From NCBI GenBank assembly GCA_016935315.1, contig JAFGRD010000064.1, positions 1 through 48,434 of the forward strand: DNA of 48,434 nt. The letters are read 5' to 3'. Position 1 is the stretch's first letter, and every line of letters starts with the position of its first letter. Below, piece after piece: positions 1-48,434 of this stretch. The notes below the pieces were generated by a model. The model was not told the DNA's origin and did no database searches. It saw only the letters and a list, made by a program, of their open reading frames with translations. The translations under genes and the position numbers were made by a program. Source of the DNA: Pirellulales bacterium. GTDB taxonomy: Bacteria; Planctomycetota; Planctomycetia; Pirellulales; Thermoguttaceae.

Positions 1-1
1 G

Positions 2-31
2 CCCACCCAAAGCCCGCCCACCCAAAGCCCG
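2..31 (+). repeat. 15-bp perfect tandem repeat (2 copies) in Pro-rich linker
   Basis: Bases 2-16 and 17-31 are identical (cccacccaaagcccg). They encode two PTQSP units in the linker of the isomerase. The array may continue to the left of the window. Confidence 0.8.
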
Positions 32-1150
32 CCCCAGCCACCGCCTGCCGCGCCGGCCATGGAAATCTGCGAAACGTCCCTGATCGTGTCCAGGGTTGGC
101 ACCGAGGCGGTGTTGGCCAGCGATCTGATCGGAGAGATTGGCGAAATCGTTGCCCGCAACGCCCGCGATCTCTCGCCGGAGAAGATCGAAGCACAACGGG
201 AGCACTTTGTGCGCGAGGTGCGCGAGGGAATTCGCGAGCTGGCGGCCCGCGGCGATGTCCTCCCGACGACGCAAAAGGAGCTCGAGCGGGAAGTCTTGAT
301 CCGTCAGCTTCTGAAGCAGCAGATCGAAACGAAGTTGATCTACTACGACGCCCGCCAGGGCATTCCCGAGGAAAACCTTCCACTGGTGGAAAAGAACCTT
401 GGCGCGAAATTCGAGGAGTTCGAGCTGCCGGAGCTGATGAAGCGTTACGGCGCCGGCTCGCACCGGGAGCTGAACGAGCGGCTCCGGGCGACGGGCAGCT
501 CCCTGGAGAAGCAGAAGCGGTCGTTTGTCCAAAAGAACCTCGCCCGGGGATGGACGCGCGAGCAGATCAACTTCGACGACGAGATTACCCACTACCAGAT
601 GCAGCAATACTACGACGACCACCTGGCCGATTTTGAAACGCCGGCCCGCGTGCGCTGGGAAGAGCTGGCGACCCGGTTCTCCGACCACCCGACCGAAGAG
701 GCGGCCTACGCGGCCATCGCGCGGATGGGCAACATGGTCCAGAGCGGCGTGCCCTTTGCCCAGGTCGCCCAGCAGCACTCCAACGGCGCAACGGCCGCCG
801 ACGGGGGACGCCGCGATTGGACGGACCGGGGGAGCCTGGTGTGCGAGGATCTCGATCGCGCGCTGTTCGGGCTGCCCGTGGGGCAGCTCAGCAGGATCAT
901 CCAAAGCAAGATCGGGTTTCACATCGTTCGCGTGGTCGAGCGCAAAGAGTGGAACCGCAAACCGTTTGAGGACGTCCAAGTCCAGATCAAGAAGAAGGTC
1001 CGCAGCCAACGGACGGAGCAACAGTTGCGGGCGTACGTGTCTGGGCTGCGGAAGCAGATCCCCGTTTGGACCATCTTCGACGAGCGGGATGCGCAGCTTC
1101 AAGCCCGGCGAGAGAACGCTGCGGGCACGGAACGCTATCCGCAGCGATAG
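2..1150 (+). CDS. Parvulin-type peptidyl-prolyl cis-trans isomerase, 5' end outside window
   Basis: The frame is open from base 2, so the true start lies upstream. The first ATG, at 59, is preceded in frame by a Pro/Gln/Ser linker (PTQSPPTQSPPQPPPAAPA). A SurA-like N-terminal helical segment follows, containing VGTEAVLASDLIGEI. About residues 200-300 counted from the ATG at 59 form the PpiC/parvulin domain: ARVRWEELATRFS, then GVPFAQVAQQHSNG, GRRDWTDRGSL and the hallmark IGFHIVRVVERKE. The family catalyses prolyl isomerisation and often acts as a chaperone in the periplasm or at the membrane. The Pro-rich linker suggests a tethered or exported N-terminus, but no signal peptide is visible here. 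The gene ends at TAG 1148-1150 and faces the convergent small gene at 1242-1577. Function confidence is good; the exact substrate is unknown. Confidence 0.85.
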   Translation, partial: PTQSPPTQSPPQPPPAAPAMEICETSLIVSRVGTEAVLASDLIGEIGEIVARNARDLSPEKIEAQREHFVREVREGIRELAARGDVLPTTQKELEREVLIRQLLKQQIETKLIYYDARQGIPEENLPLVEKNLGAKFEEFELPELMKRYGAGSHRELNERLRATGSSLEKQKRSFVQKNLARGWTREQINFDDEITHYQMQQYYDDHLADFETPARVRWEELATRFSDHPTEEAAYAAIARMGNMVQSGVPFAQVAQQHSNGATAADGGRRDWTDRGSLVCEDLDRALFGLPVGQLSRIIQSKIGFHIVRVVERKEWNRKPFEDVQVQIKKKVRSQRTEQQLRAYVSGLRKQIPVWTIFDERDAQLQARRENAAGTERYPQR

Positions 1151-1241
1151 CGCCGGACGTGGCGTCGCGGGCTCGCCGCACGCAAGCCCCGAAGAGGCAC
1201 GACGCACCGTGGCGCAACGCTTTCCGTCTGCCGACGAACCG

Positions 1242-1577
1242 TCAGACGTCGACCGGCGGCTGGCCCACGTAGAGTTGCAGCACCTGGCTTTGGACCTTGA
1301 TCGCGCGGATGAGGATCCAGATCTGGTCCATCGTGAAGCCGTCGGGATCGGAGCGGGAGAGGTCCTCCAGTTCGGCGGTCATCGCGGCGTGCTGATCGGT
1401 GGCCGCCTGGAGTCGTATGCCCATCTCGTGCCAGACCTCCGACAATCGGTCGTCGTCGTCCAGCTCTTTGATGTCGCCGATGTAGTTGGTCAGCAGCAAA
1501 CAGAGTCGGGCGACGTCGCGCGGCATGGCTTGCGGCTGTAGCTTCTGGATACGGGCAGCCAGATCCTGGCAAGTCAT
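1242..1577 (-). CDS. Small hypothetical protein, 111 aa
   Basis: I do not recognise a family. The protein is acidic and probably all-helical, with stretches such as ARLCLLLTNYIGDIKELDDD, MGIRLQAATDQHAAM and MDQIWILIRAIKVQSQVLQLY. It has no signal peptide and no membrane segment. The start at 1577 is supported by GGAG eight bases upstream on the - strand (ttggagccacagcaatg). Amino-acid composition and codon pattern look like real coding sequence, unlike the longer frame on the same strand (1135-1764), which is rich in Arg/Pro/Gly. It converges with the isomerase gene and stands alone. Confidence 0.6.
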   Translation of the reverse strand: MTCQDLAARIQKLQPQAMPRDVARLCLLLTNYIGDIKELDDDDRLSEVWHEMGIRLQAATDQHAAMTAELEDLSRSDPDGFTMDQIWILIRAIKVQSQVLQLYVGQPPVDV

Positions 1578-1760
1578 TGCTGTGGCTCCAAGTTGACGGA
1601 GGTGTCGTGTGGCGTCGATCGCGCCGGATCCAGGGCATGTAGCGGAATCTCAGCCACCACGGCGACTGCCGAATCCCTGCTGTTGGCCCACGGGACCGAA
1701 AGACAAGACGTTGTGAAAAGGGTGTTCCGGGCCGTCCCGATAGGCACTTCCCGAAGTCGA

Positions 1761-1798
1761 GCACCGGGGGAGGTCGTCCTCCGGTGCCCTCTTTTTTT
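1761..1798 (+). terminator. Orphan rho-independent terminator, + strand
   Basis: The stem is GCACCGG (1761-1767) with AGG (1771-1773), paired to CCT (1778-1780) with CCGGTGC (1781-1787). It has a TCGT loop and a three-G bulge, and is followed by CTC and seven T (1792-1798). The T-run is only on the + strand side. No + strand gene ends nearby (the isomerase stops 610 bases upstream, with a - strand gene between), so a short + strand transcript from about 1580-1760 is possible. Confidence 0.6.
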
Positions 1799-1923
1799 AA
1801 GTCTAGGTCATAACTGAAAAAAAGGGGGAGATCGGCGCAAGTTATCTGCGGAAAACGGGTTGCGGTCGAAGCGTCGCCCTGCTGGCCGGGCCCGCCAATG
1901 GCGGCAGGTCGCCATCACTCTCC

Positions 1924-1951
1924 TTGCTGGCCACCGGGCCGCCGGTATAAT
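1924..1951 (+). promoter_or_regulatory. Sigma-70-like promoter for the HEAT-repeat gene
   Basis: TTGCTG (1924-1929), a 16-bp spacer and a perfect TATAAT (1946-1951). The predicted transcript start near 1958 leaves a leader of about 110 nt before the ATG at 2070. Confidence 0.6.
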
Positions 1952-2069
1952 CAACGGCGGTAGCACCCCCCTGAATTCGACGGCCACAGGTCGATAAGCC
2001 CTTGGCCAGAAGCCGTCGGCGGCCGGAACTGCCTGGTCGGCCGCCGGTTTTCTGCCCGCGAGCCCCGTC

Positions 2070-2822
2070 ATGACCGATCCCCCAAAAGCGGCACAGTACG
2101 ACCAGTGGGTCCGGCAACTTGAGGACCCGTGGTCGCGTCGGGTGGCTCGCAAGCAGTTGGTGGCCGCCCGGGCGGTGGGGTCGCTGCTGGAATGCCTCCA
2201 ATCCTCGAACGAGTCGGTCGTTTGGGCGGCCATCCAGTCGCTCGGCGAGCTGCAGGCCACCGAGGCCGTCGCGCCGCTGGTCGACCTGCTGGAACAAGGG
2301 ACCCTGACCCTCGACGTCGCCCAGGCGCTGACGGCGATCACCGGCGAGTATTTCGGCGCGAACGCGGCGCAGTGGCGCCAGTGGCTCGGCCGGTCGCCCG
2401 CCGCGGGCCCGCCCCAGGCCGACACGGCCGAGTGCATCCGCCAGACGGCCGGCTATCTGGGGGCCGAAGTGTCGGGTTCCGACAAGTCGTACGTGTTCAA
2501 GCTCTCCTTGCCGGAAGCCCGCGCGCAGAAGGTCGCCGTCTACTTCGGCCGCACCGACGACGTCGGCGATCAGATGGTGGTTATCTACAGCGAGTGCGGC
2601 CCGGCCAACCCGAAGCTCTACGAGGCCGTGCTGCGCAAGAACATGGGCATCCCCTCCGGGGCGTTTGCCATCCGCGACGTGAAGGGGAAGCCCCAGTTCG
2701 TGATGGTCGACACGATGCTGGCCCTTTCGGTCACGCCCAGCACGCTGGCCAAGCACATCGAGAACATCGCCACCCGCGCGGACATGGTCGAGAAGAGCCT
2801 GACGAAGGAGGATCGCCGCTAG
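2070..2822 (+). CDS. HEAT-repeat protein with C-terminal YbjN-like domain, 250 aa
   Basis: Residues about 15-110 hold HEAT-type helical repeats (SSNESVVWAAIQSLGELQAT, then EAVAPLVDLLEQGTLTLDVA), ending in a short linker around GRSPAAGPPQADTA. Residues about 115-245 look like the alpha/beta YbjN/type III secretion chaperone-like fold (YVFKLSLPEARAQKVAVYFG, ENIATRADMVEKSLTKEDRR). Such domains serve in protein-protein contacts; no enzyme motif is seen. The N-terminus lacks a signal, so the protein is probably cytoplasmic. A strong promoter lies upstream. The ATG at 2070 has no obvious Shine-Dalgarno, as for many genes here. It is followed at 2848 by a separate promoter for pdxJ. Confidence 0.7.
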   Translation: MTDPPKAAQYDQWVRQLEDPWSRRVARKQLVAARAVGSLLECLQSSNESVVWAAIQSLGELQATEAVAPLVDLLEQGTLTLDVAQALTAITGEYFGANAAQWRQWLGRSPAAGPPQADTAECIRQTAGYLGAEVSGSDKSYVFKLSLPEARAQKVAVYFGRTDDVGDQMVVIYSECGPANPKLYEAVLRKNMGIPSGAFAIRDVKGKPQFVMVDTMLALSVTPSTLAKHIENIATRADMVEKSLTKEDRR

Positions 2823-2847
2823 GTTTCCCTATCAAGGGGTGTGCGGA

Positions 2848-2878
2848 TTGAGATGCGACGCGGGGTAAACGTTATTAT
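2848..2878 (+). promoter_or_regulatory. Putative promoter for pdxJ
   Basis: TTGAGA (2848-2853), a 19-bp spacer and TATTAT (2873-2878). A transcript starting near 2885 would carry almost the whole dispersed repeat at 2881-2945 as its leader. Confidence 0.4.
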
Positions 2879-2880
2879 AG

Positions 2881-2945
2881 GTGGCAAAGCGTCTGCACCG
2901 CCTTTCTACCCATAAGAGTACCCAACCTGTTCTTTTGCGAGTCCC
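2881..2945 (-). repeat. Dispersed GGACTCG repeat, copy a
   Basis: Read on the - strand it begins GGGACTCGCAAAAGAAC and runs for 65 nt. By eye roughly 80 percent of positions match copy b at 4661-4726. It ends three bases before the pdxJ ATG. Its distal half can fold (AAAGCG with CGCCTTT). Confidence 0.8.
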
Positions 2946-2948
2946 AGG

Positions 2949-3662
2949 ATGCCCGAACTTGGTGTGAACATCGATCACGTCGCGACCTTGCGCCAGGCGC
3001 GACAGACCTACGAGCCGGACCCGGTCTGGGCGGCCGCGTTGGTGGAGTTGGGCGGGGCCGACTGCATTACGCTGCATCTGCGCGAGGACCGCCGCCATAT
3101 CCTCGACCGCGATTTGAGGGTCCTTCGCGAAACGGTCACCGTGAAGCTCAACCTGGAAATGGCCTGCGCCGAGGAAGTGCTGGACATCGCCTGCCGGACC
3201 AGGCCCGATCAGGCCACGTTGGTGCCGGAACGCCGCCAGGAAGTCACTACCGAGGGGGGGCTTGACATCGTGGGTCAACAGGACCGCGTGACCGCCGTCA
3301 GCCGACGATTGCAGCAGGCCGGCATCCGCGTGAGCCTGTTCCTGGACCCCGATCTGTGCCAGATCGAAGTCGCCGCGGAACTGGGGGCCGATGCGGTGGA
3401 GTTGCACACCGGTCAATACGCCTTGGCCAAACCCGGCGCTGCGCAACAGCGGGAGTTGGCAACCCTGATCGTCGCCGGGGCCCGAATCCGCGAGTTGGGC
3501 ATGACGCTGCACGCGGGCCACGGGCTGACCTACCGCAACGTTGGGCCGGTGGCCGTCATCGAGGGGATGCACGAGTTGAACATCGGCCACAGCATCATCG
3601 CCCGGGCGGTCATGGTCGGCCTGGAAAAGGCGGTCCGCCAGATGAAACGCCTGGTCTCTTGA
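2949..3662 (+). CDS. pdxJ: Pyridoxine 5'-phosphate synthase
   Basis: PdxJ condenses 3-amino-2-oxopropyl phosphate (from PdxA) with 1-deoxy-D-xylulose 5-phosphate to make pyridoxine 5'-phosphate, the last ring-forming step of the DXP-dependent vitamin B6 pathway, in the cytoplasm. The 237-residue protein has the usual TIM-barrel length and all family motifs in order: [15 protein letters not shown] (residues 4-18), [71 protein letters not shown] and [13 protein letters not shown]. The start at 2949 matches the family N-terminus. It lies 110 bp upstream of dapA, which may have its own promoter. Confidence 0.97.
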
Positions 3663-3678
3663 TCCAGTCGCGCGGTCC

Positions 3679-3705
3679 TTGCCGAAGGCGACCGCTAAAT
3701 ATCAT
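3679..3705 (+). promoter_or_regulatory. Putative promoter for dapA
   Basis: TTGCCG (3679-3684) and TATCAT (3700-3705), with a short 15-bp spacer. The -10 hexamer is the same as in the promoter proposed at 41292-41297. Confidence 0.3.
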
Positions 3706-3731
3706 GTCGCTACCGTTACCCTTTCCCTTCA

Positions 3732-3759
3732 GGACTCGTCAGACAACGAGCCCAGTTTG
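3732..3759 (+). repeat. Possible weak copy (f) of the GGACTCG repeat
   Basis: GGACTCGTCAGACAACGAGC resembles the first part of copy e (GGACTCGTAACCGAACGAGT) and keeps a CTCGT/ACGAG stem. It lies in the dapA leader. Similarity outside the stem is poor. Confidence 0.35.
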
Positions 3760-3772
3760 AAAGCGGATTGCC

Positions 3773-4660
3773 ATGCCTACCCGAAGCGAACAGTTTGCCG
3801 GCCTCTCCGTGGCCATGATCACGCCCTTCCGCAACGGCCAGATCGATGACGAGGCCTTGCGGCGACAAGTGGAATTTCAGGTCGAAGCGGGTACGACGTG
3901 CCTCTGCCCGGTGGGCACCACCGGCGAGTCGCCCACGCTGTCGCACCCGGAGCACGAGCGGGTGATCGCCGCCGTGGTCGAGGCCGCCGCGGGACGGATC
4001 AAGGTGATGGCCGGAACGGGCAGCAACAGCACGCAGGAGGCGTTGCGGCTGACCAGTCGGGCCGCCAAGACCGGGGCCGACGCCGCCCTGGTCGTGGCGC
4101 CCTATTACAATAAGCCGACCCAAGAGGGCTTCTACCAGCACTTCAAGGCGCTGGCCGAAGCGGTCGATATCCCGATCTGCATCTACAACATCCCCGGCCG
4201 GACGGCCAAGAACATCGAGCCGGAGACGATCCTCCGCCTGGCCGAGCTGCCCAACATCACCATGGTCAAGGAAGCCACCGGCTCGATGGATCAGGCCTCC
4301 CAAATCCTCGCCGCCACCGACCTGACGCTGCTCAGCGGCGACGACAGCCTGACCCTGCCCTTGATGGCCATCGGCGGCCGGGGCGTGATCTCGGTGGTCG
4401 GCAATCTCATCCCCGGAGACATGATCGCCCTGATCTCGGCCTTCGAGGCCGGCAACCTCGGCGAAGCCCGCCGCTGGCACCACAAGCTGTTCCCGCTCTG
4501 CCGCGACATGCTCGGGCTGGCCACCAATCCGATTCCCATCAAGGCGGCCATGAAGCTGCTCGGCCGCGACACGGGCGAGCTGCGGATGCCCATGACCCCG
4601 CTCTCGCCGCAGGAAGAGGCCCGGCTGCAAAAAACGCTGAGCGATTACGGGCTGTTGTAA
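3773..4660 (+). CDS. dapA: 4-hydroxy-tetrahydrodipicolinate synthase
   Basis: DapA condenses pyruvate with aspartate semialdehyde at the entry to lysine and diaminopimelate synthesis. The 295-residue length is normal for this class I aldolase family. Visible motifs are [14 protein letters not shown] (about residues 43-56), [36 protein letters not shown] with Tyr138 of the proton relay, and [10 protein letters not shown] with the Schiff-base Lys166. The C-terminal [17 protein letters not shown] is also typical. The start follows GCGGATTGCC with no strong Shine-Dalgarno. The stop TAA (4658-4660) is followed directly by dispersed-repeat copy b. Confidence 0.96.
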
Positions 4661-4726
4661 GGACTCGCAAAAGAATAAGTTGGGCATTCTCATGGATGGA
4701 AAGCCGGCGCAGACGCCTTTCCACCC
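4661..4726 (+). repeat. Dispersed GGACTCG repeat, copy b
   Basis: Begins GGACTCGCAAAAGAATAAGT on the base after the dapA stop codon and runs to about 4726, ending in a GGAAAG/CTTTCC hairpin (4699-4704 with 4717-4722). It separates dapA from the glycosyltransferase and is the source of a false upstream start for the latter. Confidence 0.85.
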
Positions 4727-4755
4727 ATCACGCGCGGCTGCTCGACTCGGTTGCC

Positions 4756-5901
4756 ATGGCCCAACTCCTGCTGCTGTGTGAATATGCCTCGCTCAACGGC
4801 GGTGAGCAATCGATGCTCTCCACGCTGGAGGGCGTTCGCGCCGCCGGGTTCGCGCCGGCGGTCGCGGCGCCGGCCGCGGGGCCGCTGGCCGACGCGTTGC
4901 GCGATCGCCGGGTCGAAGTCCTCCCTTTCGAAACCCACGACCGCAGCGGCCGGCGGCGGCCGCAAGACGCGCTTCGCCGCGAGCTGGCACGGTTGATTCG
5001 ACAACGCCGCCCCGATCTGCTGCACGCCAACAGTCTTTCGATGGGTCGCTTGTCGGGCCCGGTCGCGGCCGAGCTGGGACTGCCGAGCCTTGCCCACCTG
5101 CGCGACATCATCCGCCTCAGCCGCCGGGCGATCGGCGATCTGAATTGCCACACGCGGCTGCTGGCCGTCTCGGCGGCAACCCGCGACTACCACCTCAACG
5201 CCGGCCTGGCGGCCGCGAAGACCCACGTGCTGCCCAACGGCGTCGATCTTCAGCGATTCCGCCCGCGGGCGCCCAGCGGCTATTTGCACCAAGAGTTCGG
5301 TCTGCCGTCCGCAGCGCGGCTGATCGGCACAATCGGCCAGCTTGCCCTCCGCAAGGGCCAGGACGTGCTGGCCAAGGCCGCGAGCCTTCTGGGCAGGCAG
5401 TCGGGCGGCGAGCTTGGCGACGCGTCGGACGAGGTGCATTATCTGCTGGTCGGCGAGCGTTACTCCGACAAGGACGAATCGCGCCGCTTCGAGGCCGATC
5501 TGCGGGCCGCGGCCGCCGGCGCCATGGCGGGGCGTTTCCATCTGCTGGGCTATCGCCGCGACGTGGCCGAGCTGCTGGGGGAGCTGACGCTGCTGGTGCA
5601 TCCCGCCCGGCAGGAGCCGCTGGGGCGCGTCCTGCTGGAAGCCGCCGCCAGCGGCGTCGCGGCGATCGCCACCGACGTGGGCGGGACGCGCGAGATCTTT
5701 CCGCCCGAATCGCAATCCGCCCGCCTGGTTCCGCCCGGCGACGCGCCCGCTCTGGCCCGGGCGATCGCGGAACTGACCGCCGACGCGCCCGAACGTCGTC
5801 GCCTGGCGGCGGCCGCGCGCCGCCGCGCCGAATCGGCCTTCGACTTGCGGACGGCCACGGCGGGCCTGGTGACGCACTATCAGGCCGTGGCCCGGCGCTA
5901 A
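4756..5901 (+). CDS. GT4-family glycosyltransferase, 381 aa
   Basis: A GT-B fold retaining glycosyltransferase. The N-terminal half has LLLLCEYASLNGGEQSML (nucleotide-sugar transferase start with the GG loop) and RRPDLLHANSLSMGRLSGP. The C-terminal half has THVLPNGVDLQRFRP, IGTIGQLALRKGQDVL, LLGYRRDVAELL and the donor-site EPLGRVLLE (E-x7-E), followed by IATDVGGTREIF. The acceptor and sugar are not predictable. It probably acts at the inner face of the membrane in surface polysaccharide synthesis. I place the start at ATG 4756 (MAQLLLLCEYAS). The in-frame ATG at 4696 adds 20 residues encoded partly by the dispersed repeat. A hairpin follows the stop. Confidence 0.9.
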   Translation: MAQLLLLCEYASLNGGEQSMLSTLEGVRAAGFAPAVAAPAAGPLADALRDRRVEVLPFETHDRSGRRRPQDALRRELARLIRQRRPDLLHANSLSMGRLSGPVAAELGLPSLAHLRDIIRLSRRAIGDLNCHTRLLAVSAATRDYHLNAGLAAAKTHVLPNGVDLQRFRPRAPSGYLHQEFGLPSAARLIGTIGQLALRKGQDVLAKAASLLGRQSGGELGDASDEVHYLLVGERYSDKDESRRFEADLRAAAAGAMAGRFHLLGYRRDVAELLGELTLLVHPARQEPLGRVLLEAAASGVAAIATDVGGTREIFPPESQSARLVPPGDAPALARAIAELTADAPERRRLAAAARRRAESAFDLRTATAGLVTHYQAVARR

Positions 5902-5923
5902 TCAGCGACAAACCATGGCGGCG

Positions 5924-5962
5924 GGGTGGCACTGACGGGAAGTGAGTGAAAGTGTGCCACCC
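5924..5962 (+). terminator. Large inverted repeat after the glycosyltransferase gene
   Basis: GGGTGGCAC (5924-5932) pairs with GTGCCACCC (5954-5962) around a 21-nt loop. It begins 22 bases after the stop codon. There is no T-run, so it may be a transcript-end stabiliser or an intergenic palindromic repeat and not a classical terminator. Confidence 0.4.
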
Positions 5963-6576
5963 AGCCGCGGCAAGAAACGTCATGAAGGAGCAGAGTCTGA
6001 CGGACCTGAACATGAGGTTTGGCTTGGCGGCGCGCACGAGTGCGGGCAATCCGTCGGTTCCCCCTCGTTTGGTCCGCAGTCCACGCGGTGTGAATCCACG
6101 TGCTATGCCGGGTTGGTCCATCCGGCGTGGAGTCCGCTTGCGTCGATTCGGCCTGGCGGGGCTCGGCGCCCAAGGCCTTTGTCGCAAACAACTTCGATCG
6201 CTCGTCGGCCAAGGCCTCCTCGTCGCAACGGAAAGCCCTCGAAACACGGAGAATCGGGCACGTATGCAGTTCGACGAAACCGGTTGCCAGATCGAGAGTT
6301 AAGGGCCGAATCACCGCATTATTCTTGTCGAAGCGGTCCCGCGACGCCCGGCTGTTGACAAACGATTTTACCGGGCGCAACTGCTTGTCTCAACGGCACT
6401 TTTGGGGCCACGACCGTCGGCGAAACGGTTTTTCGCGGTCGAAAAGTGTTGCGACCAATTGGCTCCTTGGCCGTTTGCGCGGCGCCGGCGCGCCGCCCGT
6501 GAGGCGGGGCACACCGGGAAGCGGGGGTTCTGCTCCACCGATTGCCCGCTTTCTCTCCTTTCCCCCCGGCGTGACC
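5963..6576. other. Gene-poor stretch with no supported gene
   Basis: Overlapping open frames exist on both strands (+ 5946-6302, + 6100-6756, - 5898-6380). Their products are rich in Arg/Ser/Pro, have no recognisable motif, and lack the strong third-position GC bias of the neighbours. A lone TTGACA at 6355-6360 has no matching -10. I see no RNA gene. The stretch may be gene remains or untranslated sequence. Confidence 0.5.
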
Positions 6577-6589
6577 TATATTTTAGATG

Positions 6590-6612
6590 ACGGCGAATCG
6601 CCGTTGCCTTTT
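6590..6612 (+). terminator. Hairpin with short T-run
   Basis: ACGGCGA (6590-6596) and TCGCCGT (6598-6604) form a near-perfect palindrome followed by TGCCTTTT. It could end a + strand transcript from the gene-poor stretch. It follows an AT-rich block TATATTTTA (6577-6585). Confidence 0.35.
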
Positions 6613-6651
6613 CAGAACGTCTCCTCCCTGTTTTGCGTTCTCGTCGTGGAG

Positions 6652-6687
6652 GACCGACTCCGAGTCGGTCGGAAGCCCGCTTCGGGC
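6652..6687. repeat. Palindrome pair upstream of the C25-type gene
   Basis: GACCGACTC (6652-6660), one base, then GAGTCGGTC (6662-6670). Four bases later comes GCCCG CTT CGGGC (6675-6687). Both can fold as hairpins in the leader of the gene at 6777. Confidence 0.6.
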
Positions 6688-6776
6688 GAAATTTCCCCGC
6701 ACGTTGAATACCGCGCGTTCGGCTTTCCGCTGAAGCACGACACCTTGGACCCATAGCCACGCAACAGGTATCTGCA

Positions 6777-9635
6777 ATGTTGTTCCTGACTCGGCTTCCG
6801 TCGAGCCGTCGGGCCGGCAGAAGCTCCACTATCCGATACGGCGTCTTCTCTCGCTTCGCGACCCCGAACCGCCGGCGGCCCATGCCGTTGGCGTTCGAGC
6901 CGCTCGAAGATCGGATGTTTCTCTCTGCGGCGCCGGTCGGCACCTTCTACGGCGACGGACAAGTTCAAACGGCCCTGCTTGACTTCACTTTTGACGACAC
7001 GCCCGTGCTGGAAGAGACCGAACACGGCGTGCTGATCAGCCTCGACGGCGAGGAAACCTGGCTGGCCGAGGGCGATCCGGTTGTCCCGGTCCGGGAGTCG
7101 ACCATCCTGTTGCCGCAGGGAATGAGGATCACGTCGGTCGAGACGACGTACGGAGACTCGGGCACCGTGGTCGGCAGCGGCGTGCAGCGGCTCGCGTCGC
7201 CGGTCGCCTTGCCGTTGGGCGGGAGCCTCGATCCGGACGATGCCTGGAGCACGGTCGTTTCCACGAGCTTCCCCGCACAGGCCTCCGTCACCTATTCGAA
7301 CCACACGCTTAGTGGCTACAACCTGGGCACGCTGCGCGTGTTCCCGGTTCAATACGACTCCACGGCCGACACGCTGACGTATCACTCGTCGATCTCGGTC
7401 ACGGTGACCACGACTCGAGTCGACGGCGACGAGATGATGGCGGTTCGCGACTCGGCGGCCGATTGGCAGCGGGTGGCCCAAGCGGTCGACAACCCCGAGG
7501 CGCTGGACTCGTACACGCTCGGCGTGCCCGACGACGTGGCGGCCCCCGACCTCGGCCCGCAGCTCGGGGCGGCCTCCAACGTGGAATACGTGATCATTAC
7601 CAGCAACAGTCTGGTCAATAGCTTCCAGCCGCTGGTCAACCAGAAGATCGCCCGCGGGCTGTCGGCGGGGATCATGACGACCGAGAGCATTTACGCGGGC
7701 TACAGCGGGGTCGAGACGGGCGACAACGCCGACAAGATCCGCCATTTTCTGATGGCCGCGTACACCAGCTTGGGGACGCGGTGGGTGTTGCTCGGCGGTG
7801 ACGTCGACGTGGTGCCGCAGCGGGGCGTTTATGCCAGCCAGGGATCGACGATCGACTACAGCCTGGCGACCGACATGTACTACGCGTGTCTGGACGGCCC
7901 GTGGAACGGCGACGGGGACGGGGTTTGGGGCGAGCAGAACGACGGCTACGGCGGCGGGGACATCGATTTGACGGCCGAGGTCTATATTGGCCGGGCGCCG
8001 GTCAGCAACTCGACCGAAGCCGCCAACTTCGTGGCCAAGACGATCCGCTACGAAACCACAGCGCACGCCAACCCCACTACGGCCGTCTGGCTGGGCGAGC
8101 AGCTCGACTCGAACACGTGGGGTAGCTACTCGGCAATTCCCATCCGCGACCAGGTGATGCCCGACGACTGGAACCTCATCGAGCGCTACGACTCGGCCGG
8201 CGGATGGAGCGGCAGCGATCTGCTCGGCGATCTGAACGCCAGCCCCCATCTGGTCAACCACCTGGGCCATGCCAATTCGACCTACAACGCCCGGTTGTAT
8301 AACTCCCAGGTCGCCGGTCTGTCGAACACGGATCCCTACTTCATGTATTCGCAAGGGTGCTACTCGGGTTCCTTCGACAGCCACGATCTGGCCATCGCGG
8401 AAAAGCACGTGGTCGACGATCATGGGGCTTTGGGCGTGGTGATGAACTCCCGCTACGGCTGGTACATGCCCGGCAGCACGCCCAGCGCCAGCCACCACTA
8501 CGCCATGCAGTTTTGGGACGCCGTGTTCAACGAGGACATGCTCCACCTGGGCCAGGCCAACCAGGATTCGAAAGACGACAACATGTATCGCGTCGGCGCG
8601 ACGGGCGTATATCGCTGGATCCACTTCGAGACGAATCTCTTCGGCGATCCTGAAACCCCGCTGCAAATCGGCCAGCTCCCGCCGGGTCCTCCCGCCGCAG
8701 ACGGTCAAACACCGGGGCTCTACAACCCGCACGCGTCGGATTTCCTGCTGCGGGATTCCAACGACGGCGGCACGGCCCAACACGACTTCATCTACGGTGC
8801 GGCCGGGGCGGGCTGGACGCCGCTTGCCGGCGATTTTGACGGCGACGGCATCGATACCATCGGCCTCTACGATCCCGCCACGTCGCGGTTTATGTTGCGC
8901 AACGCCAATAGCTCCGGCCTCGCGGATTGCACGTTCCTCTACGGACCGGGGGGCGCCGGCTGGCAGCCGATCGTGGGCGACTTCGACGGCGACGGGACCG
9001 ACACGATCGGTCTCTACGATCCCGCCACGTCCCGATTCTACCTGCGCAACAGCAACTCCACCGGCATCGCCGAGTTGAAGTTCGTCTACGGCCCCGCCGG
9101 CTTGGGCTGGCAGCCGATCGTAGGCGACTTCGACGGCGACGGGACCGACACGATCGGCCTCTACAATCCGGCCACCTCCTGGCTCTTCCTGCGCAACAGC
9201 AACACCACCGGGGTCGCCGACCTGAAGTACGTCTACGGTCCGCCGGGCGCCGGTTGGCAACCGATCGTGGGCGACTTCAACGACGACGGCACGGAGACCT
9301 GCGGGCTCTACGATCCGGCCGCTTCCCAGTTCTTCCTGCGCAACAGCAACACGACAGGCGTTGCCGAGGTCAAGTTCTATTACGGTCTGGGAAACGCCGG
9401 CTGGGAGCCAATCATCGGCAAGTGGATCGCTGCCGAAGGCTCGCCGGCCGAGGTGACTCCGAGCGACGCAGGTCTGCTGGGTGGGGGTCGGCCACGAGCC
9501 GAGTGGGACGCGGCTCTGGTCGAATACGACCTGGTGGACCCCAGCGGCTTCGGCGTTCGGACGCCGCACCATGGATTGCGACGAGGCCCAGCCACATCAG
9601 AGATCGATTTGCTGCTCACCCAGGGAATTGTGTAG
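6777..9635 (+). CDS. Gingipain-like (peptidase C25) surface protein with FG-GAP-like repeats, 952 aa
   Basis: The N-terminal FEPLEDRMFLSA (about residues 40-51) resembles the planctomycete LEPR tag found on large exported proteins. Residues about 268-640 match the C25 cysteine-peptidase family: VEYVIITSNSLV, ADKIRHFLMAAY, WVLLGGDVDVVPQRGVY, ATDMYYACLDG, AEVYIGRAPVSN, then LVNHLGHANS with the candidate catalytic His (H495 or H498), YSQGCYSGSFD with the candidate Cys528, and FGDPETPL. Residues about 646-890 are five repeats of exactly 49 aa (WQPIVGDFDGDGTDTIGLY type), resembling calcium-binding propeller repeats. The short C-terminal tail (EIDLLLTQGIV) matches no known sorting signal. It is probably secreted and proteolytic; substrate unknown. 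Alternative start: ATG 6882 (MPLAFEPLED). Confidence 0.8.
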   Translation: MLFLTRLPSSRRAGRSSTIRYGVFSRFATPNRRRPMPLAFEPLEDRMFLSAAPVGTFYGDGQVQTALLDFTFDDTPVLEETEHGVLISLDGEETWLAEGDPVVPVRESTILLPQGMRITSVETTYGDSGTVVGSGVQRLASPVALPLGGSLDPDDAWSTVVSTSFPAQASVTYSNHTLSGYNLGTLRVFPVQYDSTADTLTYHSSISVTVTTTRVDGDEMMAVRDSAADWQRVAQAVDNPEALDSYTLGVPDDVAAPDLGPQLGAASNVEYVIITSNSLVNSFQPLVNQKIARGLSAGIMTTESIYAGYSGVETGDNADKIRHFLMAAYTSLGTRWVLLGGDVDVVPQRGVYASQGSTIDYSLATDMYYACLDGPWNGDGDGVWGEQNDGYGGGDIDLTAEVYIGRAPVSNSTEAANFVAKTIRYETTAHANPTTAVWLGEQLDSNTWGSYSAIPIRDQVMPDDWNLIERYDSAGGWSGSDLLGDLNASPHLVNHLGHANSTYNARLYNSQVAGLSNTDPYFMYSQGCYSGSFDSHDLAIAEKHVVDDHGALGVVMNSRYGWYMPGSTPSASHHYAMQFWDAVFNEDMLHLGQANQDSKDDNMYRVGATGVYRWIHFETNLFGDPETPLQIGQLPPGPPAADGQTPGLYNPHASDFLLRDSNDGGTAQHDFIYGAAGAGWTPLAGDFDGDGIDTIGLYDPATSRFMLRNANSSGLADCTFLYGPGGAGWQPIVGDFDGDGTDTIGLYDPATSRFYLRNSNSTGIAELKFVYGPAGLGWQPIVGDFDGDGTDTIGLYNPATSWLFLRNSNTTGVADLKYVYGPPGAGWQPIVGDFNDDGTETCGLYDPAASQFFLRNSNTTGVAEVKFYYGLGNAGWEPIIGKWIAAEGSPAEVTPSDAGLLGGGRPRAEWDAALVEYDLVDPSGFGVRTPHHGLRRGPATSEIDLLLTQGIV
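8694..9428 (+). repeat. Five in-frame tandem repeats, period 147 bp
   Basis: The equivalent codon after the Gly-Trp of each unit lies at 8817, 8964, 9111, 9258 and 9405, an exact 147-bp (49-aa) spacing. Units 2 and 3 share long identical DNA stretches around GGCGACTTCGACGGCGACGG, which suggests recent duplication or gene conversion. The first and last units are more diverged. Confidence 0.85.
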
Positions 9636-9885
9636 AGGACCGGCTGGACGGCACACAACGCAGGAAATCTGGGGCGTGCACGGAATCTGGGGTAAATCGG
9701 AGGGGGAAGCAAAGAGATTCACAGCGGGGGTATAGCGCATTTCTCCTGTGGTCCGTGCTGTAAAACTTCTGTAAACGGATCGTCAGTCGGAGCCGTCTCC
9801 ATGGTGCGATGGCGGACCCTCAAGGTACCGGCTCGATAGCCTGCCGCATTGCGTGCATTTTCTTGGAAATCACGCGGTTTTGGGC
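9636..9885. other. Intergenic region, no gene seen
   Basis: Between the C25-type gene and the E1 promoter I see no motif-bearing frame and no terminator hairpin. A frame that continues into the E1 gene begins at 9849, but its first 130 residues look non-coding. Confidence 0.4.
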
Positions 9886-9914
9886 ATGACACGCCGATCC
9901 CGGGCCGTTACAAT
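9886..9914 (+). promoter_or_regulatory. Putative promoter of the E1 / lipoyl-KAS III operon
   Basis: ATGACA (9886-9891), a 17-bp spacer and TACAAT (9909-9914): five of six consensus bases in each hexamer. Transcription from about 9921 leaves a long leader of about 330 nt before the proposed start at 10254 and excludes a start at 9849. Confidence 0.5.
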
Positions 9915-10253
9915 CTCGCCCACCGAGCCCTTGTCAGAGTGTCGCCCGGACCGGGCCGGGTTCCGGCAGTCGTTTCCTGCCGCCTTGCAGAGATTTCTCG
10001 GACCTGCTATCTCACAAGATGTGGGAGGCTAGAGTCCGAACGTCCTGGCAGAGGCAGAAGTCTCTCGTGTTGGCTTCGCGACAAGAGCAATAGACCGAGA
10101 AAGGCGCTGGAAGTGGCTTCCGACCTGGATGTTCGAGGGCCCAACACGTCGTCGGTGGGCAGACATGTCCACGTTCCCCGCGGCGGTGGGAAAGTGTTGG
10201 TTCCGGTACCCGCCGGCTCATCCACATGGCGTATCGATCCGTCGCACTGCTCC

Positions 10254-12242
10254 GTGCCCGAGGTGGTCCGTTTTCCCGAGAGGCTGCCCCAGGAGGCCTT
10301 CTATAGGGTTGCCTATCCGTTGATGCTCCTTTCCCGGCGGCTGGAAGAGCGGCTGCTCGAGCTGTTCCAAAAGGGATACGTCAAGGGGACGGTGACAATC
10401 AGCATTGGCAACGAAGCCACCACGGTGGGGATGTCGATTCCATTCCGTCCCAGCCACGACGTGGTGTCGCTGTTGCACCGCGACTTCGCGGCCCACCTGT
10501 TGCTGGGCGCCACGCCTTATCAGTTGGTCTGCCAGTATCTGGCCAATGCCGACAGCCCCAGCCACGCCCGCGAGGGCAACGTTCACCATGGGGACGCCGC
10601 CACCCGCCGTTTGCCAATGATCAGCCACCTGGGCAAAATGCTCGGTCTGGTGGTCGGCGGGACTTGGGCCGCCCGGCGCCACGGCGAAGACGTGTTCGGG
10701 CTGGCGGTCATCGGCGATGGCGGCAGCAGCACCGGCGAGTTCCACGAGGCGTTGAACCTCGCCTCGGTCCAGAAGGTTCCTGTGCTGTTCCTGGTCGAGA
10801 ACAACGGCTACTCCTTTTCCACGCCGACCAGCGTCCAGTACGCTTGTGCGCATCTTTCCGACCGGGCCGCCGGCTACGGTGTTTCGGGCCGGACGATCGA
10901 CGGCACGGATCCTTGGGCAGTCTACTCGGCGGTCGGGGACGCCCTGCAGGCGATGTCGGAGGATCCCGCTCCGGTGATCCTCGAGTGCATGAGCCTGCGG
11001 CTGCACGGCCACGCCGCCTACGACAAGGCCGAATACGTTTCCGACCAGCAGAAGCGGCAGGCTTGGCAGCGCGATCCGCTGCCGAGAGCGCGCCAGAAGC
11101 TTCAGGAGATCTGCGGGTTGTCGGAGGCGGACGTGACGCCGATCGAAGAGGCCGTCGAGGAGGAAGTGCGCCGGGCGATCGACGAGGCATTGCCGGTTGC
11201 CCGGCCCCAGCCGCGCGAGCACTCATGGAGCGTTTACGCAAGTTCTTCACCGCCGTCGGTCGAACCCATGAAACTGCCCCGGGTGAAGAACGGAGAGGCC
11301 GTCAACCGCGCGTTGGACTCCATCCTGGCCAATAACCCGGAAGCCGTTCTGATGGGGCTCGATGTAGGCGTGTACGGCTCGGCGTTTAAGACCTGCAAGG
11401 GGTTGATCGATCGCCACGGTCCCGAGCGGGTGATCGACCTGCCGATTTGCGAATCGGGCACAATGGGATTCGCCTTGGGGGCTTCGCAGGTCGGCACTCG
11501 ACCGATCGTCGAGTTTCAGTTCGCGGATTTCTCGACCGAAACCGCCTCGCAATTGGGGCTCAACGCCGGGACGTGGTTCTTCCGCACGGGATGCCCGGCG
11601 CCGATGCTGATCCGCTTGCCTTGCGGCGGCGGATTGACGATGGGGGCGTTCCATTCCGGAGAGTATGAAGGGCTCTGGTCGCGATTTCCCGGGCTGAAAC
11701 TGCTCTACCCCGCCACGCCCCAGGAGACGTTCGAGGCCCTCCTGGCCGGTTTCTACGACCGCAACCCCTGCCTGGTATTCGAACACAAGCTGCTCTATTG
11801 GAGCCAAAGCGGTCCGATCGATTTCGACGGCGATCTTGAAGCCGTTTGGCGCCCCCGCTGCTATGGCGAGGGATCGGATCTGACGCTGATCGCCTTTGGG
11901 GCTATGGTCCGCGAAGCCATCGCGGCCGCCGACCACAGCGGCCGGTCAGTCGAGGTTTGGAACCCGTTTGTGCTTCAGCCGTTGGATCTTGCACCGATTC
12001 TCGCCTCGGTGGAGAAAACGGGCAGGCTGATGGTGGTTCAGGAATGTGGAGCCTCGCAGGGCCTGGGCGACCAGGTGATTGCGCAGGTCGTTCGCCGGCG
12101 CCGCTTACCGTTGAGATGCCCACCGAAGCTGATCGCCGCGCCGGATGTCCCGGTTCCTTTTGCCCCGGAGCTGGAGTCCCACTGCCGTCCCAACCGTGAC
12201 AAAATACTGTCGGGCATCGCGCAAATGCTCGAGGAGAGCTGA
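10254..12242 (+). CDS. Fused alpha-beta E1 of a 2-oxoacid dehydrogenase-type, ThDP-dependent enzyme, 662 aa
   Basis: The N-terminal half (about residues 1-330) is an E1-alpha domain: GNEATTVGMSIPFRP, VSLLHRDFAAHLLLGATPYQ, and the thiamine-diphosphate motif GDGGSS..VENNGYSFS (G154-D155-G156 to N183-N184). The C-terminal half, from about Met339 (MKLPRVKNGEAVNRALDSIL), is an E1-beta/transketolase pyrimidine-binding domain with PICESGTMGFALGASQVGTR, FEHKLLYW and VVQECGASQGLGDQV. The family decarboxylates a 2-oxoacid and passes the acyl group to a lipoyl arm. I chose GTG 10254. The frame is open from 9849, but those residues look random and a promoter lies inside them; GTG leaves the normal 23 residues before MLLSRRLEERLLELF. 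The stop overlaps the next start (TGATG), so the two are translated together. No E2 catalytic domain or E3 is nearby. Donor unknown. Confidence 0.85.
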   Translation: MPEVVRFPERLPQEAFYRVAYPLMLLSRRLEERLLELFQKGYVKGTVTISIGNEATTVGMSIPFRPSHDVVSLLHRDFAAHLLLGATPYQLVCQYLANADSPSHAREGNVHHGDAATRRLPMISHLGKMLGLVVGGTWAARRHGEDVFGLAVIGDGGSSTGEFHEALNLASVQKVPVLFLVENNGYSFSTPTSVQYACAHLSDRAAGYGVSGRTIDGTDPWAVYSAVGDALQAMSEDPAPVILECMSLRLHGHAAYDKAEYVSDQQKRQAWQRDPLPRARQKLQEICGLSEADVTPIEEAVEEEVRRAIDEALPVARPQPREHSWSVYASSSPPSVEPMKLPRVKNGEAVNRALDSILANNPEAVLMGLDVGVYGSAFKTCKGLIDRHGPERVIDLPICESGTMGFALGASQVGTRPIVEFQFADFSTETASQLGLNAGTWFFRTGCPAPMLIRLPCGGGLTMGAFHSGEYEGLWSRFPGLKLLYPATPQETFEALLAGFYDRNPCLVFEHKLLYWSQSGPIDFDGDLEAVWRPRCYGEGSDLTLIAFGAMVREAIAAADHSGRSVEVWNPFVLQPLDLAPILASVEKTGRLMVVQECGASQGLGDQVIAQVVRRRRLPLRCPPKLIAAPDVPVPFAPELESHCRPNRDKILSGIAQMLEES

Positions 12243-13561
12243 TGGACGGAACCCATTTCAGAATTTCCCTGTACCTGCCCGCTCAAGGTGCCGCCGAGAC
12301 CGAAGCAACCATCATCGAATGGAATGTCTCCGACGGCGATCATTTCAAGAAGGGGGACATTCTGGCACAAGTGGACAGCGCGAAATCCGTGTTCGACTTC
12401 GAAGCGCCCTGCGACGGGTTGGCCATTCGCGTGTATCATCTGGAAGGTGAAACCGTTTCGCTGACCGAGCCGGTCATGGAAATCGAGACGTCCGATCCGA
12501 GCATGAAAGACTGGATTCCCCCGGCCGCCGGCAGCCACGAACCCGTTCTGCGAACGGACCTGGCGGCCACGGCCCAATCCTCCAACGGCGACCGCCAACA
12601 GATCGTCCTGCTGGGCGTCGGAGGCTACCTGCCCGAACGCGTCGTCACCAACGCCGAAATGGTCAAGAGCTTCCCGGAAATCTCGGAGCAGTACGTCTTC
12701 CAGGTGACGGGCATTCGCGAGCGGCGCTGGGCGGGCGACAGCGAGCGGCCTTCCGACATGGCCTTCAAGGCGTCGTTGGAGGCGATCCGCAAGTCGAGCA
12801 TCGCCACCAAAGACATCGACGCGATCATCCTCTCGACCACCACCCCCGACGTGGCCATGCCCTCAACCGCCTGTATCCTCCAGGATCGACTCAGCCTGCA
12901 CGGCGTGCCGGCGTTCGATCTCAACGCGGCCTGCTCGGGCTGGCTGTACGCCGTCTCGATGGCCCAGGGGATGATTCTCTCCGGTATGGCTCGAAACGTG
13001 CTGACCGTGGGGGTCGACATGCAATCGCGGCTGTTGGACAAGGCCGATCGAAGCGCATACTTCATCTTCGGCGACGGCGCCGGCGCCGCAATTATTTCGG
13101 CCGGCACCTCGGGACACCGCATCCACCGGGCGATCCTCGGGGCCGATACGCGGGGAATCCACATGGCCCGGCGCGCCGAGCCCGGATACTGCATTACCAA
13201 CGGCAAGGGCGACGTCGATCCCTGGATTCGCCTCGACGGCCCCGCCCTGTTCCGCTTCGCCACCGACAGCTTCACCGCGGTGATTCGCCAGGCGATCGAC
13301 AAGACGGGCTGGAAGCCGAACGAGATGCGCTGGGTCGTTCCCCACCAGGCCAACGGGCGAATCCTCAAAGCGGCCGCCAAGCGAAGCGGCGTGGCCTTCG
13401 ACCGTTTCTATCTGAATGTTGACCACGTCGGCAATACGTCCAGCGCCAGCATCCCCCTGGCGCTGTGCGAGCTCGAAGAGAGCCTCCAGGCCAGCGACCG
13501 GCTGATCCTCTGCTCGGTCGGGGCCGGCATGACCACCGCCGCCATTTCGCTGGAGTGGTGA
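12242..13561 (+). CDS. Lipoyl domain fused to beta-ketoacyl-ACP synthase III (FabH-like), 439 aa
   Basis: Residues about 8-85 form a lipoyl/biotinyl carrier domain (IIEWNVSDGDHFKKGD, then QVDSAKSVFDFEAPCDG) with Lys48 at the lipoylation position. A linker of about 35 residues (PAAGSHEPVLRTDLAATAQS) leads to a full KAS III domain, about 120-439: VLLGVGGYLPERVVTN, FQVTGIRERRWAG, FDLNAACSGWLYAVS with Cys231, WVVPHQANGRILKAAA with His368, and VGNTSSASIPLAL with Asn398, so the Cys-His-Asn triad is complete. KAS III starts fatty-acid or polyketide synthesis by condensing an acyl thioester with malonyl-ACP. The fusion suggests that the acyl group made by the upstream E1 is carried on Lys48-lipoate and delivered in cis to Cys231. 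Start codon ATG 12242 overlaps the E1 stop by one base. Confidence 0.88.
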   Translation: MDGTHFRISLYLPAQGAAETEATIIEWNVSDGDHFKKGDILAQVDSAKSVFDFEAPCDGLAIRVYHLEGETVSLTEPVMEIETSDPSMKDWIPPAAGSHEPVLRTDLAATAQSSNGDRQQIVLLGVGGYLPERVVTNAEMVKSFPEISEQYVFQVTGIRERRWAGDSERPSDMAFKASLEAIRKSSIATKDIDAIILSTTTPDVAMPSTACILQDRLSLHGVPAFDLNAACSGWLYAVSMAQGMILSGMARNVLTVGVDMQSRLLDKADRSAYFIFGDGAGAAIISAGTSGHRIHRAILGADTRGIHMARRAEPGYCITNGKGDVDPWIRLDGPALFRFATDSFTAVIRQAIDKTGWKPNEMRWVVPHQANGRILKAAAKRSGVAFDRFYLNVDHVGNTSSASIPLALCELEESLQASDRLILCSVGAGMTTAAISLEW

Positions 13562-13606
13562 AAGCGACAGCTTCGGCCCGCGTCCTCCGGCAGCACGGCC
13601 GTCGGC

Positions 13607-14446
13607 CTACTCGTCCTTGCCCGCGTTGCTCGCCATATCGGCCTCGTCCCAGTCTTCGTCGAGCAGCTCACCGTTCTCGTCTTCCCTGGCCCGCTCCTTG
13701 CCCTTCTCGGTCGAAAGCACCTGACGCAACAGGGCGGAGAGATCGTCGTACGAATGATCGCTCGGGGGGCCCGGGGCGTATTGGAGCACGGACCGCTGAA
13801 TCCGCTCGGGCAACGCCAAAAGCGTAGACGAAACGGTGCCGTAGTCGCCGCCCGTAAGCACCACGCCGCGACGGCCGGCCACGTCCGGTTTCCGCGAAAA
13901 GGCCCGGGCGGCAACCGCCAGAAACGTGACGGCCGAGTCCAGCGTATGCAGCGTGAGCATGCGGCGGACAAACTCCTGACGCTGATCGTGATGGTCGTTC
14001 AGATTGCCGTTGGTCAGCAGGTGCAGTCCGGGCGCAAGCTCCACCACTTCGATCCGGTTGCCGCCGTAGACTACCGCTGCGTAGTCCGAGTCGGCACAAA
14101 GGTAGTTGGCGCCGGCGTAGGAACCGGTCGCCAACTCGGCGGCCGCGTACTCGGCGGCTTCCTTGGCCGTTCGCAGATTCAGCAGCTCTCGGCAAAGCAA
14201 CCCGCGCGAGCGTGGATCGGCTGGCAGCGACGTCTTGCGACGGTTGGTCACCGCAGCGACCAGGCCAAACTGATTCACTCCCAGCCAGGTCCCGCCGGCC
14301 CGGCGGTCGATCCCGCACACCGCCCGGGGTATACCCGACTGGATCTTCGGCGGTTGCGACGGTCGATCGAAGCGTTCTTCACGATTCGCGGCGAGCAAGA
14401 CCGGGGCATTTTTGGCGGTCTTGTAGAGGATGGCCATCAAGCACAT
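13607..14446 (-). CDS. NRDE / TANGO2-family protein, 279 aa
   Basis: Begins MCLMAILYKTAKNAP with Cys2, then LLAANREERFDRPSQPP, the N-R-(D/E)-E signature of the family, followed by GGTWLGVNQFGLVAAVTNRR, GANYLCADSDYAAVVYGG and HLLTNGNLND. NRDE proteins are thought to be N-terminal-nucleophile-type hydrolases or haem/lipid-handling proteins; the function is not settled. I place the start at 14446, not four codons upstream: GGAG lies just ahead (ttggagcagcttatgtgc) and Cys2 then occupies the conserved place. The C-terminal tail is strongly acidic. It lies between, and opposite to, the two KAS III genes. Its 3' end converges on the lipoyl-KAS III gene. Confidence 0.85.
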   Translation of the reverse strand: MCLMAILYKTAKNAPVLLAANREERFDRPSQPPKIQSGIPRAVCGIDRRAGGTWLGVNQFGLVAAVTNRRKTSLPADPRSRGLLCRELLNLRTAKEAAEYAAAELATGSYAGANYLCADSDYAAVVYGGNRIEVVELAPGLHLLTNGNLNDHHDQRQEFVRRMLTLHTLDSAVTFLAVAARAFSRKPDVAGRRGVVLTGGDYGTVSSTLLALPERIQRSVLQYAPGPPSDHSYDDLSALLRQVLSTEKGKERAREDENGELLDEDWDEADMASNAGKDE

Positions 14447-14458
14447 AAGCTGCTCCAA

Positions 14459-14699
14459 CGGGTGATTGGCCCCAACGCATCAAGGGCGGCACCCGAAATC
14501 CTTTGTTGTCCTGAGGTTGTGCAGGTCCGAACACGTTAGTTTAGCGGTTGGGTCCACAGCGTTGCACCCCGCCATAGAGGCAATTCACGCGGCACCGACG
14601 GCCGCGGAGCGTCCCCCTGCCGAGACGGCATTCGCCGGAACCTGGGGCCGTTCCGCTGGGCTCGATCCACCATAACCCCGCTCTTCCGGGTGATGGGAC
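14459..14699. other. Divergent intergenic region
   Basis: Between the NRDE start and the KAS III promoter. I see no small gene or structured RNA. It must hold the - strand promoter of the NRDE gene, which I cannot place. Confidence 0.3.
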
Positions 14700-14728
14700 T
14701 TGAGAAGCAGCCCGGGAACCCTTACTCT
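14700..14728 (+). promoter_or_regulatory. Putative promoter of the stand-alone KAS III gene
   Basis: TTGAGA (14700-14705), a 17-bp spacer and TACTCT (14723-14728). This leaves a leader of about 95 nt before ATG 14830. Confidence 0.4.
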
Positions 14729-14829
14729 GCGGGTTTGCCCCAAGTAGGTCGCCGCCGACAGCCGAGACCATCGGAGGGCACACGGCAAACGTACCAACCG
14801 AGGGTTTCGGCAGCGAGGGTCCAGAACGA

Positions 14830-15930
14830 ATGGCGCAGATCGACGTGACAACAGACGAGGGCGCACCGCTGGCCGGCGGTCATCACCCCATCCCCCAGGA
14901 CACCGAGCCAACCGACGACGTGGAATTCCAGCCCAGACGCTCCCGTATCGGCCGGCTGATGGGTGTCCAGGTGGTGGGCATCGGCAGTCATGCCCCGGCC
15001 AATGCGGTCCGCAACGAAGACCTGGCCGCCCTGGGCTACGACGCCGACTGGATCGTGCAGCGGACCGGAATCCTCGAACGCCGCCACGCCGAGCCCGACG
15101 TGGCCACCAGCGACTTGGCCGTCGAGGCCGCCCGACGCTGTATCGAGGACGCCTCGGTAGATCCCGCCGACATTGACCTGATCCTGCTGGGAACGCTCAC
15201 CCCCGACACCCTCCTGCCGGCCACCGCCAGCATGATCCAGGACCGGCTCGGGCTGTGCGCGCCGGCGATGGACATCCAGGCCGCCTGCGCGAGTTTCATC
15301 TTCGCCATGATCACGGGCATGCAGTTCGTGGCCAGCGGCTGCAGCCGGCTGGTGCTGGTGATCGGGGCCGACTGCAACTCGCGGATCATCGATCCGGCCG
15401 ACCGCCGTACCTTCCCGCTGTTCGGCGACGCGGCCGGCGCGGTCCTGCTGGCCCCCGGCGACCCGAGCCAGGGCCTGCTCTCCTACGCCGTGGGCTCCGA
15501 CGGTTCCGGAGCCGAGTTGCTCTCGCGGCCGATGGGCGGCTCGCGGCTGCCGTTTAGCGTGGCCGGCCAGCACCAGGGGCTGCACTTCCTGCAGATGAAC
15601 GGCCGGCCCGTCTTCAAGTGGGCCATCCGCATGTTGCGGGAGAGCATCTCCGACACCCTGCGGGCGGCCAACATGACGCTGGACGACGTCGACCTGGTCA
15701 TTTTCCACCAGGCCAACATGCGGATCATCAACTCTTCGGTCAAAGACCTGGGCGTCGATCCGCACAAGGTGTTCATCAACCTGGATCGCTACGGCAACAC
15801 CTCTTCGGCCAGCATTCCCCTGGCCCTGGACGAGGCCTATCGCAGCGGCCGCATCCAGCGCGGCAGCCATGTTCTTTTCAGCGGATTCGGCGGCGGGCTG
15901 GCCTGGGGCACCGTGCTGATGAAGTGGTAG
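14830..15930 (+). CDS. Beta-ketoacyl-ACP synthase III (FabH-like), 366 aa
   Basis: A complete KAS III: VQVVGIGSHAPANAVRNEDL, WIVQRTGILERRHAEP, IQAACASFIFAM with Cys153, VIGADCNSRIIDPADRRTFP, FGDAAGAVLL, IFHQANMRIINS with His293, and YGNTSSASIPLAL with Asn323. It condenses an acyl thioester with malonyl-ACP to start chain synthesis. About 40 extra N-terminal residues precede the usual start; ATG 14959 (MGVQVVGIGS) is a possible shorter start. It is a stand-alone relative of the KAS III domain in the lipoyl fusion but more typical of housekeeping FabH, so the genome probably uses them for different starters. A hairpin with a T-run at 16044-16068 may end its transcript. Confidence 0.92.
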   Translation: MAQIDVTTDEGAPLAGGHHPIPQDTEPTDDVEFQPRRSRIGRLMGVQVVGIGSHAPANAVRNEDLAALGYDADWIVQRTGILERRHAEPDVATSDLAVEAARRCIEDASVDPADIDLILLGTLTPDTLLPATASMIQDRLGLCAPAMDIQAACASFIFAMITGMQFVASGCSRLVLVIGADCNSRIIDPADRRTFPLFGDAAGAVLLAPGDPSQGLLSYAVGSDGSGAELLSRPMGGSRLPFSVAGQHQGLHFLQMNGRPVFKWAIRMLRESISDTLRAANMTLDDVDLVIFHQANMRIINSSVKDLGVDPHKVFINLDRYGNTSSASIPLALDEAYRSGRIQRGSHVLFSGFGGGLAWGTVLMKW

Positions 15931-16043
15931 CAGAGACGTTCTCTCCCCCAACCCGCCCGGTGGATCGAGGACGGGCCGCCGGGCGAGCAGATCCGCCACC
16001 GGCTCTTGGAGGTCATCGACTCGTTCGAGGACCAGACCGGTAG

Positions 16044-16068
16044 CCGAAGTCGCAAGACTTCAGGTTTT
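16044..16068 (+). terminator. Terminator-like hairpin with GCAA tetraloop
   Basis: CCGAAGTC, GCAA loop, GACTTCAGG, then TTTT (16065-16068). It follows the KAS III gene by 113 bp and lies between convergent genes. A decayed relative (tagccgaagtggcaggaatt) sits at 41131-41150. Confidence 0.5.
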
Positions 16069-16069
16069 C

Positions 16070-17332
16070 CTATGGCCCGGGAGCTGGCAGTAAGTCAACT
16101 CCGTCATGGCCGGGTCGCACGCGTAGGCGGATGGACCAAAGGGCTTCGGTCCTCGCGGCCTTCGTCGAGTGCCCGCCGGTGTGGATGTAGGCCGCCCAGA
16201 CGGAGCCGTCCGACAGTTCCACGGCCTGGCCATAGCCGTAGACGGACGGATCGACCGGGAAGCCCCACTTCTCATGGGGGCAGACCCATGTCTGGCCGCC
16301 GTCGGTGCTCAACATCGCGCGGAAACCGCCTTTTCCGTAGGATCCGTGAAGGCAGAGCAGCGTACCGTCCCGCAGAGTCATGAGCCGCGGCTCGAACAGG
16401 CGGACGCCGAAGGAAACGGGCTTGGTCCACGAGCGCCCTCCGTCACGTGACCAGGCGATGTCCCCCTCGGGACGCGAGATGAGCACGAGGCGGCCGTCCA
16501 GCAGTTGCGCCACGCCGGTCTCGGACATCTCGTGGTCTGTGGACACCGTGGAAAGAAACTCCCAGGTGTCGCCGCCGTCCGTCGAGCGGCAGAAGGCGAC
16601 CGATTCGTGTTGCGCGTCCACGGCCTTGCCGTAGACGCAAATCAGCGCCGAGCCGTCTTGAAGCTCAACGATCGGTCCATCCGTGGCGTCGAAGACGAAT
16701 CGAACCGGCAGTCGTTTCGGCTCCTGCTCCCAGGTCTTGCCGTTGTCGAAGGAGCGGATGATTCCGGTGAGAGCGGTCTTGTCCGGGTCGCGGGCAAGGT
16801 CCGCAGCCGTCGGGCCGGGGTACGTGAAGAGACTGCAGAGGATCGTGCCGTCCTTCAGTTGGCAGAAGTTGGGAGCGCGGTCGTCCCAAGGTGTGTCAAG
16901 GAGGACCGTGGGTCGGGACCATGTCTTTCCACCATCGGTAGAGCGGATGATCTCCGCGCGGCCACCGCGGGGAGCATCCACGTCGGTAGGCATGCCGATC
17001 TTCTTCCACTTCTCCATCGCCGCCGGGTCATCCGCGAAGTAAGCGGTAGGCGGGGACGCGTGCCAGTAGCCGGAGGAAAAGCCGACAAGCATCGTGCCGT
17101 CGAGCAGCACGATCGGCGACTGCCAGCCGACGAAACCTCCATAGCCGGGGTAGGGATCGGGCTGGTTCACGTTCGGCCCGACCAGCATGCTGCGGCACTG
17201 GCGGTAGTCTTGAGCCGGACCACCGCCCTGAACCACTCTAACGGTAGGGGGGTTGGGGTGTCGCGCGTCCTGTGCCAGCAGTACGGACGCTGTGCACAAG
17301 GCGGCAACGACAAACAGTACGATGATCTTCAT
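16070..17332 (-). CDS. Secreted Asp-box (sialidase-like) protein, 420 aa
   Basis: An N-terminal Sec signal peptide (MKIIVLFVVAALCTASVLLA) is followed by a six-bladed-propeller type sequence with five Asp boxes: RSTDGGKTW, RSFDNGKTW, RSTDGGDTW, WSRDGGRSW and LSTDGGQTW. The catalytic residues of true sialidases (Arg triad, Tyr/Glu pair) cannot be assigned with certainty, so this may be an exo-sialidase or another glycan-binding or glycan-cleaving propeller. The start at 17332 has GGAGG seven bases upstream (ggaggtcccgatatgaag). It is the last gene of the - strand series, 88 bp after the cytochrome gene. A second Asp-box protein lies at 39662. Confidence 0.85.
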   Translation of the reverse strand: MKIIVLFVVAALCTASVLLAQDARHPNPPTVRVVQGGGPAQDYRQCRSMLVGPNVNQPDPYPGYGGFVGWQSPIVLLDGTMLVGFSSGYWHASPPTAYFADDPAAMEKWKKIGMPTDVDAPRGGRAEIIRSTDGGKTWSRPTVLLDTPWDDRAPNFCQLKDGTILCSLFTYPGPTAADLARDPDKTALTGIIRSFDNGKTWEQEPKRLPVRFVFDATDGPIVELQDGSALICVYGKAVDAQHESVAFCRSTDGGDTWEFLSTVSTDHEMSETGVAQLLDGRLVLISRPEGDIAWSRDGGRSWTKPVSFGVRLFEPRLMTLRDGTLLCLHGSYGKGGFRAMLSTDGGQTWVCPHEKWGFPVDPSVYGYGQAVELSDGSVWAAYIHTGGHSTKAARTEALWSIRLRVRPGHDGVDLLPAPGP

Positions 17333-17420
17333 ATCGGGACCTCCACGTGTGCATGCGTTGATCGCTGGATGGCCGCAAGGCCGCCGGGCGTCCTCGCACT
17401 TTCGTGGCTGTCCAACTTGT

Positions 17421-18953
17421 TCAAGGCTCGAGCATCAAGCGATAGACCGGGTACTCGTACGCATGGCGCTTCGAGGATCGGTCGAACGCGGCGCAGCCGA
17501 ATGGATAGGGCTGGCCGGGAATGAACTTCACGTCGTACTGGCTGCCTGTGTCGAGTTTCCGCCGCACGTACACCCGCCAGCGGCCGTCTTCGTGCCGCGA
17601 CGTGCAGGCAACGTCGCCCCGATCGCCTACGGCCCCCGCGGCCACGATGCCGGGCACGATCGTTTCGGCGGGAATTCGGGCGGCCGCTTCCTCCGAGTAT
17701 TCCACCGCGTGGTCCGCCGAAATCATGCCTTGCTTGACGGCCGCCGGCCCGTCGGGCAGGAAGGCGGGATGCGACTTGTCCTGCGAGACGTTCTTCTTGT
17801 AGCCGCCGCTCTGCTTGGGATCGCCGTGGCGGCCGATGTCTTTCGCCGACAGATCGGCCACGGACCAATACTTGTCGTCGACCTGGCCGACCGGGTCGGT
17901 GCGAGTGCTCTTCCAATGCCAGACGTCCACCATGCGATCGGCGGCCTTGTAGCCGTAGGCCCGGCCGCCGCCGGCATGGCAGTAGACGGCACAGCCGAAG
18001 CGCTCGAACTGCCAGTCGCCCGCGGCGGGAAAAACCAATGAGAACTTGTCTTCGTAGTAGGTGCTTTCGTCGTCCTCATTGGTGATCAGGTGCCGCCAGC
18101 CGTCGTCGGTCTTCTCCCAGGGCGTATACTGGCGGTCTTCGTCCGGGTCGAGCCACTCGGCACAGACGAACAGCTCCTGACCGTTGTGCAGCGCCCGCAA
18201 AGTCACTTCCGTGCATCCGTCCTCGAAGGCGATTCCCCCAGCCAAGAGAATCTTCAGCGGCTCGGCGGCGTTCCAGGAGAGCGTTTCCAGCTCGTCGGTG
18301 TCGACGTCGGCGACGGGAATCCGCTTGGCCGTCAGCTCCCGCCATGGGGGCGTAACCGGCAGGCCGTTGAGGATCAGGCAGGTGGTGATCAGCACGAGGG
18401 GAACGAAGCCCAGCACGGGCAGGCATTTCGGGCGCGACCAGATGCGAAACGCCGGAATCAATGCCCGGCGGTAGCGGCTCAAGCCGCACAGAAAATGCCA
18501 AAGAAACGCCAGTGGCACCACCAGCAGCCCTGCGACCGCATGGACCCAACGGCAAGCCACGTAGACTCGCGGCGGCCCGGGCCAGGTCGCCAGCACCAGG
18601 CCGCTGAGGACCAGGGCCACTCCGCCCACGAGCAAGAGGAAGTGCGCCAGTCGGTAGCGGTCTCGGGTCCGCACGTAGATCCACAGCGCGGCGATCACGG
18701 CCGGCGAGAAGACCAGCGACGCCCAGAGGTGATAGAGGTGGACCCGCCCCGGCCAAAGGTATTCCGGCAGCACGCCCGAGAAGAGCGACCAGTCGGGCGA
18801 AGAAACGGCGTGTTCGCTCAGGCCGGTCAGCGTCAACACGATCAGGCTCGGCCAGAGCAGCCAATGCAGCCAGCGGAACAGATACGGGAAATCGGCGCCG
18901 GGTGAGTAAAGCTTCTGCGGATCGGCCGGGGGACCGTAAATGGGTTCAGGCAT
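17421..18953 (-). CDS. Cytochrome b561-like membrane domain fused to ethylbenzene-dehydrogenase-type haem domain, 510 aa
   Basis: Residues about 20-215 contain five likely membrane helices with conserved His: WLHWLLWPSLIVLTLTG, VHLYHLWASLVFSPAVIAAL, FLLLVGGVALVLSGLVLATW, WVHAVAGLLVVPLAFLWHFL and CLPVLGFVPLVLITTCLILN. This is the cytochrome b561/formate-dehydrogenase gamma pattern. Residues about 225-510 match the periplasmic haem-binding domain of the DMSO-reductase family gamma subunit (EB_dh): LRALHNGQELFVCAEW, DKFSLVFPAAGDWQF, GCAVYCHAGGGRAYGYK and MVDVWHWKSTRTDPVGQ. CAVYCH might bind haem c (C-x3-CH). The protein should pass electrons between the quinone pool and a periplasmic partner. 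It lies 111 bp downstream of the PQQ-propeller gene. Confidence 0.82.
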   Translation of the reverse strand: MPEPIYGPPADPQKLYSPGADFPYLFRWLHWLLWPSLIVLTLTGLSEHAVSSPDWSLFSGVLPEYLWPGRVHLYHLWASLVFSPAVIAALWIYVRTRDRYRLAHFLLLVGGVALVLSGLVLATWPGPPRVYVACRWVHAVAGLLVVPLAFLWHFLCGLSRYRRALIPAFRIWSRPKCLPVLGFVPLVLITTCLILNGLPVTPPWRELTAKRIPVADVDTDELETLSWNAAEPLKILLAGGIAFEDGCTEVTLRALHNGQELFVCAEWLDPDEDRQYTPWEKTDDGWRHLITNEDDESTYYEDKFSLVFPAAGDWQFERFGCAVYCHAGGGRAYGYKAADRMVDVWHWKSTRTDPVGQVDDKYWSVADLSAKDIGRHGDPKQSGGYKKNVSQDKSHPAFLPDGPAAVKQGMISADHAVEYSEEAAARIPAETIVPGIVAAGAVGDRGDVACTSRHEDGRWRVYVRRKLDTGSQYDVKFIPGQPYPFGCAAFDRSSKRHAYEYPVYRLMLEP

Positions 18954-19064
18954 GGGATCCCTTTTCGGTACGAGGTCGGCGGAGGGTGACTATGGAGGCG
19001 CCCATTATCGGCCAAATGGAAACGGCATACAACCGGCCAGTGGAAACGATCGCCGGTGTCTCGC

Positions 19065-22000
19065 TCAATCCTCGGCGACCGCCTCCAGCCCGCAGAGGAT
19101 CGGCGGAGCATCGCCGTCGCGGGCGACCAGCGACAGCTTCAACGTCCCGGTCACCTCGATACCGTGGAACTGCTGAACCACGGCCCGACGGACACCGCCG
19201 GCTGCCTTCGCCACGTCGAACCCACGGAGCACGGGCTCGCCTTGCAGGGTGACGTCGAAGATGCGCTGGCCGGGCTGGCGATCGTCCACTTCGGCAAAAT
19301 GGAGCCGGACGTGATACTTACGGGGAGTTTTCCGGTTGTTGGAAAGGGTCAGCGTGACGGTGCCGGCCCCCTTGAGGCCGGAGGCCGCCACCCAAGCCAA
19401 TTCCTGCCCGTCGGCGTCTGCCTCGATCCGGGAGCTATGGTAGCGGAAGTAGTCTACTTCGTCGCCTTCGATCTTAAGCGGCAGGTCGGGCGACGGCCCG
19501 CCGCGGCTGGGGTAGTCGAGCCACAGGGTCCCGTCGTCGGCCATGCGATCGCCGGGCGCACCGAAGTTGATGCCCACGCGGCGGACCGGACTGCCGCCCC
19601 AGTCGAAGGCGTTGAACGTCCACATCTCCACGTCCGGATCGTGGACCAGGGCCAGCGAAGTCTGGTTCTGGTAGCGGCAGGTGCAGGTCCGTGTGTATTC
19701 CGGCGCGCTCAGTAGCCCCCCGGCGACGATCAAGTTCGACGTGCAGCCCGACTTGAACCCGCCGAAGTTGCCGGTCCCGCCGTCCCGCGTCAGATCGTAG
19801 AACCCGGCGGCCGCCGAGCGGAACGTCAGCAGGTGCTCGCTACCGATGGCCGTATTGCAGCCGTAGTTGCGGGTGTATTTCCAGGGTATCGGCTTGCCGG
19901 TCAACGGATGGGAGCGGTTCTTGGGCTTGCCGGTCAGCAGCGACAATGCCGGGCCGCCGTTGCTGGAGGCGTTGACCGGCAGCAGGCGCTTCCGGCCGGT
20001 GATCGGATCGGTGAACGACTTCGGCGTGGCCTTCGAATTGGGCGAGGTCGTGCCTTGGGTGATGATCGTATCGTGGTGCAGCAGAAGCGGCCCGCTGAAA
20101 TGCAGCGTGAGGTCTTTCCAAATCACTTCCCCGCTACCGCCGCGATAGGTCGCCATGCCCGAGGCCGACTCGTCGAACGCCCGATCGCGGGCGGCGCTGC
20201 CCGCCTGGAGCAGGACGTCGTGCTCGGCCGAGTAGGCGAGAAACGTGCCGAAGACGTCTTCCTCGGTGCTCCAGGTTTCCTCGCCGGTGCGGACGTCCAG
20301 GGCCATCAGTTGCGGGTGGTATGCCTGCGTTCTGATGCCGCGGCGGTTGAGCTTCTCGAGCTTGTGCTGCGACATCCCATCGATGCAGAAGACCTTGCCG
20401 GCCCCCACGGCGATGTTGTTATGGCGGAAGCCGTAGCGGGCATTGCGGTGCCAGAGCTGCCGGCCGGTGTGGCGGTCCATCACGACCAGCCGCCGGCTGG
20501 CCGAGGCGTAGGGGACTGGGGCGAACTGATCGGTGTCCCACGCCAGATCCGGTTTGCCCTGGTCCTCGCCGTCCGGCGCGTCGGGGCACTGGACGAGGAG
20601 GCACGGATCAAGCGTGAAATCGCTGCTGCCGAGCTTGTTGTTGTGCCCCTCGATCGCCAGCACGTTGGCTCCCGGGCGCAGGAGCTTGCGAAAGTCCTTG
20701 ATCGGGAACGTCTCGGGCTCGCCGGCTTCGTGCTCCTTGATTTTGCCGACGTCCGGGCCGCTGCCGCTTGCGACGTTCACCCGGGCCACCTCGACCCCGT
20801 TGAGATAGGCGACAAACGCGTCGTCGTAATCGATCAGCAGGGCCATTGCGACCGCATCCCGGGCGGCTGCCCCGTCGAACCGGCCGCGCAGATAGACGCG
20901 CTGGTACTTGTCCTCCATGTCGTCCAACTCGGTGCGATCGTCGTCGTCGCCGTAGCCGAACCCGGCCTCGCCCGTCTTCCACCCCGTCGCGTCGTAATCG
21001 ACGGCCGTCCAATCGCTCGGCGGGTCGCTGCCGGCCAAGTACTGCCACTGGCCACCGGCCGCGATGATCGGCTCCCGGGCGTCTTGCGCGACCGACGTCG
21101 CGTCAGACGCCTCTTCCGGTCCTGGTATCTCGACCGGCGTGGACGTGGCGATCAACTGATCTTCCCAAGCGGCCAGAAAGCCCCAATTGGGCGGCGAGTC
21201 ATCGGGGCCGGCTTCGAGCACGAACTCGTCCCGCAGCCGGCCGTCGGCCGAGTCGAACTTGAGAATCGACTTGCCATAGACCACGTAGACCGCGTCGTCC
21301 AGCGTGACGTAGTTGCTGCCGATTTCGGCGGCCCCCGGCTGGTGCTCCGTGCTGTCGTAGAAGCGGCCGAGCTGCGGCAGCTTCTGCTGCCAGAGCAGCC
21401 GGCCCGTGTAGATGTCCATCGCCCGCAGCATGTCGGGACCCTCGATCAGCAATCGGCCGGCGGCCACCTGCGGCGAGGGGCCATGGCCGTGCCGCGGCAA
21501 GACCGCGTCGTTGGGCGGGCCGTTGCCGAACCATAACAGCCCCATCGGGGCCTTCGCCAGTGTGTCTTGCGAGACGACGCTGTTGCCCGCGTCGGCGTAC
21601 TGGTGCGTCCAGTCGGCCGCCCCCGGCAATGCCCCTTCGCGGACCAACAGCGACCAGTGCTGCCCGGCAGGCTTGACCTTCGCGTTGGCCGGCCGGGCCC
21701 GGGCGACTGCCGCTTGCAGGGATTCGGCCCCAGTCGGCAGGCAGGCCACGCCGCCGTAGGGACGCAACGATCGGAACGCGACGTTGATGAAGAGTGCGCC
21801 CCGATCCGTGCGGAGTGTTCCGGCATCTTCCGAAACCAGCAGGTCGGCCAAGTAGGGTGGCAGCGGGTACTGAACCGGATCGCCCACATGGGCAGCCACG
21901 CGAACGCCGTACAGACCGGCCGCCCGCATCCGCCGGCGAAATGCGTCGACCCGCTCCGCGCTGGGGTCGATCGCGACCAGGTGCAATTGCGAGCGGCGCA

Positions 22001-23534
22001 CCAGGGCCTCGGCCAAGCGACCGGACCCCAGGCCGAACATCAGGCAATATCCTTCGATGGTTCCCGTCACGTCGAGAATTTCCTCCGCGTGTCGTTGCCA
22101 CAGGCTCGACACATCGGCCGCGGTCTTGGCGTGAGACGCGTTGGCCGGGGGCTCGGTGTGCAGCTCGTCGGCCGCAGTCTCGGTTTGCACGACGGGTTGA
22201 CCCTTCATGGCGCCGAAGCAATAGATACGTCCCTGCTCGGTCACCACGAACAGCTTGCCGTCGGCGGCCAGCATGGACCACGGTCTGCCTTCGATAGCGG
22301 CTTGCCACAGCGGGTCGGCACGGTCGCTGCCGCGGCCGGCCTCGACGGCCGACACCTGGCTGTGCCTGCCGAGGAACAATCGCGAGCCGGCCTTGAGGAA
22401 CAACCGCCCGGCAGCCGGGGCCACCGGTCGCGTCCACCACGGCTCCAAGATCAGGCTTTTGACCTGGGTCTTCTTGCCCTTGCGGTCGGTCTGCTCGTTG
22501 GTTTTCTCCACGGCGCGCGGGTGCATGGCGATGATCTTCCCGGCCCGGACGCTGTAGAGGATCGTCTCGTCATGGACGGTCGGGGAGGTGCCTTCGATCG
22601 CCTTGCCGTCGGCGATTTGCGCCATGGTGTCGGGCGTGAAGTACCACTGGTCGCGGGCGGTGACGTGGTGGCTGCCGCTGTTCTTCTCGCCGAACCGGAA
22701 GTAGCGGAACCGGCCGGTCTGAAGATCGTAGCAGCCGGGCTGGGTGCGGCCGCCGGGAACAATCAGGCCGTGCTGCGTAGCGGCCAAGTGGCCGCGGGGC
22801 GCCAATCCGGCGAAAGCGGGACTGTCGTGCGGCTGCACGGTGTACTCCGAGCCGGCGCCGCTGTTGGTCCAGATCACCTGCCCCGTTTCCGCGTCCACGG
22901 CATGGACGAAGATCCCCATAAACGGCCAGACGCCCGCGGTGAAGTAGATCTTGCCTTCCCAGAGCACGGGCCCTCCGCGAACCGGCCAGGTGGAGATCAG
23001 CCGGTTGTTGCCCAACACTTTGCGGTCGGACGGCCCGCCGCGGACGCGCCAGAGCAACGCTCCCCGGGCCGCGTCGACACAGTAGAGGTATCCGTCGTCG
23101 GAACCGAAATAGACTTTGCCGTTGTGTACCACGGGAGCGAAGCGGACCGGGCCGTCGGTAAAGAACCGCCATCGCGGCGTGCCGGTTTCCGTATCGTAGG
23201 CGGTGACCGTATCGTTGACCATCGAGGGCACAAACAGCAATTTGCCGGCGGCGACCGGAGAGTAGGATACGTCGAACCGCAGCCACGGCTGGCTTGCCGG
23301 CCAGGCCGGCGTCGGCGTCGGCAATTGGCGCACCCACTGGAGGTGAAGCTCCTCGGGCAACTCCATCGGCGTCGACGCTCCCCGGCCGGCGTCGTAGCGC
23401 CATTGGGGCCAGTCGCCGCCGGAGGAGACCTTGGCCGGACCGGAAACGACATAGGCGATCAGACAAAGCATCGCCAGACCGAAAATCAGTGCGCCTCCGA
23501 TGCGGAGCAATTGGCGTTTGGTCATGCGTAGCAT
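19065..23534 (-). CDS. Membrane-anchored PQQ-type propeller protein with methyltransferase-like insert and C-terminal malectin domain, 1489 aa
   Basis: An N-terminal signal anchor (IGGALIFGLAMLCLIAYVVS) is followed by PQQ-like propeller blades (GKVYFGSDDGYLYCVDAARG, LFVVTEQGRIYCFGAMKG). About residues 496-580 break the propeller with a Rossmann methyltransferase-like segment (LMFGLGSGRLAEALVRRSQ, then LVAIDPSAERVDAFRRRM). More blades follow. A galactose-binding-type insert lies around 818-980 (FVAYLNGVEVARVN), and a malectin domain around 1315-1489 (VGINFGAPGDRMADDGTLW, YHVRLHFAEVDDRQPGQRIF). Malectin domains bind glycans. PQQ-like blades need not bind PQQ. ATG 23534 follows GAGGAAG; an upstream TTG at 23546 overlapping the ATPase stop is possible. 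Close coupling to the ABC transporter suggests one transcript. Confidence 0.82.
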   Translation of the reverse strand: MLRMTKRQLLRIGGALIFGLAMLCLIAYVVSGPAKVSSGGDWPQWRYDAGRGASTPMELPEELHLQWVRQLPTPTPAWPASQPWLRFDVSYSPVAAGKLLFVPSMVNDTVTAYDTETGTPRWRFFTDGPVRFAPVVHNGKVYFGSDDGYLYCVDAARGALLWRVRGGPSDRKVLGNNRLISTWPVRGGPVLWEGKIYFTAGVWPFMGIFVHAVDAETGQVIWTNSGAGSEYTVQPHDSPAFAGLAPRGHLAATQHGLIVPGGRTQPGCYDLQTGRFRYFRFGEKNSGSHHVTARDQWYFTPDTMAQIADGKAIEGTSPTVHDETILYSVRAGKIIAMHPRAVEKTNEQTDRKGKKTQVKSLILEPWWTRPVAPAAGRLFLKAGSRLFLGRHSQVSAVEAGRGSDRADPLWQAAIEGRPWSMLAADGKLFVVTEQGRIYCFGAMKGQPVVQTETAADELHTEPPANASHAKTAADVSSLWQRHAEEILDVTGTIEGYCLMFGLGSGRLAEALVRRSQLHLVAIDPSAERVDAFRRRMRAAGLYGVRVAAHVGDPVQYPLPPYLADLLVSEDAGTLRTDRGALFINVAFRSLRPYGGVACLPTGAESLQAAVARARPANAKVKPAGQHWSLLVREGALPGAADWTHQYADAGNSVVSQDTLAKAPMGLLWFGNGPPNDAVLPRHGHGPSPQVAAGRLLIEGPDMLRAMDIYTGRLLWQQKLPQLGRFYDSTEHQPGAAEIGSNYVTLDDAVYVVYGKSILKFDSADGRLRDEFVLEAGPDDSPPNWGFLAAWEDQLIATSTPVEIPGPEEASDATSVAQDAREPIIAAGGQWQYLAGSDPPSDWTAVDYDATGWKTGEAGFGYGDDDDRTELDDMEDKYQRVYLRGRFDGAAARDAVAMALLIDYDDAFVAYLNGVEVARVNVASGSGPDVGKIKEHEAGEPETFPIKDFRKLLRPGANVLAIEGHNNKLGSSDFTLDPCLLVQCPDAPDGEDQGKPDLAWDTDQFAPVPYASASRRLVVMDRHTGRQLWHRNARYGFRHNNIAVGAGKVFCIDGMSQHKLEKLNRRGIRTQAYHPQLMALDVRTGEETWSTEEDVFGTFLAYSAEHDVLLQAGSAARDRAFDESASGMATYRGGSGEVIWKDLTLHFSGPLLLHHDTIITQGTTSPNSKATPKSFTDPITGRKRLLPVNASSNGGPALSLLTGKPKNRSHPLTGKPIPWKYTRNYGCNTAIGSEHLLTFRSAAAGFYDLTRDGGTGNFGGFKSGCTSNLIVAGGLLSAPEYTRTCTCRYQNQTSLALVHDPDVEMWTFNAFDWGGSPVRRVGINFGAPGDRMADDGTLWLDYPSRGGPSPDLPLKIEGDEVDYFRYHSSRIEADADGQELAWVAASGLKGAGTVTLTLSNNRKTPRKYHVRLHFAEVDDRQPGQRIFDVTLQGEPVLRGFDVAKAAGGVRRAVVQQFHGIEVTGTLKLSLVARDGDAPPILCGLEAVAED

Positions 23535-23542
23535 CGTCTTCC

Positions 23543-24661
23543 TCAATTCCGCGAGTTCCTCGGCTCTTTTTCCGGGCCCGTCGCCGGCTCGTCCTTCATG
23601 ATATGCACGTCGCTCGGATCAATGCTCAGATGGACGCGGTCGCCGGCCGCCAGACGGTGGTCTTGATATTCCCTCTTTCCCAGCGACGCAAGCCACTGCA
23701 CGCCTTCGCCACAGCAGACCCGCACTCTCACCAGCGGCCCCAAGTCGACAACGGCGCTGACCGAGCCCTCCAAGGCCGTGGCCTCCGGCGGCTTCTCGGG
23801 TGTTGCGGGCGTCAGGCGGACGTTCTCCGGACGCACCATCACGGTCACCTGGCCGGAGAGGTCGGCGGCGCCACGTTTCGCGGCGCGCAGCACGATCCCT
23901 TGCCGGCAGTCGACCTCGACCCAGCCGCCGACGTCCCGCGCCCGGGCCGCGAAGAGGTTGCCCACCTGGACAAACCGGGCCACTTGCGTGCCGGCGGGCC
24001 GCTGCAGGACATCGGCGGGCGCGCCGACTTGGAGTATCCCGCCCTGTTGAATGATGCCGACGCGATCGGCTACCGACAGCATCTCCGCGAAGTTGTGACA
24101 GACGTGCACGGTCGTTGTCCGCGTGCCGAGCTGAAGCTGCTTCAGTTGTCGGCACAGCTCATCGCGGGTCTGCTCGTCCAGCGCGCTGACCGGCTCGTCG
24201 AGCACCAGCACCTGCGGCCGGATGGCCAGCGCCCGGGCCAACGCCACCCGCTGCTTCTCGCCGCCGGAGAGCCGCTCGGGATAGCGATTGGCCAGGTGGC
24301 CAACGCCGACCTGCTCCATGAGCCGGTCGACTTCCCGGCGAATCGTCGTCGGGTCGCTTCGGCGGCTGGCCAGGCCGAAGCCGACGTTCTGGCGAACGGT
24401 CCTGTGCGGAAACAAGGCATAGTCTTGCGGCAGGTAACCGATGCCGCGGTTGCGCGGTTCGTAGCGCGTGACGTCGACTCCGTCGATGTGGATCCGCCCC
24501 GAGCGGATTCGGTTCAGTCCGCAAAGACACTCGATCAACAGCGTTTTGCCCGAGCCGGTCGGGCCCAGCAACACGAAGTACTCCCCCGGCCGGACGTGCA
24601 ACGAGATCTTCCTCAGTGCGAAGCTGCCCACGGCGAACTGGAGCTGTTCGATACGGATCAT
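23543..24661 (-). CDS. ABC transporter ATP-binding protein, molybdate/tungstate type, 372 aa
   Basis: Contains Walker A LLGPTGSGKTLLIE, Q-loop GIGYLPQDYALFPH, signature LSGGEKQRVALARAL, Walker B QVLVLDEPVSALDE and switch HVCHNFAEML. A C-terminal TOBE-type domain starts near VTVMVRPENVRLTPAT, as in ModC/WtpC/PotA/CysA-like ATPases. The start ATG 24661 overlaps the permease stop (ATGA). The 3' end reaches almost to the start of the PQQ-propeller gene. It powers uptake through the neighbouring permease. The substrate is inferred from the ModA-like binding proteins: molybdate, tungstate or a related oxyanion. Sulfate and iron are less likely but not excluded. Confidence 0.9.
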   Translation of the reverse strand: MIRIEQLQFAVGSFALRKISLHVRPGEYFVLLGPTGSGKTLLIECLCGLNRIRSGRIHIDGVDVTRYEPRNRGIGYLPQDYALFPHRTVRQNVGFGLASRRSDPTTIRREVDRLMEQVGVGHLANRYPERLSGGEKQRVALARALAIRPQVLVLDEPVSALDEQTRDELCRQLKQLQLGTRTTTVHVCHNFAEMLSVADRVGIIQQGGILQVGAPADVLQRPAGTQVARFVQVGNLFAARARDVGGWVEVDCRQGIVLRAAKRGAADLSGQVTVMVRPENVRLTPATPEKPPEATALEGSVSAVVDLGPLVRVRVCCGEGVQWLASLGKREYQDHRLAAGDRVHLSIDPSDVHIMKDEPATGPEKEPRNSRN

Positions 24662-25488
24662 TGCTGTCTGAGCCCCAACGTGCGAACGGCCACCAGGGCC
24701 ATGGCGGCCAGGACCAACATCAGGATCGTTACGGCCAAGGCCACTTCGATCCGCCCGACGGACTGTTCCAGGTAGACGGTCGTCGGCAGAACCTCGGTGC
24801 GAAATCGCACGGCCCCGACAAACACCATTAGTGGTCCGAAGATCCCGAACGCGCGGGTCCAGATCAAGATGCCCCCGACGACGATCCCGCGGCGGGCCAT
24901 GGGCAGGGCAACGCGGAAGAACGCGCCGGCTCGCGTGCAGCCGAGCGTCATGGCGACGTGCTCGATCCGCGGATCGATGCCGTCGAAAGTGAGCTTGATG
25001 GCACGGATGCCGAACGACGCCGAAACCAGCCACTGGCAGAGGATGATGCCCTTGCGCTGGAAAACGAACTTCAGCCCGGCCTCCTCGATCCAGTTCCCCG
25101 CGCTCGTCTGAAAGAAGACCAGCAGCGACAGCCCCACGACCAGCGGCGGGAGGATGATCGGCAGGTCGACAATCGAGTCGACCAGCGCGTGACCGGGGAA
25201 CCGATAACGGCTCAGGGCGTATCCCATGGGCACGGCGAAGAGCAGCCCCAGCACGACCGTGACGCCGGTGGTCCACAGCGACAGCTTCAGCGCGGCGCGG
25301 ATCTCCGGCGAGCGGAGCACCTCGCCCATGGCTTGCCGACCGGCATAGCTGACATCGGCCGCGAAGATCGCCAACAAGGTGAACACGAACAACGCGACGA
25401 ACGCCAGCATCGACGCGGCAAACAGCCGACCGTGCAGTCCGGTTTCCGGGGAGGTGGCTCGAGGCTCGCTGAACAATGGGCGGTTCAC
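24658..25488 (-). CDS. ABC transporter permease, ModB/CysT type, 276 aa
   Basis: Six likely membrane helices, including MLAFVALFVFTLLAIFAA, LSLWTTGVTVVLGLLFAVPM, LVDSIVDLPIILPPLVVGLS and ALAVTILMLVLAAMALVAV. A typical permease start (ALSRYRFPG) and the cytoplasmic EAA-like loop (EHVAMTLGCTRAGAFFRVAL) are present, and DLPIILPPLVVG is characteristic of molybdate/sulfate permeases. I place the start at GTG 25488 (MNRPLFSEPRA); no Shine-Dalgarno is clear, and the open frame further upstream looks non-coding. Translationally coupled to the ATPase by a 4-bp overlap. Separated by 164 bp from the upstream binding-protein gene; a possible - strand TATATT near 25613 lies in that gap. Confidence 0.87.
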   Translation of the reverse strand: MNRPLFSEPRATSPETGLHGRLFAASMLAFVALFVFTLLAIFAADVSYAGRQAMGEVLRSPEIRAALKLSLWTTGVTVVLGLLFAVPMGYALSRYRFPGHALVDSIVDLPIILPPLVVGLSLLVFFQTSAGNWIEEAGLKFVFQRKGIILCQWLVSASFGIRAIKLTFDGIDPRIEHVAMTLGCTRAGAFFRVALPMARRGIVVGGILIWTRAFGIFGPLMVFVGAVRFRTEVLPTTVYLEQSVGRIEVALAVTILMLVLAAMALVAVRTLGLRQQ

Positions 25489-25652
25489 GCTGCGAATTTC
25501 CGGGGGGAGGAAGGAAGCAGCAGCCGATCGGTCTTTCCCAGATCGAGATAGACTCGCGGAGTGCTCTCGCAGGAATCGACCGGCCGCGGGTTGTGGTCGC
25601 AAGAACTTCAATATAACCGACGTGACCACAGAATGCCACGGGTCGGGCGGGG

Positions 25653-26438
25653 TCAGTCGGGGAGGGTCAAGGAGTATCGGTGCCGCTTGAACACCTCCTG
25701 GCCCTCTTCCGAGTTGACGAATTCGACGAACTTCGCGGCCAGCTCGGGATGTTGCGAACAGTGCAGCACGCCGATGGCCACCGTGGAGATGACGTTTCTC
25801 TCGCGAGGGATTGCCACCACCTCGGTTTCGTCGGGAAAAAAGGCGGCCACGGCATCCCAGACGATCGCCGCGTCGAGTGCCCCCAGCTTCACGTGGTTGC
25901 CCAACTCGTTGACCGTCACCGAGCGAAACACCACGTTGTCGCCCAGATCCTCCTCGGCGATGCCGTTGTTGGCGAAAATCTTCGCCGACTTGCGCCCGAT
26001 GGCGCAGGCCTTGGGATCGCCCAGTCCCAGCTTGACGCCCGGCCGTATCAGGTCTTCTAGCGTGTGGATGCTCTTGGGATTGCCTTTTTGCACCAGGATG
26101 ACGGGCACGAAGTAGCAAACCGTTTTCTTCGAGTCGACCAGGCCCTCTTTCTCGGCCATCTCGACGTAGTGGACGTCGCCCGGCATGTAGAGATCGCCAC
26201 GGCGGGTGAGTTTGATCCGCGCCAGCAGGACTTCGCTGCCGGCGTAGTCGCACTCGATCGTCACGCCTTCGCGGCGGGCGAACTGCTCGACGAGATCAGC
26301 CACCGGGGGGCGGATGCCGGCGCCGCAATAGAGTCGCGGCGGCTCGGGTCCGCAGCCGAGCGTCGTCAGCGTCAACGCTGCCAGCAGGGCCCAACCGCCA
26401 TGCCCGCAGCAAGTGGAAAACAATCTCCTCACGGTCAT
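25653..26438 (-). CDS. ModA-like substrate-binding lipoprotein 2, 261 aa
   Basis: The signal peptide ends in a lipobox (LTLTTLGC), so the mature protein should be lipid-anchored at a membrane. The mature part follows the ModA/WtpA plan: RLYCGAGIRPPVADLVEQFA, IECDYAGSEVLLARI, GDLYMPGDVHYVEMAEK, VPVILVQKGNPKSIHTLEDL, LGLGDPKACAIGRKSAKIF, VKLGALDAAIVWDAVAAFF and HPELAAKFVEFVNSEEGQEVF. It should bind a tetrahedral oxyanion or similar small ligand for the ABC permease downstream. The start at ATG 26438 (MTVRRLFSTCC) begins just before the signal peptide; upstream in-frame residues are not signal-like. It is a diverged paralogue of the next gene. Confidence 0.85.
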   Translation of the reverse strand: MTVRRLFSTCCGHGGWALLAALTLTTLGCGPEPPRLYCGAGIRPPVADLVEQFARREGVTIECDYAGSEVLLARIKLTRRGDLYMPGDVHYVEMAEKEGLVDSKKTVCYFVPVILVQKGNPKSIHTLEDLIRPGVKLGLGDPKACAIGRKSAKIFANNGIAEEDLGDNVVFRSVTVNELGNHVKLGALDAAIVWDAVAAFFPDETEVVAIPRERNVISTVAIGVLHCSQHPELAAKFVEFVNSEEGQEVFKRHRYSLTLPD

Positions 26439-26505
26439 TGGCACACGCGATTCCGGTATCCCGGTCCGGCCCCGGGTTCCGCCTGCTCCACGCACCTGCA
26501 CTCCG

Positions 26506-27321
26506 CTATTTCAGGTAGCCGAACTCCGCGAACACGTCTTTTCCGTGGGCCTCGACGAAATCGAGGAACGGCTCGACGGCCTTGATGTTCTTCGAGTAGG
26601 ACAGCCCCATCACGGCCACTCGGATCTCCTCGTCGTACTCGTACGGAGCGGGAACGACGTCGATGGCGTCCAGGTAGTTGTGGGCCACGCCGTTCCACAT
26701 GATGCCCGCCTCGCGGGTGCCGAGTTTCAGGTGATTGCCGATCTCCGAGTGGTGCTTCATCAGCGCACTGCCGACGTTTTTGCGGACGGCGTCTTTGATC
26801 TGTTTCTTCTCCAGCAGCTTGTCGACCATCTCCCCACAGGTCGAGTACTCGGGATTCGGCAAGACGACCTCGAGTCCCGGTCGGGCGAGATCCTCGATGG
26901 TTTGAATCTGCTTCGGGTTGCCCTTCGTGACGACCAGCACGGGGGCGAGGAAGCCGACCTCGACCTCGCGCAGCAAGGCACCGGCGTCCCGTGTGTATTG
27001 TATGTACGGGGTGTGCGTCACGTAGACGTCACCGGCCTTCTTCGCCTTCACGTTGGGCAGGTGGTCTTCCGAACCGCCGAAGGAAAGCGCCACGCGCTTG
27101 CCGGTCTGGTCCTGATACATTGCGACCAGCCTTTCCATGGGAGGCCGGAAAGAACTGCCGCAGAGGATGAGGATTTCGTCGGACGCATCGGTCACGGCGG
27201 CCGCCGGCGGGGCCGTCGTGTTCGCCGGGTCGGCCGGCGGCGCCTGGTCGGCGCATCCGCCCAGGAGAATCGAGAAACCGGCCAGCAACACCGCCAACAG
27301 ACAACGCGCGGCGTAGTGCAT
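26506..27321 (-). CDS. ModA-like substrate-binding lipoprotein 1, 271 aa
   Basis: The signal sequence LAVLLAGFSILLGGC gives a lipobox. An Ala/Pro/Thr spacer follows, then a ModA-type fold: ILILCGSSFRPPMERLVAMY, VALSFGGSEDHLPNVKAKK, GDVYVTHTPYIQYTRDAG, APVLVVTKGNPKQIQTIEDL, VVLPNPEYSTCGEMVDKLL and LKLGTREAGIMWNGVAHNYL. The ligand is probably molybdate, tungstate or a like anion; RPPMERLV replaces the usual SLTDAL-type loop. The start is ATG 27321 (MHYAARCLLAV), because AAGGAG lies seven bases upstream; the ATG six codons earlier places that same Shine-Dalgarno inside the gene. First gene of the - strand series, divergent from the CDF gene. Confidence 0.87.
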   Translation of the reverse strand: MHYAARCLLAVLLAGFSILLGGCADQAPPADPANTTAPPAAAVTDASDEILILCGSSFRPPMERLVAMYQDQTGKRVALSFGGSEDHLPNVKAKKAGDVYVTHTPYIQYTRDAGALLREVEVGFLAPVLVVTKGNPKQIQTIEDLARPGLEVVLPNPEYSTCGEMVDKLLEKKQIKDAVRKNVGSALMKHHSEIGNHLKLGTREAGIMWNGVAHNYLDAIDVVPAPYEYDEEIRVAVMGLSYSKNIKAVEPFLDFVEAHGKDVFAEFGYLK

Positions 27322-27502
27322 CGTAAGGCTCCTTTGCATGGACCTACTCGGTGATCGCCCCTTTCTCTACACCCCAATGCTACAGGATACGGCCGCCGAC
27401 AAAAACACCCCTAGCAGGAAGGGCCCGGCCCTCCCTGCCTTCAGGTTGCCCATTCCCCTTTGCGCGGGTAGGGTTGTGGAACGACTTTCAGGTGCCGGCG
27501 TC

Positions 27503-28393
27503 ATGAGTGAAAACCCGCACGACCGAGAGAACCTCCTGGCGGTGAATCTGAGCCTTGCGGCCAACGCCGTGCTGGCGGTGCTGAAGACGGCCGTGGGCAT
27601 CGTGGGGCACAGCCCGGCACTGTTGGCCGACGGTATCAACTCGACTTCCGACGTGGCCTACCTGGTCATCGTGCGGGTGTTCATGGGCTTGGCCGGCAAG
27701 CCCCCCGACAAGGAGCACCCGTTCGGCCACCGCCAACTGGAGAGCATCGCCGCGGTGGTCGTGGGCGCGTTCGTTGTCACGACGGCCGTGGCCATCTTTT
27801 GGGACGCGATCAACCAGGTCTACGATCTGCTGACCGGCCAGCGACAGTTTGCCGGAGCGACGTCCGCGGCCCTCTGGGTGGCTCTGCTGACGGTAGTCGT
27901 TAAGGTCGTGCTGACGGTGTTCACCAGCCGCGTCGGGCGCCGAACCAGCAGCATCGCCGTGCTGGCGGTGGCCCGGGACCACCGCAACGACATCTTCTCG
28001 ATTGCCGCCGCGGCGCTGGGCATTCTCATCGGCCAGACGGGGCCCTCGTGGGTCGACCCGGCCGCGGCGGCCCTGGTCGCGATGGTCATTCTGCATACCG
28101 GTGTGACGATCCTTCGTGAGTCCTCGGCCGACCTGATGGACATTTTGCCGCGCGAACCGATCGTCGGCCGCATCCGCCAATGGCTGACCGTGGTGCCGGG
28201 CGTGGAGCAGGTCGAGGAGATTCACGCCCATCGCATCGGGCTCTACCTGCACGTGGACGTGACCATCGGTGTCGACGGCACACTCACCGTGGCCGCTGGC
28301 GACCAGATCGCCAGCGACGTGGAACGTGTGCTGCGCAGGAACATCGAGTACCTCAGGCACGTCACCATCCACTACCACCCCAGCAAGATGTAA
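27503..28393 (+). CDS. Cation diffusion facilitator (CDF) efflux protein, 296 aa
   Basis: CDF proteins export divalent metals (Zn, Mn, Fe, Co) by proton exchange across the inner membrane. Visible features are LAVNLSLAANAVLAVLKTAV (helix 1), HSPALLADGINSTSDVAYL with the metal-site Asp residues of helix 2, DKEHPFGHRQLESIAAVVVG, ARDHRNDIFSIAAAALGILI with the helix 5 metal site (HxxxD), and a C-terminal cytoplasmic domain (VPGVEQVEEIHAHRIGLYLH, ending RHVTIHYHPSKM). DGINSTSD differs from the HxxxD of zinc exporters and may favour Mn or Fe. The start is ATG 27503 (MSENPHDRENLLAVN); 55 in-frame upstream residues are not conserved-looking. It is divergent from the oxyanion transporter and probably independent of it. 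Confidence 0.9.
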   Translation: MSENPHDRENLLAVNLSLAANAVLAVLKTAVGIVGHSPALLADGINSTSDVAYLVIVRVFMGLAGKPPDKEHPFGHRQLESIAAVVVGAFVVTTAVAIFWDAINQVYDLLTGQRQFAGATSAALWVALLTVVVKVVLTVFTSRVGRRTSSIAVLAVARDHRNDIFSIAAAALGILIGQTGPSWVDPAAAALVAMVILHTGVTILRESSADLMDILPREPIVGRIRQWLTVVPGVEQVEEIHAHRIGLYLHVDVTIGVDGTLTVAAGDQIASDVERVLRRNIEYLRHVTIHYHPSKM

Positions 28394-28491
28394 TGCCTCG
28401 ACCTGGGCGGGTGAGCGACAGGTCACCGTTTGGCCGGGGATAATCGATTCTGCTGTCAGATCCGCTGCATTCCAGAATTCCGTTTAGCGCG

Positions 28492-28537
28492 CCGGACAAG
28501 CCGGTTTTCGGTTCGGTCGGGTTTTTCGGCTTGCCGG
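28492..28537 (+). terminator. Inverted repeat after the CDF gene
   Basis: CCGGACAAGCCG (28492-28503) pairs with CGGCTTGCCGG (28527-28537) with one bulged base. The loop holds two T-runs. A shorter hairpin CCGG-ACAAG-CCGG followed by TTTT is also possible. It may end the CDF transcript. Confidence 0.4.
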
Positions 28538-28572
28538 ACGGTGGTGTCTGAATGCCAGCCCGCGTTTCGTGT

Positions 28573-28585
28573 ACTAAGATTTAGT
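28573..28585. promoter_or_regulatory. Palindrome ACTAA-GAT-TTAGT upstream of the kinase
   Basis: A perfect 5-bp inverted repeat in an AT-rich patch about 100 bp before the kinase start. It overlaps a weak -10 (TAAGAT). It could be an operator. Confidence 0.35.
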
Positions 28586-28621
28586 TTGATGATGCATGGG
28601 CAACAGGGGGCGGTGCGCTTG

Positions 28622-28655
28622 TCTATTGCGCATTCGACTCTATTGCGCATTCGAC
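28622..28655 (+). repeat. Perfect 17-bp tandem duplication before the kinase gene
   Basis: TCTATTGCGCATTCGAC occurs twice without a gap (28622-28638 and 28639-28655), 28 bp before the GTG start. It could be a paired operator site or a recent slippage duplication. Confidence 0.8.
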
Positions 28656-28682
28656 GGACCAGCCCCGGAGGTTTCGGCTATC

Positions 28683-30710
28683 GTGCGAAGTCCGAGCAGG
28701 CGAATTCTGTTGATTGACGGGGACCCGGCGGTTCGCGAGGAGTTCTGCCGGATTCTGCGCCTGAGCGGTTCGGATGCCGCCGCCGCAGATCAACCGCGGC
28801 CCAATCTGTGCGATCTCCAGGTCGACCCTGCCAGTCACGGTCCCGAAGGCTGGATGCGAGTTCAGGAATCGCTTCAGCAGCAGCGGCCCTATCTGCTGGC
28901 AGTGGTCGATTACCGACTGGCCGGCGAATGGGACGGGATTGAGACGATCCGCCATCTCTGGGAAGACGACTGGCAGTTGCCTGTGCTGCTCTGTGCCCCC
29001 AGAGACCTCGGGGCGGCCGAGCGGCGCGAGGTGAGCCGGCGGCTGGAACGCGTGGAGCGATTTCTCTACCTCGGCAAGCCCCTGGACAAGGAGGAGGTCC
29101 GCCATTTGGTGACCGTTCAGGTCGATTGCCGCCTGGCCCGGAGCGAATGGGAGGAAGCGATTGAGGAGTCGGGCCGTGCGCTGCAACAGGCCCGCGAAGA
29201 GGCCCAGACGGCGGGCCGAGCCAAGAGCGAATTCATGGCGAATGTCAGCCACGAGATCCGCACTCCGATGAACGCGATTCTCGGCTTCACCCGGCTGCTG
29301 ATGAAAGACCCGCTCAGCAAGGAGCAACTGGAGAAGCTCCGATACGTCTGCAATGCCGGGACCTCCCTGATGAGTCTGATCAACAACCTGCTCGACTATG
29401 CCCGGCTGGCCGGGGGAGAGTTGGAGCTGACCTCGATCCCGTTCCATGTGGAGACCGTGCTGACAGAAGTCGTCGAGGCCACGCAAAGGGCGGCGGAGGA
29501 AAAGGGGCTCAAGGTCCGGTACCACGTCATGGCGGCCGTGCCGCGCTGGCTGCAGGGAGACCGTTTTCGCTTGTGCCAGATCCTGATCAACCTAGTCAGC
29601 AACGCAATCAAATTCACCGAGCACGGCTCGATCCACGTCCAGACGTTGCTCGACGAGCAGACCGACGAGACGGCGACGCTGCGCATCGTCGTCACCGACA
29701 CCGGCGTCGGGATCCCCGCCGAACGGCACGCGGTGATGTTCGAGAGTTTCGCCCAGGCCGACGGGTCGTCGACGCGGAAGTCCGAGGGGGTCGGGCTGGG
29801 GCTGTCGATCTGCAAGCTGTTGGTCGATCTGATGGACGGCCAAATCGGTTTCCGCAGCGATCCAGGCCAGGGCAGCAGCTTCTGGCTGACCCTTCCCTTC
29901 CGCAAGCACGCCGACGAAAACGGCAGAGTCTCGGGCCAAACGCCCACGCCTCTGTTTGACGGCACGCCTCGGGACACTGCCGACAATCTGCTTCCCGGAA
30001 AGCCGCACGTTCTCGTCGCGGACGACGATCAACTCAATCGCACCTTGGCCGAGATGCTGCTCACCCGGATCGGATGCCTGGTGGAATTGGCCGTCAACGG
30101 CAGGGAGGCGCTGGCGATGCTGGAGCAGAGTCGGTACGACCTGGTGCTGATGGACATCGAAATGCCAGAGATGGACGGACTCGAGGCCATTCGGCACATC
30201 CGACGACGGGAAGCGGACGTCGATCGGCGTGTGCCGATCGTGGTGCTGACCGCGCGGGAGTTTCTGGAGGATCAGCAGCGATACCTCGACGCGGGGGCCG
30301 ATGAGTACATCCAGAAGCCCTTTACGCCGGAGATGCTCATCGGCACGGCCCGCCGCCATCTTCCCGACCCGCCCGAATCGGCGGAAGCGACGCGTTTCGG
30401 CGCGCAGCCCTCGGTCGCCGGCGCGGGGGCCGAGCAGCCCGAGTCGCTGCAAGATCATCTCGAAGCGTTGTGCGCGGCGCTGGAGGAAGGTGACTTCCGC
30501 ACGATGGAGACCTCGGCGGCCGCGATCAAACGCCTGCCGCACCAGGCCGTCTCGAAGCTGGTGGTCGACCATGCCATGCGGTTGCAGTTGGCCGCCCGAA
30601 GCAACGACTTGCGGCAGGCCGTTGCCGCCGCGCGACGGCTGCAAGCCGCCGTGCAGGACCCGCAAGCCCTCGGTACGGCGTCCCGGCCCACTCATGAGTT
30701 GCCGATATGA
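28683..30710 (+). CDS. Hybrid histidine kinase (REC-HisKA-HATPase-REC), 675 aa
   Basis: An N-terminal receiver-like domain ([25 protein letters not shown] with Asp76) is followed by a coiled linker. HisKA is [19 protein letters not shown] with His190. The ATPase domain has the N box [17 protein letters not shown]1 [13 protein letters not shown] box [20 protein letters not shown] and G2 [10 protein letters not shown]. The C-terminal receiver is [32 protein letters not shown] with Asp491, and [12 protein letters not shown] degenerate helical tail may be an Hpt remnant without a clear phospho-His. No membrane segment is seen, so it senses a cytoplasmic signal or a partner. GTG 28683 has GGAGG 11 bases upstream. 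ATGA-type junction with the next gene; the three signalling genes form one cassette. Confidence 0.92.
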
Positions 30711-30724
30711 AGGAGGACCAGCCT

Positions 30725-31159
30725 TTGAAATTCCTGATAGTTGACGACAACGCACCGATGCGGGAATTGCTGCGTGCCATTCTCTCCCCCTATGCCCACT
30801 GTGACCTGGCCTTCGACGGCGACGAAGCCGTCGAGGCCTTCCGCCGCGGGTTGGAGGAAGGCGAGCCCTACGACTTCGTGTGCCTCGACGTGATGATGCC
30901 CAATCTCGACGGATTTCAGGCACTGGACGCGATTCGACAACTCGAGGAGCAGAACGGGCGATGCGCATCCCAGGGAGCCAAAGTGCTCGTCATGGCGGCC
31001 ACGCCTGCTCCAGAGCACAATGCCCGCGTCTTCAGACCGGGCTGCGAAAGCTACTGCACGAAACCAATAACTCCGAAGAAGCTCCTTCGTCACGTCCGTG
31101 AGCTGCTGGGCCAGCTCTCCGAGCTGCCGGCGTCCTCGGGCGAGACGTCCCCCGCTTGA
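30725..31159 (+). CDS. Single-domain response regulator (CheY-like), 144 aa
   Basis: A receiver domain with LKFLIVDDNAPMRELLRAIL, FVCLDVMMPNLDGFQAL (phospho-acceptor Asp55), a VMAATPAP switch region and GCESYCTKPITPKKLL with the conserved Lys. No output domain; it should signal by protein contact. I prefer TTG 30725. AAGGAGG ends eight bases before it, and the product then begins like its neighbour (MKFLIVDD). The ATG at 30707, which overlaps the kinase stop as ATGA, lies ahead of that Shine-Dalgarno and adds six residues. Closely related to both receivers of the next gene (shared SPYAHC and GCESYCTKP), so it arose by local duplication. Confidence 0.88.
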   Translation: MKFLIVDDNAPMRELLRAILSPYAHCDLAFDGDEAVEAFRRGLEEGEPYDFVCLDVMMPNLDGFQALDAIRQLEEQNGRCASQGAKVLVMAATPAPEHNARVFRPGCESYCTKPITPKKLLRHVRELLGQLSELPASSGETSPA

Positions 31160-31232
31160 CTTCGCACGAGCGAGTATCGCGAACACTATCCCCGTTCCGA
31201 TTGGGGCATACGCACTGAAAAGGGTCAAGAGA

Positions 31233-32093
31233 ATGAAGTTCCTGATCGTAGACGATGATTCCACAGCCCGTGAGCTGCTGAGAGTCTTCCTTTCACCCTA
31301 CGCACATTGTGCGCAGGCGTTCAACGGTCAAGAAGCCATCGAGGCGATTCGCCTGGCCATTGAAGATGGCCAGCCGTACGATCTGGTATGTCTGGATATC
31401 ATGATGCCGGGCATGGACGGCCACGAAACGCTGGATCGCATCCGGCAGATCGAAGCCCAGCACGGACTCCTCGGTTCCGACGGCACCAAGGTGATCATGA
31501 CCACGGCGCTGAGGGATCCGAAGCACTGTATTCGCTCGTTCCACGAGGGCTGCGAGAGCTATTGCACCAAGCCGTTGAAGCAAGAGCAACTGCTGCGCGA
31601 GGTCCGCGCATTGATCGGCGGATTGCCGGCGCCGACCAGCGACGAGGTCTCGCCGGAGGCCGAAGCCGGGCCAAGCGACCGGAACCGCTACCTGATCGTC
31701 GACGACGACCGGGTCTGCCGCGAGTTGGTCAGTGCCATCCTCTCCCCTTACGGGCAGTGCAGTTTCGCCCACGACGGACAGGAGGCCTTCGACGCCGTCC
31801 GGCTGGCCTTGGAAGACGGCGTGCCCTATGGCCTGATCTGTCTGGACATCATGATGCCCGGGATGGACGGGCACGAGGCCTTGAGGAGGATCCGCCAACT
31901 TGAGGCCGATCACGGTATCTACGGCTCCGACGGCGTCAAGGTGCTGATGACCACCGCCCTGCGCGACTCGAAGCACTGTGTCCAGTCCTTCCGTGAGGGC
32001 TGCGAGTGCTACATCACCAAGCCGATCGATGCGGATGAGTTGCTTTCCAAAGCGCGCCAGCTCAACGTGCTGGACACAGTCAGTTCCCGCTGA
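31233..32093 (+). CDS. Double-receiver response regulator, 286 aa
   Basis: Two complete receiver domains in tandem. First: MKFLIVDDDSTARELLRVFL, LVCLDIMMPGMDGHETL with Asp55, VIMTTALRDPKHC and GCESYCTKPLKQEQ. Second: YLIVDDDRVCRELVSAILS, LICLDIMMPGMDGHEAL with Asp205, VLMTTALRDSKHC and GCECYITKPIDADE. They are joined by an Ala/Pro/Ser/Glu linker. No DNA-binding or enzymatic output domain, so it may act as a phosphate branch or sink for the upstream hybrid kinase. ATG 31233 is preceded by AAGAGA. Copy e of the dispersed repeat begins on the base after its stop codon. Confidence 0.9.
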   Translation: MKFLIVDDDSTARELLRVFLSPYAHCAQAFNGQEAIEAIRLAIEDGQPYDLVCLDIMMPGMDGHETLDRIRQIEAQHGLLGSDGTKVIMTTALRDPKHCIRSFHEGCESYCTKPLKQEQLLREVRALIGGLPAPTSDEVSPEAEAGPSDRNRYLIVDDDRVCRELVSAILSPYGQCSFAHDGQEAFDAVRLALEDGVPYGLICLDIMMPGMDGHEALRRIRQLEADHGIYGSDGVKVLMTTALRDSKHCVQSFREGCECYITKPIDADELLSKARQLNVLDTVSSR

Positions 32094-32139
32094 GGACTCG
32101 TAACCGAACGAGTCGGGCATGTGTAAGAACGCGCAACGG
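32094..32139 (+). repeat. Dispersed GGACTCG repeat, copy e
   Basis: Begins GGACTCGTAACCGAACGAGT directly after the TGA of the double-receiver gene. GACTCG (32095-32100) pairs perfectly with CGAGTC (32109-32114) around an 8-nt loop. It shares with copy d the distal block ending CGCAACGG. Confidence 0.6.
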
Positions 32140-32158
32140 CCGCCGGCTGGTCGGAAGA

Positions 32159-33949
32159 TCACCGATCGCTGCGGCGTATCAACACGACCCAGTCTCGGGT
32201 CTCCTCGGCGGGTGCCTCGCCGATCCAGCGGCTGCCCCGACCCGTCAGCCTCCGCACCGTGCCGTTCTGCAATGGCCCCCCGCGCCGCGGATCGTACCAC
32301 TTCACGGTGTAGTCGCCTTCAGGAAGCCGCAGTTCGGTCGAGCCGCCTTCCGGCAGATAGACCGCGTAGACCTCGCCGTCTCGGGCGAAACAGTAATCGT
32401 CCGCCTGGGTGGTCAGCCCGTCGTCAGACTGCATGCGGGTGAACGGGAGATGCTGCTGGAAGAACTCCAGGGCGTATCGCGTCTGGTCCCACAGGGCCTC
32501 CCGGGAGCGCCAATCCTCGCAATCAAGATCGTTGTGCGCGAATTTGTAGCCGAAGTACCATTCCACGCCGCCGCCGCCGGCCATCAAGTTGCCCCACAGG
32601 GCATGATGGCGAACCGCCTCATGACCGGGGTCGTCGGCGTCGGGTTTTACGCCCGTATCGGCCGGCCCGATCTCGTCCAGGCAGACCATCCATGGCCGGC
32701 GGCTCTCGGCCGATTGCCTCACCCATTTTAGCGTCTCCGCGTGCGTCGCCTTCATGTTGCCCATCTGAAGCGACGGCCCATGGAAGTGTCGGTATCCCAG
32801 AAGCGGTTCGTAGACTTCGTTGTACTTGCCCGGGTACGTGTGGACCACAACCGGATGCCCGTAGGGGTCCAGCTCGTTGATGAAGCGGGCGAAATCCTTG
32901 CGCTGCCCATCCGTGTTGGTGTTCTCCTCACCCAGGTTCCAGACCACGGCCAGGTGATGTCCGAACCGGGCGATCAGCTCGCGGTAGTACAGTCTCCGTT
33001 GCAGCCCCAGCTGGCCGCCGTCGAGGAGCTGGTCGTTCTCGGTCTCCTGCGTGATCACGTGCAACAGCAGCCCCTGGCTGTCCATGTGTGAGAAGACGAC
33101 CTCCCACTGGTCGAGCTTGCTGCAATCGAAACGGTCTCGGATGTTCGGGTCGATCCAGGGCCAAACGTCCTTGCCGTCACCGCCGACGTTCATGGTGAGG
33201 AAGTAAACGCTGTTCATTCCCTTCGAGGCAAGGTAATTCAGCGCCCCGAGGATGCTCTTCCCTTTGTCTCCACGCCAGGTTGGATCGCCTTCGCGCCAGT
33301 CGCGCTCATGCGGCGCGTACTTGTGCGACCGCGAGAGCGAGGCTTCGCCCTGCCGCGGCTTGCCGACACCTTGATGCCCCGGCGACTCCCCGTCGAAGCC
33401 GGCATACGCCAGGAAGTTCTCCGGGCTGTCGGCTCCGCCCTTGAGGAAGAACTCGCCGGTGGCGGCGAACTGAAGGTAATGCTCGCCGACGTAGCGCAAC
33501 GCCCCCTTGGCCCGATGATCACGGCCGGTCTTGTCGGTCGGACCGACCGTGAACTTGCCCGCGGCGCCGTCGAATGCCAGGGGCTTGCCGTCGGTTGCCT
33601 TGCCGCTGACGGCCACGTCGGACCCCGTGCGGAACGACGCCCGGTAGGCCCACTCGCCGACCTCCGGCGCCGCGAAGTGCACCCGCCAGCAATGGCCCCG
33701 GCCGGCCCCGGTCTCGGCCGCGTCGCCGTCGGCCGCATAGTAGCCGGGCACGACGTAACGATTCTCGCCGCGAGAGAATTCGACGTTGAGCCGATAGTCG
33801 CGAAACGGATTGGGATCTGCCGTCTCGCCGCTGTCCGGCCCGGCGAAGGTCACGGTGATCGAGTGCCACTGTTTCAGCTCGCCGGATATGGTGGCCGGCT
33901 CGGCGGCCAGAGCGGTCGATAGAGAGAACATCACGAGGGAACCGATCAT
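32159..33949 (-). CDS. Secreted DUF5060-type glycoside-hydrolase-like protein, 596 aa
   Basis: Signal peptide MIGSLVMFSLSTALAAEP. Residues about 20-130 resemble the DUF5060 beta-sandwich found before glycoside hydrolases (LKQWHSITVTFAGPDSGE, NPFRDYRLNVEF, WRVHFAAPEVGEWAY). The central part is TIM-barrel-like (LNYLASKGMNSVYFLTMNVG, VVWNLGEENTN with a candidate acid Glu, WMVCLDEIGPADTG with a second candidate Glu). The C-terminal about 85 residues match the putative collagen-binding domain (GEVYAVYLPEGGSTEL, YTVKWYDPRRGGPLQNG). It probably attacks a plant or algal polysaccharide; substrate unknown. ATG 33949 has GGAGG eight bases upstream. Divergent from the next gene. Confidence 0.82.
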   Translation of the reverse strand: MIGSLVMFSLSTALAAEPATISGELKQWHSITVTFAGPDSGETADPNPFRDYRLNVEFSRGENRYVVPGYYAADGDAAETGAGRGHCWRVHFAAPEVGEWAYRASFRTGSDVAVSGKATDGKPLAFDGAAGKFTVGPTDKTGRDHRAKGALRYVGEHYLQFAATGEFFLKGGADSPENFLAYAGFDGESPGHQGVGKPRQGEASLSRSHKYAPHERDWREGDPTWRGDKGKSILGALNYLASKGMNSVYFLTMNVGGDGKDVWPWIDPNIRDRFDCSKLDQWEVVFSHMDSQGLLLHVITQETENDQLLDGGQLGLQRRLYYRELIARFGHHLAVVWNLGEENTNTDGQRKDFARFINELDPYGHPVVVHTYPGKYNEVYEPLLGYRHFHGPSLQMGNMKATHAETLKWVRQSAESRRPWMVCLDEIGPADTGVKPDADDPGHEAVRHHALWGNLMAGGGGVEWYFGYKFAHNDLDCEDWRSREALWDQTRYALEFFQQHLPFTRMQSDDGLTTQADDYCFARDGEVYAVYLPEGGSTELRLPEGDYTVKWYDPRRGGPLQNGTVRRLTGRGSRWIGEAPAEETRDWVVLIRRSDR

Positions 33950-34145
33950 AGTGACATCCTCCATTCTGCGGGCCCAGGTGCCGCATTCCTTGGACAGTGC
34001 AGGCCGGCGCGGGCAAGGGCCATGGTGGCTCGCATTGTAGCTCTGGAGGCTGTCCAGGTAAAGCATCACGACCCGCTCGACCGTGTTGCTGGCAGAGAAT
34101 CTGTGCTACTGGCAGGGATTCTGTGCCGCCGTGTTCCGAGGTCAC
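33950..34145. other. Divergent intergenic region holding an imperfect tandem repeat
   Basis: Two 20-bp units at 34089-34108 and 34109-34128 (CTGGCAGAGAATCTGTGCTA and CTGGCAGGGATTCTGTGCCG) differ at four positions. No gene or RNA is apparent. Confidence 0.6.
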
Positions 34146-34174
34146 TGGATACCCGGTCGCCGGTCGCCTACAAT
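34146..34174 (+). promoter_or_regulatory. Putative promoter for the exported hypothetical gene
   Basis: TGGATA (34146-34151), a 17-bp spacer and TACAAT (34169-34174), 47 bp before the start codon at 34221. Confidence 0.45.
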
Positions 34175-34220
34175 AGTGAATTGGAGGTTCGCTTTTTCTC
34201 TCCTCCCAGGAGACACGACG

Positions 34221-35495
34221 ATGATCGCATCTCTGTGCCTGGTCGGATGTATGCTGCTGGGCCAGGCGGGCACGGCAGCCGAGGACGAGTTGCAGATGGA
34301 AGTCCGCCGTCTCGTTCGCCAGCTCAACGCGACACAACTGGCCGAGCGAGAATCGGCCGAAGAGACGTTGCTGACGCTGGGCCCCAAGGTGCTCGACCTG
34401 TTGCCGCCCGTATCCGATCGCACGCCCGCCGAGGTCAAACAGCGTCTGGGGCGCGTGCGGCAGAAGCTCCAGCGCGAAACCGCCGAGTCGGCTGCCCGAG
34501 CGTCGCTGGTTTCTCTCGGCGGCGATCCCCAGCCGCTGTCGAAGATCCTCGCTTCGCTGGAAGAGCAGTCCGGCAACAAGATCGTCGACTTCCGCGAGCA
34601 GTTTGGCCAACCGGCGCCCGACCCGGAGCTGCGCGTGTCCTGCGACAAGGAGCCGTTTTGGGAGGCGCTGGATCGCGTGCTGGACCAGGCCAAGTTGACG
34701 GTCTATCCCTATGGCGAGGAAACGGCGATCAACCTGGTCGCACGCGGGGAAGACACGCTGACCCGCGGCGGCGGCGCCCACTACGGCGGGCCGTTCCGGT
34801 TCGAACCGCTTCGGATTGTCGCCCGGCGCGAGTTCCGCGAGCCCGACGGCCAGTCGCTGCAACTGACGCTCTTCGTCGAATGGGAGCCTCGCCTGAAGCC
34901 GATCAGCCTGAAGCAGAAAATGGCCGACGTCAAGGCGATCGACGAAAACGGCGACGCTTTGGCCGTCGACGATCCCGAGGCCGAGCTGGAAGTGCCCTCC
35001 GTCGGCGCCACCTCGGTGGAGCTGATTCTGCCGCTGAAGCTCCCGCCCCGTGACGTGAAGCAGATCGCCAGCCTCAAGGGGAAGCTGGCGGCCATGGTCC
35101 CCGGCAAGATCGAGACGTTCACGTTTAGCGACCTGACTACCGCCAAGAACGTCGAGCAGCGCATCGCCGGCGTGATCGTCACGCTGGAGCAAGCCCGCAA
35201 GAACGGGGCCGTCTGGGAAGTCCGTGTGCGTGTGCGGTTCGACGAGGCGGGCGAGGCGCTACAGTCGCACCGCGGCTGGATCTTCAACAACGAGGCCTAC
35301 CTGCAAGGCGCCGACGGAAAGCCGATCCCCTACGACTCGTTGGAAACCACGCTGCAAACGCCCAACGAGGTCGGCGTCGCCTATCTGTTCGTGCTCGAAG
35401 AGCCGCCGGAGAAACACCAGTTCGTCTACAAGACGCCCGGTGTGATCGTGGCCACGGAGTTCGACTACGAAATCCGGGACTTGAAGCTGCCGTGA
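34221..35495 (+). CDS. Exported hypothetical protein, 424 aa
   Basis: I do not recognise a named family. It begins with a signal peptide (MIASLCLVGCMLLGQAGTAA). Residues about 25-110 are helical with HEAT-like spacing (LVRQLNATQLAERESAEETL), typical of planctomycete periplasmic proteins. The rest is beta-rich (EPLRIVARREFREPDGQSL, WEVRVRVRFDEAGEALQSHR, GWIFNNEAYLQGADGKPI). FREQFGQPAPDPELRVSC resembles a secretin/TonB short N-terminal-like segment. The start ATG 34221 has AGGAG nearby (aggagacacgacgatg). The stop overlaps the mutY GTG start (GTGA), so the two are co-translated, although a functional link is not evident. Confidence 0.7.
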   Translation: MIASLCLVGCMLLGQAGTAAEDELQMEVRRLVRQLNATQLAERESAEETLLTLGPKVLDLLPPVSDRTPAEVKQRLGRVRQKLQRETAESAARASLVSLGGDPQPLSKILASLEEQSGNKIVDFREQFGQPAPDPELRVSCDKEPFWEALDRVLDQAKLTVYPYGEETAINLVARGEDTLTRGGGAHYGGPFRFEPLRIVARREFREPDGQSLQLTLFVEWEPRLKPISLKQKMADVKAIDENGDALAVDDPEAELEVPSVGATSVELILPLKLPPRDVKQIASLKGKLAAMVPGKIETFTFSDLTTAKNVEQRIAGVIVTLEQARKNGAVWEVRVRVRFDEAGEALQSHRGWIFNNEAYLQGADGKPIPYDSLETTLQTPNEVGVAYLFVLEEPPEKHQFVYKTPGVIVATEFDYEIRDLKLP

Positions 35496-36622
35496 CGCGC
35501 ACCGATCGGCCGACCGTGTCGCTTCCGGCACTGCCCGATGCCCGCTGGCGACAGCGATTCCGCCGACGCCTGCGCCACTGGTACACCGTCCATGCCCGCG
35601 ACCTACCTTGGCGACGTGCCGGCCATCCCTACGCCGTCTGGGTGAGCGAAATCATGCTCCAGCAGACCCAGGCGGCCACCGTGACCGCCTATTTCGAGCG
35701 TTTCACCCGAGAGCTGCCCACGATCGAGGCCCTCGCCCAAGCCGACGAACAGGACGTGCTGAGGCTCTGGGAAGGGCTGGGCTACTACCGCCGGGCAAGG
35801 CAGCTTCATCGGGCCGCACAAGTCGTGATGCAGCAGCACGCCGGAGAGCTGCCCCGCGATCCCGAGCAGCTTCGCCGCCTGCCGGGCATCGGGCGGTACA
35901 CGGCCGGTGCCGTCCTCTCGATCGCCTTCGACATGCGAGTCCCCATCCTCGAAGCCAACACCCTGCGGCTGTTCAGCCGGCTGCTGGCCCTGGCCGACGA
36001 CCCCGCCGTGGCGAGCAGCCAGCAGTTGCTCTGGGCCATGGCCGAAGCCGTCTTGCCGCAACGCGACGTCGGCGCCTTCAATCAGGCGCTGATGGAGCTC
36101 GGCAGTGAGGTGTGCCTGGTCCGAAACCCGCGATGCGACGACTGTCCGGTTGCGCCGCTCTGCCGGGCCAACGCCCGCGGGCTGCAAGCCGAGATCCCGC
36201 CGCCCAAGCCCCAGCGACCCGCCGAGGCCGTTCGCGAGGCGGCCGTGCTGATCTGCCGGCGAGGCCGGGTCCTGCTGATGCGGTGTCCCGAGGGGCAGCG
36301 CTGGGCCGGCCTCTGGGACTTCCCCCGGTTTCCCGTCCGCTGCACACGGCCCGCCGCACTGAAGCGAGAGCTGGCCGAGAAGGCACGTAAGCTCACGGCC
36401 ATGACCATCGAGCCAGGCAGACACCTGACGACGATCAAGCACGGCGTGACCCGATTCCGCATCACGCTCGAAGGCTACGCGGCCCAATACGTCGCGCAGC
36501 TCGACGGGCAGGCCGATGTGGCCGAAACGAAATGGCTGCTGCCGGTCGAACTCGACGACTATCCGCTGAGCACCACCGGCCGCAAGCTCAGCCGCCTGGT
36601 CGCCGAGGCCCTGCGGCGCTAA
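35492..36622 (+). CDS. mutY: Adenine DNA glycosylase MutY, with Glu at the catalytic Asp position
   Basis: MutY removes adenine mispaired with 8-oxoguanine. Motifs: DLPWRRAGHPYAVWVSEIML with the catalytic Glu in SEIMLQQTQ, WEGLGYYRRARQLHRAA, helix-hairpin-helix LPGIGRYTAGAVLS, and the [4Fe-4S] ligands C-x6-C-x2-C-x5-C (CLVRNPRCDDCPVAPLC). A C-terminal NUDIX-like domain for 8-oxoG recognition includes EAAVLICRRGRVLLM, WAGLWDFPRF and IKHGVTRFRITLEG. The catalytic Asp of Escherichia coli MutY lies in ILDGNVKR; the equivalent here is PILEANTLRLFSR, with Glu154. The start is GTG 35492, overlapping the previous stop. Length of 376 aa is normal. Confidence 0.93.
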   Translation: MTRTDRPTVSLPALPDARWRQRFRRRLRHWYTVHARDLPWRRAGHPYAVWVSEIMLQQTQAATVTAYFERFTRELPTIEALAQADEQDVLRLWEGLGYYRRARQLHRAAQVVMQQHAGELPRDPEQLRRLPGIGRYTAGAVLSIAFDMRVPILEANTLRLFSRLLALADDPAVASSQQLLWAMAEAVLPQRDVGAFNQALMELGSEVCLVRNPRCDDCPVAPLCRANARGLQAEIPPPKPQRPAEAVREAAVLICRRGRVLLMRCPEGQRWAGLWDFPRFPVRCTRPAALKRELAEKARKLTAMTIEPGRHLTTIKHGVTRFRITLEGYAAQYVAQLDGQADVAETKWLLPVELDDYPLSTTGRKLSRLVAEALRR

Positions 36623-36883
36623 GCGGGGATAGAAAACGGACGCACGGTGCTGCGGCGGACTGCCCCCTGCCAGGCCTTTCTCCGGCGGCTGCCCCCCGGG
36701 GGAAAAGCACGCCCGAGAGGCCGGAATCCCGCGAATTCCGCATTTTCTTGGTGCCATCCGTGCATTCCACAAGTTTTCTGGATACAATGAGGGAACGTGA
36801 GCGTCCCAAACGTGGGTGTCCGGTTCTCGGACGCCGGGGTCAGACAAACGTGCTAACTGCGGTCGGTTCCTCGGAGTAACGTC

Positions 36884-38065
36884 ATGGCCAAACCCATTGC
36901 TGCAATCGCGATCACCTGCTTCTCAGCCGTGGTCTTCTTCTGTTGTGTGTCGTCCGTGCCGGCGGGCGTTTTGAACTTGGGGCCGGAGGAAATCGTTACC
37001 GCCGCCGGGGCCGACCTGTGGGTTCCCGGCTACAGCGTGCCGCTGTATGCCGACTTCAACAGCGACGGGCGCACCGATCTGGTGGTGGGCGAGGGCGGCG
37101 GCGGCTACGCGGGCAAGATCCGCGTCTATCTCAACCAGGGAACCGCCGGCGCGCCGCAGTTTTCCGGATTCAGCTACGTGCAGTCGCAAGGCGCCGACCT
37201 GGTCGCGCCCGCCAGCGGATGCCTGGGCGCGTTTCCCCGCATCGCCAGCTTCAACGACGACGATCTGGCCGACTTGCTGGTCGGCCAGGCCGACGGGCGG
37301 GTGATGCTCTATCTAAACGTCGGCAGCGCCGCCGCGCCGGCGTTCGACGGCGGCCGGCTTCTGGAGGTGGGGCCGTCTGGTGCGAAAAGCCCCATCGACG
37401 TCGGCTCTCGCGCCACAATCGCCGTTGCCGATTTCAACAACGACGACGTGCTCGATCTCGTGCTGGGCGCCCTCGACGGCCGCGTCCGGCTCTATCTGAA
37501 CGAAGGCACCGACGCGGCTCCCGACTTCCTCGCCGAGACGATCCTGCAGGACCTGGCCGGCCCGCTGTTGGTCCCCTCCGGCCGCTCCAGCCCCGTGGTG
37601 GGCGATCTGGACGGCGACGGGAAGAAGGACCTGTTGGTGGGCAACACGGACGGGCAGATTCTGCTGTACAGCAACATCGGCACCGACGTGGCACCGCAGT
37701 TCTCGGCGTACGACGGCGTGACGGCCGACGGCGGACCGATCGATCTGCCTTCGACGCCCCGCGCGCGACCGACGGTGGCCGACTGGACCGGCGACGGCCT
37801 GCCGGACCTGTTAGTGGGAGCCGGCGACGGCAAGGTCCGTCTCTACCAGAGCGTGCCCGAGCCGGCCTCGTGGGCCCTTCTGGCCGCGGGCGCGCTGGCC
37901 GCCCTCTTGCTCCACCGCAAGCGGCGCGTGACACTACTGGCTTGCCCAGCAGTTCGTGTGCGTAACCGTTGCGAGTTCTTGCCCCCAACTCGTTCTCTTG
38001 CGAGTCCCTACGGGGCAGGCTCGCCCTCGGAGAGGAGTTCTCGCCAGGGCTTTCCGGCGCGGTAG
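36884..38065 (+). CDS. FG-GAP/VCBS-repeat protein with internal PEP-CTERM signal, 393 aa
   Basis: Signal peptide (IAITCFSAVVFFCCVSSVPAG), then about six FG-GAP-like repeats with Ca-binding loops (YADFNSDGRTDLVVGEG, FNDDDLADLLVGQADG, VADFNNDDVLDLVLGALDG, VGDLDGDGKKDLLVGNTDG, VADWTGDGLPDLLVGAGDG), a probable beta-propeller outside the cell. A PEP-CTERM sorting signal follows at about residues 324-348: VPEPASWALLAAGALAALLL, then HRKRR. Such signals normally end the protein, but the frame runs on for 45 residues through dispersed-repeat copy d and overlaps the 3' end of the opposite TPR gene. A TGA (37929-37931) just out of frame after RKRR suggests a one-base insertion. Start ATG has GGAG seven bases upstream. 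Confidence 0.82.
   Translation: MAKPIAAIAITCFSAVVFFCCVSSVPAGVLNLGPEEIVTAAGADLWVPGYSVPLYADFNSDGRTDLVVGEGGGGYAGKIRVYLNQGTAGAPQFSGFSYVQSQGADLVAPASGCLGAFPRIASFNDDDLADLLVGQADGRVMLYLNVGSAAAPAFDGGRLLEVGPSGAKSPIDVGSRATIAVADFNNDDVLDLVLGALDGRVRLYLNEGTDAAPDFLAETILQDLAGPLLVPSGRSSPVVGDLDGDGKKDLLVGNTDGQILLYSNIGTDVAPQFSAYDGVTADGGPIDLPSTPRARPTVADWTGDGLPDLLVGAGDGKVRLYQSVPEPASWALLAAGALAALLLHRKRRVTLLACPAVRVRNRCEFLPPTRSLASPYGAGSPSERSSRQGFPAR
37966..38008 (-). repeat. Dispersed GGACTCG repeat, copy d
   Basis: On the - strand it begins GGGACTCGCAAGAGAACGAG on the last base of the TAG stop of the TPR gene (38008-38010). It retains the stem GACTCG/CGAGTT (one G-T pair) seen in copy e. The same DNA encodes the odd C-terminal tail of the FG-GAP protein on the + strand. 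Confidence 0.75.
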
Positions 38066-39606
38066 CTTTCCAACTCCTTGGTCAGCGGCTCGATCTGCTC
38101 CTTCTCGGCAACTTCCAGTCCGCGCTCGGACCACTTGATGGCCGTTTTGAAGTCGCCCATTTCGGCGTAGGCAGCGGCCAGCGTGCTGAGGATGTGGGCC
38201 TCCTTGTAGTCGGTCACGTCGCAGGCGGCAGTGGCCAGCTCGATCGCCCGCTTGCCCTCGCGCAGCTTGTCCTCCGGTGAGGTGGCCAGGACCCAGGCCA
38301 GGTTGTTGAGAATGCCCGGATCCTGGGGCTTGTGCTTCAGCGCCTGGTTGTAGTCGGCGATGGCCTCTTCGTGCTTGCCGCTGTTGAGCCAGGAATCGCC
38401 GCGGCCCCGCAAGGCGACCCAGAGGTCGGGCTGCTGCTTCAGCACGGCGGAATAGGCCTCGACGGCCTGGGGGAATTCCTTCTGGGCGTTGTAGAGCATT
38501 CCCAGCTGCAGCAGCGTAGTGGCGTCCTCGGGATGGATCTTGCGGAGGCCTTCGAGTTGGGCGACGGCTTCGTCGAGTCGCTCGGCCCCGGCCAGGAGCA
38601 TGGCCCGAACCCGCATCGCCGCCGGCAGGTCGGGCTTCAGCGAGAGGACGCGATCGACGTCGGCCAGGGCCTCGTCGAACTTCTTCATCTGCTCGTAGAC
38701 GCCGGCCCGCAACAACAACACGCCGATGTTTTCCGCGTCGCGCGAGTAGGCCTGGTTCAGCACGTGCAGCGCCGCCTCGAAGTTGGCTTGTTGGACGTGG
38801 ATTTGCGCCTTGTTGACCAAGGGACCGAGGGCGTTGGGCTTGAGCTCCTGGGCTTTATCCAGCGCGATCAGGGCCTCGTCGAACTTCTTCGCCCGGCTGA
38901 GCACCAGGGCCTTGGCTTCGTAGGTGCCGACGTGCTTGGGATCGAGCTCGGCGGCCTTGTCGAGATCGGCGATCGCTTCGTCCAGCTTGCCCAGGTCGGC
39001 GTAGACCAGCCCGCGAGTCCGCAGGGCGGCGGCGTCGTCCGGGGCGAGACGCACGGCCTCCTCGAGGTCGACCAGCCGCTTTTCGGGGTCTTTGGCAATG
39101 CCCGCCCGCAACGTCAGCGCCTTGGCCCGCAGCCGCGCGTCATCACGACAGAGCACAACCGCGCGATCGATTGCCTCGGCGGCACGTTCGGCGTCTCCGC
39201 CCGGCAGGGCGTTCAGGCGCGCGATCAGATAGAACGCCTCGGCTCGTTCGGGCGTGAGCTTCACGCCTTTTTCCAAGTCGGCCAGGGCGAGGCGGCGGAG
39301 TCCCGGCCATTGTTCGACCGGCGTGCCCTGGAAAATCGCTTCGCCGATTTGCAGACCGCGCTGGATCAAGGTCGAGCCGAGCAGGTTTTCGGCGAACTTG
39401 GTATTGCTTTCGTCGAGCCCCTTTTCCAGCGCGCTGTCCAGCAGCCGAATCACGTCGCCCAGGTCCTGGAGCGAGTTGGCGATGACCTTGGCTTCGGTTG
39501 CCCGATCCAGATCTTCTTGTCCTTCGTTTTCGGCCCACGCCCGGCCGCCGGCCGCCGCAAAGACCAGCAACAGGGCGGCAACGCTCGATCGCACAACGGG
39601 GGACAT
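38008..39606 (-). CDS. Exported TPR-repeat protein, 532 aa
   Basis: Signal peptide (VRSSVAALLLVFAAAGGRAWA), then about ten tetratricopeptide repeats across residues 95-500, such as LRTRGLVYADLGKLDEAIAD, YEAKALVLSRAKKFDEALIA, LLLRAGVYEQMKKFDEALAD, LLQLGMLYNAQKEFPQAVEA, LRGRGDSWLNSGKHEEAIAD and LSTLAAAYAEMGDFKTAIKW. TPRs form a scaffold for protein contacts, here probably periplasmic. No enzymatic domain. Start ATG 39606 (MSPVVRSSV) has GGAG eight bases upstream; the longer open frame beyond it lacks coding character. The next gene upstream on this strand is the Tat-exported Asp-box gene (55 bp away). Confidence 0.85.
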   Translation of the reverse strand: MSPVVRSSVAALLLVFAAAGGRAWAENEGQEDLDRATEAKVIANSLQDLGDVIRLLDSALEKGLDESNTKFAENLLGSTLIQRGLQIGEAIFQGTPVEQWPGLRRLALADLEKGVKLTPERAEAFYLIARLNALPGGDAERAAEAIDRAVVLCRDDARLRAKALTLRAGIAKDPEKRLVDLEEAVRLAPDDAAALRTRGLVYADLGKLDEAIADLDKAAELDPKHVGTYEAKALVLSRAKKFDEALIALDKAQELKPNALGPLVNKAQIHVQQANFEAALHVLNQAYSRDAENIGVLLLRAGVYEQMKKFDEALADVDRVLSLKPDLPAAMRVRAMLLAGAERLDEAVAQLEGLRKIHPEDATTLLQLGMLYNAQKEFPQAVEAYSAVLKQQPDLWVALRGRGDSWLNSGKHEEAIADYNQALKHKPQDPGILNNLAWVLATSPEDKLREGKRAIELATAACDVTDYKEAHILSTLAAAYAEMGDFKTAIKWSERGLEVAEKEQIEPLTKELESYRAGKPWRELLSEGEPAP

Positions 39607-39661
39607 GGGAACAACTCCGTTTGTTGAGTAGGGAGGGGTTGGATCAAGCAGAACATCAGAA

Positions 39662-40870
39662 TTATAGTCCGGACCGCCCGGCGGGGGAAGTGACGTCGGC
39701 GATCGACCAGCGTGCCTGGCGCAACACGGCCCGCGGCGAGCCACTGAGAACCTCGTACCATACGCTGAGCAACGAACCATCGTCGAGTTGGACCGTCGAG
39801 GGATAGCCAAGGTCGCCCGAGGCGCCGTCGCCGGAGACGACGATCGGGGCGGACCAGGTGCGGCCATGGTCTTCGCTGATGCGGGCCTGGTTGCCCAGCG
39901 GCGGGCGGCGGTGGCCATAGGTCATCAGCAACCGGTCGTCGTGGAGCCTCAACAGGTGCGAGGGCAGCCCCCAGACGCCGATCGGCCGGGGCACCGACCA
40001 GGTCCGGCCGCCGTCGGCCGATTCGCACTGCAGCGTCTCGCCTTGATTCGCCGGATTGTGGTTGCGGATCTGCACCAGCAGCCGGCCGTCGGCGGTCTCG
40101 ACGGCGTGCAACTCGTGGTAGTTGTCGTGGCTGTCGCCTTCGCGGGCGGGAATCTCGGCCAGCCATCGCCAGGTCCGACCGTCGTCGCTCGACTCGCACA
40201 CGCCGACGCGACGCTTCGCTCGCCAGAGATCCTTGCCGGCGTAGAGCAACCGCCCGTCGGACAACTGGATGGGGCCGTGGGGACTGTCGACCAGGCAGTC
40301 GTAGCGCTGCGACCAGGTCACGCCGCCGTCGGTCGAACGGACCATCCAGACGCCCAAGGCGGCCTGGCGCTGGGGGGCGGAAAGGCGGCGGTGCGCGGCC
40401 CGCCATCGCCGCAAGCGGTCTTCAGGCCAGGCGCCGCTCTGGCCGGTTTCCGCCTTCTCGGCCCGGGTGAGAATCGGCTCGTAGGCCAGCGAGGTAAAGG
40501 TGGTGGCCAAAATCGTTCCTTGGGCGGTCTCCAGGACACCTGCGTCGCGATCGTCGATGCCGCTGTCCATCAACACGCGGGGCCAGCTCCAGCTCTCGCC
40601 TTCGTCGTCGGAGCGCATCAGCTCGACCCGGCCGAAGGGGCAAACGTGGGTCTCGCGGCCGCCGGAGCAGACCAGCAACAGCTGTCCGTTGCGGCGGCGG
40701 GCAATCGTGGGCCAGCCGTGGTAGAACTGCGGCTGATCGCTGACGACCTCTGTCTGGTGGATCTCGGCTCGCGGTGCCGCCTGGGCATGCTTGGCAATGC
40801 CCAACAGGGCGCAGGCGGTAGCCGCGCCCGCGTTGCCGAGCATTTGACGACGCGTCATGGATCGACTCAT
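39662..40870 (-). CDS. Tat-exported Asp-box (sialidase-like) protein, 402 aa
   Basis: Twin-arginine signal (SMTRRQMLGNAGAATACALLG), unlike the Sec signal of the Asp-box protein at 16070. It is a propeller-type sequence with Asp boxes RSDDEGESW, RSTDGGVTW, ESSDDGRTW, ESADGGRTW and ISEDHGRTW. WPTIARRRNGQLLLVCSGGR gives the Arg-containing strand typical of sialidase-like enzymes. It is likely to act on exported or extracellular glycans; specificity unknown. Start ATG 40870 (MSRSMTRRQML) has AAGGAGG about six bases upstream, better than the ATG two codons earlier. It may be transcribed with the TPR gene downstream. Confidence 0.85.
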   Translation of the reverse strand: MSRSMTRRQMLGNAGAATACALLGIAKHAQAAPRAEIHQTEVVSDQPQFYHGWPTIARRRNGQLLLVCSGGRETHVCPFGRVELMRSDDEGESWSWPRVLMDSGIDDRDAGVLETAQGTILATTFTSLAYEPILTRAEKAETGQSGAWPEDRLRRWRAAHRRLSAPQRQAALGVWMVRSTDGGVTWSQRYDCLVDSPHGPIQLSDGRLLYAGKDLWRAKRRVGVCESSDDGRTWRWLAEIPAREGDSHDNYHELHAVETADGRLLVQIRNHNPANQGETLQCESADGGRTWSVPRPIGVWGLPSHLLRLHDDRLLMTYGHRRPPLGNQARISEDHGRTWSAPIVVSGDGASGDLGYPSTVQLDDGSLLSVWYEVLSGSPRAVLRQARWSIADVTSPAGRSGL

Positions 40871-40883
40871 GCACACCTCCTTC

Positions 40884-41200
40884 GGCGAGTTGCCGGAACT
40901 TGCCCGTCGAAGAACTCAAGTTGGCGGCCGATTGGCTGGTCCAACTCGACCTCCTGGGGCGGGCTGTCGGGCCAGTACGAAAACCAGCAGAATCACAGCG
41001 GTGTCCCCTGATACGCACATCCGGGGGTAACGCCGGCTGCTGCTGCCCATTATGATGCGTTGGGGGCAGAATTCAACGGAAACCTGCAGTTTTCGCCCCA
41101 TTTCCGATGGCAATTGCGGAGATTGACTTGTAGCCGAAGTGGCAGGAATTCACGTTGCTGTGACACCAGAATGTCTCGGATTTGAAGTCTGGCGGCTCTC
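40884..41200. other. Intergenic region between divergent genes
   Basis: No gene. It contains a decayed relative (41131-41150) of the GCAA hairpin at 16044 and a lone TTGACT (41123-41128). I cannot place the - strand promoter of the Asp-box gene with confidence. Confidence 0.4.
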
Positions 41201-41250
41201 GGACTCGCAAGAGAACAAGTTGGGCATTCTTATGGTTGGAGAGGTCGCCA
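41201..41250 (+). repeat. Dispersed GGACTCG repeat, copy c
   Basis: GGACTCGCAAGAGAACAAGT and the next 20 bases match copy b at about 36 of 40 positions, then similarity fades. It lies 20-70 bp upstream of the promoter proposed for the Lamin-Tail gene. Confidence 0.8.
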
Positions 41251-41268
41251 GAATTCTTCACAAGAAAC

Positions 41269-41297
41269 TTGCGTTTACCCTCCCTATTTGATATCAT
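41269..41297 (+). promoter_or_regulatory. Promoter for the Lamin-Tail/CotH gene
   Basis: TTGCGT (41269-41274), a 17-bp spacer and TATCAT (41292-41297). The predicted transcript start near 41304 falls at the upstream ATG (41303) and so favours ATG 41336 as the real start. Confidence 0.5.
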
Positions 41298-41335
41298 GAT
41301 GGATGGGATTCTCGGTCCGAAAAAGGAATGGGCAC

Positions 41336-44300
41336 ATGTCACGCTTGCGCTTTGTCCATCGCAAGTCGGCCGGCGGTCGGTTGCAGACGGTTCGCAGCCG
41401 CCGGCCCTCGTTCGAGACGCTGGAACCACGCCGCGTGTTGGACGCCGGCCCGCTGGTAATCAGCGAGTTCCTGGCGATCAACGACTCCGGGCTGGCCGAC
41501 ACCGACGGTGACCACTCCGACTGGATCGAGGTTTACAACCCCACCGGCAACACGGTCGATCTGGCGGGCTGGCACCTGACCGACGACCCCGCCGACCTGG
41601 CGAAGTGGACCTTCCCCTCAAAGCTGCTGGGGTCGGGCCAATACCTGGTGGTTTTCGCGTCGGGCAAGGACCGGACCGACCCGGCCCAGTTGCACACCAA
41701 TTTCCAGCTCGACGGCGCCGGCGAGTACCTGGCCCTGGTTCGACCGGACGGCGTGACGGTCTCCTACTGTTTTTCCCCGCAATATCCCCAGCAGTATCCG
41801 GACGCTTCCTACGGCGTGACGCAGGACGATTCGGCCTTCGCGCTGGAAGCGACCAGCCTGGCGTACCTCGTGCCGTCCAGCGCCGATGCGGCGCTGGGAA
41901 CCGACTGGACCACGACCGGCTTCGACGATGCCTCCTGGGGCCGCTTCAGCCTGCCGCCCCAGGTGCTGATCACCGAAGCGGGAACGGAAGACGACTTCGT
42001 GGAGATTCAGAATCTTTCCGGGAAGTCGATCGACACGTCGGGCTGGGTGGTGGCGGTCAACTATCCGCGAGGAACGGTTCCCTACATCAACAACCGGAAC
42101 ACAATCCTCTGGGAACTGCCCAACGAGATGGCCCCCGACCAGGTGCTCTACCGGCACGACGATGCCGCGGACCCCGACCATTACTGGGGTGAAGGCATTG
42201 TCTGGAGCACGACGGGGAACGGCTGGGCGATGATCGTCGACGATGCCGGCGAGGTGGTCGATTTCGCCGTCTGGGGCTACACGTCGGCGGATATTGCCGC
42301 GATGACGCTGGAGATCAACGGGTTTGAGGTCCACGGGGCCGACGCTTGGGTGGGCGACGGGGCGGCACGGGCCGCCGGGCCCAGCCTTTCGCTGCAGCGC
42401 AGCGGCGAGGCGGACCACGACGACGCCTCCGATCTTGCCTTTGTCGGGCCGGTCACCAGAGGCGAGTCGAACGCCGAGTTGGTCGCGCCGTTTCCCACAC
42501 CCGGAACGCCCAGCCTCGGGTTCGACCTGAATCCCCCCGACTTCGAGGGTCAGATCGTGGTGGACGTCGCCGAGGCGATGCACGGCGTCAACGCGTCGGC
42601 GTGGATACGGATTCCGTTCGAGGTCGAGGAGGTTTCCTCGCTGGAATCGATGGCGTTGCGGATGAAGTACAACGACGGCTTCGTGGCCTATCTCAACGGC
42701 CACGAGGTGGCCCGCCAGAATGCGCCGCCGACGGTCCAGTGGGATTCCAGCGCGCCGGCCACCCGCAGCGTCGAGGATTCACAGGAGTTCCAGCTGTTCG
42801 ACATCAGCGAGTCCTTGGGCGTTTTGCAGACGGGCACGAACGTGCTGGCGATCCACGGTTTGAACGTCGACGCGGCCGACGGCAACTTTCTGGTGCTGCC
42901 GGAGCTGGCCGTCACGGGGCGACAGTATTTCAAGCCGCCCACGCCGCAAGGATCCAACGGGTCCGGCTACCGCGGTTTCGTCAAGGATACGTCGTTCAGT
43001 GTCGACCGCGGTTTCTACACGGATCCGTTTACCGTGACGATTACCACCGGCACGCCGGGCGCGGTGATCTACTACACACTCGACGGCAGCGAGCCTTACC
43101 TCGACCTCGACGGCGAGGATCCGGACCAGACGCACGGCATCAAGTACACGGGCCCGTTGACGATCTCCGGCACTACCATGGTGCGGGCCGCCGCGTTCCG
43201 GGAAGACTGGTATCCCACCAACATCGACACACACACGTACCTTTTCACGGCCGACGTCATTCGGCAATCGCCCAACGGCGAGGCGCCGTCGGGCTGGCCG
43301 TCCGGTTCGGTGGCCGGCCAGGTGCTGGTCTACGGCATGGACCCCAACATCGTCAACGATTCGGTGTGGGGTCCCCAGATGGAAGCGGCGCTGACCGCGA
43401 TTCCCACGCTCTCGATGGTCACCGATCTGGAGAACCTGCTGGGCGCCAGCACGGGTATCTATTCGCACCCCAGCGGCGACGGCGCGCTCTGGGAGCGGCC
43501 CACGTCGCTGGAGTTGATCTACCCCCCGAATGCTTCGGGCGCCGGGTTCCCCGACGGGGCCGACGACGGCTTCCAGATCGACGCGGGCGTGCGGATTCGC
43601 GGGGGCTACAGCCGCACCACGACCAATCCCAAGCACGCCTTCCGGTTCTTCTTCCGCCGCGAATACGGCGACGCCAAGCTGAACTATCCGCTGTTCGGCG
43701 ACGAGGGGGCCGACCAGTTCGATAAGGTGGACTTGCGGACCTCGCAGAACTACTCCTGGGCCTTCGGCGGCCCGGCCAACAACACGATGGTCCGCGAGGT
43801 GACGGCCCGCGACTTGCAGGGCGAGACCGGCAACCCCTACACGCGCAGCCGCTACTACCACCTCTACATGAACGGTGTGTATTGGGGCATTTACATGACC
43901 CAAGAGCGATCCGAGGCCGAATACGCGGCCACTTATCTCGGCGGCCAGCCGGAAGACTACGACGTGATCCACCAGGACGACAGCCGGCAGATCTTTGCCA
44001 CCGACGGCAACACGAGCGCCTACTACCGGCTGCGGACGGCCACGCTGGCCGGATATGAGAGCAACGTTAACTACTTTCGCGTTCAGGGCATGAATCCCGA
44101 CGGCACGCGCAATCCGGCCTACGAAAGGCTGCTGGACGTCGAGAACCTGATCGACTACATGCTTGTGACCTTCTACGTCTCGGACAACGACGGCCCCGGC
44201 TCGCACTTCACCCGGCCCCGGCCCAACAACTACTGGGCAGCCATCAACCGCGAGGAGCCCGACGGCTTCAAGTTCTTCGCCCACGACATGGAGCACTCCT

Positions 44301-47300
44301 ACGGGCTGGGCACCGGCAACACCAACAACATGGTCACGCCGCTGCTGAGTGCCGAGTCGGGAACCGTGCAGAACTTCAACGCCCACTGGCTGCACCAGGA
44401 GCTGACGGCCAACGCCGAGTATCGACAGCAGTTCGCCGATCGGGTTTACGAGTGTTTCTATAACGGCGGCATCATGAGCGCCGCGGCGACGACCAGCCGC
44501 GTTGAACACCGGGCCGAACAGATCGACGTGGCCATCATCGCCGAGTCGGCCCGCTGGGGCGACACGAGGACGGAGCCTCCCATGAACCGCAATCACTGGG
44601 TGGCCAACGTCAACACCGTCAGGAGCTGGCTCGTCAACCGCAACGCGATCGTCGTCAACCAGCTCAAGAGCGTGGGCTGGTATCCCGACACCCCGACCCC
44701 CGCGCTCAGCCACTACGGCGGAGAGGTCGCCGCTGGCTTCGAGTTTTCGATGAGCAGCTCGGTCGGCACGATCTACTACGCGCTGGACGGCTCCGACCCG
44801 AGGGCCATCGGCGACGGCGTGGCGACCGGCGCGAGCACGTGGGACGGCAATCCGATCACCCTCAACGAGACGACGCTCGTGAAGGCCCGGGTGTTGCACG
44901 GCGGCCAGTGGTCGCCGCTGGCGAAGGCCGAGTTCCTTATCGGCCATTGGGCTTCCGCCGAGACCCTGGCCGTCACCGAGTTGAACTACGCCCCCTACGC
45001 GCCGACGCCGGAAGAAGTGGACGCCGGATTCTCCGACGGCCAGGAGTTCGAATTCATCGAGCTGGCCAACGTCAGCGACCTGACGATCGACCTGACGCAA
45101 GCGGCCTTGATCGCCGGAATCGACTTCACCTTCACCGACGCCGCGGCCGCCCAGACGCCCGGCGCGTTGAAGCTCGACCCCGGCGAACGCGTCGTGGTGG
45201 TCCGCAACGCGCAGGCCTTCGCCATGCGATACGGGACCGGCGAGATCCCGATCGCCGGCCAATACGATGGGAAGCTCAAGAACGAAGGCGAGGAGATCGC
45301 GCTGGTCGACCGTTTCGGCGGAACGATCGTCCGCTTTGCCTACGACAATTCGGGCAACTGGCCCGGCCGGGCCGAAGGCGGCGGCTCCTCGCTGGAGCTG
45401 ATCGATCCGGCGGCCGTTCCGCAGATCGATCCCGATCGCACCGACTACCTGCAAGACGGCGACAACTGGCGTTCCAGCAGTGAATACGGGGGTTCGCCGG
45501 GCGCCGCGGGCGAAGGCCCCCGGGGCGACGTGCTGGTCAACGAAGTGCTCACCCACACCGACTTGCCCAGCACCGATACGATCGAGCTGATCAACACCAC
45601 CGGCCAGGCCATCGACCTGGGCGGCTGGTATCTCAGCGACTCCAGCGCCGAGTATCGGAAGTTCCGCATTCCCGACGGCACGACGATTCCCGCCGGCGGA
45701 TACGTGGTATTTGACGAAGACGACTTCAACCCGTCGCCGCTGACGCCCGGGCCCAACGATTTTGCCCTCGATGGCGCCCATGGCGACGATGTCTGGCTGC
45801 TGGAGGCCGACGCGGCCGGGCGGCTAAGGCGATTCGTCGACCGGGTGCAGTTCGGCGCCGCTGGCAACGGCGAATCGCTGGGCCGCTGGCCCAACGGCAG
45901 CGGTGCGCTGTATCCGATGGTCGAGCCGACCTTCGATCCGGCCCATGGCGAAAACAGCGGCCCCCGCGTTGGGCCGGTCCTGATCAGCGAAGTAATGTAC
46001 AACGCGGGCGAGTTCGTCGGCGCCGAAGATCTCGAATTCGTCGAGATCTGCAACCCGACCGCGGCCTCGTTCAACCTGACCAACTGGCGGATCCGCGGCG
46101 GGATCGACTATGATTTTCCCGCCGGCACCCAGCTCGGCCCCCATGCGGTGCTGGTCGTCGTGCCTTTCAACCCGGGCGACGCGCTGAAGCTGGCCGCCTT
46201 CCGCGACTACTATGGAATCGGCGAAGAGATCGCGATCCTCGGCAACTATTCCGGCGTGCTGGACAACGGTGGCGAGAGGATCACGCTGCAAGATCCGGAC
46301 GAACCACCGCTGGACGAACCGGACTTCATCCCGCGACTGCTCGAAGACGAAGTCCGCTACGACGACCAGGCACCGTGGCCCCTGGAGGCCGACGGCACCG
46401 GGCATTCGCTGACCCGGATCTCCGACAAATCCTGGGGCTACGACGCTGCCAGTTGGATGGCCGCCTCCCCCACGCCGGGGTCCGTGCTGCCAACCGAGGA
46501 CGCCCAAGTCGTCGGCCGCTATGTCTTCTACAACCAATCGAGCTACGACGGCGACAATCCTGCCGCAGATACCGCCGACGACAACGCCGTGGCGATCGAC
46601 AAGGTGGCCCTCCTGCCCGGCGAGACCGCCACGTTTGCCAACTACACCAGCTATAACCAGGGCATCAACGGCCTGATGATCGATGTCGTTGGGCTGCCCG
46701 ACGGGGCCGCGCTGGGCACGGCCGATTTCCAGTTCCGCACCGGCAACACCGACGATCCGGCCGGCTGGCCCCAGGCCCCGCTGCCGACGGCGATCGCCGT
46801 GCGGCCCGGCGACGGAGTGGGCAGCTCCGACCGGATCACGCTTCTCTGGAACGATCAGGCCGTGGCCAAGCAGTGGCTGCAGGTAACGGTGCTGGCCACG
46901 TCCAACACGGGCCTCGCTGACCCCGACGTCTTCTACTTCGGCAACGCCGTGGGCGAGGCCGGCAATTCGACGGCCGACGCGAAGGTCAATGCCTCCGACA
47001 TGCTGCTGGCCCGAAACAACCCCCGCACCTTCCTGAATCCGGCCCCCATCGACTTCCCCTACGACTACAACCGGGACGCGCGGGTCAACGCCACCGATAT
47101 GCTCATCGCGCGGAACAACCCAACGCACTTCCTCAACGCGCTGCGGCTGATCACCATTCCGGGCGATCCGGCGGCCGTGATCGACGCCGTCGCGGGGAAG
47201 GCCGCCTCGGCGAAGTCGAAGGACCACCAACCGCTGTCCGGCGTGGAAGCATGGCAGTATGAGCTCGACCAGATCTTCGCCCAGCCGCGGTCCACTGACA

Positions 47301-47362
47301 AAACGACCCCGGCCGGCCAAGACGTCGATGCCTGGCTGGTGCAGTCCGCCGGTGAAGACTGA
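41336..47362 (+). CDS. Giant Lamin-Tail / CotH-domain exported protein with dockerin-like C-terminus, 2008 aa
   Basis: N-terminal LEPR-type tag (FETLEPRRVLDAG, about residues 26-38). A first Lamin-Tail domain follows (VISEFLAINDSGLADTDGD, WIEVYNPTGNTVDLAGWHL). Further parts: a second LTD about 210, a galactose-binding-like segment (FVAYLNGHEVARQN), a chitobiase C-terminal-type domain about 560-635 (VIYYTLDGSEPYLD), a CotH-like region about 685-1020 (VRIRGGYSRTTTNPKHAFRF, YMNGVYWGIYMTQERSE, FFAHDMEHSYG), a second chitobiase-type domain, and three more LTDs (LAVTELNYAPYAPTPEE, GDVLVNEVLTHTDL, GPVLISEVMYNAGEF). The C-terminal module has VFYFGNAVGEAGNS and two dockerin-like Ca loops (ADAKVNASDMLLARNN, NRDARVNATDMLIARNN). 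It is probably surface-displayed or part of an extracellular assembly. ATG 41336 is chosen over 41303. Confidence 0.85.
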   Translation: MSRLRFVHRKSAGGRLQTVRSRRPSFETLEPRRVLDAGPLVISEFLAINDSGLADTDGDHSDWIEVYNPTGNTVDLAGWHLTDDPADLAKWTFPSKLLGSGQYLVVFASGKDRTDPAQLHTNFQLDGAGEYLALVRPDGVTVSYCFSPQYPQQYPDASYGVTQDDSAFALEATSLAYLVPSSADAALGTDWTTTGFDDASWGRFSLPPQVLITEAGTEDDFVEIQNLSGKSIDTSGWVVAVNYPRGTVPYINNRNTILWELPNEMAPDQVLYRHDDAADPDHYWGEGIVWSTTGNGWAMIVDDAGEVVDFAVWGYTSADIAAMTLEINGFEVHGADAWVGDGAARAAGPSLSLQRSGEADHDDASDLAFVGPVTRGESNAELVAPFPTPGTPSLGFDLNPPDFEGQIVVDVAEAMHGVNASAWIRIPFEVEEVSSLESMALRMKYNDGFVAYLNGHEVARQNAPPTVQWDSSAPATRSVEDSQEFQLFDISESLGVLQTGTNVLAIHGLNVDAADGNFLVLPELAVTGRQYFKPPTPQGSNGSGYRGFVKDTSFSVDRGFYTDPFTVTITTGTPGAVIYYTLDGSEPYLDLDGEDPDQTHGIKYTGPLTISGTTMVRAAAFREDWYPTNIDTHTYLFTADVIRQSPNGEAPSGWPSGSVAGQVLVYGMDPNIVNDSVWGPQMEAALTAIPTLSMVTDLENLLGASTGIYSHPSGDGALWERPTSLELIYPPNASGAGFPDGADDGFQIDAGVRIRGGYSRTTTNPKHAFRFFFRREYGDAKLNYPLFGDEGADQFDKVDLRTSQNYSWAFGGPANNTMVREVTARDLQGETGNPYTRSRYYHLYMNGVYWGIYMTQERSEAEYAATYLGGQPEDYDVIHQDDSRQIFATDGNTSAYYRLRTATLAGYESNVNYFRVQGMNPDGTRNPAYERLLDVENLIDYMLVTFYVSDNDGPGSHFTRPRPNNYWAAINREEPDGFKFFAHDMEHSYGLGTGNTNNMVTPLLSAESGTVQNFNAHWLHQELTANAEYRQQFADRVYECFYNGGIMSAAATTSRVEHRAEQIDVAIIAESARWGDTRTEPPMNRNHWVANVNTVRSWLVNRNAIVVNQLKSVGWYPDTPTPALSHYGGEVAAGFEFSMSSSVGTIYYALDGSDPRAIGDGVATGASTWDGNPITLNETTLVKARVLHGGQWSPLAKAEFLIGHWASAETLAVTELNYAPYAPTPEEVDAGFSDGQEFEFIELANVSDLTIDLTQAALIAGIDFTFTDAAAAQTPGALKLDPGERVVVVRNAQAFAMRYGTGEIPIAGQYDGKLKNEGEEIALVDRFGGTIVRFAYDNSGNWPGRAEGGGSSLELIDPAAVPQIDPDRTDYLQDGDNWRSSSEYGGSPGAAGEGPRGDVLVNEVLTHTDLPSTDTIELINTTGQAIDLGGWYLSDSSAEYRKFRIPDGTTIPAGGYVVFDEDDFNPSPLTPGPNDFALDGAHGDDVWLLEADAAGRLRRFVDRVQFGAAGNGESLGRWPNGSGALYPMVEPTFDPAHGENSGPRVGPVLISEVMYNAGEFVGAEDLEFVEICNPTAASFNLTNWRIRGGIDYDFPAGTQLGPHAVLVVVPFNPGDALKLAAFRDYYGIGEEIAILGNYSGVLDNGGERITLQDPDEPPLDEPDFIPRLLEDEVRYDDQAPWPLEADGTGHSLTRISDKSWGYDAASWMAASPTPGSVLPTEDAQVVGRYVFYNQSSYDGDNPAADTADDNAVAIDKVALLPGETATFANYTSYNQGINGLMIDVVGLPDGAALGTADFQFRTGNTDDPAGWPQAPLPTAIAVRPGDGVGSSDRITLLWNDQAVAKQWLQVTVLATSNTGLADPDVFYFGNAVGEAGNSTADAKVNASDMLLARNNPRTFLNPAPIDFPYDYNRDARVNATDMLIARNNPTHFLNALRLITIPGDPAAVIDAVAGKAASAKSKDHQPLSGVEAWQYELDQIFAQPRSTDKTTPAGQDVDAWLVQSAGED
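46926..47135. repeat. Left arm of a large inverted repeat (shared C-terminal module)
   Basis: Encodes the VFYFGNAVGEAGNS and dockerin-like part. About nine of ten bases match the reverse complement of 47690-47905 in the best stretch. Confidence 0.75.
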
Positions 47363-47391
47363 GGACCTGTTCCAGAGCGCTCTGCTCGCGT

Positions 47392-47408
47392 CAGGCCTTG
47401 CCGGCCTG
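47392..47408. terminator. Hairpin between the two convergent surface-protein genes
   Basis: CAGGCC, loop TTGCC, GGCCTG. A second palindrome AGAGCGCTCT lies about 17 bases upstream. No T-run, so it is only a candidate two-way transcript end. Confidence 0.35.
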
Positions 47409-47459
47409 CGGTTGAGAATGAGGCTGTCTGCCGCGGCCCGGCAATGGGCTGCGTCGACC

Positions 47460-48434
47460 CTATGGCCAGTTCCTGCTGAACAACTCGTCGACGGCCTCTT
47501 TCTTCGAATCGCCCTCCGCGGAGCGCTCCCGCCGGGCGCTGGCCCGCTCGAACTCGTACAACCACTCCGTTTCCGCGAACAAAGCCGCCCGATCGCCCGG
47601 CCGCGCCGCGTCGCTCGTCTTCAGCACGGCGTCGCTCGTCTTCAGCACGGCGTCGTCAGCTGCCTCCTTGCCACCCGGTGCGGTGATCAACTGCAAGGCG
47701 TTGAGGAAGTGCGTCTGGTTGTTCCGCGCGATGAGCATGTCGGCCGCGTTGACCCGCGCGTCCCGGTTGTAGTCGTAGGGGAAATCGACCGGCGCCGGAT
47801 CGAGGAATGTTCGGGGGTTGTTTCGGGCCAACAGCATGTCGGTCGCGTTGACTTTCGCGTCGGCCGTCGAGTTGCCGGCCTCGCCCACCGCATTGCCGAA
47901 GTAGAAGACGTGGGGTGTGGAAAGGCCCGTGTTGGGAGTGGCCAGCACGGTCACCTGTAGCCACTGCCGGATCACGTTGAAGTCGTCCCAGATGATCGCC
48001 ACCCGGTCCGAATCTTCCGTCCCGGCACCCTCGCGTACCTCAACGCTGTGCGGTGTCGCGCCAGGAGTCCAACCGGTTGAGCCGCTGCCGTTGCCGACGC
48101 GGAACTCGAAATCGGCCGCCGTCGGAGTGCCCGCCAGATTGGCAATGTCGACCATGATGCCGTTGATGCCTCGAAAGTAACTCGTATAGTTGGCAAACGT
48201 GGCCGTCTGGCCTGGCAATAAGGCCAACTTGTCGGTCGCAATCGCCTCGTCGTCCAGGGCGTTGCTGGCGGGGTCGTTGCCGTCAAATGCCGAATTGTTG
48301 TAGAAGACGTGCCGACCAACGACCATCGCCGGCTCATGGCTGTAGATGGTCAGCGTCGTCAGGTCGTCGCCCTCGAGGCCGAACGTGTCGCTGACCCGCA
48401 GCCGGATCGGCACGCTTTGGCCGATCGGCAGGCC
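47460..48434 (-). CDS. C-terminal part of a second large exported protein with the same dockerin-like module
   Basis: The frame is open to the window edge, so the N-terminus is missing. The visible 324 codons begin with the end of a beta-sandwich domain (IRLRVSDTFGLEGDDL), followed by the module also seen in the facing gene: GRHVFYNNSAFDGNDPAS, LALLPGQTATFANYTSY, QWLQVTVLATPNTGL, FYFGNAVGEAGNSTADAKVN and the dockerin-like NRDARVNAADMLIARNN. The tail after LITAPG differs and holds a duplicated AVLKTSD. Dockerin-like modules suggest binding to a cell-surface partner. Most likely a secreted structural or enzymatic protein; its main activity lies outside the window. Confidence 0.85.
   Translation of the reverse strand, partial: GLPIGQSVPIRLRVSDTFGLEGDDLTTLTIYSHEPAMVVGRHVFYNNSAFDGNDPASNALDDEAIATDKLALLPGQTATFANYTSYFRGINGIMVDIANLAGTPTAADFEFRVGNGSGSTGWTPGATPHSVEVREGAGTEDSDRVAIIWDDFNVIRQWLQVTVLATPNTGLSTPHVFYFGNAVGEAGNSTADAKVNATDMLLARNNPRTFLDPAPVDFPYDYNRDARVNAADMLIARNNQTHFLNALQLITAPGGKEAADDAVLKTSDAVLKTSDAARPGDRAALFAETEWLYEFERASARRERSAEGDSKKEAVDELFSRNWP
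47610..47651 (-). repeat. 21-bp perfect tandem duplication in coding sequence
   Basis: Bases 47610-47630 and 47631-47651 are identical and give two AVLKTSD units near the C-terminus of the partial protein. Confidence 0.85.
47690..47905. repeat. Right arm of the large inverted repeat
   Basis: Encodes the dockerin-like end of the partial - strand protein. It is inverted relative to 46926-47135, with about 555 bp between the arms. Confidence 0.75.

Follow-up and report, generated by a model that had tools for sequence, protein, structure and literature searches.

The adjacent genes at 10254..12242 and 12242..13561 of the window, as we call the whole 48,434 nt stretch of Pirellulales DNA that was analysed, are likely to encode a synthase that turns a 2-oxoacid into 3-oxoacyl-ACP, its condensing enzyme being supplied directly by a lipoyl arm. 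That the arm serves the KAS III in cis and without an E2, as an earlier note on this DNA had proposed, is well supported by the co-occurrence of the genes, the single-chain fusions, the KAS III standing in the place of an E2, the loss of the FabH tryptophan Trp32 and the failure to find an E2; what the sequence further predicts is that Lys48 is lipoylated, that Cys231 receives the acyl group and, more tentatively, that the starter is branched.

10254..12242, forward strand: fused E1 alpha-beta, ThDP-dependent 2-oxoacid decarboxylase/dehydrogenase (Pfam domains, solved relatives, active-site residues)
12242..13561, forward strand: lipoyl-KAS III fusion protein, 439 aa (Pfam, AlphaFold2 model, Foldseek matches to FabH structures)
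12275..12484, forward strand: lipoyl domain, residues 12-81 (PF00364, Biotin_lipoyl, E 1.7e-10)
12383..12385, forward strand: Lys48 codon, predicted lipoylation site, context SAKSV (K in 23/23 aligned proteins and 80/80 single chains)
12488..12595, forward strand: variable linker, residues 83-118 (conservation, pLDDT, composition)
12596..13558, forward strand: KAS III domain, residues 119-439 (Pfam, Foldseek, alignment to solved FabH)
12692..12694, forward strand: Tyr151 codon, position of FabH Trp32, CoA adenine stacking (Tyr in 21/21 two-gene rows; codon checked)
12932..12934, forward strand: catalytic Cys231 codon (conservation, codon checked)
13343..13345, forward strand: catalytic His368 codon (conservation, codon checked)
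13433..13435, forward strand: catalytic Asn398 codon (conservation, codon checked)

The fused E1 and the lipoyl-KAS III protein

Counted from the GTG at 10254, where the E1 homology starts, the first protein has 662 aa; its open frame extends upstream to a TTG at 9849. Pfam detected E1_dh, Transket_pyr and Transketolase_C in it, confirming the earlier reading that E1 alpha and beta lie in one chain, and the one-base overlap of the two genes was likewise found (stop 12240-12242, partner ATG 12242-12244). The closest solved structures are 2-oxoacid dehydrogenase E1 chains. The GDG motif at residue 154 along with His253, Glu400 and His467 were checked at the codons. All three of the latter are matched in 80/80 of the single-chain forms described below, where the GDG motif is imperfect (D in 73/80, last G in 74/80).

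The second protein carries Biotin_lipoyl, ACP_syn_III and ACP_syn_III_C, and exceeds the cut-offs of two NCBIfam models, beta-ketoacyl-ACP synthase 3 (315.9 vs 249 bits) and fabH (297.2 bits, cut-off 292.1). Its AlphaFold2 model has a mean pLDDT of 83.4, with residues 95-117 of the linker below 50. Lys48 and the Cys231-His368-Asn398 triad, placed by the earlier note in a lipoyl N-terminus and a KAS III C-terminus, are as it gave them and are invariant in 23/23 aligned proteins, namely that of the window, those of 20 two-gene relatives and two single chains. The mean top-residue frequency over the 21 two-gene rows is 0.77 for the lipoyl part, 0.75 for the KAS and 0.52 for the linker; conservation is thus equal in the two domains and lower between them. 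We count the former against the lipoyl domain being a mere docking module.

As PF00364 spans biotinyl and lipoyl domains alike, the N-terminal domain might in principle carry biotin, which would make the protein a carboxylating synthase. We regard this as highly improbable, since the lysine stands in the context A/D/T-K-A/S, the next residue in all rows being A, S or G and not the M of biotin domains, the protein is paired with an E1, and the NCBIfam matches include lipoyl models of E2 proteins.

Occurrence of the pair and of single-chain forms

The earlier note had made its proposal depend on the pairing being found in other genomes, and this was borne out. Orthologues of both genes occur together in 22/37 genomes of the family Thermoguttaceae and neither in 14, while one genome (G004) has only the E1, which runs into a contig end. 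Fisher's test gives p 2.5e-9 for the co-occurrence, with G004 counted as discordant and the genomes treated as independent despite their kinship. Full-length relatives with 57-79% identity are present in 19 other family genomes, and two further genomes hold a more divergent relative (50%) and a contig-end fragment, respectively. Of 19 loci measured for the spacing from E1 to lipoyl-KAS, 15 have -4 to +8 bp and 4 have 104-164 bp. An apparent E1-KAS fusion frame at locus L044 was rejected as a frameshift artefact, the E1 there being split over two frames.

No gene is conserved beside the pair across the family loci. The commonest neighbours, an HlyD-like and a squalene-cyclase-like protein (both seen in L039), recur in 3-4 loci, and no conserved pathway genes were seen next to the single chains. 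We therefore rejected the neighbourhood as a functional clue, and it indicates no product. A further KAS III gene, at 14830-15930, encodes an ordinary FabH. In the other genomes its relatives are not on the contig of the pair, and it was rejected as a third component.

In a genome scan, 78 of the best 80 loci carry E1alpha-E1beta-lipoyl-KAS III as one chain, mostly in Planctomycetota, Spirochaetota and Verrucomicrobiota. The single-chain set of 80 rows consists of these 78 loci plus L055 and L056, with L119 and L125 (one internal stop each) left out, and all its members have K at the lipoyl-lysine position. All six Pfam domains were detected in 31/31 scanned single chains; PF00198 (E2 catalytic domain) and PP-binding were listed neither in these 31 nor in 23 lipoyl-KAS rows. 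A second group of planctomycete single chains (f67, L098-L102) shares the E1alpha-E1beta-lipoyl part and is the sister group in the E1 tree (support 97), but its C-terminal domain is an E2 acyltransferase and not a KAS III. The E1-lipoyl-E2 order is in one frame in 5/7 f67 loci, with PF00198 in 3/3 scanned; hence KAS III occupies the place of the E2.

Constraining the E1s of the two-gene and single-chain forms to one clade was rejected (p-AU 6.6e-6). The two forms thus drew their E1 parts from different E1 lineages, and the E1-lipoyl-KAS coupling probably arose twice. It should be noted that the E1 trees were built by a quick method, show a long branch for the two-gene form, have outgroups from Planctomycetota only, took 43 single-chain rows in one tree and 16 in that giving the f67 support, and excluded L043 (cut), L044 (frameshift) and L057. 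The KAS tree, with 22 of the 80 single-chain rows and a bootstrap that had not settled, is compatible with one or two origins (14/49).

We did not find the architecture described in open-licence PMC papers, as searched by titles and abstract openings. In a plasmid search, 3/387 records covered at least 80% of the lipoyl-KAS query and no lipoyl-KAS architecture was among the matches listed; with a single chain as query, 0 records reached 80% coverage. Two Streptomyces plasmid loci carry a fused E1 and a protein beginning with lipoyl-E2 catalytic-ACP-KS.

These plasmid loci lend some plausibility to a quinocarcin-like C2 transfer, in which a ketose phosphate would donate two carbons to the E1 and a glycolyl group would be condensed or passed on by the KAS III. 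As presented in extracts of PMC6335953, QncN/QncL/QncM (quinocarcin) and SclQ1-4 (scleric acid) likewise lead from an E1-like part through a lipoyl group to an assembly line, and the QncN/QncL-type enzymes load an ACP. The same extracts describe these systems as having both an ACP and a catalytic acyltransferase domain, neither of which is listed here; a condensing enzyme stands instead, with no fused ACP. The parallel drawn in the earlier note is thus related in logic and does not denote the same system. The best solved E1 relatives are 2-oxoacid dehydrogenases, with 185 bits for the top beta chain against at most 38 bits for transketolases, and no natural-product gene turned up in two scans of pair neighbours, which covered 3 and 6 of them, a minority. 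We find C2 transfer distinctly unlikely.

E2 genes, the CoA site and the acyl donor

The earlier observation that no E2 and no E3 lie near the pair is right, and for the E2 it extends beyond the window. PF00198 has 0 matches in the window's genome (95% complete), and its one E3 above cut-off (G000:C19:96274-97653, 459.7 bits) is on another contig. Among the pair-bearing genomes the E2 catalytic domain is present in 15/22 and none was seen in 7/22, six of these seven being only 68-93% complete. LipA is encoded in the window's genome, next to a gene of the LplA/LipB family. LipA tracks the pair (21/23 vs 7/14, p 0.014), also among E2-less genomes (6/7 with the pair vs 2/8, p 0.041), counting as present the matches of G015 and G018 below the curated cut-off; the association is only suggestive, as it is confounded by shared ancestry and the glycine-cleavage H protein.

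The coupled KAS III share with FabH the fold, the Cys-His-Asn triad and R249, and differ from it in carrying a lipoyl domain and, in many genomes, an E1 as well in the same chain. Arg249, which we take to be part of the FabH ACP-docking face, is retained in 101/101 (KAS counts exclude L057, a 59-residue fragment). The CoA site has changed. According to an extract of PMC4606726, the CoA adenine stacks on Trp32 of FabH and Arg36 binds the phosphopantetheine. Trp is present at the former position in 5/5 aligned solved FabH structures and 34/36 other KAS III, against 0/101 coupled KAS III; 27 of the 34 W-bearing controls are relatives of one FabH lineage, four duplicates having been removed (38 to 34). 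The R36 position is V in 21/21 two-gene rows, and R is kept in 69/80 single chains. F87 and R151 were dropped as discriminators since the controls vary too much, R151 being R in 14/21 two-gene KAS. The Trp32 loss is not unique to coupled enzymes, because two more distant KAS III of the window's own genome have F and L there. It argues against a CoA donor and not specifically for a lipoyl one; an acyl-ACP would also fit.

The same data bear on whether this is an ordinary branched-chain-style operon, with an E2 elsewhere making acyl-CoA, the KAS III acting as a normal FabH and the lipoyl domain serving for docking only. The E2 domains in 15/22 genomes and the arginines kept at R151 and R36 would agree with such an operon, but the failure to find an E2 in the window's genome and six other pair-bearing ones, the Trp32 loss in every coupled KAS III, the invariant lysine in a lipoyl domain conserved as much as the KAS, and the KAS position where sister chains have an E2 domain all speak against it. 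We consider it unlikely, and a lipoyl arm serving the KAS III directly remains our preferred reading.

The acyl donor would most likely be a branched-chain 2-oxoacid, though we put this at slightly under an even chance, the alternatives being pyruvate, 2-oxobutyrate or something else. The window E1alpha scores 108.9 bits against branched-chain and 93.6 against pyruvate E1 structures; for the one single chain compared the values are 141.1 and 88.7. CoA-free acetyl priming, by which the same mechanism would turn pyruvate into acetoacetyl-ACP for a straight-chain start, is the less probable version, its odds overlapping with those of the preferred reading. The genome has no E2 and hence no detectable pyruvate dehydrogenase complex, and the HRD and EGNVHHGD motifs of the window E1 are unlike the YRD and RQM of the single-chain E1s, both of which would suit acetyl priming; the E1alpha scores and the ordinary FabH present nearby and in relatives do not.

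Proposed reaction and its meaning

Branched and other unusual fatty-acid starters are by the textbook route made in two stages, a dehydrogenase complex converting the 2-oxoacid to acyl-CoA and FabH converting this to 3-oxoacyl-ACP. Here these two enzymes appear to be combined, the lipoyl arm serving the condensing enzyme as its immediate donor. Judging from its family, the fused E1 would decarboxylate a 2-oxoacid on ThDP and reductively acylate the lipoate on Lys48 of its partner, giving an S-acyl-dihydrolipoyl group. In what would be the new step, the tethered arm may swing to the KAS III of the same chain, where the dihydrolipoyl thioester would acylate Cys231 directly, neither CoA nor an E2 acyltransferase taking part. 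Following KAS III chemistry, Cys231, His368 and Asn398 would then catalyse the condensation of this acyl group with malonyl-ACP. The resulting 3-oxoacyl-ACP would be the first intermediate in building a fatty acid or polyketide, and the E3 of the genome would re-oxidise the arm.

The pyruvate and branched-chain dehydrogenase complexes (PDH and BCKDH) share with this scheme the E1 domains and catalytic residues, the lipoyl carrier domain and an E3 in the genome. They differ in having an E2 acyltransferase domain where the KAS III stands here, and the product predicted here is 3-oxoacyl-ACP, not acyl-CoA. Photorhabdus BkdABC, a branched-chain 2-oxoacid dehydrogenase system for isopropylstilbene and iso-fatty acids, is reported in extracts of PMC4578411, PMC4901931 and PMC3838401 to form a 5-methyl-3-oxohexanoyl thioester, which likewise amounts to decarboxylation plus condensation. 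Compared by these descriptions only, it differs in that BkdB is reported with an acyl-carrier domain activated by NgrA, whereas no PP-binding domain is listed here.

We lean, by a modest margin over even, towards a widespread CoA-independent chain start in which KAS III replaced the E2 acyltransferase and the coupling arose at least twice, as two genes in the window's family and as a single chain in several phyla. Should the preferred reading hold, lipoate would be a carrier of acyl groups for making C-C bonds, chain priming in some bacteria could proceed with neither CoA nor an E2, and the engineering of starter units would gain a module of about 1,100 residues in a single polypeptide. The lipid biosynthesis of poorly cultured Planctomycetota, Spirochaetota and Verrucomicrobiota would thereby become directly testable.

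The gene pair in the contig and in related genomes

The window makes up the entire contig C105 of a 7.1 Mb genome that is 95% complete, and the following features surround the pair:

6777-9635: C25 (gingipain-type) peptidase domain and FG-GAP type repeats in one large protein, encoded immediately upstream of E1
10254-12242, plus strand: fused E1 alpha-beta gene, GTG start
12242-13561, plus strand: lipoyl domain, short linker and complete KAS III (439 residues), overlapping the E1 gene by one base
13607-14458, minus strand: TANGO2-family protein, separating the pair from the FabH gene
14830-15930: ordinary FabH-type KAS III, with 33% identity to the KAS part of the fusion

A long open frame of 986 aa runs antisense to the 6777-9635 gene. 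In related genomes this ordinary FabH has relatives of 52-78% identity, on contigs other than that of the pair. In the AlphaFold2 model of the lipoyl-KAS protein (mean pLDDT 83.4) the N-terminal domain is all-beta, and confidence is low in the linker (95-117) and in a second loop (311-322); FabH structures were the model's top solved matches.

The fused E1 and overlapping lipoyl-KAS III described in the earlier note were seen as claimed, and the arrangement is conserved and widespread. When the pairing was sought in other genomes it was found, as both orthologues are present in 22 of 37 family genomes with the own genome counted; this number includes G010, where the lipoyl-KAS is just a 59-residue stretch at a contig end, G017, where the E1 is frameshifted, and G018, where the two proteins have diverged further (43 and 53% identity). 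Neither protein was found in 14 of the 37, one of which (G005) has a distant E1 (30%), and G004 has the E1 only, running into a contig end. At the 19 loci measured the two genes are -4 to +8 bp apart in 15 and 104-164 bp apart in four. The predicted lipoylation site Lys48 and the Cys231-His368-Asn398 triad are at the residues given in the note and invariant in 23/23 aligned rows. The lipoyl and KAS parts of the two-gene rows are equally conserved, and the linker, with 23% Ala and 16% Pro, is not conserved.

No E2 catalytic domain was found in the own genome (95% complete), where a gene of the LplA/LipB family adjoins LipA, and GcvH and one E3 above its cut-off are present. Among the 22 pair-bearing genomes an E2 was found in 15 and none in seven, six of which are only 68-93% complete. 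The pair does not need E2, yet it is not simply an E2 substitute. Genomes with the pair tend to have LipA, a trend that is subject to confounders.

The single-chain form and the place of the acyltransferase

In two genomes from other families of the order (L055 and L056) E1alpha, E1beta, lipoyl domain and KAS III form one chain. Five aligned single chains served as the query for a scan of named genomes; 538 of 595 candidate stretches encode a relative, a lower bound for such loci, and the best 80 were kept. E1 and KAS share a single unbroken frame in 78 of these 80, and one stop is present in the other two. By record title 30 of the 80 belong to Planctomycetota, 24 to Spirochaetota, 17 to Verrucomicrobiota and two each to Lentisphaerota and Betaproteobacteria, while Kiritimatiellia, Sumerlaeota, Deltaproteobacteria, Rheinheimera and Xenococcus have a single locus apiece; every title says MAG, and lone odd placements may be binning errors.

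The single-chain alignment holds 80 rows (78 scan loci, L055 and L056). Every row keeps the lipoyl lysine and, in KAS, the Cys and the His; the KAS Asn is kept in 79, the remaining row having a gap. Also constant in 80/80 are the Glu and His of E1beta and a loop His of E1alpha. The GDG motif is less constant, with its D in 73 rows and its last G in 74. All six Pfam domains were detected in 31/31 chains scanned, and neither an E2 catalytic nor a phosphopantetheine domain was found by Pfam in these 31. At seven loci titled Planctomycetota (L138, L157, L163, L173, L183, L185 and L186) an open frame directly follows or slightly overlaps the single-chain gene, and its representative at L173 (208 aa) has two matches to the BMC shell-protein domain; the single-chain enzyme may be encapsulated, or the frame may be a neighbour by chance.

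Seven loci of the planctomycete family f67 encode an E1alpha-E1beta-lipoyl chain that is closely related to these. In five of the seven the same open frame goes on to the E2 active-site motif; at L103 this motif is in a different frame, and at L069 the contig ends. PF00198 was found in 3/3 f67 chains scanned. L098-L102 are E1alpha-E1beta-lipoyl-E2 acyltransferase single chains of about 1,070-1,090 aa, that is, a dehydrogenase complex minus E3. In the E1 tree the seven f67 chains are sister to the KAS-bearing single chains (SH-aLRT 97). A condensing enzyme has thus been swapped in for the domain that normally relieves the lipoyl arm of its acyl group.

The window-type E1s group with other fused E1s of Planctomycetota (96), away from the single chains, and forcing the two KAS-coupled sets of E1 into one clade costs 133 log-likelihood units (p-AU 6.6e-6); these are quick trees with a long two-gene branch and outgroups of one phylum. 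In the KAS tree the two-gene and single-chain groups each form one clade (100/100), with too little support (14/49) to say whether they are sisters. It seems likely that the E1 parts of the two forms were coupled to KAS independently, and the KAS parts may have one origin or two.

Substrate and acyl donor

The E1alpha of one single chain scores best against the Thermus branched-chain E1 (141.1 bits, pyruvate E1 88.7), and the window E1 gives the same order by a small margin (108.9 versus 93.6 bits). Motifs of the window E1 near the expected substrate site differ from those of the single chains. A branched 2-oxoacid is the favoured candidate substrate.

PMC4606726 describes, for FabH of the E. 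coli type, Trp32 and Arg151 sandwiching the CoA adenine and Arg36 binding phosphopantetheine. Trp occupies the Trp32 position in E. coli FabH, in 5/5 aligned solved FabH chains and in 34/34 controls, 27 of which are relatives of one FabH lineage, and in none of the 101 coupled KAS, where Tyr is found in 21/21 two-gene rows and D, E, G, K or S in 80/80 single-chain rows. Two distant KAS III of the own genome, on contigs C14 (L228) and C52 (L229) of G000, carry F and L there; with these exceptions counted, Trp is present in 34/36 other KAS III. The Arg36 position holds Val in 21/21 two-gene rows and Arg in 69/80 single chains, and Arg249 is present in 101/101 coupled KAS. Arg151 and Phe87 were tried as markers of coupled KAS and do not discriminate. 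The loss of Trp32 speaks against a CoA donor, and is not by itself proof of a lipoyl donor.

Relation to known systems

Lipoyl, acyltransferase and ACP parts are described for the quinocarcin-type QncN, QncL and QncM and for SclQ1-4 in PMC6335953. On two Streptomyces plasmids (L263 from 8014, L264 from 8013) a fused E1 gene precedes one for a PKS/NRPS protein beginning lipoyl-E2 catalytic-ACP-KS, which is the same logic as in the pair but using an acyltransferase. The arrangement at these plasmid loci is that of a dehydrogenase-type loading module. As an experimental precedent for a decarboxylation coupled to a condensation, Photorhabdus BkdABC (PMC3838401) is the likeliest candidate. Searches of open-licence papers showed no account of an enzyme of the E1-lipoyl-KAS III type.

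Lacking the E2 acyltransferase, the enzyme falls outside the standard 2-oxoacid dehydrogenase complexes, and the loss of the CoA-adenine residue sets it apart from a standard FabH. We consider a direct shuttle from the lipoyl arm to KAS the best explanation, and quite probably the right one, and we regard E1-lipoyl-KAS III as a variant machinery of the 2-oxoacid dehydrogenase type.
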